Below, piece by piece: positions 1 to 64,000 of a stretch of 64,000 bases of DNA. Under the pieces are notes generated by a model. The model did not search any database. It worked only from the letters and a program-made list of their open reading frames with translations, and had not been told where the DNA came from. The position numbers were made by a program, and so were the translations under genes. Source of the stretch: Isoetes taiwanensis (lineage: Eukaryota; Streptophyta; Lycopodiopsida; Isoetales; Isoetaceae); the NCBI GenBank assembly GCA_021234155.1, contig JAJEKV010000293.1:64001-128000 (forward strand), given 5' to 3'. Each line of letters opens with the position of its first letter. Positions within the stretch are counted from its first letter, which is position 1.

Positions 1-99
1 GCTCTATTACCATTTTCGTTTTTGATGTGTTGTTGTGCAGGTCGAAAGGGTTCGGTTGTTGGCTTTGTGGGCATGATCTATGCACCACCGTTTGCATGG

Positions 100-215
100 C
101 GTTTGCATCAGATCCGCAGGAGGGATGCGGCTTTGGATCATGCAGGAGGGATCATGCGGCTTTGGATGTGCAGGAAGGATGTGGGCATGCCGTTTGCATC
201 AGATCTGCATTGGAA
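100..215. repeat. short degenerate tandem repeats
   Basis: Phrases built on GCAGGAGGGATGCGGCTTTGGAT recur at about 116-138 and 142-166, and TTTGCATCAGATC recurs at about 103 and 194. They form a small patch of imperfect direct repeats. No coding assignment is supported; the two overlapping open frames here are products of the repetition. Confidence 0.5.
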
Positions 216-364
216 GTCCCTTTTAGGTATTCATTTTTATAGACTCTAAGTTTTCACCGAAACTATACCACAAAACTTGCTACGGTAGTCTTTTTTTGAA
301 TTCTAGATATTCTAAGCATTGATTCATATCCTAGGGTTCAGAGTACATGGAATAATTTCGATCC

Positions 365-1303
365 ATGGAGCTTCTATCAGATGAAATAACGTCAGATGCA
401 GTAACAACTGTGCTACAAGATGAGGTAGTCATTTACTCCCTATCAAATATACATGTATGTTGAATCCTTTCCTTTGCTTGCAAGGGCATTGTGGAGATGG
501 TTTTAGTAGGTGATTGGGAGTTTTGTATTTATAGTGTCTTCTTCCTTCTTATGCTTGAAGTTAAATGGATTCTTCCACCAGGCACTTTGCTGAAGATTAG
601 ATACCATGTCTGGTCTGTGCGCAATCTAATCTGTTTTTCTTTTTTGTGGGCTTTGGCAGTAGCCTACTTCCACTAAAATTCAAGCTAAAGCTCATCTATA
701 GCGGCTCTACATGGCAATATGAAACTCATAGTCTGCACAATCTGAAGGTTCGCGCAGTAATCATATATGACTCAAATAACCTGATAGCTTTGTTTTTCAA
801 ATCTTATAGTAGCTTTTAATTTTTTAAATATAGAATTTTAGTAAATGGTAGACTCTGGGTCATTGAGGCATTAAATCTACAATAAGTTTTAATCACAGGC
901 AATCATAGTGTAGAGTAGCTTATTGCCTTGCACTTATTTTGGAAAATCTTTCCTCTCATTTCAGTGTGTGTGCAGGTTGTTCGAACTTCATCCTTTTGTG
1001 GGCATCATTGAATTTCTTTCTAAAAGGTGCATGCTATTTATTTATCGTATTCTAAATTGATGTTTATACTAACAAATACTTGGCTTCTATAGATTTTGCT
1101 GCCTGCCATTAGGCTTTGAATACGCTGCATAGGGTTATGGATTATACCATAGTTATGGAGGATACCATCCGAAGTTTGCTTACATCATGACCCATCCAAA
1201 ACATATAGCTGGCGCTCATTTTGAGCTCCATTGTCTTCTGGAAGTTTTAGATCATCACTCGACTATTTTTGATGTGCGACGCTGCATATACCAGACATCA
1301 TAA
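365..1303 (+). pseudogene. exon-like fragments of an unrecognised multi-exon gene
   Basis: I do not recognise the gene. Four stretches look like exons bounded by AG and GT. The first is 365-424, an ATG followed by 20 codons (MELLSDEITSDAVTTVLQDE). The second is 660-747, reading ...YSGSTWQYETHSLHNLK. The third is 975-1,026, reading LFELHPFVGIIEFLSK. The fourth is 1,093-1,305, reading ...GYHPKFAYIMTHPKHIAGA..., with an in-frame TAG near its start and a TAA at 1,301-1,303. Phases do not all agree between neighbours, so exons may be missing. The residue composition looks protein-like, but no domain is visible. It is most likely a decayed or partial gene. Confidence 0.3.
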
Positions 1304-1469
1304 AGGTACTTATCAGTGTTATTAAGTGAAATTACTACAGTTGTGCCATTACGCGTTACTAGAATCTATTCAGGACAAATGCTATGTCATAAAATACACC
1401 AAATTTCTGGATTAAAATTGTTGTTGACATTATATGCAGGCTTGCTTGCTTATATGTCTAATCCATGTG

Positions 1470-2440
1470 AACATGTTCGTGAGTATATCCAACTTCTTCC
1501 ATCAATTAATTTGTTGTTGCATATAACTGGAGCTTCTAGGGCTTTTGTTTGCTGTATTTCGCTACCAATATGATTAATCCATCAATAAAAAGGGTCAGGA
1601 GCTACGAGAGAGTTGCTCCACGGCTATGTTATCTTATTGCTATGTTATCTTATTATGAAGATGGAAGACTCCAAGAAACAGAATTTGAAAAAAGTTGGAG
1701 AAGACGGCTTTTGCATCCGTTATTTTTGTTCCATTTGGACACTTGCAGATTCCATTCAGGACACTATTATTTGATGCAGATTTTCAGGTTTCTTCCAGCT
1801 ATGATGTCTACTACTTCTTTTATTCTTTGATGCAGATTCCCAGTTTGTTCCAGCTATGGTGTCAAACCTCAAAACTTTGGATGGGGCAAGGTCTGTTTGT
1901 TGAAGTGTGACATGGCTCTCAAAGTATAGTAGAATACGCAAACATATTCGACTCCTATTCATGGCTTTTCTTATTCTTTAAAATTGCTCTGCTTCTTCTT
2001 TAGAACTGCTCTATATATGTGTATCAATCATTTGAGCCATCGACGGTGTTTTTTTTCAGCTTGACCTACTTCCATATTTGCAGACTTGGTTGTTCTTGAT
2101 GCTTTCGCTTTGTTATAGGAAGACTTAGCCCATGTTATACCATGATTCCATGTTAACTTATGAGTTGGCCATTCATATGATGCAAGTGTAAACATCTTCG
2201 TGAGTATATCCAACTTCTTCCATCAATTAAGTTGTTGTTGCATATAAGTTCGCTGCCAATGTGATTAACCCATCAATAAAAAGGGTCAGGAGCTACGGGA
2301 GAGTTGCTCCACGGCTATGTTATCTTATTATATGACGATGGAAAACTCCAAGAAACAGAATTTGAAAAAAGTTGGAGAAGAGGGCTTTTGCATCCGTTAT
2401 TTTTGTTCCATTTGGACACTTGCAGATTCCATTCATATGA
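1470..2440. repeat. ~300-bp direct duplication (two copies)
   Basis: A segment at about 1,470-1,770 recurs at about 2,191-2,440. Shared landmarks include GTGAGTATATCCAACTTCTT, GGGTCAGGAGCTACG and GAATTTGAAAAAAGTTGGAG. Both copies keep the open frame ...LQETEFEKSWRR.LLHPLFLFHLDTCRFHS, but that agreement follows from the duplication and does not show coding. The copies diverge by point changes and small indels. Confidence 0.7.
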
Positions 2441-2679
2441 TTCAAGTGTAAATGGCTTGCGTGAGGTCTTGGAGACTCGATGGATGCATCTCTTGCATGT
2501 ATTCGGCCATCTTCTCATTAAATTTGAACCATGGTATGACATTTTAAAACATGCTCGGAAGGATCTAGCTTTATGTATAGCTGCAGTGCATTGAAAGAGT
2601 ACCAACGAAGGATTTAAAATAACATGGAAGTATTGAGGAGTTGATGGCACAGTTGCATTAAGCAAAGTCAAGAGGAACC

Positions 2680-2733
2680 CAATGATAACAGTGACAGCTT
2701 GGTTATCAATGATAACAGTGACAGCTTGGTTAG
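2680..2733. repeat. 27-bp tandem duplication
   Basis: Two head-to-tail copies, 2,680-2,706 and 2,707-2,733, of a 27-bp unit containing AATGATAACAGTGACAGCTT, differing only at the last base. Confidence 0.85.
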
Positions 2734-2799
2734 ATTTGATTAGACTATGTAGCTATACCAAGATGAAAATCTCATATATGTGAGAAAAGATGCTTAGTC

Positions 2800-2942
2800 G
2801 TGGAGGAAGGTCAGCACTTATTAAGATTCCCTCTGGATACCCAACTCAATTTAGTTGAGGATCTTGGAGAGACCAAACCAGGGATAAACTATTATACTAC
2901 ACGTGAGCGTTAGACACCTGACCGCTCTACCAGTGTCCCTTA
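2800..2942 (-). mobile_element. tRNA-derived SINE-like sequence
   Basis: Read on the minus strand from about 2,942, the sequence has TGGTAGAGCGG, an exact match to the Pol III A-box consensus TRGYNNARNGG. About 50 bases later comes GGTTTGGTCTC, a near match to the B-box RGTTCRANYCY. It continues with TTGGGTATCCAGAGGGAATC. It does not fold as an intact tRNA, so a tRNA-derived SINE or its head is the best reading. No clear tail or target duplication was found. Confidence 0.45.
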
Positions 2943-5410
2943 TGTGCTGGCATCAAACATATTTTCTTAGGCCTTTCTTCGCTTTATTTATGTGCAAGGC
3001 ACAGAAAATCGTCTCCAATGAAGGAAAAAACACCACTAATGGGATCCACTTTTGGAATCCAACTAAAATTCCTTACTCTACGGCTGGGCCTGGTGGACTT
3101 ATTTCTGGCAATCACTAATATCAAAGTATAATACAGTACATTGTTGCAAAGTCCAGATATTGGAAATATGTGGTGCTGTCCCGGAGTTAGAATTGTTATA
3201 TTTGACAAAGATTTAAGACGTATAAAGAAACTATCCATGTCATTTTGCAAAAGATCAAAATTAGCATTTGATGGGTACATTGTTGCATAATTTTCAATTT
3301 TGTGACAGCTATAGCAAGTTTAGGATTAGACATATCATTAGGCAAATAGTCATAATTCATTGATGAATCCTTAGAACAACAAATAGTAGGCTATACTCAT
3401 TTCACAATGTTAGAGACATAGAAAGTCATCAAATGGTATTAAGACGGCCCCCTTTCAATTTTAGCAAGGCGATGTGCATGTGCCTACTCCATGGGTGCCT
3501 AACTTAAAATTCTACTTATGGAGATGCATTGTGAGGAGAAGGTTATACTTAGATATTTGATAAACTTTTGCCCTCAATACGTTCCTTTCTCTAACTTCAT
3601 TTATGTTTACGTCATTATTAATATCCTTTAGAGATTTTATAAAAAATAAGAAATTACAACGTTGCATTTTGCACTACCTCATTATTACCTGCTAATCTCA
3701 GACATTTATTGCAACTATATTCGTCGGTTCCATCCATGCTCCCATTAGTTCATCATGCTTTAGGTTCATAGATAAATCGATCACATAATATCCCCATATT
3801 AACTAGACAACCTTATCCATTTTGTTTGTATAGCAACAAAGCTTGACCATGCCTGAAATAACACTCTTACTTCAAACTTATTATAACTATATCATGTGCT
3901 CTTAGATGATGATATGTTCTTAGGATGTTGCATGATTCATGTAACTTTAGACATGACGTAATAACCCTAACAACAACCCCTTCTACAAGTGCCACATAAA
4001 AGTAAAAATTAAAGAATCTTAGTCAATACACGATATTACAAGGCGCAGGTCGTCATCTAGATATTTCATCTTAACTAGGCACAAAAGCATACTCTCGGCT
4101 CCAATAAATTGGTGTACAACTTCCACCCATGGGCTTATACGAACAACCACATCTAATATAAAGGTTGACATGACCATCATGGTGCATATACATTTTAACA
4201 AGACATGGGTAGTCAAATTTAATAATTTGACTACATAGTCAAGGCCGCAACCTATTTAGTATTGTCTTACTAGATTCTATTTCTCAACCACTGCTACACA
4301 AGATGTTTCTGTGTTTGTGATTCAGCATTCTAGCATTAGGTATTATGCTGAATGCCCTTTTCAATGCTAGATTGTTGAAGGCTTTTAAAACCTTTTGCCC
4401 AGTTCTTGACTTCTTTACCATAGACAATACTTAACGCTCCTTTTCACCCAATATCCTCGAAACAACAATCTTCAAAAGCAATTTGGAGATACCCTAAAGA
4501 ATTTGAGATTGCGAGCAACTATTATTAGAGGCGACAACAACATGCTTAAGGCTCATATACTTAATTGTTGGGAGTGGAAAAAAACCTAAAGTTCTTCTTG
4601 CCCTCAATTTATTGAGGCTAGCAAAAACATTTTATATGATCGAGAGAAAGATCTTTGCATCCAAAATAAGTACATCTCCTTTGGTAATTCATAAGTAGTC
4701 AATTCATTAAAACTAGCAACAGCGAGTAACTCTTGCAACCAACAAACAAATCAAACAAAAACTTTGATGTTCATGCACCATTGCCCATATAACATGTCAT
4801 AGTCAAAGTCATACATTACTAGATATCATTTGCTTATGGTTAAATTTCTCGATTCTACAATTCAAAATTCCTTATCTAATATTATTTTTTCTTTTTCCTC
4901 TTCCACGTACAATGCATTAATACCACAATCAACAGGAAAATCATCTTAGACATTTGATACATTGGTCCTGATTACACAGATGGACAAGCTACTTATGATA
5001 AGAAGGTGCTACCTAAATTCATCTAACACATAAGGCTATTCTAAGTCTCATCTCAAACTATTCTTAGCTAATTATAATAATCTAGCACATCTCTACAATT
5101 TTGCTATATTGAAAAGTCTAATGCATCAAACACAAACAGCAATGTACATTGACGGCTCAATCAAGGGATGGAGTATGCTAAGAGTGTTTTCTTAACATTT
5201 CTATCTATTTCATATAATGATGCATTTCATGATGTAACTAAAGGTGACTCTTCGGCATTTCTATTACACAGCAAATCAACACAAAATATGCCTCTCACAC
5301 CCACACTCACATTCACATCTTCCTTCCTTTTTAGCATTTATCAAATACAAAAATTGCCACATTCTTCATAGTGGCCAAAATCAAGAACCACTATTTCAAA
5401 TTGTAGTAAA
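2943..5410. other. non-coding AT-rich DNA, probably body of a non-autonomous Helitron
   Basis: I see no supportable gene here. The reading frames are short and AT-rich with no recognisable motif. Part of this stretch must belong to the Helitron whose 3' end lies at 5,411-5,438, but I could not fix the 5' TC end. Confidence 0.5.
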
Positions 5411-5438
5411 GCCCGGCAACGCCGGGCACCATAACTAG
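5411..5438 (+). mobile_element. Helitron 3' terminus (hairpin plus CTAG)
   Basis: GCCCGGC-AAC-GCCGGGC (5,411-5,427) is a perfect 7-bp stem with a 3-base loop. A 7-base spacer follows, then CTAG at 5,435-5,438, then host T. A GC-rich hairpin a few bases before CTRR and insertion 5' of a T are the diagnostic 3' end of plant Helitrons. The element lies to the left. It contains no Rep-helicase, so it is non-autonomous. The hairpin is far GC-richer than its surroundings. Confidence 0.75.
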
Positions 5439-6584
5439 TATGGAGTTATGAGGAGGATTTTCTAGTGACATATAAACAATATGTGCGCCATTTACCTGCC
5501 AAGGAGTCTCCAGCGCCGCGACCTTTATTTCTTCAGCCAATTGACAGGCCTAGAGATGTAAGTATTTAACTTTTCCTGTTTATTTTTGTTTTCTTGTTTA
5601 TTTCTGACATGTATTTATTTTTAGGCATGGTATGGGAAGACCAGGGTTGGTCAGAATGCATTAACATCATGGTTGAAGGCAATGGGAAAGAACCTGGATG
5701 CCGAAATGTCAAACAAGAGTGGTAGGGTGTCTGCAGTCACTCGGATGTCGTTGACTGGTGTACCTCCAGAAGTTGGCAAGCTGGTTATTGGACATAGGAC
5801 TACCGAGTCGTATCAAAAGTAAGTGTAATTAGTTTTTTTCAATTTATTTCAATTAGTCTATTCTGATGTTTGGATTATTGTGTTGTGCAGGTATGACAGA
5901 TCTACAGATATTCAAGTGAATGCAGCTATGAATATTCAAGTGAATGAAGATGGGACATTGAGGATGTACGAGGATGTTCTTAAGGAAGAAATGAAGAAAC
6001 AGGAGTCAAAATTTCTTGGTTCATCGTCCTGTAATGTGTTGCAGCAGTCGACTGACATGAATGTCAATTCTGGTATTTTCTTTACTTTATTTCTCTTTGG
6101 ATTGTTGCTTTCTATTACTTACAATAATATGTTATATTCTTTTAGGTAATAAGATGAAGAAAACTTCTTCTGCTGTCTCTGGTCTGGAAGAAAAGGAGAA
6201 TAAATTGCCTATTGAAACAGGTTAGTATTTTTGTTGTTACTTTTTCTAGTGTTTGTCGAAACACGTTAGTGATTGATTGTTTTTTTATGTTTAGTTAATG
6301 TTGTAGCAGATAAACATGCTACAGATAGTAGCTTCGCTGTGCAGCATAGTGAGCTTACAGTTGCAGGAAATCAAGCGCCCGTTGTTTACGAGAATGATGA
6401 TGATAATTTCTGGGATGCTGTCTTCAATGCTCATCCTGAGTTATGTCGAGCGCATACAACTATCAACAACTCTGGTGGCCAATCTTTTGCTGGTGCAACA
6501 TTGAATCAGTGTGTGATTGTTTCAGTTGCAGATGCTTCTGGGTTAGCTAGTGCCCTTCAGAATTGCAACAAGGTTTCCAAGTGA
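5439..6584 (+). pseudogene. tyrosine recombinase-like gene (DUF3504/Crypton type), 5'-truncated
   Basis: Five exons join in frame through GT-AG introns: 5,439-5,557, 5,625-5,818, 5,891-6,072, 6,146-6,220 and 6,295-6,584 (TGA). They give about 287 residues. The order LFLQPIDRPRDAWYGKTRVG, then NKSGRVSAVTRMSLTGV, then GHRTTESYQKYDRS matches the C-terminal catalytic half of DUF3504 tyrosine recombinases (Cryptons and their domesticated relatives). The box II Arg, the GH histidine and the nucleophile Tyr are visible, but the His of the HxxR motif is Lys. The box I Arg would lie upstream and is missing. There is no in-frame ATG in exon 1, which starts exactly at the Helitron end, so the gene looks truncated by that insertion or depends on an exon further upstream. 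The acidic C-terminal tail (about 100 residues) is unrecognised. Intact splicing suggests constraint until recently. Confidence 0.65.
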
Positions 6585-7175
6585 AAATTTCAGCTGTAAA
6601 AATTTTGGATTTTATCTGGGATTCAGAATTTCAGAATTTTGAATTGTAATGGGATTTCACATTGTAAAAACTTTGGATTGTATCTGGGACTGAATATGAA
6701 TTTCAGAATTGCAGCAGTGTTTCCATGTCTTCTGAATGTTTTCAATTTTTTTTTAAATTGTTTTCGAAATTTTCTGAATGTAAACAATAGTGGCGACGCC
6801 GCTTAAGCTCCACCACCAACAGAAGTTTCCATAGAAGAAAAAAAAAACAGGAATCCAGGAGGAAAAAAGCCCTCCTCGTTGTTTACGTTTTTTTTAGCTA
6901 GCTTGCCTAACCCCCCCACAACAATCCCTACGATTCTAGCCTATCCATGTTTCACGCCACATGGGACAAAACTTATGAGCATCGTTGGATCACAATTTTC
7001 TGAGATCAACGGCTAGGAAAATTAGAAATTCCACTGAAATTTCCTTCCGCACATCGACCTTTCATGGTCCTAAGGCCAATCCATTGGCTTATTCCATATC
7101 TTGATTTCCACCGGACTCGATTTTTTTCCTGCAGTAGCTTATTTATATTTGGTTGATTTTTTTTTTCTTTTATAT
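6585..7175. other. 3' flank, no gene seen
   Basis: This is the probable 3' UTR of the recombinase-like gene, with repeated TTGGATT.TATCTGGGA phrases at 6,602 and 6,672, followed by AT-rich DNA. No coding or structural feature is supported. Confidence 0.5.
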
Positions 7176-10100
7176 ATTATAACTAATGGTGAAATACAAG
7201 TACACTTTGATACAGACATAAATCTTTAGTTATATGGCAGATAAACATGGTAAAATGTTGGCACTGTTTGTAAAGTGATGTATGGGGAACTTTCCAAAAA
7301 ATTCACATGCGAGGCCTCAAAGCTCATGGTGGATTAAAAGACTTTACGTCAAGTCAATGGTAGTATTTTCATTCACAATGTTTATTTTACAATTAATGGC
7401 TGTGCATACTATACTTGGTTACATAAGGAGTAAATGGTATCAAGAATTAGATTGTTGCTTAAAAGATATTGATGCAAAGGCTAACTTGTCTATGATTCTC
7501 TTAACTTGGGAACAAAAAGCGTGATTTTATGAAAATACATGAGTAAATGGTATCAAGAATTAGATTGTTGCTTAAAAGATATTGATGCAAAGGCTAGCTT
7601 GTCTATGATTCTCTTAACTTGGGGAACAAAAAGCGTGATTTTATGAAAATACCTCTAGCAGGATTTGACTCTGGTCTACACGATTAATGCCAAGGCCTTT
7701 AACAAAGTGGCTAACTTGTACATGCATTTGATAATCAATTTAATTAATTAATAAGAACATTATGAAATATGGCTGATAACAGGAGACAGTATCAACCAAT
7801 AACAATGCAGAAGGGTTTGCGATATGGATGGTTATGCATAGCGGATTTGCGGCCGCCCCAAGAGCTGCACTTGGCTGGACATGCTCTAAGAGCATTTATT
7901 TTAGAACATGTTGTAGATCGCAGGCCATTGATCATCCAGTTATCATAAGGATGATTTTCGTCCATGGAGATTAAAATGCCAGTGTAGTGGACTGGAGCTG
8001 AAACTATGACGGATTCACCACAAAAGGACGTCAACACATGCATTGGCACTATGGATGGAGCTCAACAGGTTTGCTGGTCTTTTATGTTAATTCACTGTAA
8101 TAAAATAGTAATACTCCATTCCATTACGAAGCTGGAAAAATTACATTGATAGCTTAATATTGTTTTGCTCTAATTTGTTGCATTAAGCTAAGTCCAGTTG
8201 GTACAGTCATATAGATTTCAGATCTGCTTATTCTAGATGGTTGTGTTATGCACTGAATATATGAGAGCTGATCCAGCATATACAAAGCATTTGCACTGTC
8301 CCATGGTGGATCTAGAACTAGCATAAGCTAAGAGGATATTTAAGGTAACAATAGAGTAGACATGTGGATTTATTGGGTTTGCATGAGATTTCTCTATTGA
8401 GCTTTAGATCTGACACCCTGCTTAGCTAAGAAGGGTATAGTTCTTTGCTGGGCTAAGCAGTGTCAATAGATATTCAGATATTTTTTCTGCGGCTTATATA
8501 GCCGAATTGTATAGGCATCTATTTGCCACAGATTACCATATTGCATGCTTGTAATCCAGAGGTTGAAGATCGCACAGATAATGAGCAATGCAGCAGTCTG
8601 CAACATTCAGCTGATGCTACATTGGAGATACAAGACAATGATGGAGCTACAGCCAATAGTCTTCTTGTCAAATAAATGTACAATGCGCATGACATAAAGC
8701 TGGCACAAAGGGCTTCACTCAGGTCTGCCTAAGTTATTTTAATTGATGGCTTTTTCCTCAATAAATACGGGCGCATTATTTGCAACTATTTTGGATATCT
8801 GCTTGCTCATCGACAAATAGCACTTATGTTATTTATTGATGACTGTGTTTGCAATGCATTAAAATAGGTGTGAGGGTTCTAATGTAGCTTAACAAATTGC
8901 TTAGCATTTGCTGTACTCAGAAACAAGTCCCAATATTCATGACATAAGCTCTTTTTAGAAATACATGGAATGGATTCAAGAAAAATAACAGTTTATATTT
9001 GTGCTTAGGGGACGATCCTAGCATAATTATGGTTGCTTCTACTAAATGCATAGATAAATTGTGATCTGTTCAGAGTTCTACCTAGATCTCTACATTATTA
9101 GAAAATGCTAGAGTATGCTGATGCTTATGCTTTAAAGTAGCAGCATTTTAAGTGTTCTAATACAGCTGAATAAATAGCTTAGCACGTGCCATTCTTAGAA
9201 ACAGGTCCTGATATGTTTAACATGGGATCATCTAGTAATTGGGCATGCACATTTGAAAATGCTGAGATTTTGTCAAACTATGATCTGAATGCTTCTAATC
9301 CAGTTGCTTGAAATAATTAAAGCTAATAAGCTAAATTGTATGGTGGCGATTTGATAAACCTTTATGCATGTAACATGCATATTTGCTTTTGAAAGTTGAA
9401 TGAGAATATAGCATGCATGTGCCAGTTCTAATCTGCATCTGTCATATGTCATTTGTCAGTCCAGTGCATATTTCCACTTCGTTCTATGATTAATAACATA
9501 GTCCATGGATGCACTCTATAATTTGGTTCTTGGTCCGAAAAAAATCGGAATAGTGTTGCCCCTTTGTTATATGATTTTTTAATATTTTAAACAAGATAAC
9601 TTAGTATTTTCCATTCCGAGAGGAACTGTTCACATACCTTAGCTGGTTATAGGGACACTATATTTTTTGATGTATTACTCTAATATTGATGGCCTTTTGG
9701 ATAGCTTCTTTTAGCATACATGCTAAGAGTAGATGATGCATGCAGGATATTTATTTAGGGTAAAGACCCTTAGATATTTTCTACTCATAATTTCAATTAT
9801 ATTTATGCTGTAATATGCTCATATTGTCTACAACTAGTTTACATCTCTATTGTTGTTTTGGATTGCAAATGAGGTGAAGGGCGTTAAGCTCAAGAAACCT
9901 ATAGCTTACCTGTTAGTAGCTTAGGCTCTTACCCTGATTAAGGCTAACTGTCCTTTGGTTCTACTGCAGGTAACCGGGTTTCTTGCTCCTTGGTTTGTTT
10001 TCCGATTTATTCAAGTTGGAAAAGCTATACGACATGATGACACTGAAGATATATTTACGATATCAAGTCTGCTGAGTTTTATGGGATTAATCCCAAAATA

Positions 10101-10355
10101 TTTTTAATCTTAGGCTGTTCTATTGAACTCCCCTAAAGGTAAATATGATGTATTGGACAAAATTTTAATATGATTGACAAAAGGAAATTGTTATTGGCTA
10201 TAGATTGTGGTATATCTTAACCATTCTTAAGGCTTAGGTCAAAATTACACCTGCTTTGGCTTTGGCTTAAGGTCGATATTGATAGGAAGTGGTCTTTGCA
10301 AAAGTCCATGGAAGGTAAAAAAGTCTCATTGTCTGATTTTAAAAGGTTTTTTTTT
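7176..10355. repeat. tandem segmental duplication, copy A (uninterrupted)
   Basis: The 3.18-kb segment from ATTATAACTAATGGTGAAAT to the AAAAGG-T run is repeated at 10,910-11,505, 22,356-23,679 and 25,771-27,000. Copy A holds the pre-insertion state of both sites that carry mobile elements in copy B: GTATC at 7,789-7,793, and GATGCTTATGCTTTAAAG near 9,119. It also has an internal ~120-bp tandem repeat (about 7,424-7,530 and 7,545-7,650) that copy B shares in part, so that repeat predates the segmental duplication. No intact gene is present. Exon-like scraps are an open stretch of about 52 codons at 7,790-7,948 (...KGLRYGWLCIADLRPPQEL...) and the fragment at 8,560-8,675. Confidence 0.85.
8560..8675 (+). 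pseudogene. terminal-exon fragment, unknown gene (copy A)
   Basis: After an acceptor-like ...TTGTAATCCAG the sequence reads EVEDRTDNEQCSSLQHSADA and continues to ...TANSLLVK with a TAA stop. The composition is hydrophilic and protein-like, and the frame is perfectly preserved in copy B (23,106-23,221). No upstream exons could be joined with confidence. It may be the last exon of a captured gene. The family is not recognised. Confidence 0.3.
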
Positions 10356-10909
10356 CATTAACTCAGTTCTCTAGTTATACTAGGGGCCTTAAAATGGTTA
10401 AAATACAGGTGTTTATAATTTCTTACTAATACATTCTGGATATTTATAGGATGATTCTGATAGAAATATTGCATAGCCTGGAAAATCCACAGCATAGGCT
10501 GGAAAATGCCATTGGGCTCTGTGAAAAAATGCCATTGGGCTCTTTTGAATATAATACTCCAAAAATTTTGGTGACTTTCAGCTAACATTATCTTGATGGA
10601 AATTTTGATGGCTTTCAGCTAACATTTGGATTGATAGATACGACTCATACATGCTTGTCTCCAAGGGAGATTTGGACTGATATCTACAGGCTGGCCTTGA
10701 AGGTGAGTCTCTCATATATGGTTATTCTTATGCTTACGATGCTGCCATTTGGCTTTTTGAGAAAAAGAAATACGTCTCTTATTGCACAATAAGAGTTAGG
10801 CAATATAGGTAGGGTAGGGCTTTGGCAACAAGGTCCTACTCTCCTTGTTGCTAACTCTATATATGATTAATGGCCCACCCTGACCTACGGTAGGAGGGAG
10901 GTTTTTTTT
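10356..10909. other. spacer between the two segmental copies
   Basis: Unique DNA between copies A and B. It includes an exon-like stretch at about 10,630-10,700 (...THTCLSPREIWTDIYRLALK, followed by GTGAGT), and a small TTTTGATGGCTTTCAGCTAACAT-type repeat at about 10,570 and 10,605. No complete gene is seen. Confidence 0.35.
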
Positions 10910-11505
10910 ATTATAACTAATGGTGAAATACAAGTACACTTTGATACAGACATAAATCTTTAGTTATATGGCAGATAAACATGGTAAAATGTTGGCACTG
11001 TTTGTAAAGTGATGTATGGGGAACTTTTCAAAAAATTCACATGCGAGGCCTCAAAGCTCATGGTGGATTAAAAGACTTTACGTCAAGTCAATGGTAGTAT
11101 TTTCATTCACAATGCTTATTTTACAATTAATGGCTGTGCATACTATACTTGGTTACATAAGGAGTAAATGGTATCAAGAATTAGATTGTTGCTTAAAAGA
11201 TATTGATGCAAAGGCTAGCTTGTCTATGATTCTCTTAACTTGGGAACAAAAAGCGTGATTTTATGAAAATACATGGTATCAAGAATTGGATTGTTGCTTA
11301 AAAGAAGCTTGTCTATGATTCTCTTAACTTGGGGAACAAAAAGCGTGATTTTATGAAAATACCTCTAACAGGATTTGAACTCTGGTCTACATGATTAATG
11401 CCAAGGCCTTTTAACAAAGTGGCTAACTTGTACATGCATTTGATAATCAATTAAATTAATTAATAAGAACATTATGAAATATGGTTGATAACCGGAGACA
11501 GTATC

Positions 11506-13965
11506 TGTTGCCCATTTCTGGCAACATGGACTAGCATCTATCATCAAAAACTTTTGTTTCATCCATATTTCCTCTAAGGAAAAGTTTCAGGCTATTGTGA
11601 TCCCATTAGAGTTTGGAAGACATTTGACCAAGTTTGGAAGGCATTGGGGATCTCCTTTTATAGCCTAATCTTTTCCTTGAGGTAAAATACCTTTAGACAC
11701 ATTCCCATTTGTTTAACATTTTCCTTTGATTTGAAGACCAGGCAAAGGCTATAGCAAGATTACCAAAGAAGCACAAGTTGTTTTACCAAAGCTCAACCTT
11801 ATGAAGCTTGCTTGAGTTTCATTAGTAGTTTGAAGTCACACACATAAGGATGCCATCTTGGAAGTGAAACATGCTCTTATCCTAGCCTTGAAGTTTGGAA
11901 GACCCTTATAGAAGTTTGGAAGACCCCCTTAGGCTTTGAGCAAATGTATCTTCACTATGAGGTATGATTTGAGCATTAGAGACAATCTGAGATGAAATCA
12001 AGTGCTACAGAGGTACCCCTCTTGTCTTCATTCCATATCCACCTTTTTTATGTCCTATGAACCTTTTATAACCTTTCTCTCACCATGTTTTTCACTTTTG
12101 AGACCTTTTCCCATCATTTCACTACCCATTTTTTTATTGATCCTACCTTCAATTGAGAATTGCCCCCTAATGATCTTGAAAAACTTCAAAGGCAAGAAAA
12201 TTCTTTTCTCATTCTCATTTCATCTTCCTAAACCCTAGTATAGCCTATTTACACCCTTTTTCCCATCTTTTTCCATGACTTTTTCACCATCCCTATGTTG
12301 TAATATTCATTGACCATGGGTCAAAATGGACAAAAATTTAAATGTTTTGGTTTGACACGAAAACCTTCTAGATGGAAAGCTTGGCAAAAAAGAGCTAACA
12401 TGGCCTTTTTAAATTTGAAAAAAAACCCTTGGGAAGGCCTTCAAAATTGGATTCTTGGGATGCGTGCCAAAAAAAATAAAAAACCCATTCTAGCCTATCT
12501 ACCCTATCTATTTCTGCATAGTTCCAGGTCACCCCCAATTTTCCCATCGGTGGCAGGGTGGGGCGGCATTACCTATTTGGGTGTCCCCTCTGCGTGGCAC
12601 GTAAACTTAATAGTGGGGTCAACACTATTCCTTATATACAGAAGCTGCCAGACTCGTTTGTGCCTGTGGGATATATCACCCTTAAGAATTTTTGATGAAC
12701 CCTAAGAAATAGGGGAACCTGCTAAATCCACCAATTAGGTGCCCTAAATTTGATTGAATCCGCCAATTTTCCCCGAGATCAACTCCCTGAACCTTTTTCC
12801 GAGACCTTGGGGACCCTCTGTGGCATTTGATCCGTGAGAAATTGCTCAAATTAGGCCTAAAATCACTTACTACCGAGCTAGTTTTGTGAGAGGAACAGTT
12901 CTTAAACCAAAGATTATGGATCAAATCGACACCGCCCCTCGAGAGATATACCTCTGTGATTTTGGCGCGATTGAATATTTTGATATCATTTTGCTCGCTC
13001 TGCTTTCGATTCCAGCTCTATTTCGATTCGAGATTGAAGTCGGTTAGATTAGGACTGTTCAAAGATCGAAGCACCTCGATTGCAAACTTAAATAATCATT
13101 CCATATTACTTCATTGGTATTTTTGAAGCACTCGAAAGACTCATACGGTCTTGAAATTGCTCTCAAGCATTATTATTTTCAAACTTTGGTAATACCACCG
13201 TTGACATTATCAAACTTTCTGTACCACCTTGCTATAATGCATAGTCTTTGCCCGAAAAATCGTTTTTCATCATTGTACATCCATTTTTGTAATTCAAGAT
13301 TGCTCTTTTAAAAAGCAAAAACCAAAAACAAGACCAAAACACTTACTCGTAGATTATATCCTCTTCAGATAGTTGTATTTCATCCTTATAGGAATCCTAG
13401 AAACCTATACATCGGAGAAAACATATAAAAAGATTTCTTTTCATAATCATTCTGAGTTTGTTCTTTTCTTGAGGTTTTGTTTACTTATGGGAAAACTAAA
13501 ACATCCTTTTGCTATTCAAACCTTTTGCACGTGATCTAGAGGCTATTTTGAAGTTGTCTCCACAGATCCCAACCCAAAATTTCCCATCAAACTCCATCTG
13601 CAAAATTTGGCTCTCTGTTTTGGCACTGGCCAACTTTTTGACCTGCCTTTGACCTCGATTTTCTTGACCCTCCCTTATTCAAATCAAGTCAAATCTTCTC
13701 CACCATTTTCCTCTGCTTGTTGACCACTTATAACACCAATCAGATCTTCAAAATCTCTCAAGGTGTGTCTGCAAGTTCGGTTTTTGCTCTGACAGTTTTT
13801 TCAGTTTCAGGGACTCTAGTGATTTTGAAAAAACTAGCACTTCAAAAATGAATTTTCTGGTTTCATATGACAAGGATTGATCACCCTAAGTGATCTGGAG
13901 GTTCTAACCATTACATTTTAAGATTCCTTTGAGGTTAGGCTAAAATTCCGTGTTTTAGGCTAACA
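11506..13965 (+). repeat. 5' LTR
   Basis: 2,460 bp, starting TGTTGCCCATTTCTGGCAAC and ending GTTTTAGGCTAACA. Nearly collinear with the 3' LTR. Open frames inside it (for example 12,002-12,238 and 12,310-12,705) have no recognisable domain and are broken in the other LTR, so they are not treated as genes. Confidence 0.92.
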
Positions 13966-13968
13966 TTT

Positions 13969-13987
13969 TGGAGGTTCTACCGAGATT
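13969..13987 (+). promoter_or_regulatory. tRNA primer-binding site, probably tRNA-Gln
   Basis: Three bases after the LTR, TGGAGGTTCTACCGAGATT begins. TGG pairs with the tRNA 3' CCA. The following bases complement an acceptor and T-arm ending ...CGGTAGAACCT, which resembles plant tRNA-Gln (acceptor GGTTC...). The match to tRNA-Gln is from memory; the spacing and the TGG start are seen directly. Confidence 0.6.
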
Positions 13988-14084
13988 TTCACCTGGAAGT
14001 TGAACTCCATGGCACCAAGAAAGATCACTTGAGCTCATTTGAGCAACCCGAGGTAACAGTCAACCAGATCTAGTAGGGGTAAGC

Positions 14085-15075
14085 ATGAAAGTGGCTACCA
14101 GTTCCACAGCAAATGTTACAAATGTTTCTGCTTTGCCTTTTCCTCCACAAGCTCCTTACCAATTTGAGCTCACTATACCTGTTTCTTCCCCTTGTTATGA
14201 TTCTTCCATGAATGCTAACCATTTCTTGAAGAATTTTGAAGAATATTATGAGGAGCATGGAAAGAAGAAAGGTACCAGGTTTCTTTGAGTTTATCAAATG
14301 CATGAAAGGTGATGAGGCCGATCTTGGTTGGATTTCGAATCGTCAATAGGTACTAAGTGGGATGAATTGGAACAAAGGTTTCGGCCAAGGTTTGGTAAGA
14401 CTACTTCACCCCAGGACCTTGTTTTTGAGCTCAATTCCTTTTCTATTAAATCTGGTGAAAGTGTGAAACAAAGATGTGGAAAGATTTAACTCTTATTTCT
14501 TTGGTGTGTAATAGGAACCATGTTTCCCACCCAACCTTGCATCCTGGTTGCTTCCTTTATCGAGGTCCGATGTCTAGGCCTAAGATTTATAGAAAGTTAT
14601 TAAAGCTTCAAAAGTTTGGTGAGCTAGATTCAATCCATAAGACATTTGTAAAGGTCGTAGATTTAGTAGAAATGCTAAGCTATCTCGCCACGATGATGAA
14701 ATCAGAGATCCATTCTACCCTCCTCATCATGATATCGAAAGCACAGTCACACTATGCTAATGTGCCCCCTGGTATGCAGCCGGAAGGAAAAGAAGAAGCC
14801 AAAAGTTGAAGAGCTAGACCCCGTGTTTCGTAAATGAAATCTGAGATAAGTAAGGTATCCAAGCTCTCTTAGAAGTTACCAAACAACTCATGGAGTTAAA
14901 AAATAGTAATAATGCTCCTTCTTCTAGCTCTGCCATACCCGAATGCACAAACCGTGGTAAACCCTATCATAGGGATGAAAATTGCTTTGCAAGATCTTGT
15001 CCTAAATGCCACAAAAGGGGCCATTTTGGTAGAGAATGTCCCTGTTTGTTCTTTTTGCAAAGAGATAGGTCATGA
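14085..15075 (+). pseudogene. gag: gag of the LTR element (broken)
   Basis: Frames at 14,085-14,288, 14,474-14,809 and 14,890-15,075 carry gag-like sequence with a capsid-style ...NHFLKNFEEYYEE segment, then a zinc-knuckle region. CPKCHKRGHFGREC is a complete CCHC knuckle (CX2CX4HX4C) near 15,000. Just before it, CTNRGKPYHRDENC has the spacing of a second knuckle in which the second Cys is Arg. Gag packages the element RNA through such knuckles. Several frameshifts and stops separate the pieces. Confidence 0.75.
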
Positions 15076-15457
15076 AGAGAAGTTTCAAGTAGTTGTCAAG
15101 AATTACCTTGCAAAGCAAGAAAAAGGTAAACAGTGTCCAATATTAGTTTTATTGAGACTTGTGCAGTAAGAACAAGAAGAACAAGATGTTATGGTTGTGC
15201 AAAAACGTGCTAGGCTCCATTCAGTACATCCGCAAGTTACGTCACACCAAGTGTAGCTCCTAAGGTAACATTTCAGCCAAATCCTCGGGATATAGCTCCT
15301 CCCCCTGCTCAAAGGTATAAACGTAAAGATTTTGAGCTTGATGAATTTGAATTGCTTATGAAAACTCCAAGGTTCTTGTAGACTTACTAACTTTATTAAG
15401 GATTGCACCATCATACAGGAAAAGCTCATCAAGAATACCCAAAAATGTTGAAGAGAT

Positions 15458-15919
15458 TTGCTTAGAAACTTGCAACAACATTCAGTAGCCCTACCCGAGC
15501 AACAATCAAGATCCGGTGCTTTTATTTGTAGTGCTACTATAGGTACCTCCCATTTAGATAAGGTTTTGTTAGATGGAGGTTCCTCCCTAAATGTCATGCC
15601 TTATCATGTTATGAAAACTTTGAATCTCAAAGTAGAAGACAACACTTCTATTATTCTAAAATCCTTTTCCAATGCTAAGGTAGTACCAAAGGGAGTGGTG
15701 AGAAATGTGTCCTGTAATCTGTGGGGAATCATTGTCTTAGCTACATTTGTGGTTGTTGACTTTGAGAATGTTAATCATGCTAACATCTATGATTTATTAT
15801 TGGGAAGAAGGTGGATGAAAACAAGAGATGCTAGGCCTATATGGTCCGAAGGTATTTGCACTATTTCAAATGGAGCAACTTCCATTAAATTGGTAAACCA
15901 AACTGACCCTTTATGCTAA
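15458..15919 (+). pseudogene. retropepsin (aspartic protease) of the LTR element
   Basis: A 153-codon open stretch contains DKVLLDGGSSLNVMPYHVM, which is the D-[ST/G]-G-S active-site strand of a retropepsin with the usual hydrophobic residues around it. Further on come ...NIYDLLLGRRWM, matching the conserved ...LLGRPWL element near the C-terminus of Ty3/gypsy proteases. It is upstream of the polymerase domains as expected. The active Asp is retained, but the polyprotein is disrupted on both sides. Confidence 0.8.
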
Positions 15920-16039
15920 CATTAGATTCATAGATATGGATATTTTGCGGGAGAAGAAGAGTTAGGAGTTTACAGTTTAGGTCTAGATGTTGATATAAAT
16001 GCGAAGTTATCAACTTTGCTCATGTAGAGTTCCCTCGAT

Positions 16040-16440
16040 CCAAGAGAAAACAAGGCCTACCTTTGGTTTGATGGAGGTATGTCTAAAAAATTAGGGATTG
16101 CTTCTTCTTCGCCGCTATTCGGAAGGATGCAGATCTTAAGCCGATGACTAAGATAGGGAGGATTCATCCTAATATTTCTTCTAATGCAAAGCAGAATATA
16201 GGGCCCTCATTGCAGTGGCCTACAGAAGCAGGTTCATGAATATTTCCCATATTGTTATCTATGGAGACTCACAACTTGTTTGCAAACAGATTCGGGAGAA
16301 TACCAAACAAAACATCAAGATATGGAGGATCTGAACACACAAGCTCGAGAATTGCTAACTTTTTTGATCATTTGGGAAATTTATCATATTCCAAGGTCTA
16401 AAAAACTTTGAGGCTGATTCTTTGTGCAGGAAAACACTCT
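16040..16440 (+). pseudogene. extra RNase H (archaeal-type/RVT_3-like) between protease and RT
   Basis: Read across three or four one-base frame changes, this region gives KAYLWFDGGMSKKLGIAS, then AEYRALIAVAYRSRF, then IVIYGDSQLVCKQIRE, then IYHIPRS.. and NFEADSL. These are the four acidic positions of an RNase H fold (D in FDGG, E in AEYRAL, D in GDSQLV, D in EADSL). They are in the style of the additional archaeal-type RNase H of plant Tat retrotransposons. A second, ordinary RNase H follows the RT at 17,480-18,015, so this is a dual RNase H element. The position before the RT is unusual. The indels mean it is not expressible as read. Confidence 0.65.
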
Positions 16441-16509
16441 TAGAGCATCTCTCCTGAGGGAGCTATCAAGGAAGATGTCCTAGATGAAGATGAACTCTCT
16501 CGTTTTCAT

Positions 16510-17390
16510 CCTATCTTGACCATCAACCTAGCACAAGAGGAATCACACAAAGAACTTGAAGTGCACAAAGGAGGTATGTCCAGGACTTTGCAAATGGGAG
16601 ATCTATATGATGAAGATTGCAAAGGTAAAATGATTAAGTACTTTGAAGATTGGGTGGATGTTTTTGCATGGGAATATTCAGAATTGAAAGGGGTTGATAG
16701 GAGCATTTGTGAGTTTGAGATAAAAGTTCGTGGAAGATACTAAACCCTGTCATGCAGAGATTGAGAAGAATTAATTCCTCACTTTTAGATCTTATCAAGC
16801 AAGAACTATTCAAAATGCAGAGTCGAGGTTTGATAGTTGACATTGTGAACCCTTCTTGGGTTTCTTGTATTGTTCAGTTCTAAAAAAAGAATGGTTCTCT
16901 AAGAATATGTGTGGATTATAGAGATCTAAATAAAGCTACTTATCACAAAGATTGTTACCCTTTGCCTTTTTTGGAAGAAATACTTTATGCAAATTGGGCG
17001 GGCAAGTCTATGTACTCATTTTTGGATGGTTTCTCCGGTTTTAATCGATTAGCATCAAAAGGAAGATCAGCCAAAGACATCCTTCATTACTCCATGGGGA
17101 ACTTATGCAATGAAAAGGATGCCTTTTGGCTTAATGAATGCCCCCGCTACATTTCAGAGAGCTATGGATACCGCCTTTGCAAACATGACTCCCCGAGCAA
17201 TTCGGGAGTTTATCTTGATGATTTATGCTTAGGTAATGGTACAAGTGATCATATTTCAGAGGCTAACAAGGATATTCACATTGTGCGCATGCAATTTGGA
17301 GTTAATCTAAACCCAAAGAAGTGCATCTTTTTGGCGTCCAAAGGCCAGCTCTTAGGCCATGAGGTTTCGCTAAAGGCCTTCAAGTAGTGA
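16510..17390 (+). pseudogene. pol: reverse transcriptase of the LTR element
   Basis: The lead-in ...DWVDVFAWEYSELKGVD is the typical Ty3/gypsy pre-RT segment. It is followed by MDYRDLNKATYHKDCYPLPF (RT fingers), YSFLDGFSGFNR (motif A, catalytic Asp in LDGFSG), the segment around 17,100 ([13 protein letters not shown]-like when frames are followed), and VYLDDL (motif C, YxDD-type). NPKKCIFL and KGQLLGHEVS match the downstream RT thumb region. At least three frameshifts and several stops interrupt it. Confidence 0.85.
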
Positions 17391-17479
17391 AGAGAAGATC
17401 ATAGCTTTAAAAAGCTTCAACCACCCGTGACAATTAAAGAAGTCAAGGGATTTATGGGAATGACCTCTTTCTTAAGAGT

Positions 17480-18015
17480 GTATGTGCCTAATTTCTCTCA
17501 TTATTAGTCCTATCTCTAAGTTGACTAGAGTAGGCCAAGTTAGTAAAAGAGAAAGTAAGTATAGGCCTGTTGTTTGGACTGATGAGTGTGAAAAAGCTTT
17601 TTTGCAGATCATAGAGGCTATTTGCCATTCTACACTTTTAAAAACTCCAGACCTTTCATTACCATTTAAAGTTTACATAACCATCACTAAAAAAGCTGCT
17701 GGAGTTGCCATTTTGCAGGATAGACACCCTATTGCTTTTGCAAGCAAACAATGGTCTCAAACTGAAGAGAAGTATGCTAAGATAGAAAGGAGTCTTTGCT
17801 GCTCTCATCTTTTTGATCGAGAGACAGTGGTCATCTTTACAAAAATCCCAAGCCACTATCTACATGCAGCAGAACCCCATGCCCTTTTTGTATGGTAAGA
17901 AATTAGAAAAACCTAAGCTTCATAGGTGGGCTTGTAGACTTCAATCCTATGATTTAAAGGTAAAGGTTATTCATGTATTGAACAACCCGAAGTTTATACT
18001 TGCCTCACGCCTACT
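17480..18015 (+). pseudogene. pol: RT-linked RNase H of the LTR element
   Basis: VWTDECEKAFLQIIEAI, PFKVYITITKKAAGVAILQD, HPIAFASKQWSQTEEKYAKI and KLHRWACRLQSYDLKVKVIH follow the order of the RNase H domain fused to gypsy RTs (the RT_RNaseH family). The usual catalytic Asp in the ...D.S..G.G..L strand is replaced here (ITITKKAAG). One frameshift lies near 17,810. Confidence 0.8.
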
Positions 18016-18119
18016 TTGAACATGAGGAGTTGATACAAGAAGAAGAAATGACTAACCTTGTTGTAAATGAACAGGACTTGTCAACTATACCGTACTCAAG
18101 GTTGGCAACAACCTATTAG

Positions 18120-18960
18120 GAGGTTCCTTCAAGATGTCGGAGATACCTTCGAATTTTCAAAAAAGCCAAGCTTATAAGTTTAAGTTAAAATGTTTGACTT
18201 ACTCCTTGGTTGGTGACATCTTGTGCAAGGTAAATAGGGATGGTGTACTCTTAAGATGTGTTGATGAAGATGAAGTCGCCTCGGTACTTGCTGAAAATCA
18301 CAAAGGCGTTTGTGGTGGTCATTTTGCAGCAGACATAACCGCCAAGAAAATATTGAGGTCCGGTTATTTTGGCCTCATTTATTTAAAGATTGTTATGATA
18401 TTATAAAGACTTGTCATCAATGCCAGATCTTTGGCAAAAGAATCTTGCATCCTGCTCCTCTTACAGGAATTGTCTCCCCTGGTCCATTTCAAGTTTGGGG
18501 ATTGGACTATGTTGGCCCTATCAATCCTCCATCCTCAGCCCAAAGATGAATACATTGTTGTGGCTACTGATCTGTTCACTAAGTGGTCGGCAAAGACCTT
18601 TAAGGAAAGCAAATGCCCATACATCTGCTAGATTTTTGCATGAGAATATTTGCTCTAGGTTTGGCATTCCTTTTAAAATTTTGACCTGATAGAGGCTCTA
18701 CTTTTATTAATGAAGTTATTAATTTCCTTGTTTCAAGTCTCAAGATCAAGCATGTGAAAAGCTCACCCTATTATCCTCAAGGAAATGGCCAAGCCGAGTC
18801 TACTAACAAAGTGCTTAAGGGTATTTTTTGCGAAAAGCATTTTGCCAAAACCAAAGGGATTGGCACTTGAAATTATATGATGCTCTTTGGGCTCATAGAA
18901 TTACTTCTAAAGCGACTACTAATGCCTCACCTTCAGTTTAGTATATGGAGTAGAGGCTGT
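18120..18960 (+). pseudogene. pol: integrase of the LTR element
   Basis: The N-terminal HHCC zinc-binding domain is seen as HKGVCGGHFAADITAKKIL... then CHQCQIFGKR. The catalytic core has FQVWGLDYVGPINPP (first Asp), then after a frameshift IVVATDLFTKWS, then FGIPFKIL and DRGSTFINEV (second Asp), and YYPQGNGQAESTNKVL (Glu). This is a classic DDE integrase of Ty3/gypsy type. Stops and frameshifts at about 18,548, 18,630 and 18,688 break it. No chromodomain is evident downstream. Confidence 0.87.
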
Positions 18961-19868
18961 TATTCCAAATGAAGTTAGAGATACCTTCTTTAAGGATGGC
19001 ACTCAAGCCGGAGTTGGAGTTTTCCCTGGAAGCCTTGAAAAAATTAGATGTATGAAGTTCTGTTAAAATTAGATGAAGAAAGGTTTGTTGCGTAGAATTA
19101 CAACTTTGAAGAAGGCTAAGATGCTAAAGATGAAAAGACTTTCAAGGCTGCTCATCTTATAGGTTGGCGGATCTTGGTACAGATTAGAACCGCCAAATCC
19201 CATTAATATTCAACACCTTAAAAGATATTGGCCTCAAAGATGCCCACGCTTGAGCCTCTTCACTTCTATATAAGCATTTGTTCTAGCTTAGAATAGGTTA
19301 GTTCATAATTTCAAAGTTGAGTTTTTAATATTTCTTTTGATTAGCATATTTCCTTTGAGGTTTGATATTGTGTTTTTTTGCTTAGTCTGCAGGAATGTGA
19401 CCACAAGGGATGAAGACTTTGATTATTACCTATTAATGGGCTCTATGTTGTCATGACAGACCATTTGTTAAAACATTTCATCTGTCTTCTAACCTGGCCT
19501 ATTCTTCATAAAGACCTTGCTTCTCCATTGGAGTTCTAGAGTGCTATCCATATATAATTTTCCACATCTTGCTTGGCACTCATGCTAACCTTGATTTCTT
19601 GTCATATGAGGTTCATTCTTTTCTCCTCCATTTTCATCTGCCTATAAGTTGCCCTACATTCCATTTCAACCTCCTATCCTTTTTATTTTCATTCCCTACA
19701 ATGCTCTGCACCACATTTCCACCATAGCAGTAGTTCATCTCACACTCATACCACTCATTTCATTACTCTACATCATTCTGTCACCCACGCACACCCGGTA
19801 TTTGAAGATCCTCGGCCTAAGCTTACATCCTGTTGGGGCCGAGGGGACCAGCCTATTCTTTCCTTTTT

Positions 19869-19875
19869 GAGGAGA
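19869..19875 (+). promoter_or_regulatory. polypurine tract next to the 3' LTR
   Basis: GAGGAGA directly abuts the TGTTG start of the 3' LTR, in the position of the plus-strand primer. It is short but correctly placed. Confidence 0.5.
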
Positions 19876-22355
19876 TGTTGCCCATTTTCGGCAACATGGA
19901 CTAGCATCTATCATCAAAAACTTTTGTTTCATCCATATTTCCTCTAAGGAAAAGTTTCGTGCTATTGTGATCCCATTAGAGTTTGGAAGACATTTGACCA
20001 AGTTTGGAAGGCATTGGGGATCTCCTTTTATAGCCTAATCTTTTCCTTTGAGGTAAAATACCTTTAGACACATTCCCATTTGTTTAACATTTTCCTTTGA
20101 TTTGAAGACCAGGCAAAGGCTATAGCAAGATTACCAAAGAAGCACAAGTTGTTTTACCAAAGCTCAACCTTATGAAGCTTGCTTGAGTTTCATTAGTAGT
20201 TTGAAGTCACACACATAAGGATGCCATCTTGGAAGTGAAACATGCTCTTATCCTAGCCTTGAAGTTTGGAAGACCCTTATAGAAGTTTGGAAGACCCCCT
20301 TAGGCTTTGAGCAAATGTATCTTCACTATGAGGTATGATTTGAGCATTAGAGACAATCCGAGATGAAATCAAGTGCTCTGAGAGGTACCCCTCTTGTCTT
20401 CATTCCATATCCACCTTTTTTTTATGTCCTATGAACCTTTTATAACCTTTCTCTCACCATGTTTTTCACTTTTGAGACCTTTTCCCATCATTTCACTACC
20501 CATTTTTTTTATTGATCCTACCTTCAATTGAGAATTGCCCCCTAATGATCTTGAAAAACTTCAAAGGCAAGAAAATTCTTTTCTCATTCTCATTTCATCT
20601 TCCTAAACCCTAGTATAGCCTATTTACACCCTTTTCCCATCTTTTTTCCATGACTTTTCACCATCCCTATGTTGCAATATTCATTGACCATGGGTCAAAA
20701 TGGACAAAAATTTAAATGTTTCGGTTTGACCCGAAAACCTTCTAGATGGAAAGCTTGGCAAAAAGAGCTAACATGGCCTTTTAAATTTGAAAAAAACCCT
20801 TGGGAAGGCCTTCAAAATTGGATTCTTGGGATGCGTGCCAAAAAATAAAAACCCATTCTAGCCTATCTACCCTATCTATTTACAAGATAGTTCCGTGTCA
20901 CCCCCAATTTTTCCACGTGGCAAATAGGCGTGGGGGGCATTACACGGGGTGGGTGTCCCCTCAGCGTGGCACGTAAACTTAATAATAGTGGGGTCAACAC
21001 TATTCCTTATATCTGAAAGCTGCCGGACTTCGTTTGTGCACGTGGGATATATCACCCTTAAGAATTTTTGATGAACCCTAAGAAATAGGGGAACACCGCT
21101 AAATCCGCCAATTCGGTGCCTAAATTTGATTGAATCCCGCCAATTTTCCCCGAGATCAACTCCCGAACCTTTTCCGAGACCTTGGGGACCCTCTCGTGGC
21201 ATTTGATCCGGAGAAATTGCTCAAATTAGGCCTAAAATCACTCGGCCGAAGCTAGTTTTGTGAGAGGAACAGTTCTTAAACCAAGCATTACAGATCAAAT
21301 CGACCCTGAGAGATATACCCGTGTGATTTTGGCGACTGAATATTTTGATATCATTTTGCTCTGCTTCTGCTCGCCGGATTCAGCTCTATTTCATTCGAGA
21401 TTGAAGTCCCGGTTCATTGTGACTGCTCAAAGATCGAAGCACCTCGATTGCAAACTTAAATAATCATTCCATATTACTTCATTGGTATTTTTGAAGCACT
21501 TTCGAAAGACTCATACAGGTCTTTGAAATTGCTCTCAAGCATTATTACTCAAGCATTATTATTTTCAAACTTTGGTAATACCCGCTGACATTATCAAACT
21601 TTCTGTACCACCTTGCTATAATGCATAGTCTTTGCCTGAAAAATCGTTTTCATCATTGTACATCCATTTTTTGTAATTCTGCATTGCTCTTTTAAAAAAG
21701 CAAAAAACCAAAAACAAGACCAAAAACACTTACTCAGAGATTATATCCTCTTCAGATAGTTGTATTTCATCCTTATAGGAATCCTAGAAACCTATACATT
21801 CGGAGAAAACATATAAAAAGATTTCTTTTCATAATCAATTATGAAGTTTGTTCTTTTCTTGAGGTTTTGTTTACTTACGGGGAAAACTAAAACATCCTTT
21901 TGCTATTCAAACCTTTTGCACGTGATCTAGAGGCTATTTTGAAGTTGTCTGCACAGATCCCAACCCAAAATTTCCCATCAAACTCCATCTGCAAAATTTG
22001 GCTCTCTGTTTTGGCACTGGCCAACTTTTTGACCTGCCTTTGACCTCGATTTTCTTGACCCTCCCTTATTCAAATCAAGTCAAATCTTCTCCACCATTTT
22101 CCTCTGCTTGTTGACCACTTATAACACCAATCAGATCTTCAAAATCTCTCAAGGTGTGTCTGCAAGTTCGGTTTTTGCTCGGCGCTTTTTTCGGGGCCAG
22201 GGGACTCTAGTGATTTTGAAAAAACTAGCACTTCAAAAATGAATTTTCTGGTTTCATATGACAAGGATTGATCACCCTAAGTGATCTGGAGGTTCTAACC
22301 ATTCTGTTTAAGATTCCTTTGAGGTTAGGCTAAAATTCCAGGTTTTAGGCTAACA
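19876..22355 (+). repeat. 3' LTR
   Basis: 2,480 bp, collinear with the 5' LTR over its whole length and ending TAACA before the GTATC target duplication. Differences from the 5' LTR concentrate at homopolymers and CG-rich stretches (for example 20,880-20,970 against 12,515-12,600). One local duplication of TCAAGCATTATTA occurs at about 21,535. Confidence 0.92.
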
Positions 22356-23105
22356 GTATCAACCAATAACAGTGCAGAAGGGTTTGCGATATGGATGGTT
22401 ATGCATAGCGGATTTGTGGCCGCCCCAAGAGCTGCACTTGGCTGGACATGCTCTAAGAGCATTTATTTTAGAACATGTTGTAGATCGCAGGCCATTGATC
22501 ATCCAGTTATCATAAGGATGATTTTCGTCCATGGAGATTAAAATGCCAGTGTAGTGGACTGGAGCTGAAACTATGACGGATTCACCACAAAAAGGACGTC
22601 AACACATGCATTGGCACTATGGATCGAGCTCAACAGGTTTGCTGGTCTTTTATGTTAATTCACTGTAATAAAATAGTAATACTCCATTCCATTACGAAGC
22701 TGGAAAAATTACATTGATAGCTTAATATTGTTTTGCTCTAATTTATTGCATTAAGCTAAGTCCAGTTGGTACAGTCATATAGATTTCAGATCTGCTTATT
22801 CTAGATGGTTGTGTTATGCACTGAATATATGAGAGCTGATCCAGCATGGTGGATCTAGAACTAGCATAAGCTAAGAGGATATTTAAGGTAACAATAGAGT
22901 AGACATGTGGATTTATTGGGTTTGCATGAGATTTCTCTATTGAGCTTTAGATCCGACACCCGCTTTAGCTAAGAAGGGTATAGTTCTTTCTTTGGGCTAA
23001 GCAAAGTGTCAATAGATATTCAAATATTTTTTGGCGGCTTATATAGCCCGAATTGTATAGGCATCTATTTGCCACAGATTACCATATTGCATGCTTGTAA
23101 TCCAG

Positions 23106-23221
23106 AGGTTGAAGATCGCACAGATAATGAGCAATGCAGCAGTCTGCAACATTCAGCTGATGCTACATTGGAGATACAAGACAATGATGGAGCTACAGCC
23201 AATAGTCTTCTTGTCAAATAA
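23106..23221 (+). pseudogene. terminal-exon fragment, unknown gene (copy B)
   Basis: Second copy of the fragment at 8,560-8,675, with the same frame and the same TAA stop. The family is unknown. Conservation between copies reflects recent duplication and is not evidence of function. Confidence 0.3.
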
Positions 23222-23810
23222 ATGTACAATGCGCATGACATAAAGCTGGCACAAAGGGCTTCACTCAGGTCTGCCTAAGTTATTTTAATTGATGCTTTTT
23301 TCCTCAATAAATACGGGCGCATTATTTGCAACTATTTTGGATATCTGCTTGCTCATCGACAAATAGCACTTATGTTATTTATTGATGACTGTGTTTGCAA
23401 TGCATTAAAATAGGTGTGAGGGTTCTAATGTAGCTTAACAAATTGCTTAGCATTTGCTGTACTCAGAAACAAGTCCCAATATTCATGACATAAGCTCTTT
23501 TTAGAAATACATGGAATGGATTCAAGAAAAATAACAGTTTATATTTGTGCTTAGGGGACGATCCTAGCATAATTATGGTTGCTTCTACTAAATGCATAGA
23601 TAAATTGTGATCTGTTCAGAGTTCTACCTAGATCTCTACATTATTAGAAAATGCTAGAGTATGCTGATGCTTATGCTTTTTTTTGTTGAAGGACGACAGT
23701 CTATTATTCATGAAAAAATCAAGAAACATACAAGAGGTCTGTGAAATGGGACTCAAAACCTAGAGGACTACGAAGTCCCCTAAGCAAAACCACCCATACA
23801 CAGTACATAA

Positions 23811-24230
23811 TCAAATATCTTGTACCATCTTGAGGCGTTTAATAGCCTCATCACAATCAACATGTTCTACCACATCAATACAATCATTACTAGACATCGT
23901 ATTATCTGAACTCTGGAGATTATGAAGCGCAGGGGCCTCACGGCATACCTTCTTTGACCTCTTCCTTGCACGAGACTCCATCCTGGCAACCTTTTTCCAA
24001 GTGGCATGTTGCCATAACGCTCTATTACTCGGACTATTAGGACAATCATCCATAAGATATCATCCATAACTATCTTAGACGTATCAGGAGAAGAAGAAGT
24101 GTCACCTTGAGGAATAAAGGGAACAATAGGTGCATGTGAAGGTACAAATGCAGGAACAATAGGCGTATACTTAGGTGCTAGAGACAACGTCGTTGGAGCT
24201 AGACGTATATCAACTTAGAATAGAATAGAA
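23811..24230 (-). pseudogene. second LINE ORF1 C-terminal fragment behind an internal tail
   Basis: Downstream of an internal (ATTCT)n tail at 24,216-24,241 the minus strand resumes with ORF1-like sequence (LAPKYTPIVPAFVPSHAPIV). It is homologous to the preceding ORF1 (SLAPSSASIVPF near 24,440). It ends in another frame with WKKVARMESRARKRSKKV and DCDEAIKRLKMVQDI, a basic tail seen at the end of plant LINE ORF1 proteins. The arrangement looks like two ORF1 3' parts joined in series. Confidence 0.5.
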
Positions 24231-24320
24231 TAGAATAGAATACATTTATGTCCTTTGTGCCGTAAGGCCCCTGGACTTGTGTAGCATGGGCGAGCTCCCT
24301 ACAAGGGTGCTACTAGCACA

Positions 24321-25552
24321 TCACGCTGTTTTAATGTAGCCTTTTCGGAAGGCTGACTTTTTTCCTTTAATACCGGCACCCCGCTTTACCTCGGCTTCTT
24401 GGCCGTGCGAAGTAAAAGGAACAATAGATGCAGAAGATGGTGCTAAAGACAGTGCCATTGGAACTGGATGTAAATCAACTTCCATAGCCGAGGAGTGTAA
24501 AACAACTGGCATAGGTTGATCATGAGTAGGTGCAGAATTAACACCATGAACTTGAACCTGAGATAAAGCAGAAGGTTTAACAGAAGCTTGAGATACACGA
24601 GGGCCTCTTTGAAAGCCAGCAAAAGCCTCTTTATCAGGAAATAAGCGAGCCAATTCTGGTCCATTCAAAAGCTTAAGATCCAATTTCTTATACCAAGGAC
24701 CACTTTTAACCACTATACACTCTGGTAAAGGCGAATCCACTGGCATAGAAACACAAATCCTTGGGCCATTCATGATAGAATGTGAAATATGAACCCCAAG
24801 TCCAGATGCAATTTCTGATAAGAACTGATGAGCCATTAAATCTGGAGGAAGATTTGATATTGAAAACCAGCAAGGCATCTTTAAAGCCACTAACCATACG
24901 GTGTAAAGCTAGGGGGAATATCTTGGTACATTATATACTCCCCACCAATAGGATCAATCCCTCTAGACACCAAAGACTCCACTGTATCACTATTATCAAA
25001 CATAATCAGGACAAAGTTTTTTGCCAATAACTTGATGGATTGAAAAGGAGAAAGTTGAAGACGCCGCAAAAGACGAGATAACCACACACGAAATCGTGAG
25101 AAATCTAAATAACCTCCAGTAAAATAGCCAAGGACTGCACAGGAAGATAAGTTCTCGGCACACTTAAGATGCGCATGATGGTCCACCTCAACCACAGGAA
25201 TACCAGAAGCTTGCACAACAGTTTGACAATCAGACTGATAAAATATGTCATCAGAAGGTAATTGTTGTTGGAGCTGAGCTGCTCGAGCTTTCAATGTATC
25301 TAAAATTGATGATAACTCTTCCTTACTCCCCTTAGACAACACCTGCAAAGCAGCTGACACTCTAGCTTTTCTAGAGGCACTAGGTACATCTTTACAGATC
25401 CATTCACTAAATCTTTGATATGAGACTTTTGCAACAGAATCAGATGATGTCCAGGCACCAGCATGAGCTTGAGGCTGAGAAGCTGGCACAAAACCTTGCA
25501 GAGGAGGAAAAGCTCCTTCTAGATCTATTGCATGGGATGCAGAAACCACCAT
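24321..25552 (-). pseudogene. LINE ORF1, DUF4283-type RNA-binding protein (frameshifted)
   Basis: The start MVVSASHAIDLEGAFPPLQG lies at 25,552. The reading frame runs 220 codons and then shifts near 24,890 into a second frame that ends at 24,321. The middle has the DUF4283 signature seen in plant LINE ORF1 proteins: IKLLAKNFVLIMFDNSDT... followed by CWFSISNLPPDLMAHQFLSE. An earlier segment is helical and coiled-coil prone (ILDTLKARAAQLQQQL). ORF1 proteins bind the element RNA. One single-base shift is enough to explain the break. Confidence 0.7.
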
Positions 25553-26994
25553 CTCTCAAAAAGTGGCCGAAATTGAAGAGGCCCAATCCGGCCCCTAAGC
25601 TGTAAGAAAAAGCTAACAAAAGTGATACTGGTAGAAAGCCCTTAGAACAAGCTTTCCAACGAGCTAAAGATCATCACAAACAGAGCCCGGATCCATAAGT
25701 TACACGAAAAAGCATCAGCAGCCCTGGGCGCCAGAAGCATGGGCGCCCAGCTATCCAGCTCAAACCAAAGGATGCCTATGCTTTAAAGTAGCAGCATTTT
25801 AAGTGTTCTAATACAGCTGAATAAATGGCTTAGCACGTGCCATTCTTAGAAACAGGTCCTGATATGTTTAACATGGGATCATCTAGTAATTGGGCATGCA
25901 CATTTGAAAATGCTGAGATTTTGTCAAGCTATGATCTGAATGCTTCTAATCCAGTTGTTTGAAATAATTAAAGCTAATAAGCTAAATTGTTTGGTGGCGA
26001 TTTGATAAACCTTTATGCATGTAACATGCATATTTGCTTTTGAAAGTTGAATGAGAATATAGCATGCATGTGCCAGTTCTAATCTGCATCTGTCATATGT
26101 CATTTGTCAGTCCAATGCATATTTCCACTTCGTTCTACGATTAATAACATAGTCCATGGATGCACTCTATAAGCTGGTTCTTGGTCTGAAAAATCACTGG
26201 AATAGTGCTGCCCACTGTTATATGATTTTTTTAATATTTTAACACAGTATAACCATATTTTCCATTCCGAGAGGAACTGTTCACATACCTTAGCTGGTTA
26301 TAGGGACACTATATTTTTTGATGTATTACTCTAATATTGCTGGCCTTTTGGATAGCTTCTTTTAGCATACATGCTAAGAGTAGATGATGCATGCAGGATA
26401 TTTATTTAGGGTAAAGACCCTTAGATATTTTCTACTCATAATTTCAATTATATTTATGCTGTAACATGCTCATATTGTCTACAGCTAGTTTACATCTCTA
26501 TTGTTGTTTTGGATTGCAAATGAGGTGAAGGGCGTTAAGCTCAAGAAACCTATAGCTTACCTGTTAGTAGCTTAGGCTCTTACCCTGATTAAGGCTAACT
26601 GTCCTTTGGTTCTCATCAGCAGTAACCGGGTTTCTTGCTCCTTGGTTTGTTTTCCGATTTATTCAAGTTGGAAAAGCTATACGACATGATGACACTGAAG
26701 ATATATTTACGATATCAAGTCTGCTGAGTTTTATGGGATTAATCCCAAAATATTTTTAATCTTAGGTTGTTCTATTGAACTCCCCTAAAGGTAAATATGA
26801 TGTATTGGACAAAATTTTAATATGATTGACAAAAGGAAATTGTTATTGGCTATAGATTGTGGTATATCTTAACCATTCTTAAGGCTTAGGTCAAAATTAC
26901 ACCTGTTTTTGGCTTAAGGCTGCATATTGACCGGAAGTGGTCTTTGCAAAAGTCCATGGAAGGTAAAAGTCTGTTGTTACAGATTTTAAAAGGT

Positions 26995-27025
<31 letters not shown>

Positions 27026-27635
27026 GATTTGTCTAATGCTCACTTAGGACCTTGAGAGGCCATGGAGCACAAATATACAAGAATGTTCGGTGCGTATCCA
27101 CCTTGCTCATATACCCTCCTAGAAAATATGGTTTCAAATTTAACAATGCAGAAAAGTCGTCTACGTGTATGTCGAACTCATCTCTCATAAACTCATATGC
27201 TTAACAATGTAAAAAAGTATGGGTCTCATCTTCTGCGTCTCCTGAACCGCATATCTTACACTTTCTGTCTTCCAAGGAGACTTTGAACCATCTGCCTACT
27301 TCAACTTCTAATCGATGAGAGCTGGTGCTCTATCTAGCTATAATTTGCTTATGTGCTTTTGGAATATCCGAGCATAGATAAGCTTAACTTTTGTAATCTG
27401 TCATGACATTTACTTTTCCTCTGTAATGAACCATTCTGCTACCTGGGGCCGCACATAAACAATCCATTGCAAGCTTTTCCAGTAAGGTTCTAGCCTCCTA
27501 TTTGTCACTAGGCCGATTTGCTTCTGACAGCCCCCACTTATTCGCCCAGTTCCAGAAGCCTCTTAGCCACCGTTGCTCTGAATTTGCCATAGCTTGATAA
27601 GAGATTCGATTTGAGCTCTATTCTTTGAGCCTATT

Positions 27636-29240
27636 CTAAAAATTTACAGATTGATATAGTGGTTCAAGCTCCAGGGGTAGCATCCCAGCTTCTGCAAGCA
27701 TTATTGCATACGGAGTTTGAGCATTGATCCCAAGCTCTTCTTGCAAAAACATTTTCTGCACGGATTCTACTTGGCTCCATAGCCTATTTAAGCATATTGG
27801 CCTCCACATTGGTGTACCATACAATAACACCGTTTGAACCAGAGTCTTGAAAAGTGTTTTTTCAACCCCCAATCAACTAATGATGTTCTGTTATACCTCA
27901 ACAGCATGTTGTACAGAGCTGATTTACCACCTGTGACTCTTCTTTTTATACATTTTTTTGAACTGTAGTTTGAAACAAAATCAATGCCTAGATATTTGTA
28001 GCAATCTACTATTTCTAGTGCTTGGCCCTGGTATAAAAAATCCGGTCTCTCCCTAGTTCTAAATACCATGATTTTTTATTTAGCCACATTCACCTTCATC
28101 CCTTTTGCAATGCAAAACTGTTCCAGCCTATGCAAATGCTTCTGTAATACTTGTTTTTTGTTTGCTAACAGCACTACATCATCCGCATCTAATAAAAGCT
28201 AGATAAGATGCGTACCTATTTGTGTGCCCGACAATGATTGATCTTTCAGCCATTCTTCTAATTCATCTATGAATATGCCAAATAGAGTTGGAGATAGCGG
28301 GCATCCTTGACGTACTCCAACCGTGCTTCTCATTAGTGTGCTTCAATTCACAGAGACTTTAATCAATACTTCTGAGTATAGCTGGGCTATGGCTTCCCTA
28401 ATTTCTTCAGGGACCCCAAACCGTACCATTCTCTCAATTAACTTATCCCTCGAAACAGGGTCATTAATGCCTTTGCAAAATCAATGAACACCACAAACAA
28501 AGCTGCATTCGAATTTCTAGCCTTCTCCATCAATACTCTGAGTGCAAGGGCATGGTCTAAGGTGTTGTGTCCTTTTCTAAAACCCCCTTGACATGGGGAG
28601 TGCTTATTATTCTCTTCTGCCCAAGAGCTACGTTTATATTCCAAAAGACTGCCCATGATTTTCGCAAAGGTACTTCCAATAAGAATTGTTCTGTAATTTG
28701 CCCCACCACTTTAGCAATGTAAAGTGGTGGGGGCAGGACCCATCTGGGTGTGTTGTAAAGTGTCACATGTCCGATAGGACGCTGCCCTGTGGCGTGACGT
28801 TAAAATCTGTTCTTCTTCTTCTTCTTCTTATCTCTTGCTTTGTGAATTGGGTGGACCTTAAAGGTCCTCCAGCTATCTGGCAAACCAATTCTGATCCCTT
28901 CATTTATCAAGTCTGTAAGCGTAGACAGTGTCCGTTGTCTGCCCCATTTTAGGAGCTCCACACATACTCCATCCAAGTCACATGCTTTACCATTAGCCAT
29001 GTTACTTATTGTCTCCTTCACTTCAGACTCTGTGAAAACAATACAAGCATTGGAGGTTGTTTTTGGCATGCTATTATGACCACTCTTTTCATACAGGTCT
29101 TTGACTAGTTTCAGCAGCGCATCTTCATCTAAACTAGTGTGCTCAAATTTGCCTCTATACATACCCCAAAAAGCTTTTGATGTGTGTTTGAGCTGCTCTA
29201 TCAGTTCTTTTTACCTTTTCTTATAGTAATCATGCTTCTT
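27636..29240 (-). pseudogene. LINE reverse transcriptase (broken)
   Basis: Minus-strand pieces in order: KKELIEQLKHTSKAFWGMYR (pre-RT), FTESEVKETISNMANGKACD, LPDSWRTFKVHPIHKA, then after an insertion NYRTILIGSTFAKIMGSLLE, CQGGFRKGHNTLDHAL, FVVFIDFAKA (motif A), VGVRQGCPLSPTLFGIFIDE (motif B), LLLDADDVVLLA (motif C) and YKYLGIDFVSNYSSKKC. Motif C is DADD where the plus-strand LINE at 60,890 has YADD. In-frame stops are visible in several pieces. It is the same general family as the LINE at 56,500-62,115. Confidence 0.85.
28702..28830 (+). mobile_element. small SINE-like insertion in the LINE RT
   Basis: The LINE reading frame is interrupted between its HKARD and NYRTI parts by about 130 bp. 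The insert starts with a strong hairpin (CCCCACCACTTTA ... TAAAGTGGTGGGG, 28,702-28,735). It then has a GTCC-GATA-GGAC stem at about 28,769-28,780 and GTGACGTTAAAATCTG, and ends in (TTC)n at 28,810-28,829. The end resembles the 3' ends of LINEs elsewhere in this window, so it may be a SINE using the same machinery. It has no coding capacity. Confidence 0.55.
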
Positions 29241-30010
29241 TTCCCTCAAAAGTTGCTTGTACGGGATCAATATCCTCATGCTGGAAACTTAGCAAACGCT
29301 TAACCTGTGCCAGAAACTTAGTCAGGGAAAAATCGAAGAAGTCATTCATACAGTACTCAGCTAGCTCGTAGAGGACTTTTGTCTTCATCTTGTGCTTGAC
29401 ATTGGCGATACGATATGTCCTAATAATATCGTCATACCAAAAGGTACTCTTGCTCGTTGACATAAATTATCGATAATGTATCCAGCCCGGTAAGTTTGGT
29501 CCCCTGGCTTCTATGTATTGGCATTTCCTCAGCCAACTGTTTCCATCGCACGGTATCTTTCTGGCTGACTCGCTCATCATCCTCCGAAGAAGAGGGGACG
29601 TGCATCTTTCCCTTCTCTGCGGGTATATCCTCATCGTCCACATAATGGTCCATCTAGATGGCCAAGGGGCAGATCTCAAAGTAGATCTGATCATTATGCT
29701 GTAGGGTGGAAGTGTGCTTGGCCCAACGAATAATGCCACAGAGGACGTTGGAGGCATGTCGGTCGCCTCCCATCATTCGTAGCAAAAGTGCTTGGCTAAG
29801 GTATAACTGAGGAGGCTCTCCGTGTTGGATGCACTGGGGAACCATGCCCTGGATGTAAAACTCGAAGAATGCAGCATAGTCAGGGTGTGCCTGCATGTTA
29901 GTGATGAGATCCACTTCTTGGAGCAAATAGGGATAGAGAAGCTCGAAGGGCACCTGGTGGTCCCAATGTTCCCTGTCCATGCACCATTGTTGGCGTTTAG
30001 AGAAGTCCAT
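29230..30010 (-). pseudogene. unknown protein, one stop and one frameshift
   Basis: Minus-strand frame beginning MDFSKRQQWCMDREHWDHQV at about 30,010, after a pyrimidine-rich leader (CTCCCTCTCTCCTCCTG). It runs about 118 codons to a single in-frame stop (...EICPLAI*), continues in the same frame (MDHYVDDEDIPAEKG...) for about 65 codons, shifts near 29,450, and ends ...LSFQHEDIDPVQATFEGK. In total it is about 260 residues with aromatic and acidic patches. I see no known domain. Long same-strand openness argues for a real but decayed gene, perhaps an element-specific ORF. The LINE to its left probably truncates it or was inserted at its end. Confidence 0.45.
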
Positions 30011-30119
30011 GAGTCAAGAAGAAAAGAACAGGAGGAGAGAGGGAGCTTGGAGGAGAAAAAAAATAATGGAACCCTAAAAGTGAGAACCACTTTTAATTAT
30101 GCTGACATTAGCTAAATGA

Positions 30120-30620
30120 TTTCCCATGCATAATAGGATGCCATGGATTTGCAAGAGTAGTGATGGTGGCTAGATGCATGCATAGATGATATAATAGGAT
30201 GCTACCTCTTGGGCATGACTATCATTTGCCATGACATATTTAACTTTGTTTTTGTGTTTGATGCGATGGATGGGATTTCTATACCTCTGGACAAAATGCT
30301 TAGCAGTTTGCTTGCCATCAGTTCTTTCAACAACAGTGACACTACATGCTTAGTCCATTTTATGGTTTCAATCTAAACATTGGTGTCTAGCAAGATTCGT
30401 CTTGATTGCAATTTTAATTGACTTTCTATTCCTACTATTCTTATTTATATTAATTAGAAGAAACTTTTTTAGACAGGTATAGCAAGGGCAATATAGTGGA
30501 ACCTTGCCCATCTCCTCTTTTTTTTTCCTTAACGCACTTGCATGGCCTGACATGGTTTTCAACTTGTCATATATGAAATCCAAATATGAAAGCAGGATAA
30601 ATTGTGCTGCCACTTCCAAA
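30120..30620 (-). pseudogene. unknown Cys-rich reading frame, possibly transposase-associated
   Basis: The minus strand from about 30,620 reads ...MSGHASALRKKKEEMGKVPL, then YCPCYTCLKKF, then IKTNLARHQCLD and, across two stops, ACSVTVVERTDGKQTAKHFV... to about 30,230. The CPCxxC cluster followed by a helix and HxxLD-like end faintly recalls the transposase-associated domain of plant CACTA elements. The match is weak. It could instead be an upstream part of the frame at 29,230-30,010, since strand and spacing agree. Confidence 0.3.
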
Positions 30621-33296
30621 CTGCTATCTAGATTTACTGCTAATTGCTAAAGAATGCTACGAGTTCTCAAAAACATGGCAAAATAGGAATACAAAATGAA
30701 TGAATGGAGATAAAAAGCTAGGGAACAAATGGGAGAAGATTCCTTTAACAAGGACCCCTTTTATGTCTATGGAATATGCATGTTATATTTTTAGAACGGG
30801 TCCTATCATACAACCAATTGGCCGAAGCGAAGTGGTGTTCTCATTGAGCTCTTTAAAAACACTGAGTATAAATTGGTTCCCCATATTAGGGGTATAAAAT
30901 TTTGAAAAAGCTTGAAAAATAAAAATGCTCTAAAACTAGGCAATCATCGACAGCATGATGAACATAAATAATACAAGATAAAGATGGTCAAAAAACTAGC
31001 GACAATCATCGGGATGAAAAACCCCATTTTTTCGAATTTCCAGAAAAAAACCCTAATGAGAAACAGTCACCAATGCTTTTGAGGAATGCCTGCAGCACCC
31101 AAACTAGAATGGAGACAACTTCAGTGCGTTGCACCAAACAAAAAGTTGAAGCAAACCAAAAGGGACACTCGACTGCTAACATAAATCGATCGAGAAATGC
31201 TCCGTTACAAACACAATGGCAAGGCAACCCCAAGGATTTAGCGCGACCCCGCGCACTCCAACAACTAAGCAACCTACAGATTTAAGACTGAAAAAAGAGA
31301 GTGCCTCGTTAGGGAGTTAGGTGACTTGAGCATCAATACAATATGATATCAAAATGTACAGTGAGGTTCAAAGGCTTCGGCCACACCAGTAAAGAAACAA
31401 CAGTCGACCAATCGAGAACCATTTGAGGAATGACCATCGAGGGAAACATCCAATTAATATTGCCTCGGAAGCTACAATGCCACGCCAATTTGGAGGCTAT
31501 AGTTCCACACTAAGAAAATGAGACTATGCAAAAAAATTGGAGGCCATTGGGCCAGAACATTGAAAGAAAAGAAGGGAAGAGAATAAAGAGAGATTAGAAG
31601 ATATATAACAAGAAGAGAAGAATAGACAGAGAATTTGAAATACACAAAATAATTGGATATGGGCAATCCATAGTGCATTGGCACCTTGTTTTCCTTGATA
31701 TGTACCACACCTTTCACAAAGGACAAAAAAAAAACAACCCAGACCATTATGCATTTGCACCTTGTTTTCCTTGATATGTACTATACCTTTCACAAGGTTT
31801 AGAAGGGACAAAAAAAGACAACCCAAACCATTACCCCTTACATTTTAAATAAATCCCCCCCTAAAACCCCTGCATATTAGAGCTCCTTCTTCCAATTTCA
31901 CAATACATGTATTGGATTAACACCATTAGGTACATCTACTTCACATTCGTTAGATCTTTAATAGGCCATGTTTGCAAACTCATCACACAATGCATGCACT
32001 ACTTCTATGGTATACTCGAGTTTTGGTCTATAATGCTACAACAAATATTGGAAAAGCATTTACACCATTCTAGAGTTTACGAGGGGTAAGACAAGGCAAC
32101 GGGAGCCTATCCAAGGATACTCATACCTTGATGCATGCCTATATTATTGTTGTGAAGCCAGCCTAATGGCTGGCTCCTCAAAATCGGGCCGCATTCTAAT
32201 TAATACCTCTTAGGCTTCCTTTTTTTTACCATTAATACCTTAGGCTGAGATTCCACTGGCACAGTTATGGGCGTGTCAATTAACTGAACACCAATCCTTT
32301 GATGGCATCTCAGATTTGAAGCTTGGATGATGATTCCACTACCGCAGTTAGCAGTTAGCAAAACGCTGCCCTCAAAACTGAAAACTCTCACATCTAATTG
32401 CAAAACACTCCGTTAATTGCAAAACACTCCGTTAACTATCAGGGGAGCACTGCCGTAACTTTGAGATTATGATAATTGCCGTGGGCTGGATCTCTGCCAA
32501 GTAGAGAGCAGTTGCCGTAGATTTTCGCCAAGTTTGATTTTTTTAAATTCTTGAACGAATTGCCACTGCCGTGAGAGGAATCATCGCCTATCTTAGGTCA
32601 CAGAAGGAAGCCGCAAATAAGATTTTGCTCCCAAAGTGCCGTTGCCGATAGTGGAATCTGGCCCTAAGCAAGATCTTTGAGATCAAATGAAAGCTTTGAT
32701 TATCCAATTCAACTTTTAGATGAATATTTTGAAGGAAGCACATCAGTGACCTTTTTCTAGAAGGAAATGGTCTGAAGGAGCACAAGAAGAAAGCTTCTAG
32801 AACAAAAGGATGAGGCTTGCTGCTTCAGATTTACAAAGGGTTAAGCGCAGTTTGAGGATTGCATATACAAGTGGGTGAACTTACCAACTTTGCATAGCTT
32901 GCTTTTTGTTCTTGCATTGGTCTGAAGCATCATAATTTGCCAAATGGATATGCAGCTTCATCACAGGACATGCGCATGGAAAAAATGAATTTGAGATCTT
33001 AAAAAGGCCACTGCCTGTATGAATGCTCCGTGTTAAAGCATTTTAATCTATAAAAAAAAATAGCAAATGAAATCTCAGACTACAAAGATGGATGTAAAAA
33101 TGGTGCAGATCGATGTTCTACGAGGGCATGGTTCTTTCTTTTGGTAGTAAGCGACCATGGCATTAAGCCCATGGACGTCAAATAAAGGAGCCTTTTACGT
33201 AATAAGACGACTACTGGCACTTCCACGTTAATTACTTCTGTTCGCATTTTAAATGAGCAGACGTGTTTAAATCCAATGTACTTTACCATAGTAGAA
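30621..33296. other. non-coding region with small repeats
   Basis: No gene is supported. Visible structures include a two-copy ~80-bp tandem repeat (31,675-31,749 and 31,750-31,834, sharing CACCTTGTTTTCCTTGATAT) and a perfect GCCAGCC-TAAT-GGCTGGC hairpin at about 32,157-32,174. There is also a 21-bp tandem duplication of TTGCAAAACACTCCGTTAA at about 32,398-32,437, and inverted GATTCCACTA / TAGTGGAATC pairs at about 32,332 and 32,651, suggestive of a MITE-like element. Confidence 0.5.
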
Positions 33297-36200
33297 TCAC
33301 ATCAGTTTGGTGCCTTCATAACTACAATGCACATCTGCCACTAAATGCCGAATATGTGGTGCATACCATTTGACGCGTTCCATATGGGTTAATTGCACAT
33401 GCCAGCTCCTCCCTAACAAACGAAGAGACAAACAATATATTGTGCTTTAGGACCAAAGGCTTCAGAAACATCCCCAAAGGTATAAATGCTGCACCTTGTG
33501 AAAGAGCATAATTTATAATCTTATCCTTCAAGTATTCAGCCCATGCCTTCTCCTCTGTATCCTTAACGTTGGCATGAACATGAAGTATTCCACCATCAGG
33601 TCTGTATTTCAACATTTAAATACCATAAGCAGTTGTTCCTCTAGAGGTAACTATCAAGCACAATAGTTTGTGGATGCATACCGTAGTGCTTTTACAGCTA
33701 CTGACCAGCTTTCCTCACTACTAGGTAGAAGACCCAAGCAGACCCGGTTTGCAATACCCTAAACACAAACCCATATATCAGCTCAAATCAGAGGCATACA
33801 AACAGAAAGTAGTAAATATATACTTAAAGAAGAACATCTGTCTACAGTATTATCACTATACTCCATAATACCTTTTATAAGTAAATGAATACCTGTGGAG
33901 CAGTTATTCGATTGTCGCCTTCAATGACAATACATCGAGCATCCACTGCATTAACATGTAAGTTGTGCCTCAAGGCCAGAAGTGCATGAGGATTCCATTC
34001 GCATGCATATACCATTTCTGCACCTGACCTGGCAGAAAAATTTCATATATAAATTATAAATAATTGAAATATGACAAAACACTCAAGTGCGACTTATTGA
34101 AATAAGATCGGTGTTTATGCAACAGGAGAACTCCTATTGGTTTGAACGGACGTGCGACAAAGACAAAGAAACTTCTTCTCTGAAACAACCACACGTTTCT
34201 ACTCAAGACTGATGACCATGCACGAATATTGTTTCCACTACATGCCATCTGCAGAGCAAATAAGTACTCATATTTCCAAGCAGCACGCCCTCGCATGCAA
34301 TGGGTGAAGCTCACGTGTTATTATTATTGGTTAAGACTTATTCGTTGGAACTAAAGTATAACTATGTACATCCAGCTTTAAGTGGTTCCAGGTCTTACAA
34401 AGTGCCAAGAAATGTGTTTGCCCCCCATTAGCCACAAGAAAATGAGTTGGAAACTATATACTACAGCATGAATGCCAGTACATTTCTCAATGCATGCATG
34501 TAATATTTTATCATAACTACGATGTCTCGTGTTTATCATAGCTTGTCTACTATGAAGCCAGCCAAGCTTACATAAAAACTGCATTTTACTATGTGCAATG
34601 ACTCTGGTTTCTCATGTTTGGTTAGACATCGTTTGACTGTGCAACAAGAAAAGGAAATTATATGCATACCTGACAAGAAATGGCAATGTGAAATATCCAA
34701 TTCCTGCAAAGAGGTCGACAACAATTTCACCCACGCAGTTCATACGCGATACCCTTATCCTTTCAGAAACGTTTCCGGATGAAAACATGCATTTAGTTGC
34801 ATCAAAAGAATATACTATTCCATTTTCTCGATGCATGACCCATGCATTGTTCCCATAAAGTATCTGCAGGGTACTGTCTCTTGTTCCTGTAGAAGCCACA
34901 GTTCCCTGCAATTGTATCATAAGAAGCTTTTTAAAAGTGCTTCTAAAGACAAGTCTAATGGAATCATTAGCCAGCCTGATAGTCTTGTGGTATGAAAGAC
35001 TGTGTTATGAAACTTAAGTAATTATTGAACAAAAATAATGAAAAAGCAAACCTGTCGTGCAATTCGAGACACATTAAGTATTTCAGCCAGAATAATCCAG
35101 AGTACATCTCCCAGAGATGCCCAACTATTGCTGGTCAAGGAATTAGCAGGCAGAACCGCCATGTCACCAAGACACTCCCATCTGGAAGATAATGATGTCT
35201 TTTAAAAAAATATACCTGCAAGCTATAGACCATTCAATCAGCTAATCATAAATTACTTACCGAGCTGGCAACTCTTCAACCAGGTGTATAGGAAGGTTGT
35301 TGTCTCTCAGTAATAAACTAATACGTTCTCTCATTATAGTGTATGGACTCACAGCACAATTGCGTCTATCTGATACTTCTACTTCTCTGGCTTCTCCTCC
35401 ATTGATGATGCATCTTTCTAATGCCAGCTTTGCCTGTGACCTATCAGTTCCACCTTCAAGATTTAGAGATGAGACGTCATTTTCCTTTTCCAAAAGCAAC
35501 TGCTTCATGCAAATAATTTGATTCGCAGCAACTAGTGTAATAGGAAATGCAACTTTAGCACCCATGCATGTTATCTGAACCTTTCTTTCCCTGTCAATCC
35601 AACCAAGGGTTTTCAATGCATCCTTGCCAATCTTTGCAAGAATAGAATCAAGCTGAAAAACCCATCCATTCTTCTTCGCGCCAACTTCTTCTGTAATGTC
35701 TGTCCTGGAAGTAAGCACCATGGCTTTTTGAGCGGTCTTCATCTTTGTATCTTCTAGTGCATTTACTGCAAGAGTGGATTGTTGGGAAAAGGGCAATACA
35801 ATGTCAGGTCTATCCTTAAGCAAGTGTTCTCCATTTGCCTCATAAATATGACAACCTACATCAATCAAGAAAGGGTTGCTAAAACTTGTTCCAAATGCAA
35901 AGCATGAGGTTCCACCACCAACAACAATAAGTTTATTCTCAAAAACAGTGACTGTATGCCGCAACAAGAACGTGTCGGAAGGCACTTGAACTCTATACTG
36001 CTTCCAACTCATGCACTTTGTATCCAATATGAACAACTCATTGCTCTGTTTTGTGATAGGACATCCGCCTAGTAGTGCCATGTATTGACCAAAAGCAGTG
36101 CATGAATGTGAAAACCTTGGAACGGGTTGGTCACCAATTGTGGTCTCCTTCGTCCATGTACATGTGGAGATGTCAAACATATAAATATCACCAAAGATAG

Positions 36201-38548
36201 TGGCGCCATCAAATCCACCAAACATGTAAAGTTTGTTACCAATTGCAATTAATGAATGTGAATACCGTGGAGATGGTATGTCGCCTCTACATTCAAGTAA
36301 TGACCAATGTCTCAAGTGGGTATCCAACACTAGCAGGTCACCATAAGCTACAGATCTTCCTAAACCCCCATGAATGTAGATTCTTGAACCAAGCGATGCA
36401 CCTGCATGGCGATGCCTACAAAAGAGATGCTGATATCATAGGATCCAAAGGAAAAGCAAAACAAGAATCTCTGAAGCATCCAAAGCTCTAGAAAGGGTGT
36501 TTGCAGCATCATGAGATTGTACCTAGGTAGAAATTTTGCCCCAGTGGTTTTCACATTACTCCATTGCAACGTATCTATGTCAAGGACCATAACTTCTTGG
36601 AGAGGAGTGCTTGGATCCTCCCTCCCACCTATCACCCACATCTTATCACCTAAGACAAAAGCCCTATGTCCCATCCTTGGAGAAGGTGGCTCAATAGTAT
36701 CCAAATGTTTGATAGTCCCATTGAATTGGTCAAGTAGTAAGGTATCAGATAATCGTGCATGTCTTCCAACGCCACCATATCCTCCAAATATCAACAATGA
36801 AGATTGTCTGATAGTACCAACTGGTGAAGATATTGTGCATCTGGTGTGTCCCCAATGGTGTAACCATTCTATAGATCCACTAGAGAGAATCATATTGGAG
36901 AATGCAAGCCCTGCATCATTGTACACTGTATAGATTTCTCAGATTGAGATGGTTTTCACCATTTAAACTCTTGCAGCTTATCCAGCACATTATATATAAA
37001 CAGAAACAACAATTGCTCTTTCCAAAAGTAGAGCTATGCAAGAGAAATAACAAAGGACAAAATTTTCGCAACTAACGATGTTCTGAACAACATGGAGAAC
37101 ATAGACATTTAAGGTTTCCATAAAAGCTGACTACATATAAGATGTTTAGGCGTAGCGGAACTGTTCGTGCTGCTGAATGCAGGTGGTTGCAGATACAAAA
37201 AACAGAAAAAGCATTATGTGATTCGCAACAAAAATGTCTATTCAGTAATCATATTAATACAAAAATGCACCACTTGAAACTTCCATGTGATTTCCACCTA
37301 TAAGAGAAGTTTCATGCAGTGCCTACATATCTATTACCTAGAAAACCTTTGTTCGGTGTGCCTTCATCAATAGAAATTTGTAAAGGACTTCTCAGCTGTG
37401 ACTCTAGATTATTAAGGCGCTCCAAAATGCGCTTCTGTCTATTTCCCAGCACAAGTAACTTTTTTTGAAGAGTCTTAGGCAATGCTGTTAACGGGCATCC
37501 ATTCTGTGAGTTGTCTGAGAATACGGACTGGTCAGCTATATTCCCATTATTATTAGGCTGAAGCACAGCAGCATATGGGCATGTAATTCCTATTTTGAAC
37601 TGCAATACAGAAGACCGATAAGTAGCTTTAGTAGATAATGGAAGTACAATTTCTAAACCTATCCTTGTCCCCTAATACCCATGCTTTGCAATAAGAACGT
37701 GCAGTGATAAAAACTGGCTGGTTCTAGATAGATGCAAAAGCATGGTAATAAACCTAAAGTTAATTTGATTCTATTTTAATAGCATGCTAATCACAAACCT
37801 GATCAGTAAAGGATGCGAGGAACCTAGACGTCCTTTCTCTGTTCACATACATCTTGTTATTTGATAATTCAGTAAGAAACTTCAAGTATTCTTCGGAGAC
37901 CATCAACCTGCCCATTCGTGCAATTGGAACTTCCAAGCGAATAGAGCAGCGTATAGCTACAATGACACGCTTCCCAATGCTTGTAATCCCTGCGAAGACA
38001 CTAAAATACTTCAGGAAGAATTGAACATCCTCTATCATTTATTCACGAAGCATTTGTTCTAAAATCGACTACCAGGCAACTTAAGGCGAACCTGACTCTC
38101 GAAAACCAGCCCCCAAGGCACAGGTAACAAGCTTCTGTGCAGCCAGAACAGAAATGCATTCCAAAGCCAATATGAAAGGCTCAAATCTGAACACCAGAAG
38201 CCCTTCCATGGACTGATTGTACTTTCCATTTATGGCAGCCAACAAATCATTGACTTCAACATTCTCATGACTTACAAATAGCCAATCACCACCCTTCTTC
38301 TGCGGTTTCTGCTTGGCACAACCTTGAATATTATTCGGGCTTTTGGCAGAAAAATTTTGATCAATGGGCTCCAGAAATAGAGTTATACGGCCAGAACAGG
38401 AACTGGTAGTGAAAAAGGCAGGGTGCCCATTGATAGATTCAACGAGGCCAAGAATTGGAGCATCAAGACCACCCTTACGAGAACGATCCACTTGGTCAGA
38501 AGCCAAGATTGTTAGAACTCTTCTCTTTCGCTCGTGGAAGGCGTCCAT
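33297..38548 (-). CDS. TYW2/3/4: tRNA wybutosine-synthesising protein 2/3/4 (TYW3-kelch-TYW2 fusion)
   Basis: Eleven exons (minus strand): 38,548-38,092, 37,989-37,799, 37,599-37,338, 36,925-36,523, 36,415-35,261, 35,181-35,052, 34,905-34,670, 34,028-33,893, 33,758-33,682, 33,601-33,495, 33,412-33,297. All introns are GT-AG. The total is 3,270 nt, in frame from ATG to TGA, 1,089 aa. Residues 1-235: TYW3 methyltransferase domain (GHPAFFTTSSCSGRITLF, GGDWLFVSHE, GFRESG, IRCSIRLEVPIARMG). About 315-640: kelch repeats of the TYW4 type (IFGGYGG, VIGGRED, IYIHGGLGR, MFGGFDG). About 770-1,089: TYW2 aminocarboxypropyl transferase, with SAM motif VVDLFAGIGYFTLPF, ACEWNPHAL, GDNRITAP and the end VKWYAPHIRHLVADV. 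These steps convert the 7-aminocarboxypropyl-demethylwyosine precursors at G37 of tRNA-Phe toward wybutosine, in the cytosol. The TYW4 methyltransferase domain itself is absent, as in other plant fusions. No break was found; it appears functional. Confidence 0.95.
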
Positions 38549-38550
38549 GG

Positions 38551-38561
38551 TTTAGGGTTTA
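38551..38561 (-). promoter_or_regulatory. telo-box beside the TYW2/3/4 start codon
   Basis: TAAACCCTAAA on the minus strand ends two bases before the ATG, so it lies in the 5' leader. Telo-boxes (AAACCCTAA) are common near the starts of plant genes for the translation apparatus. The ATG context (ACCATGG) is favourable. Confidence 0.55.
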
Positions 38562-39079
38562 TCAATCCCGCATTTTTCAAACAAGATGGTTAACGGATTA
38601 ATGGATTGCCCATTGGAATGACTCCCAATTGACCTCTAACTTATTAGGTTGTGTATATTTCCGTGATACAAGTTCCCTGTCACCACACCATGCAGAAATA
38701 TTTGCAAGTATAAGGGTGCATCCCCATTACGCTAAAAAATCGTTGGTACCTGTGACACCTTGCAAGTTCTGCAGGAGGAGCGTTCCCATTCCACAACCGG
38801 ACTTTGATTTTGCTGATATGGCACAGGTCTGGAACTCCAATTCAGATGGATTTGAAAGCTTCTGAATATCCTAAATCAGAACTGAGTTTGTCTTCTAGCA
38901 AGATTTCATTTGTCCCCTGGCCAAAACACATCACAGGTGCAATAGGAATCGTATTCTTCAGAAACCGGCAACTGGGACCATGAAATTGGTGCATAAAATT
39001 GCCGGTGCTGGCTAATGGGAATATACCCTAATAAGCGTTTTAATGGCCAAGGAAGATGATGCCCAATGTTTAATAGCAC
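38562..39079. other. upstream region of TYW2/3/4
   Basis: Presumed promoter. On the plus strand a frame at about 38,740-38,865 reads ...VTPCKFCRRSVPIPQPDFDF... to TGA, but without an ATG that fits a gene. It may be an exon scrap. Nothing else is supported. Confidence 0.35.
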
Positions 39080-39960
39080 ATTCTAATGCCAAAGGAAGAT
39101 GCTTATGTATACATAAATGATCTTTTTGTGTTGATTCTGGGGAGTCAACAGAAAGGAAGATGCTCTTATGTATACATAAATGATCTTTTTGTGTTGATTC
39201 CGGGAAGGAAACAAAGGACGACGTCGTTAAGCGGAGCCCCCTTGTTGACTTCCCCCAATCAACACTAAATTTCAGTGGTTTAAAGCAAGTGCTCAAGGCA
39301 TCTAGATGTTGTTGCATACTAATTGGGGTGTAGGCTAAAAGATCCACGTCACCTGCATACATTAGTTGCGGGACGACATGATGAGCAAGTCTATCTCCTC
39401 TCCCCCCAACCTCCATGATGTGCAAGCCAAGCCTCAAACTGATAAATGTATAACCCAAATAGTGTAGGAGAGAGTGGCCTTGGGTGGTATTCATGTTAAA
39501 CATGTTTCACAAGGCCTGTATATGGCATCATGTGGACTCTCAGTCGTATCAATCTTTCCCATCGTTTCTCCCTAGGGACCTTATTGAAAGCTTTGGGAAA
39601 GTCCACAAAGCATTAATATAGATCCTGTCATTTATTTCTGATTTTCTATCAAGATGCGCAATGTGAAGATATGGCATATGGTTGAATGCTGGGGTCTAAA
39701 GTCTGCTTGTGCAATTGTGTACCCCTCTGATTCCTCTGTCCATGCCATCAATTGCTACTCAAAATACTGGCCAACAATTTTCCAACTGACTATGAATGTG
39801 CAGTAGTTAGCAGGGCAATGTGGATCTTTTGCCTCATGTATTGGGACCATCCGGCTAACTCCATTATGAGGGGAAGCCTTCTAGAAGGGCTCCATTGAAT
39901 AAACTAGTAAGAACGGGGACAATATGTGGTTCAGCCTATTTTTACAATTTTGCCTGCTTG
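39080..39960 (-). mobile_element. decayed LINE reverse transcriptase fragment
   Basis: The minus strand shows RT motifs in order, across frameshifts: TFPKAFNKVPREKRWERL (motif A area), RPLSPTLFGLYIYQFEAWL (motif B), and QLMYAGDVDLLAYTPISMQQ (motif C, YADD altered to YAGDVD). HLDALSTC follows. The low-coordinate end has a 61-bp tandem repeat (39,091-39,151 and 39,152-39,205). No tail or target duplication is visible. Neither the endonuclease nor the C-terminal zinc region is present. Confidence 0.7.
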
Positions 39961-40084
39961 CCATCTAAATTTGCAGTTTTTCCATTTGCGAGATGTTGCA
40001 AGCCTTTATCCTCGTGACCTTGTAATATGATTATAGATGTTTGTATTGTAGAACTATGCAATGAATAGCAGAGCTCTCAGTTAA

Positions 40085-43000
40085 GAAGATATGTCGGGCA
40101 TGTGCAAATGAAAATATTTAGTTGCCATTGATTCCAGAACTACCACAGGCATTATTTGATCTATATACGAGAGCAGATAGTTTGAGTGATCACTTTCGCA
40201 TGAACATTAGAAAGTATAATAATATATTCTCATTTGCCTCAGTGGGCGTGAAAATTGATGAGGCGCTGGCAACTGTTGTTGGTGGGGCCTATATTTTTAG
40301 GGCCAATGGCCGTACGTGCCATAAGATGGGAACGCTATTGCCACCACAAGGGCATCAAGAGCATGCACAGATATACATCATGGATGGTGATGATATGCAA
40401 GTTGAACACATAATCCATTTTTTATGGATTGAGGCAAGAAATAGTTGTGCAATTACAGGCTCTTATGATAGAGCACAAACCATTTATTAGCATATTTCTT
40501 AATGCGGCATAGATTATGCGTATTCATCCAACCATTGATATCTGATTGCATATACCTTCTTGCAATGTACACAATCCTATGAGGGAGCAATATAATGCTC
40601 CAACTGCAAATGAGGTGGTTGTCTTAATGCCTATTGATGATAAGCCCGAGGATGGTCAGAGGGATTGAGGTTTATAGATGCATATCACTCAGCATATGAT
40701 CCATTCCACTTTGTGTTACTTTTTCCCTACAGTACAGATGGATGGCATCTTAAAATACCTCATGGATGGAGTGGTGCAAAGGAAGTAACTGTTATGGAGT
40801 ACTATAGATATCATCTGTTCACGCGCCATGGATATGCATCTCCCCTTCACATGGCTGGCCGGTTGTTTCAAGAATACATTTGTAATATGTTTGAGAAGAT
40901 GGAACAAGAAAGGCTACAATTCATTGTGTTGAATCAACACACCATTCGAAAAGATGTGTTGTAGGGTATTATGAGACCTCTTTATAACCATGACTGCCAA
41001 TGAAAATTGAGAAGAGATCAGGAGGGCATTATTATATGGCCAATCGCACAAAGCAATTGACCAGAATTAGTAGCTAGAGTATTCCATATGAAAGTAAAGG
41101 AGCTGGTAGATCTGATAACTAATCATGGTATATTCGACTGCATAATCGCAAAAGTCTATGTTATTGAGTTCCAAAAGGGAGGCTTACTACATGTACATTT
41201 GTTGACTATGTTGGATCAGGCCAATAAACCCTTCACAGTTGAAGAGATTGATCATATCATTTGTGCTGAAATACCAGATACGGATGCATATCTTGAAGTG
41301 TATGAGGTGGTTACCCATAATATGATGCATGGGCCATGTGATACTGGATATTCGAATAGTCTGTACATGTAGGATGCTAAATGTACAAAATGTTATTCAC
41401 ATGCATTTTCAGATAAGACAACAGTTATTGACAGATATTCGTTGTATCGAAGAAAAGATGATGGCCGTAAGGTGAAAAAAGGGGATATAGATTTAGACAA
41501 CAGATGGGTCATGCTATACAGTCCGTGGCTGACATCGTACTTCAAGTGTCATATCAATGTTGAGGTATATCCATGTAAAGGCCGTTAAATACCTGTACAA
41601 GTATGTGCAGAAAGGGCCAGATATGATCAATGCGAACTTAGAGGCGGCGAATGATGGTGCACCTACTAGTAGGGCATCCAATATAAACCATGATGAGGTC
41701 GAGCAATTCTTGAATGTACGCTATTTTTCAGTATCTGAAGCATCACGGAGAATCCTCTCATATGATATATAACAATAGTTTCTTTATGTCACTAGATTGG
41801 CTGTGCATCTCCCAATGCAATAGGATGCATACTATCGAGAAGGTATGAGCGTACACATGATAAGAAGTAGGAATAACGGAACAACATTGACAACTTTCTT
41901 CGAGATGAATGCATCTAAAAATATAGAAGCTACTCCATTGCTCTACCGCGATTTTCCTAAAAAGTTTACCTATGAGAAACCCAGTAGGACATGGATGGCT
42001 AGATCCAACAATCAGAAGTTTCCCACAATTGGATGCATGTACTTTGTTAATCCTTTAGAAGGAGAGCAATACTATTTATAACTCCTATTGATCCGTGTGA
42101 CATGTCCAGTTAGTTTGAAGATCTGTGCTCCTTCGAAGGAGAGTTGTGTGCAACATATAAAGAAGCTTGCATTCGTCATAAGTTGCTTCGAGACAACACA
42201 AAATGGTTCGAGTCTCTTCAGGAAGCAGTAGCATGGGGCATGCCACCATAATTGCGGCACATGTTCGCCATGATCCTTTTACATTGCGAACCATCGAATC
42301 CACTGCAACTATGGGAAGAAGTCAAGCTTTCTATGGTCGATGACTTATTACACGAGGCATGAAGAGTTGCAGAGGATCAAAGTGTGCAAGTCTGTCGCCT
42401 TTTTGACATGGCACTTCTAGACGTTGAAGACCACATGAATTCTGTCGGACGATCTTTGAGAGAGTTTGAATTCATCCTTTCTGAGCATGCAATAGATCTA
42501 TATATGATATCTCGGGATGAGATGTTTCAAGAAGACATGGTAAAGGTGCAAGAAGATGTGGACCGCCTATATAATGACCAATGTGTTATCTTTGATCGTG
42601 TGATCGATGACCACGTGATTTTGGAAAAAGGACATGTGTTCTTTGTTCATGGTGTAGGTGGATCTAGAAAGAGTTTTCTTTTTAACACCATGTTGTGTTA
42701 TGTTCGTGCCAGAGGTTCATTGCACTTGCAGTTGCTTCCACCGAAATTGCATCCACTTTATTGAAGGGCGGGCGCACTGCACATTCAAGGTTCAAGCTAC
42801 CGATAGACATCAACATGCAATATTTTAAAGTAGTCCGAGCTGGCAAAATTGATAAGAGCGACACATATGATTATATGGGATGAGGCCTCAATGATGCATA
42901 AACTTGTCTATGATGCACTGGATAGAATGCTCCATGATGTGATGTCATGTGACAAATTATTAGGACTCATTGTTGTTTTGGGAGGAGATTTTTGCCAGGT

Positions 43001-43125
43001 TCCACCTGTGGTTCCACGAGGAAATCGACCCCTAATTGTGCAAGCTTCTTTGAAGTACTCTTACATAAGGGATCATGTCGAGGAGCATAAGCTCAAGAGG
43101 CTCACAGCAGGTGCAAAGCCCAGAT
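40085..43125 (+). mobile_element. decayed autonomous-type Helitron (Rep-helicase coding region)
   Basis: Consecutive plus-strand pieces match the RepHel protein. The Helitron-like N-terminal domain is HFRMNIRKYNNIFSFASVGV and GGAYIFRANGRTCHKMGTLL. FPYSTDGWHLKIPHG and MAGRLFQEYICNMFEKMEQE come next. The HUH nuclease segment is EFQKGGLLHVHLL (His-Val-His kept). The YEVVTHNMMHGPC segment and the tyrosine motif KYLYKYVQKG (two Tyr kept) follow. The PIF1 helicase shows VHGVGGSRKSFLFN (Walker A, with Arg for the second-last Gly), IIWDEASMM (Walker B) and VVLGGDFCQVPPVVPRG. Roughly ten stops or frameshifts occur. The C-terminal helicase motifs and both termini were not found, and the sequence stops at a SINE-like segment at 43,120. 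Confidence 0.88.
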
Positions 43126-43215
43126 GGTAAAGCGCTACTTCAGCGCCACTAGTTAGCTAACTTAGCGAAATGCAAGAGTCTCAAGGTGTGGGCGCCAGCC
43201 ACGGGTTAGGTGTGT
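43118..43215 (+). mobile_element. tRNA-like/SINE-like segment
   Basis: ATGGTAAAGCGC at 43,123-43,134 is close to a Pol III A-box (TRGYNNARNGG). CACGGGTTAGGTGTG about 75 bases later resembles a degraded B-box. It interrupts the Helitron helicase frame. A perfect tRNA fold is not apparent. Confidence 0.35.
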
Positions 43216-45215
43216 AGTGGATTTAAGTGGTATTTTAGGCTTACAGTGGTAACTAAGCTGGATCATCACCCCCTTTTAGTCTTAGATGCCCATCTACGAT
43301 TATGGCATCTAACTCTAAAACAAGACTGGCAAATGAACCCTAATCATTATATTCTATATCAAGAGGTGGTAGAGATCTAAGAGCCATAATGGATATGACT
43401 ATCGTAGTAGCTCTCCATAATTCCTCACATATTTGGCATGTGCGTTGCAGCCCACCTGATTATGGACTAAGGGGATTGACTGGCATAGAAGGAAGGACTT
43501 GTCCAAGTGCAATTGGTTCTTTGAGGTGCCTTGTCTGTTAGGAAACCATTGCTCGTTAGATCTAATAGCTTGCCACTACGAGAGGGTAAGGTAGGGATTT
43601 GACCCCTCCTAGGTGATGCATTGTCTCGTAGGATGACCCCAAGGAAGATGGGACAAAACATGTTCATGCTTCCACGTTACCACCTTGAGCACCAGCAAGA
43701 GGACATATTATGGACGACCTCATGTCGACCTTGGATGGTTAGGGAACGTCAAATCAATGATCTTGGTAGATCAGGATCAAGCACTTGCCATATACCTTGA
43801 TAGTAGACTAACCAATCATGTATTCTCGTAAGTAGGTAAGTATCTAAGAACTAACGAAGTTAGCTCAGTACATACAAAATGCCTCAGAAAAATTAATTTG
43901 TTTGACCTAAGTGGTAGCAAGTACTCATGAAATGTGCCTAGAGAAAGACAGAGAATTTCAGTCTGCTCCCCAGTGCACTTGAAGAGTACCTGCCTTGTTA
44001 GAGCTTTTACATGTCCCATAAATTACTGTAATGATAAACTCAAGTTTAACAACTCCTAAGAAGCTAGAAAACCATCAGAGGTATATCTAGATGTTCGTGA
44101 AACATTAATGAGGTATAGTACTCACCAAGTGCGCCCGAAGCCGAAGTATGATTCTTACTTTGCTCTCTAGTGCATTGCATGCGTACTACGAGTAATGGTA
44201 AGCATAACTTTTTCTATAAGCCTTGTAATAAACATGTTTCTAGTCCTAAAAAACCCTAAATTTGTCTTGCCTATTAATAAAACCCTGACCTAAAAAATTT
44301 AAGGCTTCTTTTTGCAAGCCACTTTTTGGGCCCCAGGGAGATGATCTCCAGTCTGTTTGACATGGTATGGACCAACTAGAGCACAAGGATGTTGTTGAAG
44401 TAGCCCAAGACTAGCACCCAAGTCCATGCCAACAAATAGAAGACCGAAAGCACAAAACTGAAGAGAAGGGCAAGACACTTTAGAAACGAAGCAAGGAGAT
44501 TGAAGCGAGAGGCTAAGGAGAGGAATAGGGAAAAAACGAAGAGATTATGGGAAGCATCAGTACTAAGTGTATAGAATACTGATAAAATTTTATCCAAACT
44601 ATATAATTGCTATAGGCAAGATCCCTATAGAATATTCTCTAAGGATTCCTGTTTGTTTTGTAGACACATAGGCTTATCCGTTTGTAACACTTTTAAAGCC
44701 ATTTTTTGACACGTGTACAAAGGCTTATTTATTTCTAATTGGATAATATAGTTTAGATAATGTTTTTAACACTTTGAAGGGTTTTTTTTACACGTGACCT
44801 AAGGCGTATTTATTACTAATGAATTCTTTCTAAAAATTGACACCTCAACATTTTGTTATCCAACATTTTATTCAAAAACCTTGACATGTGTGCGAACTTT
44901 TTGAGAAGGTTAAGGAAGGTGCCAAGAAGTGGCACTATAATTAATGTGGAAAAGGTGAGGTGGCACTGTAGCATTCTAAAAATCTTCTTTTTTCTGCCTC
45001 TACTTTAAACAACCATATCCCACAATAGTTGAGTCAGATCAAGGAGGACCCCATGCCATTGGATTCCTCTCGAGGACGACCCCATGCCATCGGATTCCAT
45101 TGGATTCCTCTCGCCGAGCACTTTCCAACAACTGGTAATTTGCCACTGTTTCAATGCCATTGGAGTCAATGTAATCGAAATGGAGAATCTTCATGGAAAC
45201 TTAGAGAACCTATGT
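43216..45215. other. non-coding DNA with dispersed repeats
   Basis: No gene is supported. A ~70-bp motif around TCTGCTCCCCAGTGCACTT (43,955) recurs in diverged form at about 45,903 and 46,108. A ~83-bp tandem duplication occurs at about 44,685 and 44,768 (AACACTTT..., CACGTG..., TATTTATT.CTAAT). At 45,040-45,115 the phrase GACCCCATGCCAT.GGATTCC is repeated. Confidence 0.5.
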
Positions 45216-45630
45216 GAAATATTTCTAGAATCTTAAGGAATCTAGAGGAATCTTAAGAGAATCTGTAGGAATCTAGACAAATCTTAAGAGAATCTAAAAG
45301 AATTCTTAGAGAATCTTAGAGAAGCTTCATAGAATCTTTGAGAATCTAAGAAAACTTTAATATAATACTGGAGAATCTTTATGGTATTTAAGGGAATCTA
45401 GAGGAAAGTTAGAGCTCTAAAAGGATTTTGATAGAATCTTAGAGAATATAGGGGAATTTTCATTGAATATTAGAAAATGCATCAGAATCTTAAGAGAATT
45501 TGAGGTAATCTTTATAGAATCTTGGGGAACCAAACAAAATCATAAGAGAATCTTGGAGAACCTAGAGGAATCGTACGAGAATCATGGGGAATCCCTATGG
45601 AACCTAAGGGAATCTTCATAGAATCTAGGG
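45215..45630. repeat. degenerate minisatellite of GAATCTTAGA-type units
   Basis: For about 415 bp, GAATCT recurs at roughly 10-25-base intervals in variants such as AGAATCTTAAGAGAATCTAG. Spacing and unit are too irregular for a simple satellite. The block is purine-biased on the plus strand and contains no gene. Confidence 0.75.
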
Positions 45631-45707
45631 CAAACAGAGTCCTAATTAGTAAATGAGCCAGTAGAGGGAAGTCACTTCCCTAATATATGAAAATCGATAA
45701 GAGAGAA

Positions 45708-45754
45708 ATGTTCGCGGCGGCCTTGGGCACCGCGATAAATTTCTTGTAGTAATA
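45708..45754 (-). mobile_element. probable CACTA (En/Spm-type) terminal inverted repeat
   Basis: Read on the minus strand from 45,754, the sequence is TACTACAAGAAATTTATCGC, then a GC-rich subterminal GGTGCCCAAGGCCGCCGCG. Plant CACTA ends begin CACTACAAGAAA, so this differs at the first base only. Only one end was seen; the rest should lie to the left. It may be a non-autonomous relic. Confidence 0.45.
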
Positions 45755-46583
45755 TAATGATGTATAGTTTGTAAATAAACTCCTTCCTTGTCATGAGTAT
45801 TTAGAGTTAAGATATCTTATAAGTGATTAAAATGTTAAATGGCTAGAAAGATATGCCTTACTACTTATGAAGTGCGGCCAGAGCCAAATCTAGAATTTAG
45901 GTCTGCTCCCCAGTGGGTATTCATGAGTAGCTGGCCTTGTTTGGGTAGGAGATGCACTCGTTTCTGCTGATATGCATGTGAATTCGAGTTTACAGAGTGT
46001 GTGGAGCCAGAATATGCTCATACTTCTCGTTTTAGAGACATCATTTTAGATCTAAACTAATCCTAGTACTCACGGCGTGCGTCTAGAACAAAATCTAGAA
46101 TTTAAGTCTGCTCCCTAGCGCACTTCAAGGGTACCTCCCATTTTGAACCTTCATAACTTGACCATACATAAATTTATTGCAATAGGACCATTAGATAGTC
46201 ATGTACCTAGACATCATGTTAGCATGTTAGTATCAAAACCCTACTCCAAAATGGCCACAGTTTTCCAACCCTAAAATTCCCCAAAAATTAGGTTTGGCTA
46301 AAGGTTGAGACATACCCTTATTATCACCTCATAAGTTTCACACTCAGTTGCAAGCTGATTTTTCTGCCGCTGATTTTTTGTTTCCCATGGACGTTTCAAT
46401 AACCATTTCACACGTCAGCACGTTTCAGTAACCGTTTCACAACGTCAGCATCGCCTCTTCCTTCAGACGGTGGTACAGCGCCTCAGCTCATGCTAGAAAG
46501 GTAGATGTTGACCTAATCTTTAGTCTTTTCTGAAAGGAATTCGACTCGTCGGCCACTTTAACTCCTTATCACCCCAATATGCA
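45755..46583. other. non-coding spacer
   Basis: AT-rich DNA with two further copies of the TCTGCTCCCYAG motif (about 45,900 and 46,105) and a short repeat of CCGTTTCACA.CGTCAGCA near 46,400-46,450. No gene is seen. Confidence 0.45.
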
Positions 46584-46972
46584 AGAATTTCAGCAAAAGA
46601 TAGGTCTAGTGCACTATAACTAGCTCCTTGCCTAGGATATGGGGTATCCACGATCATCTTAGTGTTAGTCATGGATCAAGCGCCTCCTCCACAATAATTT
46701 CTTGTAAGTGTATATAATAGATGGCAATATGAAATTCCCTCCTCAACGGTCTTGTTAAAACACCTTAAAAGAAAAGAAAACACCTTAAAAGAAAAGAATT
46801 TCAGCAAAAGATAGGTCTAGTGCACTACAACTAGCTCCTTGCCTAGGATATGGGGTATCCAAGATCACCTTAATGTTAGCCATGGATCAAGCGCCTCCTC
46901 CACAATAATTTCTTCTGTGTGTATATAATAGATGGCAATCTGAAATTCCCTCAACGGTCCTTAAAAGAAAAG
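46584..46972. repeat. duplicated promoter-proximal segment upstream of the MAM33-like gene
   Basis: 46,584-46,795 and 46,796-46,972 are direct copies, about 93% similar. They start GAATTTCAGCAAAAGATAGG and end CCTTAAAAGAAAAG. Each carries a TATA-like box (TATATAATAG at 46,711 and 46,922). Copy 1 has an extra internal 19-bp duplication. The copy nearer the gene probably supplies the core promoter. Confidence 0.8.
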
Positions 46973-47017
46973 TTTCTTTGGAAACCTAAATCCTCTTAAA
47001 CCCTTCCTTAAACCCTA
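46922..47017 (+). promoter_or_regulatory. core promoter: TATA box and telo-box
   Basis: TATATAATAG at 46,922 lies 123 bases before the ATG, which would place transcription start near 46,950 and leave a leader of about 90 bases. AAACCCTA (telo-box) is at 47,010-47,017 in that leader. This is inferred from sequence only. Confidence 0.5.
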
Positions 47018-47044
47018 GCTGCGCCGTTGCGCCCAACTCCGACG

Positions 47045-48011
47045 ATGGCAAGCACGATCATCCGCAGGGCACAGGGTTATGCTGCAAGATGCTGCTCCAT
47101 CAAAACCGCAGTGCTTCGTGCTGCAGCGGTGCACAGCAATACAGGGGGTTTCGATTCTCCTTCTTTCCAGCCCAACAATCCTGTATCCGGTAGCTTCAGA
47201 CCCTTTTCTTCACGTCCCTTGCAAGTTAAGAGTGGTTGTAAAGCAGACAAAGAACTTCTTGAGACATTGAAGAACGAAATCGAGTTCGAGTCGAATTCCG
47301 ATTTAAACAAGGTAAGCGAGTTTAGCATTAGGATTTAGGGTTTAACAAATTTCTGTTTTTTCATTTCTTTTCTTCTTTCTTTCTGTAGATTGATTATGCA
47401 GCAGACCCCCCAAAGCCTTTCACCATAGAAACTAGACCAGGTTACATGGATGTAATTCTTAGAAGAACGTATAACAATGAAGACATTGCAGTAGCATGTA
47501 TGTACGGTGTTGTAGACGACGAAGGTGGTGATGAGGAAGAGGATCAGAAAAGTGATGAAAGTGAAAGTGATAGTGGAGAAGAAGAAGATGGAACTGTAGA
47601 GCAGCTGGAATTAGTTATTACAGTAGCAAAGGGTGGTGATGAACCTGTGCTGGAAATAAATTGCACCTATGCGTATGATCGACTGGAAATTGAGAAGGTG
47701 TTGTACTTGGAACAGAAGTCGGCTTCGCCCAACTTGAAGGCAATTCATTACGATGGACCCGACTTTAAGTGAGTATTCGATTGTCATTGCTTCCTTTGTC
47801 ATTAACAAATTTGTAGTTTTGCACTAACACTTGAATATGGATTTTGTTTAGCACCTTGGATGAGGAACTGCAACTCAAGTTTCAGAACTATCTTGAAGCC
47901 AGAGGTATTAACAAGGACTTGTGTAATTTTCTCATGTCCTACATGCCTTGCAAGGAAAGGAAAGAATACTTGCAGTGGCTGAAGAATATATCTTCATTTG
48001 TTAAAAAATGA
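47045..48011 (+). CDS. MAM33: mitochondrial glycoprotein (MAM33/p32) family protein
   Basis: Three exons, 47,045-47,311, 47,389-47,768 and 47,852-48,011, all GT-AG, sum to 807 nt in frame (268 aa). I chose the ATG at 47,045 because the frame upstream has no other ATG. The N-terminus (MASTIIRRAQGYAARCC...) is Arg-rich without acidic residues, as in a mitochondrial presequence. The MAM33 domain covers roughly residues 70-268. It contains FTIETRPGYMDVILRRTY, a highly acidic loop at about 132-158, YDRLEIEKVLYLE and YDGPDF. It ends FQNYLEARGINKDLCNFL, PCKERKEYLQWLKNISSFV. Family members form doughnut trimers in the mitochondrial matrix and act in oxidative phosphorylation and mitoribosome or RNA functions. 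The gene appears intact. Confidence 0.93.
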
Positions 48012-51000
48012 CAGCCAAATCTCAGTTAAGAATCAGATTGAATTACATTGTTGAGAGGGAACTGTAAAGATGAGTCTGTAAAGATTCAAGTTTTGGACTA
48101 GATGTCAGAGTGGAAGGAAAAAATAATATTTATTCTTTTACTGACTGTATCTTCTGATTATTGTTAAACTAGGCATTTTTCGCTTTAAATTTACAGCACA
48201 TACAAAAGTAGACTGCTCTTTTTGTTCTGTACTACATTTGTCCCTGTAGTGGCCAGTTATATGTTCTTATTTTTATTACTGTAGAAATTGTCCTGTTCTG
48301 GAGGAAGCCAACAAATATACAGCGAAGAGATTAAACACACCCTTTGGTGAAGTCCATAATAGAATTGAATTCCATAGTAATAGAGTTGATTTGAATAAAT
48401 ATGCGGCAATTGATTTGCCAGCCTTCGTATTAATAGATGTCTGTTGCATGATAAGGCTAGATGTAAGGTAATTCTTATGAATTGCAGACCATAACCATAA
48501 CCTTTCGAGGGAAAAGCTCATAAATGGCCTTCACGTTTTGTTGTTCATGAAAGGCTCCAGTTTCTTCTCCTTTAAGTTTACGTTAATTCTTTAAATGTCA
48601 TTAGATTTTAAGGAAAATTTATCAAAATACCAATTGTTGACCAAATTCTCAAAAAGCCCTTGTTAGTTTTGAAATGCCCAAAATGCGCTTAAGGCCCAAA
48701 ATGAATTTGTGCAAATGAGTTTCATTTTCTATTGCAAATAAGTTTGTACAAATTAGTTTTATTTTCTATTCCAAATGAGTTCATATAGATGCAAACTGAA
48801 CTTGAGATGGTGCCTTGATGCTTACTTCCTTTGCAAGCTTTGCGATGATGTTGTCCTTCCATTATATATTTTTAGGTATTGCTAACATTTTATCTTGGTA
48901 TTTTTGATATCTTGCCTTGTCTAACTTGCGTCATCTATTTGGTTTCTTATTTTCCATTCCTATCATTTCGCTTGGCTTATCCATTCTCAATCTTGTATTT
49001 CTATTGCTTGGCTTATCCATTCTCAATCTTGTATTTCTATTTTCATCGATCCGGTTTCTTGAGTCCAATTTTTTGGCTTGGATTGGTGAATCTACTATCT
49101 CATATGGGTTTCATATAGGGCTTATGATTTGGGATCCTTATGCTATTCTCTTTTCTTTTCTTTTTTTTTCCTGGCATTCATTTTTCACCAGTGTGCAAGA
49201 TCGTTGACTATCTCTCTTAGTGACTTGGCTTTGTTTTAAAATTGTAAATCGTCCATTTTCATTATGTTTTCTCTACTACTCTCTTATGGCCATTCAATAT
49301 TACTTTTTGTGTCTTTTGGCTAGGCCCATTATGTTATGATTGCTTTATTATCCCCTCCTTAGGGCTTGTGTTTGTTCTCCTTAATCACCTATTCCTCCGA
49401 GCTTTCTTCTCTTTGTTACTAGGCTTTAGGTATGCTATCTGAAAATAAGGCTTTGTCAAATTGATATGAGATCTCATTGTCATTTATCTAGCTTATTGTT
49501 TACTACATTTGCATTAGCTTATTTATAACTCACACCTCATTGTGCACTTGTTAATAGTCCTCTAGATTAACAATTACGAGGCCTTGTGTTTACGTCTCTT
49601 TGACAACATTTAGGGGACCGTCATACATCCCACATAGCGCCATGTGGTATGACGTAAAAATACTATCTATCTTTTTTTTACTATAATTTAATTTTTGTTT
49701 CATACTTGCCTTGCTTTTCTCGTACTCTTGCCTCATCTAACACATCTCATTTCCTAGGTTTATCTGATTTTTGCATTTGTACCATGATTATACCTTCACA
49801 TCTGACATTTTTCTTTGTCATTCCAAGTGGGATCAATATGCTCACAATGCCGTAATGTTTCCCTCGCTTGTTTACCCTCTATAGCACGTCACTTTACTTC
49901 TTTGCTTGATTTCTATTGGTGTTTATCGTACCCGTGATCCTCCTTCCAACATCACTCTTTTTCGTTCTCCCCCCTCATCACCTCACACTTTAGCCTATCA
50001 GACTGCGCATTTGTGGTTGAGACAATGTTTTTCAGCTATTAGTTGCGATCTTTCTCGGTATGATGCACATTCAGCTCGTTGCTATGGTGCATCGCCTGGG
50101 AGGGAGAGGGAAAGGAGGGAAGGGGGAAGGGGGAGTTCGCATGATGTTGCTCACATCTGCAGACAATGGCGATCTTTGTCTTTTCACTCTCGCTATATGT
50201 TCAAGATTCTTCATATCATCTACCTGTTTCTCATTGCTTCAGGTTGTACAATGGCAGTTCTCGGGTAATCAACCATTTTTTTGTGTTCGAGTTCCTTACA
50301 GGAATGGCATTAGTTCAAGCCATTAGATCGACATTCTAAGGAGGGACAAGCCACCTATATATGTGTTATCATTTAATCTACCAGGTTATCGGTGTCTTCT
50401 CACAGCAGTATTCCTTCCTTGTCCTTGATTTCATCCCTACTCTCCCTGTGTATTTTGTTCTTATGTTTTTTATATGTTATATCCACCTGATTGGTGATGC
50501 TATTATTGTTTTCAACCCACTAGGTGATGCTAATATTATTTTTACGTGCTGGGTGATGCTTTTATTTTCCATCTGTTGGGTGGTGCTATTATTTTTCATC
50601 CACTGGGTGACGATATTACTATTTTCCACCTGCTGGTTGATGTTATTTATCTGCTGATGCTTTTTTCCATATTTCTACTTGTTGTTAATACTAATATTTC
50701 ATATTTGCTTCTGATCTCTTGGCTTTCCTTTTGAGTGGTCGCTTGCCCACAGTGTGCATTCTTCCTTTTTTATTATTCCTAACTATTAACAAGTACTTCC
50801 CATGTGTTCCACGTTTTTTTAGGTAGTTCTACCAGTACAGGTTCAATATGTGTTTGCGTTCATGTTTGCCATCCTTTCATCTTCAATTCCAAGGCATCCA
50901 TCGAGATCGTTGGCATCATTTTCTTATTAAAATTTTCCTCAAAAACTGAAAGGGTGGAGTTTCTTTAATCCAATGAGAAGTTGTCGCCAGTGCCCTCACT

Positions 51001-51199
51001 CTTGCCTAGGCATATAGTCTGTTATATCATTTTTATGGGGTAGCTCGACGTTGTTCTTATAGCCAGCTCCCCATATATTGCCTTCAAATTATTGTATTTT
51101 ACTACTATAATGAATGACTAGCCTATCCATTGGTTTTCTGTGTTGTTGGGAGTCCTTACCACTAATTGATGCTTGACGATTCTCCCATAGCATTTGGAC
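48012..51199. other. 3' flank and non-coding DNA with tandem repeats
   Basis: No gene is supported. A 36-bp perfect tandem duplication (48,970-49,005 and 49,006-49,041, GCTTGGCTTATCCATTCTC...) lies in T-rich DNA. A near-palindrome GTCATACATCCCACAT...ATGTGGTATGAC occurs at about 49,619-49,652. A G-rich run of GGGAGGGAGAGGGAAAGGAG type is at 50,098-50,135 (possible G-quadruplex). A ~30-bp repeat (GGTGATGCTATTATTTTC...CACCTG) has five or six copies at 50,485-50,655. Confidence 0.5.
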
Positions 51200-51208
51200 A
51201 AATCGTAT

Positions 51209-51770
51209 GAGATAAGATAAGATAGGCTTTTTACGTCCACAGGGACCTAAGCGGTCCATGGGACGAGTACATGCAAAAGGCAAAAGCCAAAAATGAAACT
51301 GACAGTTGTGGACTAAGCCCCATCACAAAACAAATAGAAATTACAGACAAATATGAAGAAGATCAGAGGAAAACCATCCATGGATAGCCTGACCTCCTCT
51401 GTACACTGCCCATTTTCGTTGCAGGCGAGCTTTGCATACCCGACATAGTTCCTCTTTCCTTCTGCAGAGTTGTGCTGGCATGAGATCTTCTTGAACGGAA
51501 AAGGCGGTCCCCTTTAAATGATTGTCATGCCTCAGGATATGCAACCGGGACATGTCATCTCTGAAATGAACTAGGAGGTGACGAGGATGGTCAGTCCATG
51601 CTGCTCCAACCTGATGCACGGAGATGATGCCATCAACCTGATGCACGGAGATAATGCCATCCGTCTGTATGTGCATCACCTGGGTAAAAAAACGCATTGC
51701 CTCATTTGTAGCATAACACATGTTTGTTGCCTCTGCAATACCGACAATATGCGGGTTTGGGGATGATGTG
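51209..51770 (-). mobile_element. LINE ORF1 fragment with its 3' end
   Basis: Minus-strand frame from 51,721 reads HPRHLLVHFRDDMSRLHILR, ...KGTAFSVQEDLMPAQLCRRK and RLQRKWAVYRGGQAIHGW. This is the arrangement of a LINE ORF1 C-terminal RNA-binding domain. The 3' region contains a GGACC-GCTTA-GGTCC stem, then GTGGACGTAAAAAGCC and a (TATCT)n tail at 51,224-51,209. ORF2 is absent, as in the element at 23,680-25,770. An internal 27-bp duplication (51,610-51,663) repeats DGIISVHQV. Confidence 0.65.
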
Positions 51771-52269
51771 TGACTATCGTCCTCTAGGAATGATCAATGT
51801 TGTGGTTCAAGCATTTCGTGTGGCATTTGGGGACAATCTCTAAGTTCGATTTTTTTTTTTTTTGGATCTTAATTGAGGTCCAATACTTTTTGCATACTAT
51901 CAATTTACTGTCTATTTTTGCCATGTAGAAGTAGAAATACCAAAAAGTGTTGCGTGGTTTTCAACCTTTTTTTTAATTTGCGTGCATAATGTCTAGGTTT
52001 AGAAGTCCATTGTATATAATTTGATTATATATTTAGGATCAAAAGATGTAATGTGCATCATATTTGGCTAGGATTAAAAGGATTGTGTTTAATTTGGTTA
52101 TATCTAGGATTAAAAGGTATGTTATGCATCCATTTGACTATTGTTGGTGATAGTTATTTATGAAATTAGATGTTCTTCGTAAAGATGAAATACATTTCTA
52201 ACAAAAACCCTTTGCAATGTTGAATGTACAAGCCTTGTACTTACAACTTTTTCAAAAGCACATGTTTGT

Positions 52270-53087
52270 ATATTGTGTTGTAGTCCACCCCACCGAGTAT
52301 GCAGCAACATCTGGATGTCTTAGGTAATTTCTGCCAAGCAACTGAAATGTGTGTCAACCAGGACAAAACCACGGTGCCCTTGGTGTCATCCTCAAGGCAA
52401 CAATGGCAGCTTCTCTTTACTTATTGATGCCAAGATGTGAAGATAGTGCAAACGTACAAGTACCTAGAGATGAGTTCACTACAACATATTGGGATAATAC
52501 TTGTATTAGGCAGTGGGTGATGGCAGGTTGGAAGGCCTTCTATGCAATGCAGTTTGTGACGAAGCATAACTTTACAACTAATCACATCAGTTGCACTTGT
52601 TCAGTGTATTGGTGGAGTCGATGCTTTTATATGCAGTGAAAATATGGGGATCTGTGGTATCACTTGCTACTTGGGATGAAGTCAGATTCAAAATTCCATA
52701 TCAAATTCTTTTGCAAGAAAACTATTCTATTCTATTCTTCAAAGAGCTATCCTAGAATGCCACATTCTCTGTGGTCAAAAAGTGGTAAGCATGAGGAAGT
52801 CACATCTTCCAAACCTCGCCTATACCATGAACATGAGTCCATAATGCCTTAAAGCCCGTTATTATGGACACGCAAGCTCAATCATGCCCTAATCGTCCAT
52901 ATCTATGTATAAATATATAGTTTGTCAGTAGGCCTATTACTGCTAAGGTTTTCCCTTGAAAACCCTTCGCACCAGGGGTATTTGTAATCCTGGACAATAA
53001 TATGCTAGTTGTTCTATGTTTCTTAGTTTGGGTTCCATAGGCCATTTGATCTTCACGAATGATAAAATCCAATTCAATTCAATTTTT
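52270..53087 (+). mobile_element. LINE ORF2 relic (end of RT and thumb)
   Basis: QQHLDVLGNFCQATEMCVNQ at about 52,303 aligns with QQHLDNLSIFCDDKKMSVNM of the LINE at 60,940. VQTYKYLEM, VMAGWKAFYAMQ, then (in another frame) VKIWGSVVSLATWDEVRFKI follow the same order as that LINE. The element ends near 53,087 with AATGATAAAATCC and a short (AATTC)n tail. Multiple frameshifts are present. Upstream RT motifs are missing, so it is 5'-truncated. Confidence 0.65.
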
Positions 53088-53621
53088 ATTTGGAATTTAT
53101 GCTCACAATGTCTAGGTTTAAAAAGTCTATTGTGTATAATTTGGTCATATATCTAGGATTAAAAGGTCTAATGCGTATCATTTCAGTTGGCTAGGTTTAA
53201 AAGGGTGGTTGTGTATACTTTGATTATATCTAGGATTAACAGGTCTATTGTACATCATTTGGCTGGAGGAGGAGGAGGAGAAAGAAGCATTTTTATGTCA
53301 TGCCACTTTGCAACATCCTTTAGGAAATATAATCCATATACCACTCTTACACTGCTTAGTTGTGTAATTGATGGGTCCTGCCCGCCAACCACCTTACATT
53401 GAATGCGACTCTGGGCGGCCTCGAAGTCAAGACATATTTGTTCTAGGACTAGTCTGTTACCATCGTCTAGGCGCACGTGCTTATATATTGTGTTGTGGTC
53501 CTAACTCAACTTTATGGTACCAAACTAAGGTTTGACACTTGTTGCCAGAAAAAGTTCAACACTTGTTGTGCCAAATTGTATGTGTTTAACCTATCTTATA
53601 ACGTTTAACCTTCATGTTTAG

Positions 53622-53656
53622 CCGTACCGTACCGTACCGTACCGTACCGTACCGTA
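53622..53656. repeat. (CCGTA)7 microsatellite
   Basis: Seven consecutive CCGTA units, immediately upstream of a LINE relic. It may be the target site or an older insertion tail. Confidence 0.9.
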
Positions 53657-53659
53657 TCA

Positions 53660-54580
53660 GATTTTGTTGTATGAGACGGGGTTCTGGCCTTTACAGCATT
53701 CTGCTATGCGAAGGCATCTTACTTGCTTCCATAAGGTGGATGGGACGGATGAGCATCGCTTGCCCTTAATAAAAGTGTTGTTGTTAACGCTTAGGGCCCC
53801 ACGTACCGTCGAAGAGGGTATGGCACCGAGCAATCGTAAGGGATGGTTTAGGAGGTGGTCTATGGATTACCAACGGATGGTGCTGGCGGGCGATCGATCG
53901 CATGAGAATGGGCAGTGGATGCGGGCTATGCTGCCACTCTGTGGGATGCCTCTACTCTTGCAAAGCCCAAGACAGAGCACTATCACGCCGACATTAATCC
54001 CGGCCTTGAGCATGGACCCCATCGGTGCTTGAAAGCACACATCTCTTGTGGAAGAAGCGGGAGAGCTATTGCCGCCATAAGGCCGGGTTCCCATTACCTC
54101 TAATTGAGACAGTATTTGGGGGTGAATGGCGGGCACGGGATCCCCGTGGAGGAGGAGAGGATATGTCGGTGTTGTGAGATGCACGTGATAGAGGATGAGC
54201 ACCATGCCCTCCCGGTGCCGGCTCCAAAGATATGCCCATGTCCGAAAGCAAAGGCACACCGATCTTAGATGCTCTCGACACCACCGCTACATCAGTTACT
54301 CGCATCACCTATGGTAGCGCTGACCGGGAGCTTACATCCCGCGAGATTTCGGTCCGTCCGACTTGCTCTTCGGGGGGGCATGGTATTTGAGAGCCCCATG
54401 TTAGGGTTTTTCCTCCCAAGTGGGGGTTTTTTCATCCCGGTAGTAGGGTTCTACTGTACAGTTACATTGTTTGTTTTTGGTGTTGGGGTTTTTGGCTTTT
54501 TTGCCTGTTCTGTGCCGTCTCATAGGCCTCTGGCCTCCGTGGACGTTAAAATAAACTTCCTTCCTTCCTTCCTTCCTTAT
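53660..54580 (+). mobile_element. LINE ORF2 C-terminal relic with (TTCC)n tail
   Basis: One frame near 54,150 gives EEERICRCCEMHVIEDEHHA, the Cys/His motif found at the C-terminus of the other LINEs here (compare REERICKCCDEDQVEDESHT at 61,820). The end has AGGCC-TCT-GGCCT, CCGTGGACGTTAAAATAAAC and (TTCC)n at 54,557-54,578. Upstream pieces are frameshifted, and the region is unusually CG-rich. No RT core is seen. Confidence 0.65.
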
Positions 54581-55738
54581 GTTTAGCCTTCGTATGCACC
54601 TACCATATTGCTTTGTTAAGTGTACAATTCTGCCATGCAAGTAATGCTTTTCCAAATGATGTTACAATACTTCTAGAGATATCCTTTTCCTGCATACAAC
54701 CCCATACAATGCCAGATGATGTTATAGTACCTTTTAAAGATATCCTTCTCCTGCATAGAACCCCAAACAACAGACATTGTTATGATCTTAACAAGCACAA
54801 TCTTGTTATCCATAAAAAGCTACATTAAGACTGACAAAATACTAAATTATATTTGTCTTCCTCATTCGATAGAATGTCTTGGAGAAAACAATTTACTTTT
54901 CAGGTACTGAGGTTGCCAGAAACAACTATTTTACTTTTAATACATGTCCAGGATTATACATTCCAATTGACATCTTTTGCCATGATATCAGTAGCTTGCT
55001 TTATTTCTTTAACTATCAATCTGGCTGGTCATGGTGAGTAGCAAAGCCGTGTAAGTTGGCATGCAATTTTTTTACATAGACTATACAGAAAGGTGAAAAT
55101 AATGACACGAAACTTCATCTCATAATAAAACCTTGCATTTACAACTGGAAGCCAATAATTTGTAAGCTCGCCAAATTTTTACACCATGCATGGATGTTAA
55201 GTTATTATTATGATGGAGTAGCTTGCATCATACTGTAAGCCCAAGGGATTCTAAGTACGAGGATGGGGTCAAATATCATACATCCCATCCATCCCTATGC
55301 ATGTATACCGTATAAAAATATTTCTACATGTTCAAAACGAGAAATTAGCAAACTTTTGTATGTATTCTTTACCCATAGTTAACGTTTTTACATATTTTAG
55401 TACATATCATATTCTTCTTGGTATATCTTTCATGCAACACAGCTAATATTTGCATTTTTTAATTTTTTTTCTTTCGTACGTATATATACATCAATGTTAA
55501 TAATTAAAAAAAGAAAAAAAGAATCCTTGAAGTATTTGCTAATGTTATTTACACACTACAAATGTGCACCTCCTTTGACTGTAAGACCCAAAGTCCAACG
55601 CAATGGCATGTCCTGCAGTTTGTCTCCCATGTTCTACAGCATCAAACCTTCTACATGTCCCCAGCAATATCACATATGATGTCATATCAAGAAACAATGG
55701 CATCTTGTTAAATTATATCCTCTACCTCGTATAGATAT
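54581..55738. other. non-coding AT-rich spacer
   Basis: The only structure is a ~65-bp tandem duplication at about 54,653 and 54,714 (GATGTTA.A.TAC.TCT..AGATATCCTT, then CCTGCATA.AACCCCA). No gene is supported. Confidence 0.5.
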
Positions 55739-56138
55739 ACAGGGGGTTCCAGGGGGATTTGATATTGATGTAAAAGTGACAATTCCTGAAACGATAGACC
55801 ATATCGCCAAAACAATTGAATCGGTTGTTATAAAAAAAAACATAGATCTAAGATAAAATATAATTACGTTAGCTCATTGGTTATATTGGTCAAAGTAGCC
55901 TTATTAGGACATTGAGTTATTTTGATGGAGGTTCGAGCCCCAATAATTCATATTCTAAAACCTTTAGCGAAGACGTATAGAGACTCGATATTCCATCAAA
56001 CCCTTAGGCAAACTCGTATTTCATATTTCAAAATCATAGGTGCCCCCAATCATAAATGACTATACGCAAAACGAGAGGTGCCCAGAGGCTCCAGCATACG
56101 ACCTAGGGTGCACCTCGTTTAGAATATGTAGCACAATA
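55739..56138. repeat. diverged single long unit of the 57-60 kb satellite
   Basis: About 400 bp collinear with the long unit of the array at 57,046-59,843: GGGGGTTCCAGGGGGATTTG, ATAGACCATAT, GTTAGCTCATTGGTTATATT, GGAGGTTCGAGCCCC, and the end GTGCACCTCGTTTAGAATAT. It differs at many bases, so it is older than the array units, which are nearly identical to each other. It holds the same tRNA-like module with a better A-box region. Confidence 0.8.
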
Positions 56139-56533
56139 AGAAGACCCCATCTCTCCAAGAAGACCAATAATGCAGATATAGCTTCCCAGCTTAATGTAGA
56201 TCCATGGCTCAGTTTGAGAGACACTAACTAGCACCTGACTTGATTAGTAACGCCAGCATGGCCTACATGCATATTGATTTGAATAAATGTTACATCGTTC
56301 GGCAAAATTCCTTCCTGGCAGATTTGTTCATATGTCTGAATGGCATTTATAGCCATGCTGGGCATAGACTAAATTTTGCATTCCATGATATACAAAAATA
56401 TTCTAAAAACTTGCCTTCATAAATTTGCTTGCAGTTTGAAAAATAAAAGTCGTTTATATTGTTGGCTTTTGTAAAGTTTCATTACCTGCTATCTTGAAGA
56501 TTAGGCACATGGTATGAAAAGCAAATAGAACAA

Positions 56534-57045
56534 ATGACAATAAGTATAAGACTCGGAGCTTCATTACATCCATCTCTATTGAATGAACAGGTGGATCCTA
56601 GCTTTAATCGCATATCAAGGGATGAAGTTAAGAACTTGATGGGAGAATATTTGTTGGAGTTTTGTACATGCTGCGATTTGAAGATCATCAACGGGATTGA
56701 ACGCTTTCCGATGTCTTCTCATTCAACGTACATATCTTGGAACGGTGAGAGCACCATTATCTCATTGCTCCAAGCCATGAGCATGTTGAGCATTTTGAGA
56801 TAAGTAACAAGCTGCCAGAATCAGACCATAGACCATTAAAGTTCCATATCAAAAGTACAGCCAAGAGAAAATCCTCTCAATCCTCGTTTGTTCCTAAAAT
56901 TCGGATAAAGTATTAATTAAGAGAGGAATACCAGAAGAACCTTGAAAGCTTGCTGGATATCAGTCCAAAAATGGGTACATTAGAGCATGATGCTGCTGTT
57001 CTTAAGGACAGAATTTTAGTGGCGGCAAAGGACACATTTGGGCTC
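56534..57045 (+). pseudogene. LINE endonuclease fragment
   Basis: SRDEVKNLMGEYLLEFCTCC, DLKIINGIERFPMSSHSTYI and SWNGES match the second half of an apurinic-type (EEP) LINE endonuclease, which ends ...T....G.S..D.... The later part (ESLLDISPKMGTLEHDAAVL, ...VAAKDTFG) corresponds to the linker before RT. A frameshift lies near 56,800. The N-terminal catalytic half is missing. Confidence 0.65.
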
Positions 57046-59843
57046 AATATGTAGCAAAATAACAGGGGGTTCCAGGGGGATTTGATATAGATATAATTCT
57101 TGAAACCATAGACCATATCCCTAAAACAATTCAATGGGTTATTATAAAAAAAAAACATAGATTTAAGATAAAAAATAGTCACATTAGCTCACTAGTTAGA
57201 TTGGTTAAAGTAGTCTTATTAGGACATTGAGTTATTTTAGTAGAGGTTCGAATCCCCGTATTTCATATTCTAAAAGCTTAAATGAAACCGTATAGAGGCA
57301 CGATATAGCATCAAAACCTTAGGCAAACTCAGATTCGACATCTTAAAATCATAGGCGCCCCCAATCATAATTGAGCATAGACCATATCCCTAAAACAATT
57401 CAATGGGTTATTATAAAAAAAAACATAGATTTAAGATAAAAATAGTCACATTAGCTCACTAGTTAGATTGGTTAAAGTAGTCTTATTAGGACATTGAGTT
57501 ATTTTAGTAGAGGTTGAATCCCGTATTTCATATTCTAAAAGCTTAAATGAAACCGTATAGAGGCACGATATACCATCAAAACCTTAGGCAAACTCAGATT
57601 CGACATCTTAAAATCATAGGCGTCCCCAATCATAATTGAGCATAATCGAAAACGAGAGGTGTCCGAGAGGCTCCAACATACTGATGCGGGCGTAGGATTG
57701 CCAGATCCAAACGGCCGTGGTAGTCCGGGGTGCACCTCGTTTAGAATATGTAGCAAAATAACGGGGGGTTCGGGGGATTTGATATAGATATAATTCTTGA
57801 AACCATAGACCATATCCCTAAAACAATTCAATGGGTTATTATAAAAAAAAAACATAGATTTAAGATAAAAATAGTCACATTAGCTCACTAGTTAGATTGG
57901 TTAAAGTAGTCTTATTAGGACATTGAGTTATTTTAGTAGAGGTTGAATCCCCGTATTTCATATTCTAAAAGCTTAAATGAAACCGTTATAGAGGCACGAT
58001 ATACCATCAAAACCTTAGGCAAACTCAGATTCGACATCTTAAAATCATAGGGTCCCCAATCATAATTGAGCAGCATAGACCATATCCCTAAAACAATTCA
58101 ATGGGTTATTATAAAAAAAAACATAGATTTAAGATAAAAAATAGTCACATTAGCTCACTAGTTAGATTGGTTAAAGTAGTCTTATTAGGACATTGAGTTA
58201 TTTTAGTAGAGGTTGAATCCCCCGTATTTCATATTCTAAAAGCTTAAATGAAACCGTATAGAGGCACGATATACCATCAAAACCTTAGGCAAACTCGTGA
58301 TTCGACATCTTAAAATCATAGGCGCCCCAATCATAATTGAGCATAATCGAAACGAGAGGTGTCCAGAGGCTCCAACATATGATGGGCGTAGGATTGATTG
58401 TGATCCGACGGCGTGGTAGTCGGGGTGCACCTCGTTTAGAATATGTAGCAAAATAATGAGGGGTTTCGGGGGATTTGATATAGATATAATTCTTGAAACC
58501 ATAGACCATATCCCTAAAACAATTCAATGGGTTATTATAAAAAAAACATAGATTTAAGATAAAAAATAGTCACATTAGCTCACTAGTTAGATTGGTTAAA
58601 GTAGTCTTATTAGGACATTGAGTTATTTTAGTAGAGGTTGAATCCTCAGTATTTCATATTCTAAAAGCTTAAATGAAACCGTATATAGAGGCACGATATA
58701 CCATCAAAACCTTAGGCAAACTCGTGATTCGACATCTTAAAATCATAGAAAGTCCCCAATCATAATTGAGCATAGACCATATCCCTAAAACAATTCAATG
58801 GGTTATTATAAAAAAAAACATAGATTTAAGATATAAAAATAGTCACATTAGCTCACTAGTTAGATTGGTTAAAGTAGTCTTATTAGGACATTGAGTTATT
58901 TTAGTAGAGGTTGAATCCAGTATTTCATATTCTAAAAGCTTAAATGAAACCGTGATAGAGGCACGATATACCATCAAAACCTTAGGCAAACTCAGATTCG
59001 ACATCTTAAAATCATAGGTCCCCAATCATAATTGAGCATAATCGAAACGAGAGGTGTCAGAGGCTCCAACATACTGATCTGGGCGTAGGATTGTGATCCG
59101 ACGACGTGGTAGTCCAGGGTGCACCCTCGTTTAGAATATGTAGCAAAATATAGGGGGTTCAGGGGATTTGATATAGATATAATTCTTGAAACCATAGACC
59201 ATATCCCTAAAACAATTCAATGGGTTATTATAAAAAAACATAGATTTAAGATAAAAATAGTCACATTAGCTCACTAGTTAGATTGGTTAAAGTAGTCTTA
59301 TTAGGACATTGAGTTATTTTAGTAGAGGTTGAATCCCCGTATTTCATATTCTAAAAGCTTAAATGAAACCGTATAGAGGCACGATATACCATCAAAACCT
59401 TAGGCAAACTCAGATTCGACATCTTAAAATCATAGGCGCCCCAATCATAATTGAGCATAGACCATATCCCTAAAACAATTCAATGGGTTATTATAAAAAA
59501 AAAAACATAGATTTAAGATAAAAAATAGTCACATTAGCTCACTAGTTAGATTGGTTAAAGTAGTCTTATTAGGACATTGAGTTATTTTAGTAGAGGTTCG
59601 AATCCCCGTATTTCATATTCTAAAAGCTTAAATGAAACCGTATAGAGGCACGATATACCATCAAAACCTTAGGCAAACTCAGATTCGACATCTTAAAATC
59701 ATAGGCGCCCCCAATCATAATTGAGCATAATCGAAACGAGAGGTGTCCGGAGGCTCCAACATACGATCCGGGCGAGGGATTGATGATCCGACGACCGTGG
59801 TAGTCCAGGGGTGCACCTCGTTTAGAATATGTAGCAAAATAAC
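57046..59843. repeat. higher-order tandem array: four ~695-bp units with tRNA-like modules
   Basis: AATATGTAGCAAAATAAC marks unit borders at 57,046, 57,745, 58,440, 59,135 (last bases altered in the two inner ones) and 59,826. Each ~695-bp unit contains two related subunits of about 270 and 427 bp; the CATAGACCATATCCC landmark recurs at 57,107, 57,376, 57,803, 58,073, 58,500, 58,771, 59,192 and 59,456. Each subunit has TTAGCTCACTAGTTAGATTG...GAGGTT(C)GAATCC, spaced like the A- and B-boxes of a tRNA gene. The outer 18-bp repeats lie at the edges of LINE sequence. AT-rich parts of the units are almost identical, so expansion was recent. Confidence 0.93.
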
Positions 59844-62036
59844 TAGGAGGCGAAGGGGACGCCTACATAACTCTTGGTGGGATGAAGAATGTAGAGAAGC
59901 AAGAGCTAAGATACCAGCAGGTTGCAGAGTGAAGCCCAAGTGGTATAAAAGACTCATCAGAAAGAAGAAGCGCATATACATAGAGAGGAGACAGGGGGAA
60001 ATGATGCACATGCTCAGGAATAAGCCAAAGCTTTTTGGTCCACCATTTACATCACGCCTAAACAGCCGAGGAAATAAACACACATGATCTTCTTGTCTTG
60101 GTACAAGAGTCTGTACTTTGAAGCAAATGCATTAAGCATGCAACCATGCAGGTACAAATGGAGCTTTTTTCAAGAAATGAGATCAAATATCAACTTGAGA
60201 GGATGAGTAATGGAAAAGCAAAGAGACTTAGAGGGGCTAACAGCAGAATTGTTGAAGTGGGGTGGAGAAAAATTGTGGTACAAGCTTACAGATATGATGA
60301 ATAGAGCTACTAAAGAGGGCCTCCCAAAAGATTGGCGCACATGTAGGGTTGTACCGATACACAAGGCAGGCAGCATGCAGGATGTCAAGAACTATCGCAC
60401 AATCATGGTTGGAAGTGTTTTCTCTAAGCTTTTGGGAGCTTTGTTGGAGCACAAACTTAGTAACTGGGCTGAGACTAATGGGAAAAGAGCAAAAGGCCAA
60501 GCGGGTTTTAGGAGAAAGCATAGCACATTAGATCATATCTTGACAATGAGGACATTGATTGAACAAGCTAAGGGCCCAAGGAAGGCGTTATATGTAGCTT
60601 ACATAGACTTTTCCAAAGCATTTGACACCGTTCCCAGATATGAACTAGGAGCTAGGATGGAAAGAATTGGGATTCCGAGTGCTTTAAGGGGTGCTGTAGC
60701 AAAACTGTATGAGGAAGTGTTGGTCAGATTATCAGTTCATATGCCTGAGGAGATACAGAGCACGATTGGAGTCAAGCAAGGATGCCCCTTGTCTCCAACA
60801 CTATTTGGGATGTTTATAGATGAGCTAGAAGATTGGCTCTGAGACCGGATTTTGAGGCACCATTTGGGAAGGTACATAATTCAATTACTTTTATATGCAG
60901 ATGATATAGTGTTGTTGTCAGATTCTCAAGAAGGTTTACAGCAACATTTAGACAATTTGAGCATTTTTTGTGATGATAAGAAAATGAGTGTAAATATGAA
61001 GAAGACCAAATGCATGGTCTTTGGGACTGTAAATAGACCTTGTTTCAGATACAAAAATCTACCAGTTGAGATTGTGGATCACTATAAATATCTGGGGATT
61101 GAATTGTGCTCCAATTATAGTTGGAAGCGTTGTGTCAAAAACAGAGTAACGGGGAGGGAAGACGGCATCGCATAAAGATGCTCATACGATGTCACAAGGC
61201 ATCTCAGTCTTGGCATATGAAAAGAATGTTGTTTAGGACTTTAGTACAAACAGTGACATTATATGGATCCCAAATTTGGGGGCCGCCCTTATCTCCAAGG
61301 CTTTGGGCAAGAGTGGAGAGCGTGCTCAAACTATTTTTGCAGGAGGAATTAGGGGTCAAAAGATCGATACAATATGAAATCCTGTTAGCAGAGGCAGGGA
61401 TGTTGCCCCTAGAGGCAGAAGCATTATGTCAAACTTTGTCTTATGTGGGTAGACTACGGCAACTGGATGATGTGAGACTCCCAAAGGTAGCAGCTAATCT
61501 AACACGAGAAAAAGGTTGGATGTATGATGTGGTTAAATGGATGGAAAGGTGGGGGATCTCAGAAGCAGACTGGCCAGATTCTGAGGAAGGAATCCGAGAT
61601 TTGGTGCAGCTCAAGTTTGTTGAGAGGATGTGCCAAAAGCATAGCACACGTCTTGATTTTTATAGAGCTGAAATCAATCCAATGATAATTTACACGGAGC
61701 AAGATTATCTGCAAAAATCAAAAGCAGTGTGGATAAGGAGGGTAATTGCTAGATATCGCACGAGCTCTCATAGACTAAAAGTGGAGACAGGTAGGTGGAA
61801 CCAAATTCCAAGAGAAGAGCGCATTTGTAAGTGCTGCGATGAAGACCAGGTGGAAGACGAATCACATACTTTCCTTTTTTGTAGCCAATCTGGGGAGCAT
61901 AAGACAGAGACATGGTATAACTGAGACGTCTTTCTATGATTTGTTACAAAGGGACCCAAATCAATTGGGTAAATTTATGCTAGATGTTGAAAGGCATCGA
62001 GCTCTTATATTGAAATTGGAGAACATCTCATTGTAA
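59844..62036 (+). pseudogene. LINE reverse transcriptase and C-terminal region (few lesions)
   Basis: The pre-RT segment is NSWWDEECREARAKI and RKKKRIYIERRQG. After a shift near 60,090, the frame 60,210-61,165 has KNYRTIMVGSVFSKLLGALL, QAGFRRKHSTLDHIL, YVAYIDFSKAFDTVPR (motif A), GVKQGCPLSPTLFGMFIDEL (motif B), a TGA at 60,840, then LLYADDIVLLS (motif C, intact YADD). A shift near 61,155 leads to the thumb (LVQTVTLYGSQIWGPPLSPR) and the zinc motif RICKCCDEDQVEDESHTFLF. A last shift near 61,905 gives ...RHRALILKLENISL and a stop at 62,036. RT copies LINE RNA into chromosomal DNA by target-primed reverse transcription. Four lesions prevent expression as read. Confidence 0.88.
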
Positions 62037-62076
62037 ATGATGCCTCATGGCCCTAAGGGTCGACCCGAGGCAAGAT

Positions 62077-62113
<37 letters not shown>

Positions 62114-62115
62114 TA

Positions 62116-64000
62116 TTTTCTTGAGGAAGACAACTTAGAAAAGGCTAAAGTAATGAAAATGAAATAAAAGAAACCCAAAACAGGAAGAAATCATAGAAAA
62201 TAGAATCTATGATTTTTGGCCTGGAATGGCAGGACAAATACAAAATCAGATGAGAATCGATCACATCTAATGAAGAAAGGGAAGTTATGTAAGCATACAA
62301 AAAGGACCAAGATAAAAAGGTCGAAATATCTAGCTATGGCAAGGGAGCAGGCTCCTCCATATGAAGAAGCAGGGGACCAGGAAGAAATGAAGGGAAACAG
62401 ATAGAAAGGCAAGCAAGGACATCTCACGCTTGGCGACCTCAAGTATTCGATGTCGATCGGAGCTAATTATCTGGGGGAATTCTAATTTCCCTAGGCATTG
62501 ATGTAGAAAATTGGTGATCAAATGATGCTCATGATTTTTAGCTTACACGCCATGTCGCTTAGAGCGATAGGCTAAGATTGCAGTAATTCTTGTATTTCAG
62601 AAGAAAAACACCAAAGATAGCAATTTTCCTTGCAAATATACTCAAAATAAATGCTTTCTCAGCCCCTGATTCCAACTCTTCCACATTATGAAAGAAAAAC
62701 CCCCAAATAACTTGCATCGCATGAACTAAAGCATTCAAATGTTCAAAGTGTGTTCAAGTAAATTTATTCATACCATCTAAGTTCAGACTGCATTTAGTTA
62801 GTAGTTTGATTGTAAATCAAATTCCTTTTGCCAACATCAACAATTTAAACCTCCTCCATGTAGGTTGGGCATGCATCTTGGCTTCTTGATTTAAGATGTG
62901 AATTGCACTTAGAGCTAGCTTGACATGCTTGTTACCAGTTGTATTGTATAAGCCAAAACTCACCGCAATGGTAACAATACAGGTGAAATTCAACTTAGGG
63001 TGGAAGTCTTTGTAGACGTGGCATCAAAGTTCCCTAAAGTTGAGATTCGACTAAAATGGACGTCTTTGAGGATGTGGCATTAAAGTTCCTTAATAAAAGT
63101 TACGCCTTTTACCAGGTGATTCCACGTGTAAAAATAAAAAAATCCACGTAGAGCACGTTAAAAGGCCAAGAAAGAAAAATAGAACAAAAAGAAGAAATGA
63201 AGATCCCACATGGCAACATCTAAGCGGGGGATAGTTATATCATTTTTTAGGGCCAGCCCTTTAAAAAATTGCTTGGCAATGCCGCATGGGTATTTTGAGT
63301 TTAACCTCCAATCAAGTGGAATGCATTGCAGCTATGACTTTGTGACATGGCAAAATTATATTGGGTTCCTAATTAAAATTCTCAGTTTTAAAGTCGTAGT
63401 GGAATCTCACTTTAATTTAAGTTATATGGGAGTAATTCCATATATGAATCATATAAACAAAGCCACGTGGCATCTACATAAGTGGAATACATTGTAATTG
63501 CATCAATAGGATAGGATTACTATTTTTTTTATGGCCATGCAGCATTCGTATTTTGAATTTAACTTCCAGGCAAGTGGAATACACCGTAGTAAAGATACTT
63601 TTATTGAAATTACGCTCCTTTTATTGCATTCTTGAATCTAGTAACTTTGCCCGGATTTCAAGGAGCGGCACCACCACGATTCATTGCATCCGTCAAGCAA
63701 GCATATCCCGCCATTGTGGTTTAGGCAAAGCTGAAGAAATGGAAGCTCCAACTCCGGCGACGGAATGCTGGTGGTGTGTCCATTTGGTGCAGCATATCCT
63801 TCCTCCTCCTCCTCCATCGCCAAGATGCCGATTCGCCTTATGGATACTGGATCTGCTCACAATCCCTCTGCTCCCTTTGGGTTTCCAAGTTAACCAGATT
63901 TTTTTCTTTCATTCATGGAGGCAAAATCTTTGTAAGCTTCATCCCTTGCCGTTTCCTTTTTCTTGCTTCATCGGCTGCCTTTAAGCATCTTCTTTTTGCA
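62116..64000. other. non-coding DNA, possible gene start near the right edge
   Basis: No recognisable gene. Short diverged duplications occur at about 63,005 and 63,060 (GTGGCAT.AAAGTTCC), and at about 63,283 and 63,545 (TATTTTGA.TTTAAC.TCC...CAAGTGGAAT). From 63,739 an ATG opens MEAPTPATECWWCVHLVQHI..., and two other frames are also open across the CTCCTCCTCC run. A gene running off the window is possible but unproven. Confidence 0.35.

Follow-up and report, generated by a model that had tools for sequence, protein, structure and literature searches.

A tandem array inside a LINE seems to come from the recent insertion of a non-coding, very abundant mobile element able to enter as several head-to-tail copies

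Results

Four two-module units interrupt a LINE

Positions 57,046-59,843 of the window (the whole stretch of DNA analysed here, 64,000 nucleotides long) hold a real array, in which four units of ~695 bp interrupt a LINE between its endonuclease and reverse transcriptase (RT) domains. Positions within the element are numbered from its start, U1. The features of the locus are as follows.

55739..56138, + strand: older, diverged member of the family, ~82%, which probably survives from an array; the end of another unit lies just before it, at ~55723-55739
56498..57045, + strand: endonuclease-side part of the LINE, left of the array and ending ...GGACACATTTGGGCTC, from comparison with the uninterrupted relative L031 (56498 is a provisional left limit)
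57046..59843, + strand: inserted array, four ~695-bp units and up to 18 nt of a fifth
57046..57744, + strand: unit 1, 699 bp
57046..57079, + strand: conserved 5' element start U1-U34, AATATGTAGCAAAATAACAGGGGGTTCCAGGGGG, its first A being a possible target base
57184..57255, + strand: tRNA-like stretch of the first module, with motifs that we take to be A-box-like (TTAGCTCA, 57184) and a B box (GGTTCGAATCC, 57245)
57745..58439, + strand: unit 2, 695 bp
58440..59134, + strand: unit 3, 695 bp
59135..59825, + strand: unit 4, 691 bp
59734..59823, + strand: 3' subterminal inverted repeat AAACGAG...CTCGTTT, just before the unit end
59826..59843, + strand: overshoot, the first 18 nt of the element again after unit 4, absent from the empty site; the final AC are possible target bases
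59844..62113, + strand: RT side of the LINE up to its (ATT)n tail, right of the array

The spacing of the sequence AATATGTAGCA, together with the module starts, confirms the four ~695-bp two-part units inside one LINE that the initial annotation had described. Indeed, AATATGTAGCA occurs at 57046, 57745, 58440, 59135 and 59826 (and also at 56123, within the diverged copy), giving unit lengths of 699, 695, 695 and 691 bp. Each unit carries two copies of a ~269-bp module, with starts at 57107, 57376, 57804, 58074, 58500, 58771, 59193 and 59456 and steps of 263-271 bp inside units and 422-428 bp across them. Tandem Repeats Finder listed three of the four module pairs and, its longest period being 500, was blind to the 695-bp unit. 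The complete 18-mer lies at the outer edges (57046 and 59826) and at 57745, and its final bases deviate at 58440 and 59135, in agreement with the earlier observation of an 18-bp sequence at both outer edges and at or near the unit borders. The GC content of the element is 38%. When the 3' inverted repeat was folded as DNA the z score was -2.57, with 4 of 200 shuffles equally good, and in 63 aligned copies the standard changes at its 7 pairs were one-sided only.

The diverged single unit noted earlier at 55,739-56,138 is also real and corresponds to U17-372 at 82% identity, plus a 17-bp end. It is preceded by the end remnant of another unit, ACCTCGTATAGATATA, whose score was matched by 0/500 shuffles. 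This copy predates the array and is probably itself what is left of one.

The 18-bp edge sequence is the start of the element

Uninterrupted relatives of the host bear out the claim that the array was inserted into a LINE. In L031, the closest of them, a 668-aa open frame spans the site, with the endonuclease at residues 9-263 and RT from 505, and the right LINE part in the window gives an RVT_1 match. Unoccupied LINEs were recovered by joined-flank search: six relatives (L031-L036, 83-97% identity) read across the site uninterrupted and without the 18 bp, and a seventh (L039, 72% identity) likewise crosses it. After the host LINE, at 62075-62113, there is an (ATT)13 tract that is probably the LINE tail.

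The empty site in L031 reads GGGCTC/ACTAGG (slashes mark junctions) and the filled site GGGCTC/AATATGTAGC...AAATAAC/TAGG, which leaves a target duplication of 0-1 bp. The 18 bp had been interpreted as a target duplication, an interpretation that we reject, because the six LINE empty sites lack them and elements at other loci also begin with AATATGTAGC. The edge sequence belongs to the element start (U1) and is no target scar.

The array belongs to a very abundant family

Matches to the family start (4,325) and end (5,022) with up to 3 mismatches were found across the genome (controls, 0), in line with the earlier suggestion of a dispersed founder family. The basic unit is ~431 bp long and comprises the U1 start, a head, a module and a 3' part ending CTCGTTTAG. 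In the 695-bp form the ~269-bp tRNA-like module is doubled (U331 back to U62). This form is present at other loci, even as single units (L008), and therefore probably arose outside the host LINE. Five loci hold a single unit (L021, L024, L026, L027 and L029), and L005 mixes 431 and 695 unit types. A 161-bp module stretch is identical in 5 of the 10 loci having one resolved module stretch, which means that the family has been recently active; both the recent activity and the higher-order, two-module unit of 695 bp that had been proposed are upheld.

Units of one array have private changes in common, as in L012, where ~U34-48 are missing at all five heads. The mean distance between units was 0.064 within arrays vs 0.093 between them, in a sample of 44 single-module units from 12 loci that excludes the units of the window; in L015, L020 and L025 homogeneity within the array was barely above between-array similarity. 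Exact start and end matches recur across ~30 kb (C24:699-732 kb) and ~12 kb (C361:15-28 kb), as would be expected if the family forms long arrays there; the sequence read was C24:698.6-703.6 kb (L015).

That the array grew inside the LINE, as first proposed, is not established: other loci also have arrays of several units and the 695-bp variant, and parts of the array structure hint at joining during insertion, although growth in place is possible. Taken together, these data indicate that a non-coding mobile element, present in very many copies and seemingly able to enter as several head-to-tail units at once, inserted here recently.

The tRNA-like module

Both box motifs had been attributed to each subunit. 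This holds for the A-box-like TTAGCTCA, found in 8/8 modules, but the intact B box GGTTCGAATCC is present in 2/8 only, the first and the last, and the six interior modules read GGTTGAATC (57107-59729). The boxes lie on the sense strand at tRNA-like spacing, ~139 nt inside the unit from the element start. ARAGORN found no tRNA gene in the window, and the RNA fold of the tRNA-like stretch was no stabler than that of shuffles (z -0.55). No Rfam ribozyme or RNA family was recognized in the window at gathering thresholds, or at 55600-59900 with E values up to 10, where nine matches to RNA families (snoRNA, miRNA and sRNA) all fell below cut-offs. With no tRNA recognized, an unremarkable fold and a probable template on the other strand (see Discussion), a role of Pol III is unproven. 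For the same reason of strand, the idea that a tRNA-derived element seeded the satellite is weakened, although the tRNA-like module itself stands.

The left end is fixed and the right end is variable

The first sample was obtained with a query from which the first 19 bases of the unit had been removed, and this gave at least 123 matches (29 of 2,502 candidates were scored). From it 26 places were taken, one array on C974 (14.555-14.564 Mb) and one on C975 being left out. The start could be resolved in 26 of the 27 loci (window included): 24 begin at U1 (AATATGTAGC) and 2 at U2, and L018 is without element start. The flanks of these 26 appear unrelated. Since the first query contained the unit head, it favours left-complete copies. 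A search with a 3' piece avoids this bias; 40 of 1,606 candidates were scored, and 20 stretches, equal to 21 of the 40 places, were retained, mainly already analysed loci being omitted. Four of the 20 lie inside arrays, and the other 16 begin at U1 (13), U2 (2) or U163 (1). In L006, L007, L017, L025 and L030, moreover, the sequence after an incomplete unit starts anew at U1 or at most 2 nt away from it.

The right ends of the 27 loci are far more varied: 10-12 nt beyond U431 in 11, 18-21 nt beyond in 2, 1-7 nt beyond in 6, at U430-431 in 2, and truncated or messy in 6. An overshoot of 1-21 nt into the next U1 is hence found in 19/27 loci, single-unit insertions included. The longer overshoots are missing from the empty sites (LINE, L007, L014 and L024) and, as they also occur in single units, the template must have run on from U431 into U1. 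The shortest overshoots can be target bases, as the AATA of L026 is present in its empty site. In a second sample of 40 copies, chosen for an intact start, right ends were found at U73, U91, U109, U205 (twice), U213, U310, U413 and U416 (twice), and others closer to the unit end; L055 is not counted as truncated, for a diverged end follows.

Some right ends are more complex. L068 (196-519) shows U1-213 followed by inverted U200-89, which resembles a strand switch during synthesis, and L046 stops at U109 and continues with another short piece of the start. Right ends or switches at U416 (CCAGGG) recur in L053, L062, L018 and L059, as if this were a preferred stop.

The exact 18-mer with a foreign continuation was found at 50 sites, and all 8 fetched were right ends of the family with an 18-nt overshoot; these 8 include all three recurrent continuations (found at 4, 2 and 2 sites, the first with a one-base shift at one site). 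A longer element sharing the start is therefore not supported, and no larger or partner element with the same start was found in this search by one exact 18-mer with 8/50 sites fetched.

Insertion takes place at (T)G/A-rich targets

Empty sites were found for at least 6/27 and at least 9/33 loci tried, in pooled joined-flank searches in which 40 of 2,463 and 40 of 5,442 candidates were scored; as 40 candidates were scored per search, the hitless loci (21/27 and 24/33) may still have empty sites. The 17 targets considered are the joined-flank empty sites, from which L075 was dropped as an ambiguous paralog, plus those of the LINE, L009 and L064. Target base +1 is A in 17/17, and A occupies +2, +3 and +4 in 9, 11 and 11 of 17. 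The last base of the left flank is G in 26/54 (background G 20%), preceded by T in 15/54, these 54 flanks excluding 11 array-interior starts, one startless locus and one duplicate. Insertion targets are (T)G/A-rich, and the ten bases to the right of the cut are more similar to AATATGTAGC than are shuffles made within each site (5e-05). Element and target both begin with A, so the A at U1 may come from the target.

No duplication longer than 1 bp was seen at 15/17 targets, and losses ranged from none to ~15 bp (6 in L010, 13-14 in L053, ~13 in L021 and ~15 in L028). Right joins show short shared bases, with CC added in L014 and a switch in L059. Two loci have created duplications: one of 103 bp in L009, identical and flush, and one of 9 bp in L064, the paralogs of both being single-copy. 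Both loci were picked because their flanks repeat, so 2/17 is not a rate. In both, the motif is borne by the cut adjoining U1 (the base right of the cut was read from their own right-hand copy; the L064 paralogs have C there), which indicates that U1 was joined to the target 3' end. A flank duplication in L021 was rejected as a target duplication, since it predates the insertion.

Differences between interior units

The C of the B-box CG is lost in 6/6 interior modules and retained in both edge modules. Across arrays, interior modules show 139 indel events and 125 substitutions, 205/264 of them in seven ten-base stretches holding CG, and mean edits per module are 8.3 for interior modules, 4.8 for edge modules and 6.8 for single-module loci. 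Interior differences may hence be partly assembly or consensus error at (possibly methylated) CpG, or partly CpG decay, which makes the unit number and the fine divergence unfit for dating.

Discussion

In our judgement there is about an even chance that the family inserts by target-primed synthesis from U1 on a circular or multimeric template, arrays being largely made during insertion. An endonuclease would nick the top strand at a (T)G/A site, the freed target 3' end would prime synthesis at U1, the circular or multimeric template would be copied for one or more rounds, and the product would be joined to the other target end via microhomology. RNA of the strand opposite to the tRNA-like boxes would serve as template, and the enzyme would have to be supplied in trans. 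The precise junction between U1 and the target 3' end, with a sloppy junction opposite, has the polarity of target-primed synthesis (and also of HUH transfer), and target duplications of variable and sometimes considerable length speak for two independent nicks, hence for priming. The overshoot requires that U431 run on into U1 in the template, as in a circle or a multimer, and from such a template arrays can be inserted whole. The restarts near U1 in L006, L007, L017, L025 and L030 and the mixed units of L005 suggest joining during insertion, and the private changes common to the units of an array (L012) would result if one template was copied repeatedly, or if the array grew in place. Against priming stand the 15/17 targets at which no duplication exceeds 1 bp, an uncommon outcome of LINE-type priming, the lack of a partner element in the search with one exact 18-mer and of any recognized ribozyme or RNA family, the shortest overshoots, which can be target bases, the tRNA-like boxes, which face the wrong way for such a template, the single-strand HUH transposase, which has the same polarity, and the homogeneity within arrays, equally expected from in-situ growth. 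We regard it as doubtful that the family is a ribozyme-free circular-template plant retroposon, whose RNA circle would be copied into start-like nicks for one or many rounds, yielding whole satellite arrays per event.

The main alternatives explain part of these observations. Insertion of a single unit, followed by growth in place through unequal exchange or replication slippage, is possible, if unlikely: it agrees with the private changes common to the units of an array and with the single-unit loci, but independent arrays all start in the same phase, and the mixed types of L005 and the U1 restarts after incomplete first units (L006, L007 and L017) are hard to obtain by unequal exchange. A rolling-circle HUH nuclease of Helitron or Helentron type would cut before AATATG in both element and target, join the 5' end, copy one or more rounds and overshoot the end. 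The fixed 5' end, the head-to-tail multimers, the overshoot past the start and the 3' subterminal inverted repeat all fit this mechanism, as do the targets without duplication (15/17), their likeness to the element start (5e-05) and the abundance of Helitron_like_N in the genome (1,813 candidates, 150 of them scored, all above the cut-off). We nevertheless think it unlikely, though possible, given the created duplications of 103 and 9 bp, ends without TC...CTRR, insertions not consistently at AT or TT, and no larger element with the same start in the search with one exact 18-mer.

The two remaining readings are far less probable. An ordinary tRNA-derived SINE moved by an L1-type LINE would explain why the A-box-like and B-box motifs are spaced as in a tRNA and why targets are A-rich; it is highly improbable, however, for an element without a poly(A) end or a regular short duplication, whose start lies ~139 nt upstream of the boxes, whose fixed end is on the wrong side, in which no tRNA gene was recognized and whose template would be antisense to the boxes. 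Assembly error is also a very unlikely source of the array, or of its unit number and internal differences. The confinement of B-box C loss to interior modules and the concentration of interior edits at CG stretches speak for it, but single-module loci (6.8 edits) have no fewer edits than edge modules (4.8), and CpG decay would likewise place changes at CG. Moreover, the element itself is real, as shown by single-unit insertions that are clean and have matching empty sites, and by the recurrence of its ends at other loci; only copy number and fine differences are doubtful.

Comparison with known systems leads to a similar picture. SINEs derived from tRNAs are short, non-coding and abundant, with a tRNA head at the 5' end, a 3' tail and regular short target duplications. 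The family is likewise short, non-coding and abundant and has tRNA-like boxes; it differs in having no poly(A), no regular duplication and no tRNA head at its start. Penelope-like elements are known for variable target duplications and tandem partial copies, both seen in the family, but no hammerhead was recognized in the window, and no coding partner was found in the search with one exact 18-mer. Among TRIM elements, Cassandra has reportedly been found in tandem arrays. Helenus elements are short and carry Pol III boxes, with one family in Selaginella, according to the part of the source cited (PMC10886601). The family shares with TRIMs a short length, boxes of tRNA or 5S type and the tandem arrays, and departs from them in lacking 5-bp target duplications and in having a fixed left end and a variable right one. 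We file the family among non-autonomous, multimer-forming elements, the SINE and TRIM definitions failing on the features tested.

The closest in anatomy are the animal non-LTR retrozymes, which in the cited passages have a type I hammerhead in low-GC, non-coding units of 150-450 bp, occur as dimers to large multimers and express circular RNA, with no LTR, PBS or PPT described there and target duplications only sometimes (PMC7229834). The family resembles them in its short, non-coding, low-GC tandem units at several loci (PMC7229834), but has no hammerhead or other Rfam ribozyme here, resides in a LINE-rich plant-like genome, and its circle would follow from the overshoot. Helitrons, Helentrons and HINE/DINE-1 elements leave the target mostly unchanged, prefer A/T-rich targets and include high-copy non-autonomous forms with a 3' subterminal palindrome, some of them with tandem repeats, in the sections cited (PMC4067079). 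The family likewise has A/T-rich targets, non-autonomous units in high copy number, a 3' subterminal palindrome and tandem repeats. Helitron-like HINEs are closest to the family in leaving most targets unchanged (PMC4067079). Unlike Helitrons, the family has no 5' TC, 3' CTRR or consistent insertion between A and T, has created two target duplications, and showed no pair of subterminal inverted repeats, one at each end. Helitron proteins are abundant in the genome, and none was linked to the family ends in a narrow test with one exact 18-mer.

These results call for caution, in that repeated edge sequences are not to be taken for target duplications. With thousands of start and end sites, and with empty sites in the same genome for many of the loci examined, the family allows direct tests of whether the template is a circle or a multimer and whether it is RNA or DNA. 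If arrays do arrive ready-made, satellites could be seeded at many places with no need for amplification on the spot, which bears on the long-standing question of how satellites spread.
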